Source: a virus
Reading direction: 5' to 3' (one strand)
IMG/VR virus record: IMGVR_UViG_3300025289_000112
Location: 1 to 25,921 of that record
Length of the DNA stretch: 25,921 bases
Shown: positions 1 through 25,921 of the stretch, piece after piece
Layout of the letters: every line of letters starts with the position of its first letter
Position numbering within the stretch: the first letter of the stretch is position 1
Translations under genes and position numbers: made by a program
The notes under the pieces: generated by a model
What the model was told of the DNA's origin: nothing
Database searches by the model: none
The model's input: only the letters and a program-made list of their open reading frames with translations

Positions 1-37
1 CCCCGATCTGGATGGCGTCGGTGGTATTGTTCTTCAC
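1..37 (-). CDS. Start of an unidentified gene, cut by the window edge
   Basis: A GTG codon at 37-35 overlaps the TGA stop of the preceding membrane-protein gene in a GTGA arrangement, the same coupling seen at several junctions in this operon. The open frame then runs off the window and reads MKNNTTDAIQIG. A GAGG stands about 11 bases upstream of the GTG. Only 12 codons are visible, so no function can be given. Its position directly after a holin-like gene makes a lysis protein (second holin or endolysin) a reasonable guess, but that is inference from context only. Confidence 0.4.
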   Translation of the reverse strand, partial: MKNNTTDAIQIG

Positions 38-288
38 GGGACGAAGTGCCTCGTCAAGAGCCACAGCCCCACGTTGAGGAGCGGGATGCCTAGCGTTGCC
101 AGCAACGCCAGCCTAGTCGTGACTGACTTCATGCTCAGCCGCAAGTTCACCAGCTCCTCCCGAAGCGCCGACACGTCGGACCGGACCTCGGCGACCTGTC
201 CTGAGACCATCGACCAGCGCTCCGACAGGACCGCTACCGTCTGCTCAAGGACCATCGTTCGCTTCTCCAGATTTGCTTCCGATGTCAT
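34..288 (-). CDS. Putative holin-like protein, coiled coil plus C-terminal membrane segment (XhlA-like layout)
   Basis: The 84-residue product has a heptad-rich, charged helix over about residues 6-55 (leucine and valine spaced through LEQTVAVLSERW and VSALREELVNLRL). One hydrophobic segment follows at about residues 58-78, then a short tail ending RHFVP. This is the architecture of the XhlA family of phage hemolysin/holin-associated proteins, which have an N-terminal coiled coil, a single C-terminal membrane helix and about 80-90 residues. The role would be membrane permeabilisation or timing at host lysis. A GGAGG lies only 4 bases before the ATG, which is closer than usual. The gene is last but one in the visible late operon, a common place for lysis genes. 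The assignment rests on layout, not on a diagnostic motif; an internal virion or tail-anchored membrane protein is the alternative. Confidence 0.55.
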   Translation of the reverse strand: MTSEANLEKRTMVLEQTVAVLSERWSMVSGQVAEVRSDVSALREELVNLRLSMKSVTTRLALLATLGIPLLNVGLWLLTRHFVP

Positions 289-334
289 TCATCCTCCGGG
301 TTCCTCGCTTGGGCTTCGCTTCACTACCGCCATG

Positions 335-3300
335 TTATCGTCTCAGGAGCGGCACTCGGTAATCCCGCTCCACTTGTTCCCGCCGCGCCTGCTTCGCTAG
401 CTGCTCCGCGATCAACTCCTGGATCGTCCCGATGTCAGCCTGCTTGGCCGGCTTGCCGTCGTCCTCCACCCGCTTCCGGAGCAGGCCCTTCAAGCGGTTC
501 AACTCGAACTCCTGCTGCTGCTTCTTGTGCCGCGTCTGCTCCTGCACGTCCACAAGGTACGCCCTCGGGGTGACGCCGAAAGCGCCAGAGATGAGCCGTT
601 CCCACCAGGGCAGTTCCTTCCTGGAGCCGAGCGCCTGTCCGCGTGGGGCGGCGTTCCCCAGCGCCACCCGCAACTCCTTGAAGTCCTGGAAGCTCACGAT
701 GTTCAGCCGGTCCAGTTCGTTGAAGCCCCGGACCAGAGCCCTGACCGCATGAGTCACACGCTTCGGCATCGTGATGCCGAACATCTCGTCATGCTCCCCA
801 GGGATGTTCACCAGCTGCCCCTGGGTGTAGAAGTTCTTGTTGAAGACCTGCTCGATGGCCTGCTTGGCGAAGGGATCGAACCGCTCCATCCAGTAGGTGA
901 AGATGTTCCCTTCCTTCGGATCGCCGCTCACGGTGTCCTGAAGCGCCTGGGCTATCCGGGTGACTTCCCCGAGCGGCAGGTAGTTCCCGAGCACCATGTA
1001 CTTCGGCCCCTCGGGGCTTTGCGCCACTGGGATGCCGAGGTTGTCCTGCAAGAACTCCGGCAGGATGGTCTCAATGTTCGCCGGGTCGAGTCCCTGGGCT
1101 TTCGTCAGGGAGTCGTGCATCTTGTTCCACCACGTCACCACGCCGGGCTTGGTGAAATACTGCTTCAGCGTCGTGGAGATGGCGAACTTCTGCCAGGCGT
1201 AGAAGGGGATCAGGCGGCGGAGCGTGTGGCGCTCGAACGTCGTGAGCGTCCGCATGGGATCGTAGGCCACGGCCGCCGTCCGCTGGACCGCCTCGTCGAT
1301 GTCCATGCCGCCGTGCCATCGGCCCAGGAAGCCCGAGAGCTTGGAGTGGTTGTCTCCGAAGACAGCCATCTTGTAGCCGCCCTGGATCAGAGCGTTGTCG
1401 GTGGCCTTGCCGAACTTGTTGCCGCCCATGATCGGCGGCAGGATGCCAGCGAGCCAGTGCTTGAAGCCTCCTTCTGAGGGGGCCACGCCCTGGAGCCTAA
1501 GAGCTTCCTGAGTCCCCAGGAACATCTCGTCTCTCACCAGAGGCGATCCCACGAGCCCGCGCGGCTGGAGCTTGTCGAAGACCTGACGTGCCGTCAATTC
1601 CATGCCATCAGAAGCGCGCCTTGTCGAAGTGGTAGGAAGCAACGAATAGTCGCCGTTCAAGGCTCTTTGTATCGCGTGAGAAAACTTGTATGAATCCTTG
1701 AATCCACTGCCGAGCTGCACTGCATTGAAACCACCCTCTGCGATCTGCATGACTTCATTTGTCATCCAGTCCCGCATCCACCGCTGGAGGAAGACCGCCG
1801 GCATCAGCGTCCACGCCTTCCACCAGGACGTGTTCTGGTCCCAGTGCTTGATCAGCCAGTTCTCCCCGAGCTTGTCCGGCCGGCGCATGTTGCTCAGAGT
1901 CCCGTTCGGCCCCCAGATCGCGTCGTAGTGGTCCTTCCTGACGTAGACTAGTTCGGGATCGTTCTTGATGATCTTCTCGAAGAGGGCAGGGTCCGTCTGC
2001 TGGAGTTCCGTCAGCGGCAGGACGCCATCCCGATGCTGCCAGCGGTGGAGGATGAGAGCTTCCCTGGTCTGCTCAGGAGACAGCTTCCGCCCGACGATCT
2101 CCCGGAGCATCTGCTGCTTGTCCTTGGAGCCAGCCTTGATGCCGGCAAGGTACTCGTCCCGCATCCCGCGGATCTCGCCTTGCTGCGCCCGGATCACGTC
2201 CTTCAGTTCCTGGATACGGAGTTTGCTGTGGCGCAAAGCCTCTAAGTCATCATTACGCAACCATCGAGCGTATTGGCGGAAGGATTCCCAGCCGCGTGGT
2301 GCCACGACTTTGCGTGACGGTACCGCGGCCTGTGGCGCTGGTGTAACAGGAGTTATAACGGTGCCCTCTGTGGCTAGGCCTCCCACTGCTTCCATCCTTG
2401 CCAGTCCTTCTTCCTCCAAACGCAGCCGTGCCGCTGCATCCTTGGTACGCTGGCTATGGGGCCCGAAAAGACTAATCTCCCACTCCAATGACCTACGAGC
2501 CTCTTCCACCCAACGCTTGCGTGCAAGGACGGCGGCAGCCAGATCCATTGACGATTCCGTGCCGCCAACTGCTGTTGTGGGCCCTGGGACAGATTGAGAC
2601 TTGATCGCCGTCAGTGCAGATGATTCCGGAACACGTTCTATAGCAGCCGCTTCCCAAAGACCAAGGAAAGCATCGAGGTCTTCTGCGTCAAGCTGCGTGC
2701 CGGGCTTGCCGTGTATAAGCGCACTAAGTTGACGTACCGCCCCTTTTTCCCGTTGGGCCCGTGCCCACCAGTCTTTCTGCGCCTGAAGATGCCTCTTCAT
2801 GGCTGCTACGGCCCAAGTGTCCGTGTCCTTCACGGCGAGGTCGCCCTTGTGAGTCAGGCCGAGCGCGCCGTCCCACTCGTCCAGAAGGTCCCCAAATTCC
2901 CTCTTCCCCTCCCCCAAGAGCTGGTGCGCCTGCTCCTCCAGCTGGTCCTTCGCTAGCCAGAAGCGGGCCTTCTGGTTGTTCCGCGTGGAGAGGTCGAGCA
3001 GCGTCGCGGGCTCTGGCGTGCGGAAGGTCGTGGCCGTCGTGCCGCGTTCTTTCATAGCCAAGGCCACGACCGGATGGCCTTCCCTCTGCGTCAGATTGCT
3101 GACCGTCTCATAGTAGGCCGATCCTCTGGTGCGAGCCAGAGCAATAGGCCCATTTGGATCCAGGAGGTTCTTGTTGATGAGGTTGCTGTCAAAGGTCTTG
3201 GTCGAGTCCTCCAGCCGCCGCCACACGGCAGAGAAAGGCTGCGTGTCGAACATGTGCAGCGCCTCGGGAGCCAAGCGTTCGACATCAGCCCTGACGGGAT

Positions 3301-5185
3301 CGAACCACCGGGCCAGCACACGATGGATCCCCTCGACAGGATCCCGCCGGAAGGCATCCTTGATCGGCTTCCACTCCGTGTACTTGGTCCCCAATTCCCA
3401 GGCGATGCTGTTCACGGTGTACGTGTCAAGCTGGTCGAATCCGCCACGCTTCTTCATGAACGCCGCGACGTAGGCCCGGGCTTGCTTGTTGAATCCATGC
3501 TCCACCGAGGACAACAGCTTCTCCTCGATGCCTTTCCGCACCTCGGGGTTCACGATGCGCGGAAAGTACAGTTCCGTGAAGCTGTTGATGAAACCGGCCA
3601 GGTGCTCGGAGTCCCACATGCCCTTGAGGATGGACTGGAACTCAGCAGTGACGGCGGCGACGTCCTGCTGCTTGCCGGCAGCGTGGATGCGCTGGAACAC
3701 GCCGATGTGCTCAGCCTGGGCAGCCTCGATCTGGGCGGCGCTCATGCCTGCCACTTCACCCTCAAGGCCAGCACGCGCCTCCTGGCCAGGAGTCGGACCA
3801 AGAGGCGCGGCTGAAGGCAAGGTCTCCGGGACTCCCGGAGGTTGCATCACGTCCAGGATGTTGCGTTCCTGGACCGCTACCTGGATGGGGCGCTTCAACT
3901 CCAGCCCCGCCCGCGCTGGCAGATTCCATGCCTCCCGGATGTCCTTCGGAATGGCGACGTTCGGGAACTCATCGTAGAGGCGGAAGGCCGCCTGTTGACC
4001 GATGAGAGGGTCAGCCGATGTCCTGGCCTGTTCCACAAGCTGCGCGAACTCTGGGCTCTCCTTGGTCAACCTCTCGAATCGGCTCTGCGCCTGCCGGACT
4101 TCGCGGCTCTCATTCGTGAAGATTTCGGAGAGCGCCCCCAGGTCGTCCAACTCCCGCTCGTTCAGGCCCCACTCCATCGACAGCATGACCCCCCTGGCCC
4201 CGTCAGGGTTGCGGAGGATGTCGGGATGATCGTGCTGGATCGCCATCACGCGCTCCCAGTACGCCTGGTTCTGGATGCGCGCTCCCACGCCGCCTTCCGT
4301 GATGGCATCCCGGACGAAGGCTCTGGTGGCAGCTCCCTTGATGCCAACGGCCATCTTCTGGGTAGCTGCGAGCACAGGGCGGGTGACTGGATTCGTGTTC
4401 AGGAACTCCGCGACGCCCTCCAGCGCCTTGGCGATGTTGATGTCCATCGCCTTGAACGGCTGCCACACATACTGTTGGCCGATGATGGGGATGTTCCAGA
4501 CGAACAGTGCGCGACGGGCCGTCTCCGTCTGCTTCACGAGAGCGCCCATGTCAAGCTTCAGGAAGCGCATCGTGGCATCAGCAGTGTGCCCTTCTGCCTT
4601 GGCAATCTCCTTGAACATCTGGTCCCACTGAAGCATCGGCTTCGCGGCCCGAGCTGCTGCCTGCCCGCCCCTTCTGAGGCCGATCGCTGTCCCACTGATC
4701 TTCCCGTACGGGTTCCAGAAGCTCGACGGGTCCAGAATGATCTCGCCCGCGAGGTTGATGAAGAAGTTGGCGACTCCCTCGTTCACGTTCTTTTGCCCGA
4801 AGCTCCAGCCGAGGCTCTCACGCACATCCGTGAACCGCACGTCTCTCCCAGTGAACGGCTGCCCTGGCAGGAGCATGTCGATCACCTGGAAGATCGGGTT
4901 CTTCCGGAACCCTTCCCAGAGGTTGTCTCCCGCGCCAGTTTCGCCCGTGCCGGCCAAGAAGCCTTTGACCATCTGGCCGAAAAGAAGCTCGTCGAAGAAC
5001 TCCAGCGGCTCGACCCACCACGGCTTCTGCGCTTCCTGATCCTGGTAGGCCCTCACGATCTGCGGGAGCTGGGGCATGTACGCCGAGATATCGGTAGGCG
5101 TGCCACCGAAGCTAGGGAGTGCCGGCAGGTTGAAGGACGGCCGGAGGAGGCCGCTCGGAGCGAAGAGTGGGAGCGGATCCGGCAT
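335..5185 (-). CDS. Giant virion protein (1616 aa), probable internal/ejected protein
   Basis: This is the largest gene of the window. The N-terminus is proline-rich (about residues 1-45) and begins MPDPLPLF, followed by mixed helical sequence with a DPSSFWNPYGK stretch near residue 157. Low-complexity Pro/Ala linkers occur near residues 445-475 and 870-960. A charged helical coiled-coil region spans about 975-1040. A Trp-rich, membrane-active-looking segment (WWKAWTLMPAVFLQRWMRDW) starts near 1121, and a second aromatic/basic region (FERHTLRRLIPFYAWQKF) begins at residue 1317. I see no lysozyme or transglycosylase catalytic motif. Very large, helix-rich proteins in this place, after the tail genes of short-tailed phages, are typically internal virion proteins ejected with the DNA; that role is inferred. 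The ATG at 5185 lies 3 bases after the stop of the Pro-rich gene, with GGGAGGACAGG upstream. Stretches around 1600-1760 and 2230-2720 are less GC-rich than their surroundings, suggesting mosaic replacement. Confidence 0.8.
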   Translation of the reverse strand: MPDPLPLFAPSGLLRPSFNLPALPSFGGTPTDISAYMPQLPQIVRAYQDQEAQKPWWVEPLEFFDELLFGQMVKGFLAGTGETGAGDNLWEGFRKNPIFQVIDMLLPGQPFTGRDVRFTDVRESLGWSFGQKNVNEGVANFFINLAGEIILDPSSFWNPYGKISGTAIGLRRGGQAAARAAKPMLQWDQMFKEIAKAEGHTADATMRFLKLDMGALVKQTETARRALFVWNIPIIGQQYVWQPFKAMDINIAKALEGVAEFLNTNPVTRPVLAATQKMAVGIKGAATRAFVRDAITEGGVGARIQNQAYWERVMAIQHDHPDILRNPDGARGVMLSMEWGLNERELDDLGALSEIFTNESREVRQAQSRFERLTKESPEFAQLVEQARTSADPLIGQQAAFRLYDEFPNVAIPKDIREAWNLPARAGLELKRPIQVAVQERNILDVMQPPGVPETLPSAAPLGPTPGQEARAGLEGEVAGMSAAQIEAAQAEHIGVFQRIHAAGKQQDVAAVTAEFQSILKGMWDSEHLAGFINSFTELYFPRIVNPEVRKGIEEKLLSSVEHGFNKQARAYVAAFMKKRGGFDQLDTYTVNSIAWELGTKYTEWKPIKDAFRRDPVEGIHRVLARWFDPVRADVERLAPEALHMFDTQPFSAVWRRLEDSTKTFDSNLINKNLLDPNGPIALARTRGSAYYETVSNLTQREGHPVVALAMKERGTTATTFRTPEPATLLDLSTRNNQKARFWLAKDQLEEQAHQLLGEGKREFGDLLDEWDGALGLTHKGDLAVKDTDTWAVAAMKRHLQAQKDWWARAQREKGAVRQLSALIHGKPGTQLDAEDLDAFLGLWEAAAIERVPESSALTAIKSQSVPGPTTAVGGTESSMDLAAAVLARKRWVEEARRSLEWEISLFGPHSQRTKDAAARLRLEEEGLARMEAVGGLATEGTVITPVTPAPQAAVPSRKVVAPRGWESFRQYARWLRNDDLEALRHSKLRIQELKDVIRAQQGEIRGMRDEYLAGIKAGSKDKQQMLREIVGRKLSPEQTREALILHRWQHRDGVLPLTELQQTDPALFEKIIKNDPELVYVRKDHYDAIWGPNGTLSNMRRPDKLGENWLIKHWDQNTSWWKAWTLMPAVFLQRWMRDWMTNEVMQIAEGGFNAVQLGSGFKDSYKFSHAIQRALNGDYSLLPTTSTRRASDGMELTARQVFDKLQPRGLVGSPLVRDEMFLGTQEALRLQGVAPSEGGFKHWLAGILPPIMGGNKFGKATDNALIQGGYKMAVFGDNHSKLSGFLGRWHGGMDIDEAVQRTAAVAYDPMRTLTTFERHTLRRLIPFYAWQKFAISTTLKQYFTKPGVVTWWNKMHDSLTKAQGLDPANIETILPEFLQDNLGIPVAQSPEGPKYMVLGNYLPLGEVTRIAQALQDTVSGDPKEGNIFTYWMERFDPFAKQAIEQVFNKNFYTQGQLVNIPGEHDEMFGITMPKRVTHAVRALVRGFNELDRLNIVSFQDFKELRVALGNAAPRGQALGSRKELPWWERLISGAFGVTPRAYLVDVQEQTRHKKQQQEFELNRLKGLLRKRVEDDGKPAKQADIGTIQELIAEQLAKQARREQVERDYRVPLLRR

Positions 5186-5188
5186 CGA

Positions 5189-5593
5189 CTACGCCTGTCC
5201 TCCCTTGGCGGCAAGCATCTGCGCTATGACCTGGATCGCCGGGTTCTGGAGTCTCCTGGAGAAGCGGCCGGTGTTTTGGTTGTTCAAAAGCTGCTGAAGG
5301 AGCATGAACCAGGGAGAGTTTGCTGTCTCCTGCACCACACGCGGATCGTACTGGGTCTGCGGATTCTGCTGAGGTTGGAGGATCTGGCCGAAGCTGAGTC
5401 CTGGGGGTGTCGTCTGCCTGAGTGCCGGGAAGTCCCACTGGCGGTTGAGGGTGGGCGCGAGGTCGGCGGCTGGCAAGCTGAAGAGGCTCTGGGCGAGGGG
5501 ATGGAGCGGCGGGACCGTGGGCGGAGGCTGTGGAACAGGACCGCCAGGGCTGCCAGGAGGATCACCGTAGCCGTAGGGGTTCGGGTCTGGCAT
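5189..5593 (-). CDS. Pro/Gln-rich small virion-cluster protein (134 aa)
   Basis: The product begins MPDPNPYGYGDPPGSP and is dominated by Pro and Gln in its first 90 residues, so it is probably disordered. A more ordered C-terminal helical part contains WFMLLQQLLNNQN and ends AAKGGQA. I chose the ATG at 5593, which overlaps the upstream stop as TGATG and has AGAGG about 12 bases before it. The ATG four codons earlier sits directly against that AGAGG and is unlikely to be used. The first four residues, MPDP, are shared with the next gene, the 1616-residue protein. It lies between two likely internal virion proteins, so a minor virion component or assembly factor is plausible. I recognise no family. 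Confidence 0.7.
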   Translation of the reverse strand: MPDPNPYGYGDPPGSPGGPVPQPPPTVPPLHPLAQSLFSLPAADLAPTLNRQWDFPALRQTTPPGLSFGQILQPQQNPQTQYDPRVVQETANSPWFMLLQQLLNNQNTGRFSRRLQNPAIQVIAQMLAAKGGQA

Positions 5594-6891
5594 CACTTCA
5601 ACCATCCTCTGAGTTCGGTCACGCCAGCATCCACCATCTCTTGGACGTTATGGATGCCGTATCGGTCTGCTCTGGGCCAGCGACGGATTTCCTCCATCTT
5701 CCACAGCAAATGGCGCAGCTTCGCAGGATCGTCACCAGCAACTTCAACAATCTGATCAAGGATGGGCTGTGAGACGCCTTTCTCACGCAGCATCTTGTAT
5801 GTGTCAGTTGCGGCACTCATCGCTTCCTTGCGGGCGCTTTCCTTCACGTTGATGAGTGGCGTCTTTTCGCCTTCTTTGGGTGCTCCAGCACCAGCGCGGA
5901 CATCCCGCAGCATCTTGACCATCTTCCCAGCACGGCTTGGTACTGAAGGCAGCGGCCTGGCAATGATCTTCAAGCGACGCTGTTCGGCCTGGTCTTCGGT
6001 GATCGTCCCCTTGGCGAAGTCGGCGTCGATGGCGTCGATCTCCAGTTGCCGCTCCTCAAGAGCCTTGCCGATGACATCAGGTTCTTCAAGGAACAGGTCG
6101 GCCAATTCCTTGCCTCCCGTGGCGGCGTTCACAGCGTTGCCACGAGCACGCAGCTTGTGCATCTTGTCAATAGCCTGCTCAGGCGTCATGCCAAAACCTT
6201 CAAGAATAGGAATGTACTGAGGATTCGCCATGTCAAGCATGAACTTCTGTACGAGCGCATCGTCGTCCGTGATGCGCTGGAGTTCGGTATGGAGAGCCAA
6301 CTGATCACTGCTGGCTCTCGCCGAGGCTTCATCCTTGGCCCTGCCAAGTGCGAATGTGAAGAGAGCTTCCTTGGTTCTCGCAAGCCGGTCTTGAACTGCG
6401 GCCTTCTTGGCATCCTCCGCCTGTTGACGCGCCAGGTTCAGCCGCTCTTGTTCGATACCGATACGCTGTGTCTCGCGCCGCCCGCCCTCTTCGGCCATGA
6501 CTTCCTGGCGCATGAGATTCTGTCGCTGGAAACCTTCGGCTGTCTTCTGGCTAGAGGCCGCCCGTTCCTCGGCCTTGGTCAAGCGCGTCTCGCCAAGCTC
6601 TGCTAGCCGGCGCTGTGTAGCCCCCGTGGCTTTGGCCTCGGCCAGACGTTCGATGTCCATGCCCTCTTGCGCAAGCCGCCCACGACGGCCCTCCTCACGC
6701 TCCTCCTTCAACAGACTGATGCGCTCGCCGTGGCGCGTCGTTTCGAGTGCGACGTCCTCCTTGCGCTCCCGCTGCCGGGTCTGTTCCTGCTCCTGCATCA
6801 TCTGCCGCCGGGCAGCCTCCTGGAGTCCAGGCGCGATGGCAGAAGAGAACCCGCTGGCGAAGGCTCCGATGCCGGCTCCGAGGTCGCTCAT
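5593..6891 (-). CDS. Coiled-coil internal virion-like protein (432 aa)
   Basis: A short Gly/Ala-rich N-terminus (MSDLGAGIGAFASGFSSA) is followed by about 180 residues of highly charged, Glu/Arg/Gln-rich helix (EQEQTRQRERKEDV, LAELGETRLTKAEERAA), a long coiled coil. The C-terminal half is globular and helical and includes MTPEQAIDKMHKL and an acidic segment before RPLPSVPSRAGK. Two in-frame ATGs compete. The one at 6897 forms an ATGA overlap with the upstream stop but has AAGGA only 3 bases away. The one at 6891 has the same AAGGA at 9 bases and is preferred. Placement between the CWVA protein and the giant protein suggests a partner ejected or packed with it, comparable in position to the internal virion proteins of short-tailed phages. 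No enzymatic motif is visible. Confidence 0.75.
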   Translation of the reverse strand: MSDLGAGIGAFASGFSSAIAPGLQEAARRQMMQEQEQTRQRERKEDVALETTRHGERISLLKEEREEGRRGRLAQEGMDIERLAEAKATGATQRRLAELGETRLTKAEERAASSQKTAEGFQRQNLMRQEVMAEEGGRRETQRIGIEQERLNLARQQAEDAKKAAVQDRLARTKEALFTFALGRAKDEASARASSDQLALHTELQRITDDDALVQKFMLDMANPQYIPILEGFGMTPEQAIDKMHKLRARGNAVNAATGGKELADLFLEEPDVIGKALEERQLEIDAIDADFAKGTITEDQAEQRRLKIIARPLPSVPSRAGKMVKMLRDVRAGAGAPKEGEKTPLINVKESARKEAMSAATDTYKMLREKGVSQPILDQIVEVAGDDPAKLRHLLWKMEEIRRWPRADRYGIHNVQEMVDAGVTELRGWLK

Positions 6892-6893
6892 GG

Positions 6894-7076
6894 TCATGAA
6901 TCCTTCGGGGTGTTGGGCAGTATAATGAAGCCACCGTCGCCGAGATACACTCTGCCAGCAGCAACTAACTCCCAGAATGTGACCAACTCCTCTCCCGTCA
7001 CTCCGATGCTGCGAGCGAACGGAGCAACGCGCTCACAGAGCCAGTCTTTCGGATGGTCCTTCAGGTCAAACTCCAT
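6894..7076 (-). CDS. Small hypothetical protein (60 aa)
   Basis: The ATG at 7076 overlaps the end of the upstream CWVA-motif gene by 11 bases and has GGAGG six bases before it, which fixes the start. The longer open frame upstream only reads through the neighbour's codons in another frame. The product, starting MEFDLKDHPKDW and ending PNTPKDS, is small, acidic and soluble-looking. It has a central helical part (VTGEELVTFWELVAAG) followed by a beta-like RVYLGDGGFIIL. It resembles a small helical/winged adaptor, but I recognise no family. The tight coupling on both sides indicates it is translated with the ejection-protein cluster. Confidence 0.7.
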   Translation of the reverse strand: MEFDLKDHPKDWLCERVAPFARSIGVTGEELVTFWELVAAGRVYLGDGGFIILPNTPKDS

Positions 7077-7959
7077 ACATGGCCTCCTGGCCGGCGTGCG
7101 CGAGACGGACGAAGAACGGTCGAAGGGTGCGGCGCAGGAAGGCGCTCCTGCGGACCAGCCAGGCCACGGGGCGACCGATGGCAAGGTACGTCCACCGGAA
7201 CCACGACGGGGCCTTGAACCGGACCCAGTACCGCGCGGCGTGGGTCTCCCAGGCGTCCTTGCCGAAGATCGCCTCGGCCACCCAGCAGAGCAGCCCTGCC
7301 ATCGTGTTCACTTGGCCGGTGAATCCTGCTCCTGGCATCGCTCCAGCAGCGCCAGCACCGCCGAACAGGCTCCCGAATCCACCAGCCATGCCGGCAGCTC
7401 CGAGGAGGCTGCCGCCAAGCTGACCGACCCCGCCCAACGCCTGGGCTAGTGGGCTCGGCTGCCCGGCTAGGCCCGTCAGGGTGTTCCCGACGCCTAGTTG
7501 CGTGTTTGCGAGACTCTGGCTCATCCCCGCCCTCTGCCCGAGCAAGCTCTGGATGAGGTTGAAGGCGTTCACCAAGTCGGCGTTGCTCTGGAGCGCCCCC
7601 TGGATCTCCGCCTGGCGTGATCCCTGGGCAAGCTCCGTCCCGAGTCCTGTGGCCGCCCTGCCCATCACCGCGTTCCTGGCCCCTGACCGCATCCCAGAGC
7701 CGCTACCAGCCAGCCTGGAGAACTCCTGGTCCAGGAAGTTCCTGGAGCCCATCTGCGCCCTGGAAGCCGCGTTCTGGTTGATCTTGGCGATGTCATCAGG
7801 ACCGAGACTGTAGGGGTCCTGAGCCAGCCCCAGAGCCCGCTGGAAAAGCTCTTGGTACAGCGGCGAGTTCGCGTACTCCGTCTCTGCCCGCTGGCTGGTC
7901 GTGATGGCAGACTGACTCGTTTTCCGAGCCCGCTTCTGCGCTGAAGATTCACCTCCCAT
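7066..7959 (-). CDS. Virion protein with C-terminal CWVA motif (297 aa)
   Basis: The start at ATG 7959 has GGAGG seven bases upstream and overlaps the GNAT gene by 11 bases; the open frame before it is a shadow of that gene. The N-terminal 130 residues are Ser/Arg/Gln-rich and helical. A Gly/Ala/Leu-rich low-complexity middle (about residues 165-215) could insert in or cross membranes. Near residues 222-236 is LLCWVAEAIFGKDAW, followed by a Trp/Arg-rich amphipathic end (APSWFRWTYLAIGRP, then LVRRSAFLRRTLRPFF). A CWVA or WVA segment followed by 'AP-WFR' is a recurring C-terminal module of phage structural proteins in my recollection of such families; its function is not established to my knowledge. 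Neighbours make an internal or ejected virion protein likely. Confidence 0.75.
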   Translation of the reverse strand: MGGESSAQKRARKTSQSAITTSQRAETEYANSPLYQELFQRALGLAQDPYSLGPDDIAKINQNAASRAQMGSRNFLDQEFSRLAGSGSGMRSGARNAVMGRAATGLGTELAQGSRQAEIQGALQSNADLVNAFNLIQSLLGQRAGMSQSLANTQLGVGNTLTGLAGQPSPLAQALGGVGQLGGSLLGAAGMAGGFGSLFGGAGAAGAMPGAGFTGQVNTMAGLLCWVAEAIFGKDAWETHAARYWVRFKAPSWFRWTYLAIGRPVAWLVRRSAFLRRTLRPFFVRLAHAGQEAMYGV

Positions 7960-8443
7960 GAGCGATCCTCCGCTGGTAGAGAGTGGCGATGGGCTCGAAG
8001 CCCAGCCCCTCCATGTGTCGTGACATCGTGACGTTACCACACACGACGAGCGCCTGCGTCCAGACATCGGCCTGGTGCATCGCCGCCAGGCCCTTGCCGA
8101 CCTTGATGGCTGCCCTGTAGAGCTTGCCGGCCACGCCCTCCGGGCGCGCATCCGGCCGGACGTAGAACCCGTCAATCTTGGTCGTCAGTTCGCGGCCGAG
8201 TCCCATGATGCCGCCAGCGTTGATGGCGATGAAGCCGACGGCGTCTGCGCCGTCCCATGCCAGGATGACCAGGCAGTCCTTGTCCCTGAGCCAGCCGGCA
8301 GTCTGGAGGCTCCGGTCGAACTCTCCCACCGCCTCGTTTCCTGGGCGCAGCGTCGGTTCACAGTTCATCTCGTGCTCGCCCTGTTGTCTCCTGAGCGCCA
8401 TCAGGTCTCCGTAGTCCTGCCATGTCGCCATCGTCAGTTTCAT
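7949..8443 (-). CDS. GNAT-family N-acetyltransferase (164 aa)
   Basis: The start is the ATG at 8443, which forms an ATGA overlap with the upstream gene and follows GGAGGAGGGGCC; the longer open frame is a shadow. The fold elements of the GCN5-related acetyltransferases appear in order. There is a central strand at about residues 57-63 and another with AVGFIAI at 68-74. Motif A is IDGFYVRP (90-97), followed by the acetyl-CoA pyrophosphate loop R100-x-x-G103-x-A105-G106-K. The helix AAIKVGKGLAAM comes next, and a motif-B-like end contains N137 and HMEGLGFEP (143-151). The enzyme would transfer an acetyl group from acetyl-CoA to an amine; the substrate is unknown. It is unusual within a tail/ejection gene cluster, suggesting modification of a virion protein or early action on a host target. 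Confidence 0.8.
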   Translation of the reverse strand: MKLTMATWQDYGDLMALRRQQGEHEMNCEPTLRPGNEAVGEFDRSLQTAGWLRDKDCLVILAWDGADAVGFIAINAGGIMGLGRELTTKIDGFYVRPDARPEGVAGKLYRAAIKVGKGLAAMHQADVWTQALVVCGNVTMSRHMEGLGFEPIATLYQRRIAHGR

Positions 8444-8745
8444 GGCCCCTCCTCCAGAGCTTCCAGGAGGGCGAGCCTGAGCGCCGCTTTCCGTGTGGCC
8501 GAGATGAGGGCCACGGGCGCAGCCTGAAGGAACTCGTCCAGGACCATGCACAGCGTGGCCGCCAGGCGGGCGATGTCCATACGATCGCCACTGTCCCCGA
8601 CACGGCGGTAACGGCCGGTCTCGGAATCCCAGAGGATCTCCACGCACTCCCCCTGGACCGCGCCCGTCCAGTGCTGGAAACGCCGCGTCGCGGAACCGAT
8701 CCGTTCCCAGCCTCCTGCTTGCAACTCAGCCAGTGTCTTCGGCAT
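8440..8745 (-). CDS. Hypothetical protein (101 aa) in tail-appendage cluster
   Basis: The ATG at 8745 overlaps the stop of the tail-fibre-like gene as TGATG, and the gene's own stop overlaps the GNAT start as ATGA. The product begins MPKTLAELQAGGWERIG, has a beta-rich middle (CVEILWDSETGRYRRVGD) and ends in a helical, alanine/leucine-rich segment. There is no membrane segment or recognised motif. Its position between appendage proteins and the acetyltransferase makes a minor tail protein or chaperone possible. I do not recognise the family. Confidence 0.7.
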   Translation of the reverse strand: MPKTLAELQAGGWERIGSATRRFQHWTGAVQGECVEILWDSETGRYRRVGDSGDRMDIARLAATLCMVLDEFLQAAPVALISATRKAALRLALLEALEEGP

Positions 8746-9641
8746 CAGACAAGCACTCCTATGATCTCTGCCCAGTGCACGGTATTTGCAAACGCATTCC
8801 CGGCAGTCGCGTTTTTCATGGCGGCCATGATGTCATCGCCCGCTGCGTAGGACGCAAGCGGCGAAGCCTCCGTGCCTTCCGCGTACACTCTGATCTGCGT
8901 GTTTTCAGCGCCGGTGTTGCTCGCGCACGACGTGAATATACCGGTACTGATCTTCTTGACGCCGACCTGGAACGTGTATGTGTCTACCGCAGCACCCGCA
9001 GTCGCAACACCCAAGGCGGTAATCGCCTTGAAAGTCTTACCGGCGGGTACGGTCCACTTCTGATTCGTGTTCGTACTGCCCATAAATCCGGCAGTATTGG
9101 ACCCGGCTGCTAGCGCGGACGTGACATTGAATGCAAATACGAGACGGATCAATACGATGGCATCGTCAGCCAAAGCCGCAGTCGTGGTGCCGGTCCCGCC
9201 GTTGGCAAGAGGGACAGGATCCGCGAGCAGCGCCGCCGCGCCAAGGCCAAGGGTCGTCCGCTGCGCCGCCGCAGTGGCATCGTCAAGAAGCGCGAGTCCC
9301 GCTGCCGTGAGATCATACGTCGCCGCAGTCCCTGATCCTGTAAACTGAATCCCTTTGTTAACCGCTGACGTGAGTCCGGCGATAGCTGACAACTCCGCAT
9401 CCTGAGCCTGAACATTAGTGCCAATGACAACCCCGAGCGTGACCCGCTGCGCTGTCGCATCAGCATCGTCGATCAACGCTCGGCCGGCAGCGGTGCAGTC
9501 GATCTCCTCGCCCGCCCCGGCCCCCGCCGTAAATCGTCCAACCAGCTTGTCGGTCGCGGTCATCGCCAGCTTCGCGGCCACAAGGCTGTTGTCAGCGATC
9601 CCGGACGCTTTCAGATTGCCGTTCTTGTCGTAGAGCGGCAT
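8745..9641 (-). CDS. Tail fibre/appendage protein with fibre repeats (298 aa)
   Basis: The N-terminal half carries two copies of a phage tail-fibre repeat: AGRALIDDADATAQRVTLG near residues 52-70 and AGLALLDDATAAAQRTTLG near 113-131. A Gly/Thr linker of the LANGGTGTTTAA type follows, typical just before the distal domain of many trimeric fibres. The C-terminal 130 residues (from about VFAFNVTSALAAG) are beta-rich, with WTVPAGKTFKAITAL, and are the probable receptor-facing or capping domain. The protein is expected to form an extended trimer on the outside of the tail. The ATG at 9641 overlaps the upstream stop as TGATG, with GGAGG seven bases away. At 298 residues it is short for a full fibre, so it probably works with the neighbouring appendage genes. 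Confidence 0.8.
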   Translation of the reverse strand: MPLYDKNGNLKASGIADNSLVAAKLAMTATDKLVGRFTAGAGAGEEIDCTAAGRALIDDADATAQRVTLGVVIGTNVQAQDAELSAIAGLTSAVNKGIQFTGSGTAATYDLTAAGLALLDDATAAAQRTTLGLGAAALLADPVPLANGGTGTTTAALADDAIVLIRLVFAFNVTSALAAGSNTAGFMGSTNTNQKWTVPAGKTFKAITALGVATAGAAVDTYTFQVGVKKISTGIFTSCASNTGAENTQIRVYAEGTEASPLASYAAGDDIMAAMKNATAGNAFANTVHWAEIIGVLV

Positions 9642-9961
9642 CAGGTTTCCTCCACCCCTGAGATCGTGTAATCCACCATGCTCGCCGTCGTAGCCTGGCC
9701 CTGGATGATGTCACCAGCCTCCAGTACAAGCACCGAATCCAGAGCCTCGCCGTAATCTCCTGTCGTCAGCGTAGCCTTGAACACCACCCGGCTCGTGCCG
9801 GTCCTGTTGAGCCACAGCGTCACGGTCTCCGACGTGCTGTTGGAGTTGTAGACGGTGATGCTCTTGATGTACGCCGTCGTGCTCGCGGGACACGTATAGA
9901 CCGTCCCCTTGCTATTCGCCAACTGCCCATCTGCAAGAGCTTTGGTGGTGAAGGTGCTCAT
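9641..9961 (-). CDS. Small beta-sandwich-like virion protein (106 aa)
   Basis: The sequence is Thr/Ser/Val-rich, beta-type, with no membrane segment: a TVYTCPASTTAYIKSITVY segment near residue 20, then SETVTLWLNRTG, VVFKATLTT and LVLEAGDIIQGQA. This layout, in which strands alternate with short polar turns and end in 'AGD-I', is that of small phage appendage or decoration beta-sandwiches. It shares an ATGA overlap with the upstream fibre-like gene at 9958-9961 and a TGATG with the downstream one. A tail-appendage or fibre-tip role is inferred from the two flanking fibre-type genes. Confidence 0.7.
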   Translation of the reverse strand: MSTFTTKALADGQLANSKGTVYTCPASTTAYIKSITVYNSNSTSETVTLWLNRTGTSRVVFKATLTTGDYGEALDSVLVLEAGDIIQGQATTASMVDYTISGVEET

Positions 9962-10401
9962 ATTGCCGCATACCCTAGGTGCTTCGGATAACCAGAAGGC
10001 TCGAACTCCCAGCCGGTCGCGGAGCGGAACACGACGCTCTGGCCGTCCACCGGGGCCTGATCCGATGCACTCATGGCCCCAACCGGGATTGCCGCAGGAT
10101 CCCAGAACGGGTCCGTCCCGTTTGACCGCAAGGTCGTGCCAGCAAGCGCGAGAGCAAGCCGGGCCGGGGTAGATGCGGCCGATGCAGCGTAGAGATCTCC
10201 TCGTGTCGTCAGGGTGCTCTTAAGCGCGTACTGCGTATGGTCATCGTCTGTGAGTCCTCCGAGACTCCCGTGGTCGATCGCTGCGTCGGCCTGTTGGTAG
10301 ACCATGTGCAGCAGCCGTTCCTTCAGCTCATCCAGCCACCACCGCAGACGTGCAGGATCCCGAGGATCAGGGACGGGTGGTAGTTCCAGTTTGAAGCTCA
10401 C
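9958..10401 (-). CDS. Tail fibre/appendage protein with DHGSL-DDDHTQY repeat (147 aa)
   Basis: Residues 43-58 read IDHGSLGGLTDDDHTQ, the well-known phage tail-fibre segment that precedes trimeric stalks. Then comes a TTRGDLYAASAASTPARL unit, matching the common 'KGDLL..G.....RL' fibre repeat, and a short C-terminal tail (SGYPKHLGYAAI). The N-terminus (PPVPDPRDPARLRWWLDELKERL) is a proline-rich anchor followed by a helix that may dock onto the tail. The start is GTG at 10401, overlapping the nozzle-like gene's stop as GTGA. With the two genes after it, this forms an appendage module attached to the short tail. Confidence 0.78.
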   Translation of the reverse strand: MSFKLELPPVPDPRDPARLRWWLDELKERLLHMVYQQADAAIDHGSLGGLTDDDHTQYALKSTLTTRGDLYAASAASTPARLALALAGTTLRSNGTDPFWDPAAIPVGAMSASDQAPVDGQSVVFRSATGWEFEPSGYPKHLGYAAI

Positions 10402-13400
10402 AATGCCTCCAAGGCTTCCGCCTCGACTTCAAACTTGAACACGCTGATCTTGCCGCTCGCCGAAGGGATCGCATCCAAGACTGCCGCAGATGGATAGCCT
10501 GTCTCCGCGACTCTGAGCCGGAATGATCGCCCGACGCCGCCGATCGGGATGCGCTTGAAGGATTCAGTCGCCGTCCACGTCCTATGGTAGTCAGCCGCGC
10601 CTGCGTAGGTCCACGCCCGCCCTGGATTGTTCGGCTTCAGGATCAGGTGGAAGTTGTTGGTGACGTCGGACTCGCCGATCGCCTTGAACCATTTGAGTCG
10701 CTTGTTCTGGAAGAAATCGCCGAAGTCGATCATGAAGTCCGCGTACCAGTCGATGCCAGCGATGGCGTACGGATCGGAGTCCGCTGGCTGGTAGACCTGA
10801 TCGTCGTAGAAGGTCAACGTAGTTGCCGTGTTACCAGCAATGCGTGTACGGTAGAGATTCGCCGTACTGATATCGTACCAGTAGCAGTAGAGACCTTTGT
10901 ACTCGTCAGTCGTCCATGCCTTGCTCGTATCTTGCAGCGATGTAGCTCCATGAGTTCCCAAGGCTGTGCCTGCAAGCACAGCGATGGTGTCCTGATTCCC
11001 GTCGTAGGTCCCGCTATCGAGCTGCACGAGGAATCCTCGGGACGTCCCGTAGAGACCAGGTTCGTCGTTCTCATCCTCGACTTCCAGGATGGAGTCAAGG
11101 TCGATGTCGTACCGGCTCCAGATCCCTTGGGAAATGTCGAAGACCAGGGCCATGTCGTTCCGCGACGCCGAGGACGATGAGCAGGCAATCCAGAGTTGGT
11201 TCCGGGAACGGTGGATGGCCACCGATGCGTACTTGAGTCGGCCGGAGCTGAGCCCGGTCCGGATCGTCGTCTGGATGGACGGCCGGTTGGTCTGTGTCGG
11301 GCTCGATAGGTTCAGGGCGTTGTAGCCATCCCAGAGAAATACGTCACGCTCGGAGACGAAGAACTGGCCGGACTCGAACGGTATGACCGCCATCGGCCCG
11401 ACGCAGCCTGTGTCCTTGCTGAGGTAGCTCGGGAAGAATGGATCCGTACTTGAGCCCGTGAAGGTGATGGCCACGCGGCCATCCCGGAAGTGAGCCAGGA
11501 GCTGGTTCAACATCGGCTTCAAGCTGGTGCAGGCGTCGCCGGTGTCCAGGTCAGCGTCCACGTAGTCCACGGTCTGGTCGAAGCTGTCGAGAGCTCCGGC
11601 ATCCGAGAAGTAGATGCGGGTGGGATTCTCACTCTGACCAGCGACCCAGAGCCGATCTTTCCACGTCGCCACAAGGCTGCCCTGGGGGGCTTCCTCGTTG
11701 ATCGTGAAATCTGCCAGGGTGGTCCCAGTAGCTGATGGCCCGTCGATTCCTCCTGACGGAGCGTAGGTGACGGTGGTGTTGTCCTCCACTGTGGCGATGA
11801 GATAGATGGGAGGCGCATCAGCAGCACTACCAGTGGTCGCAACAGCGGTTGCCCATATCCTCCGCTGGTTCACCTGCTTGTCCGCCGATACCGGAAGCTC
11901 GATCGTGGTGATCTGCTGGTTCAGTGTCAACGTTTGCAGCACCCCAGGACTCGGATTCGATTCCGTCCCGCTCTCTGCGTTCCTGTACGTCACATAGATG
12001 TAGTAATCGCCGGCAGCAAAGGCCCCGCCTGCACCTACTGTAGTGATGACTGGAGTCGCTTGGGGGGCTCTGATGCCGACGTATCTTAACTTGTCGCCAT
12101 CATAGACCATCGGCCGCTTGCCGTTGTCGGAAGCGAGAAACACCCGGTCACTGTACTGAGCAGCGGTCCACAGCGTGCCTTTCACTAGACCACCACTGAA
12201 CAGTTTGATGCTACCGTTCGAAACATTCACGGCGTATAGCGATGTCCCGGAGACGATCAGCATCTCACGCTTCAGACTGCCGAGAGAGTCGAACCTTCTG
12301 TAGTCGTGGACGAGTTGACAGAACGGTGGATCGTAGGGATCCACCATGCCCTCATCCCTGGAGAGGCCGAAGCCATCTTCAGGGTAGAGTTGAGCTGTCG
12401 TCGTCTGGCTGCCCACAGTGCGCAGTTGGGTGCCTTGGCCATCGTCGAGCGGCAGACCAGCAAGCATGGTGTAGAACGCTGACACTGCTCCGGTCTCCTG
12501 GCCCCACGGAGGCTGGTGTTGGGCTGGGAGCGCGGCAAAGCCAGAGGCGTTGGCCTTGATGGCATAGACCGAGTCGATGACCCCGAAGGCCGTTGTCCCT
12601 CGCGTTGCGGGAGGCACGACTGAGATATCGGAAAACTTGTCCCCGATGCACCAGTGCGCGCTTCTGGCGGCCGCCGAAGGGTCGATAGGTGCAGTGATGA
12701 CAGTGTTTGTCGTGTAGGTCGTGTATCCGCCCGCAGCAGTCTCTACGAATGCAACCAGCTCTACTACATCGTCTACTGGAGTGGCGGTGGGATGCTGATA
12801 GAGTCGGAGGTTGATGCGGATACGCTTTCCAACGTTGGCTTCCGCCGACAAGGTGAGACTGCTCAAGGTCAGCGTCGGGTGGAGCGTCGTGCCGTCGTAA
12901 TACTGCCCGATGATCCTGTCGCTCAAGACCGAGATCGCTATCGGGGCGGGATTCGTTGCGTCTGTTCCAGCCCAGAGGAGCGTCTGATTCCGAACTGTCG
13001 TTTCGTTGGCAGCCAGAAGTGGTACATACAACAGAGAGACAACCCAGTTTCTCCCTCCCGAAATGTCGTTGGTGAAAAGGTCTCCAGCGGTGTTGGAGGC
13101 AACGTTGGCAACCCTCCAGTGGACGAAGCCGCCGTAGTGCGCTGGAGCGACAAGGGCTCCGGGATCAGAAGATCCGGCGAACTGGAGCCCTGAAACCCCG
13201 TTGACAAGGTCTCCGGTAAGCCAGTTGGTTCCCTCACCAATGGCGTAGCCGTCGTTGGCGTTGGGGCTGGAATCATCGAGAGTAATTCCGATTCCATCAT
13301 TGCACTTCCAGTAGCCGATAGCTGTGAGGGCTTCATCCGTGGTGAGTTCCCTGGTGTAGACCGACACGAACGATGGCTGCGTTGCTCCTGTCGTCATATC

Positions 13401-14105
13401 CATCCGCAGTTCAGCGATGGAGAACGCTCCGTAGTCCGTATCCCTGACAGTCCCGTTGGTGGTACTGACGCCGATGGTCCACGGATTCGAGTTGGTGATC
13501 CAGGATCCGATGACGAGCGTCTGGGCGGTGCCTACCGTGGCTCCAGCGTCATCCCTCACGGTGAAAGTGTAGGTGTTGGTGGCAGCGTCGGTGATGACGA
13601 GGGTAAGATGCCGGAAGAGGCCGACGATGCCGGCGCTGGAGCCGTTGCCATCGTTGACGGTCACGTTCCTAAGGGTGCCAGCCGTGTTGTCGTAGACCCT
13701 GAGCCGCCAGCCTCCGTTGTTGGTGTTGATCGTGGGGTCGTAGGTGATCCACAAGAACCGGCTGGTGGTCGTTCCTGACCCTTTGGAGATGATGGTCTTC
13801 TCGGCCGCGGGGAAGCGTTGCTTCTTCACGCAGCAGGAGAGGTAGAGCCTGTCGCTGGCCCCTGGCTGGTACGCCGAGAGGTGCTGGATGATGATAAAGT
13901 CGTCCAGACCATCCAACTGCACCGACGAATCCTTGAACGCTGTGCTCGTAATCCTGGTGTGACCGTTCCTGCGCTCCAGCGCCCGGTTGGCGAACTCGAC
14001 GTTCCTGAGATCAGGGCACTCGATCCGCGTGAGGTTGACAGGGATGGAGCGGTCGCTGAGACCAGCGAACCTGTCGATCGTCGCGTAGACGGGTCTAGAA
14101 CCCAT
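10398..14105 (-). CDS. Tail nozzle/stabilisation-like beta-propeller protein with inserted lectin-like domains (1235 aa)
   Basis: Residues 10-50 (DRFAGLSDRSIP, then CPDLRNVEF and ALERRNGHT) look like the N-terminal arm of tail nozzle or P22 gp10-type stabilisation proteins ('F-GG/GL...DL-NV...L-RR-G'). From about residue 595 to the end the sequence is propeller-like: LKREMLIVSGTSLYAVN, RVFLASDNGKRPMVYDG, WKDRLWVAGQ, SERDVFLWDGYNALNLS. A fibronectin-like segment lies at about 681-790. Between these are two units resembling LamG/concanavalin-type domains. The first (about 61-262) opens SVQLDGLDDFIII and ends VYTRELTTDEALTAIGYW. The second (about 263-520) opens YWKCNDGIGITLDDSSPNANDG. The expected role is the distal tail tube/nozzle, directly after the adaptor gene; the inserted domains would bind surface glycans. 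The ATG start at 14105 has only a weak ribosome site. Confidence 0.72.
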   Translation of the reverse strand: MGSRPVYATIDRFAGLSDRSIPVNLTRIECPDLRNVEFANRALERRNGHTRITSTAFKDSSVQLDGLDDFIIIQHLSAYQPGASDRLYLSCCVKKQRFPAAEKTIISKGSGTTTSRFLWITYDPTINTNNGGWRLRVYDNTAGTLRNVTVNDGNGSSAGIVGLFRHLTLVITDAATNTYTFTVRDDAGATVGTAQTLVIGSWITNSNPWTIGVSTTNGTVRDTDYGAFSIAELRMDMTTGATQPSFVSVYTRELTTDEALTAIGYWKCNDGIGITLDDSSPNANDGYAIGEGTNWLTGDLVNGVSGLQFAGSSDPGALVAPAHYGGFVHWRVANVASNTAGDLFTNDISGGRNWVVSLLYVPLLAANETTVRNQTLLWAGTDATNPAPIAISVLSDRIIGQYYDGTTLHPTLTLSSLTLSAEANVGKRIRINLRLYQHPTATPVDDVVELVAFVETAAGGYTTYTTNTVITAPIDPSAAARSAHWCIGDKFSDISVVPPATRGTTAFGVIDSVYAIKANASGFAALPAQHQPPWGQETGAVSAFYTMLAGLPLDDGQGTQLRTVGSQTTTAQLYPEDGFGLSRDEGMVDPYDPPFCQLVHDYRRFDSLGSLKREMLIVSGTSLYAVNVSNGSIKLFSGGLVKGTLWTAAQYSDRVFLASDNGKRPMVYDGDKLRYVGIRAPQATPVITTVGAGGAFAAGDYYIYVTYRNAESGTESNPSPGVLQTLTLNQQITTIELPVSADKQVNQRRIWATAVATTGSAADAPPIYLIATVEDNTTVTYAPSGGIDGPSATGTTLADFTINEEAPQGSLVATWKDRLWVAGQSENPTRIYFSDAGALDSFDQTVDYVDADLDTGDACTSLKPMLNQLLAHFRDGRVAITFTGSSTDPFFPSYLSKDTGCVGPMAVIPFESGQFFVSERDVFLWDGYNALNLSSPTQTNRPSIQTTIRTGLSSGRLKYASVAIHRSRNQLWIACSSSSASRNDMALVFDISQGIWSRYDIDLDSILEVEDENDEPGLYGTSRGFLVQLDSGTYDGNQDTIAVLAGTALGTHGATSLQDTSKAWTTDEYKGLYCYWYDISTANLYRTRIAGNTATTLTFYDDQVYQPADSDPYAIAGIDWYADFMIDFGDFFQNKRLKWFKAIGESDVTNNFHLILKPNNPGRAWTYAGAADYHRTWTATESFKRIPIGGVGRSFRLRVAETGYPSAAVLDAIPSASGKISVFKFEVEAEALEAL

Positions 14106-14108
14106 AGA

Positions 14109-14852
14109 TCACACTGAGGGCACGTCCTCTCCTGCCGTGATGGTCGTTTCGAGGGTCCCTGTCCGGCTCCGGAATCCCCTGTACGGCCTGTTCTGGACGA
14201 TGTTCCCGATGACGGGATGATTCGTGAGCAGGATCCTCTTCAGCATCTCCTGGTAGTCGGCCTTGTAGGACAGGAGCAAGTCCCTGGACAGGCACTGCGG
14301 GAACTGGATGACAGCTCCGAGTACGAGCAGGCGGTGGTACTCGATCGGGAAACGGCGGTCGATCACATCGGTGTCAGCAGCACCGATGATGTCGTCCGGC
14401 AGGCCGAAATAGCTGTAGACCAGCGTGTAGCCGGAATCAGGCTTCGGCGTCACCCTGAACGTGAACAGGCCGCTGTCGTGGTCCCTGCCACGGAGCGTGT
14501 AGTACCTGGGGCGCGACTCATTCGAGAACCTGTTATCAAGTTCGAGGCGATCGTAGTCCTGCTGGTCGAACCAGATGAGTGTCCAGTTGGGCGAGTCCGT
14601 GAACTTCACGCCAGGCTCGATGATGGCATGGAAGTCGTCCGGCATCGTGTAGTCAGACACGCTCTTGGCAAGCTGGAGGACGGATTCGACTCTGAAGGCA
14701 GGATGATGCGCTTGGGCGATCGTCGTCTGGACGATGTAGTCGAGGGCGTACTTGATCTCGGTGTCTAGCGAGGTGTCAGTGACACCGATGCCGATGAGGA
14801 ACGTCTTCACCCTCGCAACGATGTTGCTGATGGTGAGGGTTTTGTACGCCAC
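14109..14852 (-). CDS. Head-tail adaptor / tail tubular protein A-like (247 aa)
   Basis: The product has an N-terminal helical region (LTISNIVARVKTFLIG, LDTEIKYALDYIVQTT) then a beta-rich middle with YTMPDDFHAII, WFDQQDYDRLEL and RPRYYTLRG. A C-terminal helical part (LLLSYKADYQEMLKRIL) follows. Sequences with an N-terminal helix bundle, a 'P-DF' strand and an 'RPRYYT'-type strand are typical of the gp11-like tail tubular/adaptor proteins that join the portal to the nozzle in podoviruses. The gene stands immediately before the nozzle-like gene, the usual order. The start is GTG at 14852, with GAGG nine bases upstream. Confidence 0.72.
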   Translation of the reverse strand: MAYKTLTISNIVARVKTFLIGIGVTDTSLDTEIKYALDYIVQTTIAQAHHPAFRVESVLQLAKSVSDYTMPDDFHAIIEPGVKFTDSPNWTLIWFDQQDYDRLELDNRFSNESRPRYYTLRGRDHDSGLFTFRVTPKPDSGYTLVYSYFGLPDDIIGAADTDVIDRRFPIEYHRLLVLGAVIQFPQCLSRDLLLSYKADYQEMLKRILLTNHPVIGNIVQNRPYRGFRSRTGTLETTITAGEDVPSV

Positions 14853-14863
14853 CGGTTACATCC

Positions 14864-15562
14864 TCAGGCGGGGGTCACGTCCGGGATCAGGGTGCCGTTC
14901 ACGAGCCACGTCCTGACTTGCCGGATGTCGTCCTTGGAGAGGTCTTTCCACGGCTTGCCGATGCGCTCGGAGGCGATCGCCTGCACCTTCGACCACGCGA
15001 TGCCGAGCTTCTGCGCCCTGTCCATCGTGGCCTTGATGAGCGGGCCTTTGCCGTATTCCCTCGGAGGGGTGTCGTCCTCCTTGTCGATCCTGGCTTCCGT
15101 GACCTTGGCTGGGCTTTCCACGCTGGCTTCTGGGTCCTGGTAGACGTAGAGTGGCCTGGTCTTCTCGATCTCGTCTTGGAGCGGCTTGCTCTTGAGGCAG
15201 CGGATGGCCGGGCTTCCGAGGGCTTTCTGGATCCACTCCGGCCGCAGGTTCTCTGGCCCGACGAGCTTGATGGTAGCTTCCGCCTGGGTGCAGTCCGTCC
15301 GCTCCATGATGTCGTAGATGGCGTCCACGTCGTGGTAGGTGAGCCTGGCGACCTCATGGTCGTAGGTCCCGTAGATCCCGAGCGATTCCTGGGTCTCCAT
15401 GTCCCACTTCTCAGCGTGCTGGTGGACGTGTCCGTGTCTCGTGTCGAACCACCAGTGCAGGTTCTCGAAGGGGATGGCTGGCTTCTCGCGCCAGTTCAGG
15501 TTCTCCCAGGGCCGGCCGATGCGCTTCTTGGTGTCGGTCCGCTTGTCGATGACGTTGGGCAT
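14864..15562 (-). CDS. Hypothetical protein (232 aa) in head-completion region
   Basis: The start at ATG 15562 has GGAG nine bases upstream. The N-terminus is basic, then a His-rich segment HGHVHQHAEKW follows at about residue 43. Next come a helical part with HDVDAIYDIMERTDCTQAEA and a C-terminal region with repeated short helices (ATMDRAQKLGIAWSKVQA, GKPWKDLSKDDIRQVRTWL). That end resembles a small DNA- or protein-binding helical module, and the histidine cluster could bind metal. Its place between capsid/decoration genes and the adaptor suggests a virion assembly or head-completion role, but I recognise no family. Confidence 0.7.
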   Translation of the reverse strand: MPNVIDKRTDTKKRIGRPWENLNWREKPAIPFENLHWWFDTRHGHVHQHAEKWDMETQESLGIYGTYDHEVARLTYHDVDAIYDIMERTDCTQAEATIKLVGPENLRPEWIQKALGSPAIRCLKSKPLQDEIEKTRPLYVYQDPEASVESPAKVTEARIDKEDDTPPREYGKGPLIKATMDRAQKLGIAWSKVQAIASERIGKPWKDLSKDDIRQVRTWLVNGTLIPDVTPA

Positions 15563-15563
15563 T

Positions 15564-15746
15564 CTAGATGACTCCGATCAGGAGCAGGAGACGTTCCCAC
15601 AAGGAAACGTGGTTGGGGTCTTTCGTTCTGCGCGAGCCGCAGAGGCAGCCGAACGACTTCGCAAAGCCCTTGGCCTTGGCGAACCAAGATACCTTGCGAA
15701 GCCGTCCGCACTGGATGCACCGCTTGTACTCGCGGTCTTCAACCAT
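15564..15746 (-). CDS. Zinc-ribbon small protein (60 aa)
   Basis: The start is the ATG at 15746, just two bases after the stop of the decoration-like gene; the much longer open frame extending upstream is an Arg/His-rich shadow of that gene. Four cysteines form a CxxC...CxC pair (C10, C13, C34, C36: KRCIQCGRL and FGCLCGSRR), fitting one zinc site. The region between them is basic and aromatic (SWFAKAKGFAKSF), and the end LWERLLLLIGVI is a short hydrophobic helix. The function is unknown: nucleic-acid binding, a membrane-tethered regulator or a small virion component are all possible. The ribosome site is weak (GAAGG about 10 bases upstream), so translation may be coupled. Confidence 0.65.
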   Translation of the reverse strand: MVEDREYKRCIQCGRLRKVSWFAKAKGFAKSFGCLCGSRRTKDPNHVSLWERLLLLIGVI

Positions 15747-15748
15747 CG

Positions 15749-16252
15749 TCACATGGCCTTCACGAACACGTCGCGTGCGGCGGTGGTCCCCTGGTTGCCT
15801 TCGCAGGCGATGAGCATCGGAACGTCGCCAGCGTCGAACGTCGTACCGAGGTTGACGATCTCGCCGTTGACGGTGGTGCTGAGTGTCAGCGCCGAACCGG
15901 CGGCCACATCCGCGGTCTCGCCGGAGACCAGCGCGATGGCCGGCCCGTAGGTCGTGACCATGATGATGTCGCCATCCGCGGCAGCGCGACCGGTGAGCCC
16001 GGACGTCGTGGTCAGGGCACCGGACCCGCCGATGCCCTCGTAGATGCCCACGAACTTGTGGTCGGACGTGGCAATGTCGGCCGCGGTGGACCCAATGACG
16101 ACGAGGGTGCCGTTGACGGACGTGTTCTCGTGGATGACGCTGGAACCGACCGTGATCGCCCCGTTGGCCTCGAAGATGCACTCGATCTTGTCGGCGTTGG
16201 CGAGCACCGTGTCGTTCGCGTAGGTGATGCCACCCAAGCGCGTGATCTTCAT
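15749..16252 (-). CDS. Probable capsid decoration/head-stabilising protein (167 aa)
   Basis: The product is Gly/Thr/Ala/Val-rich and beta-type throughout (TYANDTVLANADKIECIF, GAITVGSSVIHENTSVNGTL, DGDIIMVTTYG). It has no membrane segment, charged helix or catalytic motif. A compact beta protein in the slot directly after the major capsid gene is the usual position and character of a head decoration protein, which binds the outer capsid surface and stabilises it. A good GGAGG stands eight bases before the ATG. The spacer before it contains two hairpins in the mRNA. The assignment is from position and composition; a head-fibre base is the main alternative. Confidence 0.6.
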   Translation of the reverse strand: MKITRLGGITYANDTVLANADKIECIFEANGAITVGSSVIHENTSVNGTLVVIGSTAADIATSDHKFVGIYEGIGGSGALTTTSGLTGRAAADGDIIMVTTYGPAIALVSGETADVAAGSALTLSTTVNGEIVNLGTTFDAGDVPMLIACEGNQGTTAARDVFVKAM

Positions 16253-16283
16253 CTGTTGAGCCTCCTTGTGGAAGGTGGTTACG

Positions 16284-16313
16284 CCGCCAGCCCCCGATGA
16301 GCAGGGCTGGCGG
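16284..16313 (-). promoter_or_regulatory. mRNA hairpin between capsid and decoration genes
   Basis: CCGCCAGCCC (16284-16293) is the perfect complement of GGGCTGGCGG (16304-16313), giving a 10-base-pair GC-rich stem with a 10-base loop. No T-run follows on the minus strand, so it is not a standard intrinsic terminator for the operon. It is more likely an mRNA-stability, processing or attenuation element that sets capsid versus downstream expression. Confidence 0.55.
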
Positions 16314-16326
16314 TTTAGATCCCACC

Positions 16327-16349
16327 TGGCTGGGGAACACCCCCAGCCA
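16327..16349 (-). promoter_or_regulatory. Second mRNA hairpin directly after the capsid stop codon
   Basis: TGGCTGGGG (16327-16335) pairs with CCCCAGCCA (16341-16349), a 9-base-pair stem with a 5-base loop, 12 bases after the capsid stop. CACCTGG (16323-16329) and CCAGGTG (16353-16359) could pair instead, so two mutually exclusive folds exist. Like the neighbouring stem it lacks a T-run on the transcribed side. Confidence 0.5.
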
Positions 16350-16361
16350 AGTCCAGGTGCA

Positions 16362-17501
16362 TCACGACGTCGGGTAGGCGTAGATGCGCGCCTGGTAGCG
16401 CGGGTTGACGCACACGAGCTGGCCCGACCAGATCATGTGCCTCGTGGAAGCGTGCTGATCGACTGGCGTGCGCGGCTCCCCGAGCACGAAGTCGCAGCCT
16501 TCCTCCACGAGCAGCTCGATGTAGTCCGTGTTGAGCAGGTAGACGTTCTGCTCCCCGTTGGTGTCGTCCGCGATGGCCCCAGTGGCATTCTGCGTCACGG
16601 CGGACTCAGCGCGGATGATGATCGCGTTCTTGTACTTCAGGTTGTCGAAGCCGAGTTCGATGTCTCCGAACTTGGCCGACTCCTTCGTGATCTGCATCTT
16701 CGTCTGGGCTGCCATCTCGTAGTCCCGGAACGGGACCTGGGACATCATGATGAGGTTCGGATGGATGATGCCCTGGCTAGCGAAGGTGTAGATGTCGAGG
16801 AGTTCCTGGAGGCCGGTTGACGGCTGCCCGTTCAGGGAGTCGTACTCGAACCGGAAGGCGGAGTTGGTATCGAAGTCAACGGCCAAGGGTTCCCAGCCGG
16901 TGCCACCTGCGGTGTCCGAAGTCCATGCAGCCTGTTGGATGGTGCCGAAGAGTTCGGCAGCCTGCCGGTACTGGAATCGGTTGGTGTGGCCGCCGACAGT
17001 ACCGAGGTCGGTCGTCGGGCTGGCGATCTGCTCGATGCCCAGGATGTCGGTCGCCTTGGCGATGTTGCCCTTGAACAGGTGGGTCTCCAGCATGTCGGCA
17101 GCCGACAGTTCGGCCTGCGTGACAGCCAGTTCCACGATGTCAGCCAACTTGACGGGGTCCTTGTTCTCCTTCTCCTGCTGCCAGGCGATCGAGATGGGCC
17201 ACGAGTAGTTGGCGATGGGGAAACGCGCGCCCTGGGTGAGCCGCGTGTTGGTGGTGTTGACGTTGTCGAAGTACTGGAAGGATCCTCCCAGGAGGTTCTT
17301 GGACTCCAGGATGCGGACGAGAACGTCGAAGCCGTAGACTCCGACCTTCTTGTTCTGCGCGAAGATCCACCAGGCTGGAGTGGCATCGAAGATGATCTCC
17401 TCGGCCTTGCCAGGATTCCACCACTGCTCCAGTCCAGTTGTGTGGAGGGTGTTGAGGTTCGCTGACCGGCGGGTGCCGGTCGCTGCTGCCCAGTTCGCCA
17501 T
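16362..17501 (-). CDS. Major capsid protein (379 aa)
   Basis: Length, order (after portal and scaffold, before a decoration gene) and sequence character fit an HK97-fold capsid protein. After a short N-terminal arm (MANWAAATGTRRSANL) comes a beta/alpha body with FARFPIANYSWPI-like strand text at about residues 93-104 and a long helix (LADIVELAVTQAELSAADML, about 118-137). Later parts include DSLNGQPSTGLQELLDIYTF and FDNLKYKNAIIIRAE, and the C-terminal region ends CVNPRYQARIYAYPTS. The protein forms the icosahedral shell. AAGGA lies ten bases before the ATG. The 89-base leader upstream (17502-17590) contains short inverted repeats but no clear promoter. Confidence 0.85.
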   Translation of the reverse strand: MANWAAATGTRRSANLNTLHTTGLEQWWNPGKAEEIIFDATPAWWIFAQNKKVGVYGFDVLVRILESKNLLGGSFQYFDNVNTTNTRLTQGARFPIANYSWPISIAWQQEKENKDPVKLADIVELAVTQAELSAADMLETHLFKGNIAKATDILGIEQIASPTTDLGTVGGHTNRFQYRQAAELFGTIQQAAWTSDTAGGTGWEPLAVDFDTNSAFRFEYDSLNGQPSTGLQELLDIYTFASQGIIHPNLIMMSQVPFRDYEMAAQTKMQITKESAKFGDIELGFDNLKYKNAIIIRAESAVTQNATGAIADDTNGEQNVYLLNTDYIELLVEEGCDFVLGEPRTPVDQHASTRHMIWSGQLVCVNPRYQARIYAYPTS

Positions 17502-17590
17502 GAGGTTGGTTTCCTTTTCTTGTTCGGCGAACCGCCTCAGTCCTTAGCCGCGCTAGTTTCACGCTCAGGCTGGGGCTGAGGAATCGTGGT

Positions 17591-18421
17591 CTACCCTTGC
17601 TGCTTCTGCATCAGCTCCTTGAAGATGTCCGCGAGCTTCCGCTTCTGCGGCTGGGGTGTCGTTCCCTTGGGAGGGGTCTGACCACGGACGAGCTGGGCCT
17701 GTTGGCGCGAAGCAGTGTCCTGGGTACGAACGGTCTGCTTCGCTTCTTTCAAGGCTGCTTCCCCCGCGACGGCGAAGAACGCCTGTTTCAGGTCCTGGAT
17801 GGCCGGGTTGGCTGCCAGGAAAGAGGCAATCTGCGCCTGGTATCTGCCGGCTCCAGGATATTCCCGCTGCAACGCCTCCCAGCGTTGCCGCACGTTATCC
17901 TGGATCATGTAGTCGATGTGTCCCTTGTACGCTCTCACCGCTTCGAGTTCACGCTTGATCTCAACCAGTTCCTTCTTCACAATCCCTCTCACCCCGCGGA
18001 AAGCATCCGGTTCCAGCTTCTCGATGAAAGGCGCGTCCTCGTCCGGCTCCTCCCCATTCACAAGGCCGGACGCACCGGCTTGGGTCTGGGTCTGGCTTAC
18101 GTTCTGATTGAAAGCCTGCCGGAGTTCAGGATGTCTTTGGAAGAGTCGCCATGCGGTAGCGTCTTCCTGGAGACCTTCAGCTTCCTTCCGCATCTTGGCG
18201 GCGGCCTGGGTCTTCCGGGTGTAGTCTGCCTCCATCTGCTTGTACCGCTGTTGCAGTTCAGGCGGCAGTTCATTGGGGTTGACGGACGTGAAAGGCTCTG
18301 GTGATTCAGACGCTGACTGGTCCTGGAGATCCGCCTGCTGGTCCGGTTGAGGCTGATTCGCCTCCGGCTCAACAGGAGCGGCGTCAGGGTTCAGGTCGTC
18401 TGCGTTGAACTGGTTCGGCAT
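17591..18421 (-). CDS. Capsid scaffolding protein (276 aa)
   Basis: The N-terminal 55 residues are acidic and Pro/Gln/Asp-rich (DDLNPDAAPVEPEANQP). A charged coiled coil follows (ELQQRYKQMEADYTRKTQ, AAKMRKEAEGLQEDATAW), then a middle with helix-rich stretches (VKKELVEIKRELEAVRAYKG). The short basic C-terminal helix is preceded by QPQKRKLADIFKELMQ. An acidic disordered N-terminus, central coiled coil and basic C-terminal capsid-binding helix are characteristic of phage scaffolds, and it sits directly before the capsid gene. It guides procapsid assembly around the portal and is lost or degraded before DNA packaging. The ribosome site before the ATG at 18421 is weak, but the previous gene's stop is only 3 bases away, implying coupling. 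Confidence 0.78.
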   Translation of the reverse strand: MPNQFNADDLNPDAAPVEPEANQPQPDQQADLQDQSASESPEPFTSVNPNELPPELQQRYKQMEADYTRKTQAAAKMRKEAEGLQEDATAWRLFQRHPELRQAFNQNVSQTQTQAGASGLVNGEEPDEDAPFIEKLEPDAFRGVRGIVKKELVEIKRELEAVRAYKGHIDYMIQDNVRQRWEALQREYPGAGRYQAQIASFLAANPAIQDLKQAFFAVAGEAALKEAKQTVRTQDTASRQQAQLVRGQTPPKGTTPQPQKRKLADIFKELMQKQQG

Positions 18422-18424
18422 GGC

Positions 18425-18550
18425 CTACTTCTTGACCGACTTCCGGGTGTTGGTCCAACCCACGGGGATGCGACGGACAGGGCCGCCCTTCTGGCGCTCG
18501 ACGCCCGCTGCGCGGGACTCGCCTTGCGCTACCTTCTTGTTGATCTTCAT
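18425..18550 (-). CDS. Basic 41-residue protein between portal and scaffold genes
   Basis: A short frame runs from ATG 18550-18548 to TAG 18427-18425. It has GGAG nine bases before the ATG, and the ATG lies four bases after the TGA of the upstream gene. The product begins MKINKKVAQGESRAAG and ends TNTRKSVKK. It is strongly basic, with no Cys and no membrane segment, and is probably partly disordered. It fills exactly the gap between two genes that would otherwise leave 133 untranslated bases, and coupling on both sides supports it being real. It could bind DNA or RNA, or an acidic partner such as the scaffold N-terminus; that is inference. Confidence 0.7.
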   Translation of the reverse strand: MKINKKVAQGESRAAGVERQKGGPVRRIPVGWTNTRKSVKK

Positions 18551-18554
18551 CCTT

Positions 18555-19040
18555 TCAGTCTCCTTGTCCTAGGCGCGCCTTGAGTTCCTTGATGCGGGCT
18601 CGAAGACGCGCCTTCTTCTCAGCCCCTTTGTTGATCGACGCTTCCCCTGGTTCCTTCGGACGGAGACCAGTGAGTCTCTGATAGTCGCGCAGTTCGGCGG
18701 TGTTACGGAACGGTCTGGGCCCTTCCCGCCCGTCTGGCAGGATCACATAGTCTGGCCAGTCTGCCCGCCCTTCGTCGCACGCATAGTCCTCGATGACCGG
18801 CTGCTCTTGCCTGTCTTTCGGCCGTTTCGTGTGGATGAGAAACTTGAACCGGCCATCCCTGAACTCGTTCAGGTAAATAGCTCTGGAATGGACCTCGTGA
18901 GGAGTATCACCCTTAGGAACCTTCTCCCACTCATCCGGCGGCATGAGTTCCCATGTATCCTGTAACGGCGGGCAGTTTTCTCGCGGCAGTTTCATCCTCA
19001 AGCTGTCGATGAGTTGTTTCTCGTACTGCCGGTGGTTCAC
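18555..19040 (-). CDS. Hypothetical protein (161 aa) between portal and scaffold
   Basis: The start is GTG at 19040, overlapping the portal stop as GTGA. The product is polar and soluble: MNHRQYEKQLIDSLRMKL at the N-terminus, a beta-like middle with AIYLNEFRDGRFKFLIHTK and DYVILPDGREGPRPF, and a basic C-terminal coiled coil (EKKARLRARIKELKARLG). This place between portal and scaffold is often occupied by small head-assembly proteins in podovirus-like phages. I recognise no domain that would fix its function. Confidence 0.72.
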   Translation of the reverse strand: MNHRQYEKQLIDSLRMKLPRENCPPLQDTWELMPPDEWEKVPKGDTPHEVHSRAIYLNEFRDGRFKFLIHTKRPKDRQEQPVIEDYACDEGRADWPDYVILPDGREGPRPFRNTAELRDYQRLTGLRPKEPGEASINKGAEKKARLRARIKELKARLGQGD

Positions 19041-21019
19041 AGAGCCATCCCCCCATTCCTAGCCCCGAGGAGTTCCTGCATCATGCCAGCTTGGCCAGAA
19101 GGTGGGGCACCGCCAGCACCAGCCCCTTGCGGAACTATCTGAGCACCAGCGGCACCACCATTCATCGCCGTCTGACCGATCGTCTGCATGGCGGCCATCA
19201 GTGCCATCTGTTGCAGTCCGAAGATGAGCCCCTGGCTGTCCTGGAAGCCCATCTTTCGGTAGAGCTGGATAGCGAACTCGTTCCAGTCAGTGATCTGCGC
19301 TAACTGCGGGATCTGGCCGGCGATGCTCGCCCACTGGATCATCTGGGATGCCTTCGTGTCGTCGTCGATGGGACGCATGGAGCCTGGCTCGACACGTACC
19401 CGGAGACCCTGACGGACGTCCGCTGGTGTCCAACGGGTCTGTTTCCAGACATCCGCCGCTTCATCTCCCGCGATCCTGCGGACGCGATCAGCGTCAGGCT
19501 TGCCGTCTTCATCCCGGTAGAACTGGGCGCTCATGCCTAACCGCAGGCTGCCGCTGCCCGCGATGAAGTGCTCGAAGGCGTCGTACTTGTGGCCGCCACG
19601 GGCACGGGCGAATGTGGCGATCTCGTTAGATTCGGTGGCGGATGTGGCCGACTTGAGTGCTTGGCCGAACTGGTTCGGTCCGAGTCCTACTGAGATCAGG
19701 ATGGAGCGGTCCACTAGCGACAGGAGGTTCATGGCCTCTGGCGACTTCACGTCCTTCGGCAGTTTCAGGATCAGGTCGCGCAACGCTCTCCCGCTGGCCA
19801 TCGTGACGCCGACGTACTTCCCGACTTCAGGGCTGGCGGCAGCCTTCAACTCCTCCATCGACACTCCCGCCATCTTGTCGTAGAAGGTCGTGTCCATGTG
19901 TTCGCGGCAGTAGCCATCGATGACCTTCGTGAGCATCCACTCTTCCGCTTCGATGAGTGACAAGGCTGGCAGGATGTCCGACTGCGCGAACGGCGACCGC
20001 CCGTCATCGTTCCACCGGAGCACCTTGTACGGGCAGCCAACCCAGAAGGGGTTCTCCACCTGCTTCAAGAACTTCCCGTGGTCCTTGGCGAAGAGGACCA
20101 TCTTCCAGCCGCCGCCTGGAAGGCGCTCGAAGATCTCGTAGAGGAGCACGAGATCGTAGGGGTTCCTGATGTCCTTGTTGGAACGGAGATCGCGCCACGT
20201 CTGGGTGCCAGTCGCGTTCGGATGCAGCTCTTTCCTGTTGTCAAGCGTCTCGTCAGCCTGAAGCGCCTCGACATCGGCCCAGACCATACGACCCATCCAT
20301 TTGGCGTCCTCCGGCCCTGTCGAATCAGGGTCAATCAGAAACATCCACGGGTCGATCCGCCGGCTGTTGATGGCGTCCATGATGACGCGGCTGTCACCCT
20401 GGAATGTCTCCTGGTACTCCTGCGATTGTAGCCCCTCCGGCAGCATCTGTCCCTGGGTGGCTTCCGCCATGAACAGCAACGGGTTGGTCACGGCTTCTTC
20501 GGCCTGAGCGATGGCTTTATCCCGCTGGGTCTTGGCATCGAATTCGGCATCGTAGCTGGTGAGAAGGATGCCCCAGCCGGTCTTGATGCAGTCCCGGATG
20601 CACAGCTTGATCTCCCGGACGAGCGAATAGTCCACGTACCACTCGTTGTTGAGCATCGCCGCCAGCGCCGGCACCTCTTCCTTGGTGATGCGGCCGTGCC
20701 ATCCTTCCAGGAAGAACTTCGGCCGACGGCTGAAAACCATGCTCTCGATGGTGTGGACGATGGAGTACACCCTGCCGACCCTGATCTCATCGCTAAGGAA
20801 GGATTCATCCTCGCCTCTGATCCCACGGCGGTCGTGCAGGTAGCGCGCCTCCACGAGATCCCACATCGCAGCATGAGGCTCACGCCTGGAGAGGTAGTAG
20901 TCCACGAGGCGCTGGTACCACTCCGGCGAGCCTCGCGCGATCTTCATCCGGTCGCGCTTCAGGCTTTTTGAGCCTACACTGTGTGGCGCGCCTTCAGGGA
21001 TTCTCCGGATGATGCTCAT
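19037..21019 (-). CDS. Portal protein (660 aa)
   Basis: This is the dodecameric ring protein at the packaging vertex. The start chosen is ATG 21019, which forms an ATGA overlap with the preceding gene; an ATG seven codons earlier lies inside that gene. Portal-like text includes SPEWYQRLVDYYLSRREP near residue 30, DEIRVGRVYSIVHTIESM (a stem/clip-entry helix), SRRIDPWMFLIDPDSTGPED (the wing signature of many portals), VGCPYKVLRWNDDGRSPF, SLIEAEEWMLTKVIDGYC and LLSLVDRSILISVGLG. The C-terminal 80 residues are Gln/Met/Gly/Ala-rich (QQMALMAAMQTIGQTAM) and probably form the flexible barrel or internal end. It follows terminase and two small genes, as expected. Length is within the usual 500-730 residues for P22-like and T7-like portals. 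Confidence 0.85.
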   Translation of the reverse strand: MSIIRRIPEGAPHSVGSKSLKRDRMKIARGSPEWYQRLVDYYLSRREPHAAMWDLVEARYLHDRRGIRGEDESFLSDEIRVGRVYSIVHTIESMVFSRRPKFFLEGWHGRITKEEVPALAAMLNNEWYVDYSLVREIKLCIRDCIKTGWGILLTSYDAEFDAKTQRDKAIAQAEEAVTNPLLFMAEATQGQMLPEGLQSQEYQETFQGDSRVIMDAINSRRIDPWMFLIDPDSTGPEDAKWMGRMVWADVEALQADETLDNRKELHPNATGTQTWRDLRSNKDIRNPYDLVLLYEIFERLPGGGWKMVLFAKDHGKFLKQVENPFWVGCPYKVLRWNDDGRSPFAQSDILPALSLIEAEEWMLTKVIDGYCREHMDTTFYDKMAGVSMEELKAAASPEVGKYVGVTMASGRALRDLILKLPKDVKSPEAMNLLSLVDRSILISVGLGPNQFGQALKSATSATESNEIATFARARGGHKYDAFEHFIAGSGSLRLGMSAQFYRDEDGKPDADRVRRIAGDEAADVWKQTRWTPADVRQGLRVRVEPGSMRPIDDDTKASQMIQWASIAGQIPQLAQITDWNEFAIQLYRKMGFQDSQGLIFGLQQMALMAAMQTIGQTAMNGGAAGAQIVPQGAGAGGAPPSGQAGMMQELLGARNGGMAL

Positions 21020-21438
21020 GTCGCCACGATGATCCTGCACAAGCCAGCAGCAGTGTTGAACCGCCCGCTGATGTCTACGATGGTGTTCGCTGTCCCGATG
21101 GCTTCGTCAGCGCCGTCAGCCTGGAAGCTCTGGGAGTAGATAGCAAAGTGCTTCCCTGCTGGCAGCCTGAAGAACGCTACATCCGCTGCACCCGTCTGCT
21201 TCAGGCCGATCTCCATGTAGTTGGTGGCCTCCAGGTTCTCCACGTAGAAGTAGTCGAAGTCCGTCAGCGTCGCCCCCGCCACTGCCGTCCCGTCGGTGAA
21301 CAACTGCACCTCCGTCGTCCCTATCGTGATGACGTGGTCGATGATGTTGGTGTAGGCCGGACTCTGGCTCAGGTTGACGGCGTGCTCATTGCCGCCGAGC
21401 GTCCCTCGGAGCTGGTACCGTTCGCTGAAGGTCGCCAT
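21016..21438 (-). CDS. Small beta-rich virion-type protein (140 aa)
   Basis: The product begins MATFSERYQLRGTLGG and is composed of Thr/Gly/Ala-rich strands (NIIDHVITIGTTEVQLFTDG, LTDFDYFYVENLEATNYM, AFFRLPAGKHFAIYS). No enzymatic motif or membrane segment is present. The pattern resembles small phage appendage or decoration proteins, and also the protein encoded at 9641-9961 in general style ('AGD/AGK' hairpins). Its stop overlaps the portal start as ATGA, and a GGGGGATGATGG stretch precedes its own ATG. Placement between terminase and portal is unusual for a decoration protein. Precise function unknown. Confidence 0.65.
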   Translation of the reverse strand: MATFSERYQLRGTLGGNEHAVNLSQSPAYTNIIDHVITIGTTEVQLFTDGTAVAGATLTDFDYFYVENLEATNYMEIGLKQTGAADVAFFRLPAGKHFAIYSQSFQADGADEAIGTANTIVDISGRFNTAAGLCRIIVAT

Positions 21439-21441
21439 CCA

Positions 21442-21810
21442 TCATCCCCCGAAGCACTGCACCAAGGCCCTGTCGGTCACACTGCCGCTCGAACTGGAAC
21501 TATAAATGTGCACGCCCGTGATCGGCGAGTGCGACTCCAGGATGATCCAGTTGCCCCCGGTCTGGTCAGCCTTGTGGATGATCCCAGTAGCAGACAACGC
21601 ATTCACGTCCGTGCTCAGTGTGGGGTTGGCTGCGGAGTTCACACTGAGAGCCACCCTCCATACGTCAGTCACCGTGGTCGGGACGATAACCACCCGGTGG
21701 ACGTTTCCCAAGGAGCTGATGTCCAGGTTGCTCTGCGTTGAAGTGACGATGCTAGCCCACTGCCTCGCCCCTAGGAACTTGTCCCACGAGAACGGTCCGC
21801 TGTTCGCCAT
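21442..21810 (-). CDS. Small beta-rich protein after terminase (122 aa)
   Basis: The ATG at 21810 is one base after the terminase stop and has GGAG eight bases upstream; the longer frame is a shadow. The product begins MANSGPFSWDKFLGARQW, continues with Val/Thr/Ser-rich strands (VHRVVIVPTTVTDVWRVAL) and ends TDRALVQCFGG. It is paired with the next small beta-rich gene, and the two separate terminase from portal. A minor capsid or appendage protein is likely, but no family is recognised. Confidence 0.65.
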   Translation of the reverse strand: MANSGPFSWDKFLGARQWASIVTSTQSNLDISSLGNVHRVVIVPTTVTDVWRVALSVNSAANPTLSTDVNALSATGIIHKADQTGGNWIILESHSPITGVHIYSSSSSGSVTDRALVQCFGG

Positions 21811-21811
21811 C

Positions 21812-23482
21812 TTACGCTCTCCTTCTCCAGGCCCGGTGCATCGTGTACCGGCGGCCCTTGATCGCATCCAGAATCTCACCCATCAGCCACCCCGTCTTCG
21901 GAGTCTTCCGCTTCTCCTCGTCCCTCTGCGGATTCCATCCAGCCGCCCATACGTCCGACAGAGCGTCCAGACAGTCGTCGTGCTTGCTCGACGGAAACTG
22001 CTCCATCTCCATCGACAACACGTCGTACCCGTGTCTGATATGCAGTCCGCCGGCTCGCACCAGAGGATCCAAGGCTGAGATGCGGTCGTACTTCCGCGTC
22101 GTCGGACCACGGTGCATCTCCTTGATGTTGTAGGCCGTCCCGTGCTTCAGCATGTCCTCCCGCAACCACTGACAGAGCTGAAGCTGGTAGGAGTTCACCT
22201 CCACCATCACCATCGCCGACTTCCACTGCTCCACTTGCCGCCTTATCCAGTCCACCAGCAACGGACCTGACGGATGGCCCCGGTCGATGTCCACCACCCA
22301 CAAGTGCCCGTCTGCATCTCTTCCTACCGTCATCACTACCGCAGGGTCGTGCTGCGTCTTCTCTGACCTGTTCGGGTCCACCGCCGTGAAGAACAACACC
22401 GGGCTCACACCCAACGTCCCGTCCTTCTCAAGGTCGAACCACCGCAGATCCTCCCGCCGGAACACCGCCATTCCCTCTGGCGTCGGATGGTTCAGGTACT
22501 GGTAGCTCCACTCCCACTGCGTACACCGCCGCTGCTTGTCCAGCAGCCGCTCCTTCGGCCACAACGCCCGGAAGATCGGCTCCCCGTCCAACTCCCCTGG
22601 CTCTCCGTACACCCCCCGCACGAAACTCCTAGTCTGACCAGCGTACACCCCTTCCGGATCCAACAGCCACCCGTGCGCGTCATCCCAGTGCCACCGCGTT
22701 CCTACGTCCACGATCTTCCCACCAGGCTGCAACGTGTGGTCGATGTGCTGGAAAAAGTCCTTCCCCTTCTGCCGCTCCTCTGCACTCTTGTAGTTCGTCT
22801 CGTTCACCACGTCATCCACCAGCACCAGGTGGTAGTGGAACCCCGCCTGCGCTGACGCCAGCGAACTCACGCACAAGCTCGGCACCTTCGTCCCGTCGTG
22901 ACCCCGCACGTTCAGCTCGTACGCCAGCCATACATCCGACTGCTTCCGCCCGTTCTCCCACACCACGTCCGGGAACGCCGACCGAAACCGCTCGTTCCCC
23001 TCCAGGTGCCACTTGATCTCCCGCATCACCCGCTCCGCGAACACCGCGTTCCCGTGAGCGTACAGAATGTGCATGTCCGCCTGCCTCACCAGCCTCCACA
23101 ACACGTACGCGATGCACAGACTCGTCTTTAAGTGCTCCCGGGGGATCAGCAGACTACTCACCGTCTCTCGTGCCCTCTCCACCCCCTGCAAAAACTCGCA
23201 GATCGCCCCGTGCAGACTCACATCCAAGTCAACCTTCAGCGACCCCTCCCGCGCTAACCTCGCCTGGTTCAGGCCGATCAACTCCCCTGCGAAGTAGAAG
23301 AAGCTCTCCAACCCTCTCGCCCTGTCCTCCCACGCCTGTCCACCCACCTCCGCCCTCGGGACCTCGTACCCACCTCCCTTCACCCGCGCCCTCTCCATCG
23401 CCGCCGCAAACGTCGTCCCACGCTTCCGGAAGTACGCCTCCGCCTCGGCCAACTGCGGATTCGCTCCCACCGACACCGTCAC
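21812..23482 (-). CDS. Terminase large subunit (DNA-packaging ATPase/nuclease, 556 aa)
   Basis: The N-terminal ATPase shows a Walker A-like LIPREHLKTS at residues 112-121 (K119), variant but of the 'PR-H-KT' type common in phage terminases. Walker B is LVLVDD at 219-224, and a TRW coupling motif is at 262-264. The C-terminal RNase H-like nuclease domain contains the three acidic clusters expected: FTAVDPN (D369), MVEVN (E428) and KHDDCLDAL (D502/D503). It drives DNA into the procapsid through the portal and cuts concatemers. The start is GTG at 23482, overlapping the upstream stop as GTGA with AGGGGG seven bases before. It lies in a stretch whose minus strand is very G-rich. The family assignment is secure; which packaging mode (cos, pac or direct terminal repeats) cannot be told from this gene alone. 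Confidence 0.92.
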   Translation of the reverse strand: MTVSVGANPQLAEAEAYFRKRGTTFAAAMERARVKGGGYEVPRAEVGGQAWEDRARGLESFFYFAGELIGLNQARLAREGSLKVDLDVSLHGAICEFLQGVERARETVSSLLIPREHLKTSLCIAYVLWRLVRQADMHILYAHGNAVFAERVMREIKWHLEGNERFRSAFPDVVWENGRKQSDVWLAYELNVRGHDGTKVPSLCVSSLASAQAGFHYHLVLVDDVVNETNYKSAEERQKGKDFFQHIDHTLQPGGKIVDVGTRWHWDDAHGWLLDPEGVYAGQTRSFVRGVYGEPGELDGEPIFRALWPKERLLDKQRRCTQWEWSYQYLNHPTPEGMAVFRREDLRWFDLEKDGTLGVSPVLFFTAVDPNRSEKTQHDPAVVMTVGRDADGHLWVVDIDRGHPSGPLLVDWIRRQVEQWKSAMVMVEVNSYQLQLCQWLREDMLKHGTAYNIKEMHRGPTTRKYDRISALDPLVRAGGLHIRHGYDVLSMEMEQFPSSKHDDCLDALSDVWAAGWNPQRDEEKRKTPKTGWLMGEILDAIKGRRYTMHRAWRRRA

Positions 23483-23910
23483 CTCACCACCCCCTTCAGT
23501 AACCCGTGGAAACCCCCTGAACCCTTCCGCTCACAACCTCGCCAGTGCTTCAGACTCACCGCCTCCAACCGACGACGCATCTTTCGCTCCGGCCACTCCA
23601 CATCCCTTTTACATGCCAACCCCGCCTCAAACCCTCCCTCCCCTAACCGGATGAACAACTTGAACTTCACCCCGCTCGGATGCCGTGCCCACATGTCCCC
23701 TACCGCCACTACTCCACCACTACACACACTCTCCTTCTCGTACTCCCTGCACTCGCACTGCCACAGACCGAACATCCTCCTCGCCCACGAAAACGGTGTC
23801 CCCGCACTCCTCCTACTCCTCGCTCCACCACCCTCACTCCGAACTCCAACCACTAACCCTTGTGGACCAGGGCACTCTTGTTCCACGTGAAACACTACAT
23901 CTTGTGCCAC
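23479..23910 (-). CDS. Orphan protein in the small-terminase position (up to 143 aa)
   Basis: This frame ends in a GTGA overlap with the large terminase gene, which argues that it is translated, and it occupies the usual place of a small terminase gene. The product does not look like a canonical small subunit: no helix-turn-helix plus coiled-coil layout is evident. It contains CEC (in LWQCECREYEKE), a GDMWARHPSGVKFKLFIRL stretch and a basic C-terminal part (WPERKMRRRLEAVSLKHW, then GCERKGSGG). The first start, GTG at 23910, lacks a good ribosome site. GTG at 23853 is preceded by AAGGG and is a credible alternative that would leave the parS-like site in the untranslated leader. If the long form is right, the site falls within codons 6-11. 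Confidence 0.5.
   Translation of the reverse strand: MAQDVVFHVEQECPGPQGLVVGVRSEGGGARSRRSAGTPFSWARRMFGLWQCECREYEKESVCSGGVVAVGDMWARHPSGVKFKLFIRLGEGGFEAGLACKRDVEWPERKMRRRLEAVSLKHWRGCERKGSGGFHGLLKGVVR
23879..23894. promoter_or_regulatory. parS-like site (ParB/Spo0J loading sequence)
   Basis: The sequence is TGTTCCACGTGAAACA. It differs by one base from the perfect palindrome TGTTTCACGTGAAACA and fits the consensus TGTTNCACGTGAAACA known for bacterial chromosomal parS. The half-sites TGTT.CAC and GTGAAACA are intact around the CACGTG core. By chance, a 15-fixed-base match on either strand in 26 kb is expected about 5 in 100,000 times under equal base use. It lies at the head of the terminase operon, about 120 bases from the divergent HNH gene. 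No ParA or ParB gene is visible in the window, so any binding would be by host or off-window ParB. Function is inferred; the sequence match is direct. Confidence 0.75.
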
Positions 23911-23942
23911 TGGTCACCGGGTTACCACCTCCACCAGCCACC

Positions 23943-23948
23943 TGTCAA
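23943..23948 (-). promoter_or_regulatory. Possible -35 box for the terminase operon
   Basis: A perfect TTGACA reads on the minus strand, about 35 bases upstream of the first possible start (23910) of the packaging operon. No good -10 box follows at 16-18 bases (GTAACC or TAACCC only), so it may work only with an activator or be coincidental. It is listed because it is the best promoter-like element facing the large minus-strand operon. Confidence 0.25.
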
Positions 23949-23976
23949 GAGCCTGCTCACATTCTTAAATGTCCGA

Positions 23977-24005
23977 TTGTTAAACTCCGGTGCCTGATGT
24001 ATCGT
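23977..24005 (+). promoter_or_regulatory. Candidate sigma-70-type promoter for the HNH gene
   Basis: TTGTTA (23977-23982) and TATCGT (24000-24005) are separated by 17 bases, each matching four of six consensus positions, in the only AT-rich patch of the region. Transcription would begin about 6-7 bases after the -10 box, at or next to the ATG at 24012. That would make the HNH mRNA leaderless, consistent with the lack of a ribosome site there. Confidence 0.4.
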
Positions 24006-24011
24006 CTCCCC

Positions 24012-24563
24012 ATGACCGTCTACCGAAAGCCCATCTCCTCCTTCCCGGACTCTCTCATCCCTGCCTTTCACTCCCTCGTTGACTCCTCCGCCGGACCCTC
24101 CGCCTGCTGGCCCTGGCGCGGGCCACTCAACTCCCTCGGCTACCCCCGTTTCGACCGCGGCTCCCGCTTCCGTGGCTACGCCCACCGGGTCGCCTACTTC
24201 CTCACCCACCGCCTCCCCATGCCTCCTGAACTCGAACTCGATCACACCTGCCGAAACCGCGCCTGCTGTAACCCAAACCACCTCCAACCTGTCTCCCACT
24301 CTCAAAACATCCGCCGCGGCCTCGCCGCTCGAACTCCTCGGCAACCTCCCTCCCACTGCAAACGCGGGCACCCCTTCTCTCCTGACAACATCATCCACCC
24401 TCGACCTTCCGCTCGCGCCTGCCGCTCCTGCTGGAAAGCCGCCTCCAAAGCCTGGAGATCCAAGAAACTCGCCGCTGACCCCTCCTACGAAGCTCGGATG
24501 CGACGCGCCCTCCGTAAAAAACACCGTAACTCCCTCCAGGGAGCTCATTGCGCTCCAACTTGA
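24012..24563 (+). CDS. HNH endonuclease (183 aa), plus strand
   Basis: This is a typical phage HNH homing-type nuclease. The substrate-side motif CWPWRGPLNSLGYPRF spans residues 32-47, followed by YAHRVAYFLTHRLP. The beta-beta-alpha-metal core LELDHTCRNRACCNPNHL (74-91) has H78, N87 and H90 as the HNH residues; C80 and C85/C86 could bind zinc. A second zinc knuckle follows, with C116, H120, C137 and C140 (CKRGH...CRSC). The C-terminus is basic. It would nick or cut double-stranded DNA using a divalent metal. It is the only clear gene on the plus strand in this half of the map and faces away from the terminase operon. HNH genes often lie near terminases, either as packaging helpers or as mobile homing genes. 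Codons are strongly C-rich in the third position. No ribosome site precedes ATG 24012; the in-frame ATG at 23997 has none either. Confidence 0.85.
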   Translation: MTVYRKPISSFPDSLIPAFHSLVDSSAGPSACWPWRGPLNSLGYPRFDRGSRFRGYAHRVAYFLTHRLPMPPELELDHTCRNRACCNPNHLQPVSHSQNIRRGLAARTPRQPPSHCKRGHPFSPDNIIHPRPSARACRSCWKAASKAWRSKKLAADPSYEARMRRALRKKHRNSLQGAHCAPT

Positions 24564-24583
24564 GAGAGGGACTGGGTACCTTA

Positions 24584-24625
24584 TGGGCGCGGGGCGAGGG
24601 GGCGGCCCCCGTGAAGGGGGGGGGG
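24584..24625 (+). repeat. G-rich tract with a 10-G homopolymer, possible G-quadruplex
   Basis: The plus strand runs GGGCGCGGGGCGAGGGGGCGG, then CCCCC, then a run of ten G at 24616-24625. At least four G-runs of three or more occur within about 42 bases, enough to form an intramolecular G-quadruplex. GGGGG and CCCCC flanking CGG can also form a short hairpin. The tract lies just after the HNH stop codon, where strand composition switches from C-rich to G-rich. A homopolymer of this length may be a sequencing or assembly length error. Confidence 0.5.
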
Positions 24626-24980
24626 CCTCGCCTCCGGTCGAGCGCCCGGTCGCACGCCACCGCCCGGGTCGAAACCGCACCTAACCCGGTGCCGCGTCAC
24701 GAGATGCACTCAATCCGCATAATGGTCCTTATCGGCCCTTCGTCTGTGATTCTCGGACACTGGGGGATCCCTCCCCTCACCCTGCGCGCGAGGGCGTTGA
24801 TTTATGATGCTCCTCTGTGACTCACCGCGGCGTTTTGCCGCACCATGTCGTTCAGAGCACGGGTCATGGATGGACTGCAGCCCGGAGCCACGGGCCTGGT
24901 AACACTGCAGCCCGACCTCCACCCCCAGCATGTTGCGCCGCTGGCGCTAGTCGACCTTGCGGCGAGCTGCGTGTCAAGAG

Positions 24981-24996
24981 AATTCCGGTGGGAATT
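24981..24996. repeat. Perfect inverted repeat AATTCC-GGTG-GGAATT
   Basis: AATTCC (24981-24986) and GGAATT (24991-24996) are perfectly complementary around a 4-base spacer. The repeat sits six bases before the first GCAAGCGT repeat. It could be an operator half-site pair or part of an origin-like structure. No poly-T follows, so it is not a terminator. Confidence 0.45.
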
Positions 24997-25002
24997 GTTA
25001 CG

Positions 25003-25032
25003 GCAAGCGTCTCGCAAGCGTAAGGCAAGCGT
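25003..25032. repeat. Three iteron-like GCAAGCGT repeats at 11-base spacing
   Basis: Exact GCAAGCGT copies begin at 25003, 25014 and 25025, each separated by three bases (CTC, AAG). The 11-base period places the copies on nearly the same face of the helix, as in operator arrays and replication iterons. CGTAA (25019-25023) and TTACG (25032-25036) form an inverted repeat around the third copy. A fourth exact copy lies at 25157-25164, closer to the rightward gene. Confidence 0.6.
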
Positions 25033-25121
25033 TACGGGAATGATGCGGTTCCGCGACAGGAGGCGGAAAGCTTACAGCTGTTGCATCGCGGAGTTGATAC
25101 GATGCTTTGCTTATGCCGTTG

Positions 25122-25130
25122 TGGTATAAG
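25122..25130 (+). promoter_or_regulatory. Candidate extended -10 promoter for the rightward genes
   Basis: TGGTATAAG fits the extended -10 form TGnTATAAT with one mismatch. No good -35 box stands 16-18 bases upstream (ATGCTT), which extended -10 promoters can tolerate. Transcription would start near 25137, leaving a leader of about 55 bases that includes the fourth GCAAGCGT copy. The repeats upstream at 25003-25032 would then be placed as activator or repressor sites. Confidence 0.35.
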
Positions 25131-25192
25131 GAGATAAGCACCGGTAGCAAGCAAGAGCAAGCGTCTGGCATGGAGGTTGCGAGGGGTCGGCC

Positions 25193-25735
25193 ATGAAACC
25201 GCCCGAAGAACTGCGAGGTCTGCGCGCGAGCGACGGTGCGGACACCGCGTACTGGGCGGCGGTAGAGCGTGCGGCCGCTGCAGAGCAGGCTGGGAAGAAG
25301 GCGGAGCGACTGGCGGCACGCACGGCATGGTTTGCGCGGTGCCGCAGGTTGTCGCGGCGGAGTCAGGATGCTTGGCGAGAGCTAGGCGGAAAGGTGCGAG
25401 TGATGCTGACGGAATGTGCAGATCGAGACGCAGCCGAGCAGCTAGGCTGCAGCGAGGTTCCCGGCTGGCTCATCGTGAGAGACGACCTTGGCCGTGCCGC
25501 CGAAATGACGTGGCAGGGTGCGCCGATCGTGGTCGAGTGGCCGGATGGGACGCGAGACACGGTGCGCCTCCCGAAGCGGCACGGGGTTGCCTTGGCGTTG
25601 GCGTTGATCCGCGGGATCCAGACGTCGGCCGCAGTGGTCGTGATCCCCACGGTGGGTCTCGTCCGCTTGGACCGTAGCTCCAACAGCGGGACGGTGGTCA
25701 GCGGGCGGTTCCACGGGATCCGGGTTGTGATCTAG
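25193..25735 (+). CDS. Hypothetical protein (180 aa), first gene of rightward unit
   Basis: The start at ATG 25193 has GAGGGG about six bases before it. The N-terminal half is a charged, Ala/Arg-rich helix (AVERAAAAEQAGKKAERLAA, then RTAWFARCRRLSRRSQDAW), probably a coiled coil. The C-terminal half is beta-rich with VPGWLIVRDDLGR, PIVVEWPDGTRDTVRLP and a final VVSGRFHGIRVVI. No catalytic motif is visible. As the first gene of the plus-strand transcript after the repeat-bearing region it may belong to early or replication functions, but that is inference from position. The overlapping frame from 25177 is rejected for its Arg/Gly-rich, unfolded composition. Confidence 0.65.
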   Translation: MKPPEELRGLRASDGADTAYWAAVERAAAAEQAGKKAERLAARTAWFARCRRLSRRSQDAWRELGGKVRVMLTECADRDAAEQLGCSEVPGWLIVRDDLGRAAEMTWQGAPIVVEWPDGTRDTVRLPKRHGVALALALIRGIQTSAAVVVIPTVGLVRLDRSSNSGTVVSGRFHGIRVVI

Positions 25736-25763
25736 CCTAGACGCCAGGCGGAAAGGTTGAACG

Positions 25764-25921
25764 ATGGACTGGTACGCATGGATCGACGGTGGTTCGGACC
25801 AGCTAACAGCTGGTCGGCACGTCGAGGCGGTGAATGAGAATGACCCCCCTCCTCGCGGGTGGCAGGAGGCGACCCGGCGCGGCTTCGGCGAGACCCTGGT
25901 GGACGCGAAAGCAGCCCTGGA
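25764..25921 (+). CDS. Partial gene at the right edge (52 codons visible)
   Basis: The frame opens at ATG 25764 with AAAGG seven bases upstream, 28 bases after the stop of the previous gene, and stays open to the window end. It begins MDWYAWIDGGSDQLTAGRHV. The visible part is acidic with several Trp and Gly residues and no recognised motif. It is likely co-transcribed with the 180-residue gene. Too little is visible for a function. Confidence 0.55.
   Translation, partial: MDWYAWIDGGSDQLTAGRHVEAVNENDPPPRGWQEATRRGFGETLVDAKAAL

Follow-up and report, generated by a model that had tools for sequence, protein, structure and literature searches.

A LamG-like domain pair between the N-terminal arm and the propeller of a podophage nozzle protein

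Introduction

Host recognition by short-tailed phages is usually sought in their fibres and spikes. Several known systems come close to the one considered here. In T7 gp12 (tail tubular protein B), the 45 N-terminal residues form three strands of a platform barrel that docks on the adaptor, and a jelly-roll fibre dock sits at the level of the adaptor-nozzle joint, connecting the propeller's end with the platform (PMC6702177). The SU10 nozzle gp17 (Kuravirus; PDB 7z47 and 7z4f) has a seven-bladed propeller core in which four Ig-like domains separate blade 2 from blade 3, and its domains straighten on attachment, extending the tail by 28 nm (PMC9509320). Phage OWB provides a precedent for a receptor-binding nozzle, as its adaptor and nozzle (TTPA/TTPB) bind a bacterial surface receptor, the protein Vp0980; the accessible portion of that report describes no inserted lectin-like domains in either (PMC7241545). 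In jumbo phages, Laminin G3 proteins likewise place ConA-fold domains on virions, which the accessible portion of the source assigns to fibres and other virion parts, with no description of a nozzle (PMC7824862).

Here we analyse a nozzle gene in a viral sequence of 25,921 nucleotides (the whole of IMG/VR record IMGVR_UViG_3300025289_000112, hereafter the window). Its product resembles SU10 gp17 in having a seven-bladed propeller core, an SU10-type adaptor encoded upstream and additional beta-sandwich domains within the nozzle chain, but the inserted domains are LamG-like and lie between the N-terminal arm and blade 1. It resembles T7 gp12 in that its N-terminal residues are expected in the platform and in the prospect of side domains at fibre level, whereas T7 gp12 has no LamG pair and its dock does not connect arm and blade 1. 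Searches of open-licence papers turned up no description of a LamG-bearing nozzle. A conserved lectin-like pair in the tail conduit would be an overlooked recognition or attachment surface, which matters for host-range prediction from metagenomes.

Results

The gene lies on the minus strand at 10398-14105, the coordinates given in an earlier note on this DNA. Its neighbours in the 25.9 kb record include genes for terminase, the major capsid protein, the adaptor and small fibre-like proteins, together with a portal gene assigned by position and size without a profile match.

10398..14105, minus strand: nozzle protein with LamG-like insert; 1235 aa plus stop, one open frame
14109..14852, minus strand: adaptor protein, directly upstream of the nozzle gene; Pfam SU10_adaptor, E 1.2e-14
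9958..10401, minus strand: small fibre-like protein, its gene overlapping the stop of the nozzle gene; phrog_23837 virion structural protein, 7.9e-8
9641..9961, minus strand: 106-aa beta protein, possible appendage; phrog_1276 (function unknown), 9.6e-9
8745..9641, minus strand: tail-fibre-like protein; phrog_24210 tail fiber, 3.2e-11

The three small genes that immediately follow the nozzle gene appear to encode fibre or tail-appendage proteins, and a gene similar to 9958..10401 occupies the same place in the relatives L115 and L107. Since fibre-like genes follow the nozzle gene, the idea that the lectin domains sit on the tail tube instead of on separate fibres is not supported. The tail module also holds a GNAT acetyltransferase gene (window 7949-8647; Pfam Acetyltransf_1, 7.7e-7), and a GNAT gene is found near the nozzle in L109, L115 and the annotated phages ctMlz233 and ppBjS10J-1. 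Further along, positions 335-5185 encode a 1616-aa protein without a Pfam or PHROG match, the N-terminus of which is conserved in L115, L110 and a MAG contig; by position, it is probably an internal virion or ejection protein.

Both sequence and structure comparison show that the product of 10398-14105 is a podophage nozzle protein. In a first AlphaFold2 model, residues 595-1030 formed the central nozzle-type beta-propeller at pLDDT mostly 70-95, and the 13 highest-ranked Foldseek matches to this model were all nozzle or podophage tail entries. The top matches were SU10 (7z4f, 9.6e-14) and cyanophage A4 (9k09, 1.5e-13), with Pa223 (9nwi), Carin 1, VP1, LME-1, HRP29, P22 gp10 (8eap) and T7 gp12 (6r21) also among them, so that the structure prediction proposed as a check bore out the nozzle part. 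A profile of uninterrupted relatives found solved nozzle chains (PDB 8jov, E 1.9e-17; 9k09 tail tubular protein B, 6.1e-12), and the propeller is matched by PHROG 3287 (virion structural protein, E 7.7e-14) and by phrog_376. Close relatives in phage records are nozzles or 'stabilization proteins' of 500-600 aa in the same gene order. The protein was divided as follows:

13935..14105, minus strand: N-terminal arm (residues 1-57); arm profile match at 7-55, alignments A2, A5 and A9, T7 gp12 analogy
13314..13934, minus strand: LamG-like unit 1 (residues 58-264); Laminin_G_3 in homologues, predicted strands 62-238
12486..13313, minus strand: LamG-like unit 2 with GYWKxNDG lead-in (residues ~265-540, domain 265/295-530); predicted strand order 307-518
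12318..12485, minus strand: linker (residues 541-596) containing a third lead-in of LDDGxGxxL type; alignment A9, low model confidence
12060..12317, minus strand: propeller blade 1 (residues 597-682); blade-1 profile match, pLDDT ~80-90
11721..12059, minus strand: Ig/Fn3-like beta-sandwich (residues 683-795); strands in both models, common to relatives
10986..11720, minus strand: remaining propeller blades (residues 796-1040); pLDDT 80-95, Foldseek nozzle matches
10770..10973, minus strand: small beta module recurrent in other nozzles (residues 1045-1112); predicted strands, similar segment in L027 and L084
10401..10769, minus strand: C-terminal platform region (residues 1113-1235); position and predicted strands (model without the last 35 residues)

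The Ig/Fn3-like domain falls broadly where the SU10 nozzle has its four Ig-like domains (PMC9509320).

The interruption of the nozzle chain was established with separate arm and blade-1 profiles, built from uninterrupted relatives (25 for the arm) with the window protein left out. The arm profile scored 14.0 bits at residues 7-55 (best of 2000 shuffles, 6.0), and the blade-1 profile 27.1 bits at 609-683 (E 4.7e-7 within that set). Scanning IMG/VR with the core alignment yielded 64 loci, most of which have 50-85 residues ahead of blade 1, and about 25 relatives join arm and blade 1 directly. In alignment A2, 25 relatives occupy columns 1-56 and 30 occupy the columns from ~621, with the space between nearly empty. 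The separate profile matches, and the relatives that join both parts directly, show that the interruption is real and ~535 residues long; the profile placements and the alignment gap put the insert at approximately residues 58-593. The earlier note had read a single nozzle or stabilisation protein interrupted by roughly 500 residues, with an arm at 10-50 and resumption at about 595, and these boundaries now stand at 7-57 and ~593-597. Its expectation that the arm packs with the propeller is corrected: because the N-terminal strands of T7 gp12 lie in the platform barrel (PMC6702177), the arm should pack into a platform made together with the C-terminus, and residues 1-57 would contribute strands to this adaptor-docking domain. 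The arm had pLDDT <50 in both AlphaFold2 models. The base composition of the insert showed no clear difference pointing to a foreign origin.

The first model, made without insert homologues, left residues 57-593 unfolded, and insert-bearing homologues were therefore sought via a bacterial MAG match and then in IMG/VR. A second AlphaFold2 model, built from 11 insert-bearing sequences, folded residues 62-238 and 307-518 into two ordered all-beta units, whose strands mostly had pLDDT values of 60-84. Direct Pfam scans of the window protein, whole and in pieces, gave no Laminin_G_3 match above the curated cut-off, while four of nine homologous unit-1 sequences are matched (best 6.9e-6). The Laminin_G_3 profile thus missed the window protein itself and matched homologues at the same position. 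Comparison with a canonical LamG set by hhalign gave E 1.2e-4 for unit 1 and E 0.0044, with low probability, for unit 2. Direct profile support for unit 2 is weak, and its LamG-like assignment rests on predicted topology and position. Among remote nozzles, L116 (3.2e-10) and L105/L117 (same contig; 1.2e-17) exceed the Laminin_G_3 cut-off at the same site as clear pairs; L117 has a canonical LamG at the position aligned with unit 2, and the best L105 stretch lies there. PDB sequence searches with the window protein alone and with the LamG1 profile returned nothing significant, and tblastn of the insert against phage records gave no match. A tandem duplication of one unit was rejected, as units 1 and 2 are not recent duplicates of each other. 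Taken together, sequence comparison and predicted structure place a LamG/ConA-like domain pair at the junction of arm and blade 1, as had been proposed from the sequence, with the two units at ~58-264 and 265/295-530.

The same ORF occurs at 100% identity in three other contigs, one of which ends at residue 1163, and eight non-redundant relatives (31-41% identity) keep arm, insert, propeller and gene order. Six of these are full-length (L098, L099, L100, L103, L110 and L115, at 31-41%) and two truncated (L104 and L111, at ~32%). An assembly chimera was accordingly rejected, given the identical contigs and the same arrangement in contigs at 31-41%. Going by the sequences, the layout is common to at least eight related uncultivated viruses, and the eight close sequences form one clade with support 1.0. 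L116 and L117, found by alignment scans at 22-24% identity, branch apart from the other LamG nozzles, yet a tree constrained to a single origin was not rejected (p-AU 0.14, 5000 replicates). A search of 246 genomes from the phylum of a Phycisphaerae MAG yielded one bacterial MAG with arm and unit 1 on one contig (41% identical) and unit 2 and propeller on another (37%). Most relatives retain genes for scaffold, capsid and adaptor upstream of the nozzle, in the order capsid-adaptor-nozzle. Mean pairwise identity among five relatives was 0.54 for the arm, 0.41 for unit 1, 0.38 for unit 2 (with most gaps), 0.44-0.47 for the propeller and 0.32 for the C-terminal platform; the insert thus evolves not much faster than the nozzle body.

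The arm/blade-1 junction is also variable elsewhere. Five related contigs have a propeller gene that lacks the arm and begins at blade 1, with the arm encoded just upstream by one or two genes of its own:

L030, 4121-4840: split-nozzle locus
L041, 4068-4793: split-nozzle locus
L038, 2703-4987: split-nozzle locus
L039, 3083-4782: split-nozzle locus
L080, 3363-4803: split-nozzle locus

Some of these arm genes are limited to the arm (74-76 aa), others fuse it to a jelly-roll or to a propeller-like domain, and two may stand in tandem; profile comparison of stand-alone with fused arms gave probability 95 and E 3.4e-8. In two of the arm genes, the jelly-roll is matched by PHROG 13989. Two MAG nozzles, L083 4089-6638 and L084 1137-3248 (Omnitrophota, Phycisphaerae), carry different inserts at this junction, ~210 and ~75 aa long. 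By our reading of the sequences, modules in these relatives can be labelled C1q-like, kelch/BNR-like and CBM-like; Pfam scans of those modules gave no match.

Discussion

By analogy with T7 and SU10, the nozzle would be present in six copies beneath a twelve-fold adaptor; its arm would complete the adaptor-gripping platform, and its propeller would line the exit channel. As the T7 arm strands belong to the adaptor-contacting platform, the insert would leave the nozzle body near the adaptor-nozzle interface, and up to twelve LamG-like domains could form a collar close to the level at which T7 seats its fibres. The tail tube itself may thus touch host sugars. We propose that this collar binds a host surface glycan, in addition to the separate fibre-like proteins, holding the tail near the envelope or helping to trigger opening, and we consider the chances of this proposal to be even. 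The modest divergence of the insert is weaker than expected for a receptor binder engaged in an arms race, and the presence of fibre-like proteins and the weak direct profile support for unit 2 also speak against the proposal.

LamG/ConA folds also serve protein-protein contacts. The pair could be structural, seating the fibre-like proteins or stabilising the adaptor-nozzle joint without any host binding, and the position of the T7 fibre dock at the adaptor-nozzle level (PMC6702177), the fibre-like genes directly after the nozzle gene and an insert conserved nearly as well as the body would all suit such a role. We nevertheless find it rather unlikely, as relatives without any insert also assemble tails, and unrelated fold types at the same junction fit varied ligands better than one conserved dock. 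The domains might instead rearrange on attachment, lengthening or widening the nozzle in the manner of the SU10 Ig-like domains (PMC9509320); this seems quite improbable, given that those domains lie between blades 2 and 3 and not at the arm junction, and that an Ig/Fn3-like domain is already present in the window protein at a comparable later site. Adhesion to environmental polysaccharide (biofilm, mucus or particles), as opposed to an infection receptor, draws on the lectin-type folds found on the virions of other phages, including, in the accessible portion of the source, the Laminin G3 domains of jumbo phages on fibres and other virion parts (PMC7824862). The data here do not distinguish such adhesion from receptor binding, but the tail-tip location speaks for an action at the cell, and we hold it to be very improbable.

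Beyond the proposed glycan binding by the collar, the arm/blade-1 junction may be a general cassette site throughout this nozzle superfamily, occupied by LamG pairs, by other beta-sandwiches or by a gene boundary; in the last case, one or two separate arm genes would supply interchangeable modules, jelly-roll or propeller-like, for assembly in trans. We advance this tentatively, at somewhat below an even chance. If true, nozzles would add to the fibres another surface for host recognition, itself exchangeable. Judging from the relatives with split genes, a separate protein can apparently supply the platform arm, a surprising arrangement for a barrel with a structural role. Extra domains are also found later in the chain, around blades 1-2, in the nozzle relatives L040, L043, L052, L062, L076 and L081, the last with a DUF4082 domain in this later-site insertion (Pfam 7e-11). 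The L105/L117 nozzle (2994-7334) has three Laminin_G_3 stretches, the third apparently within the later propeller region.
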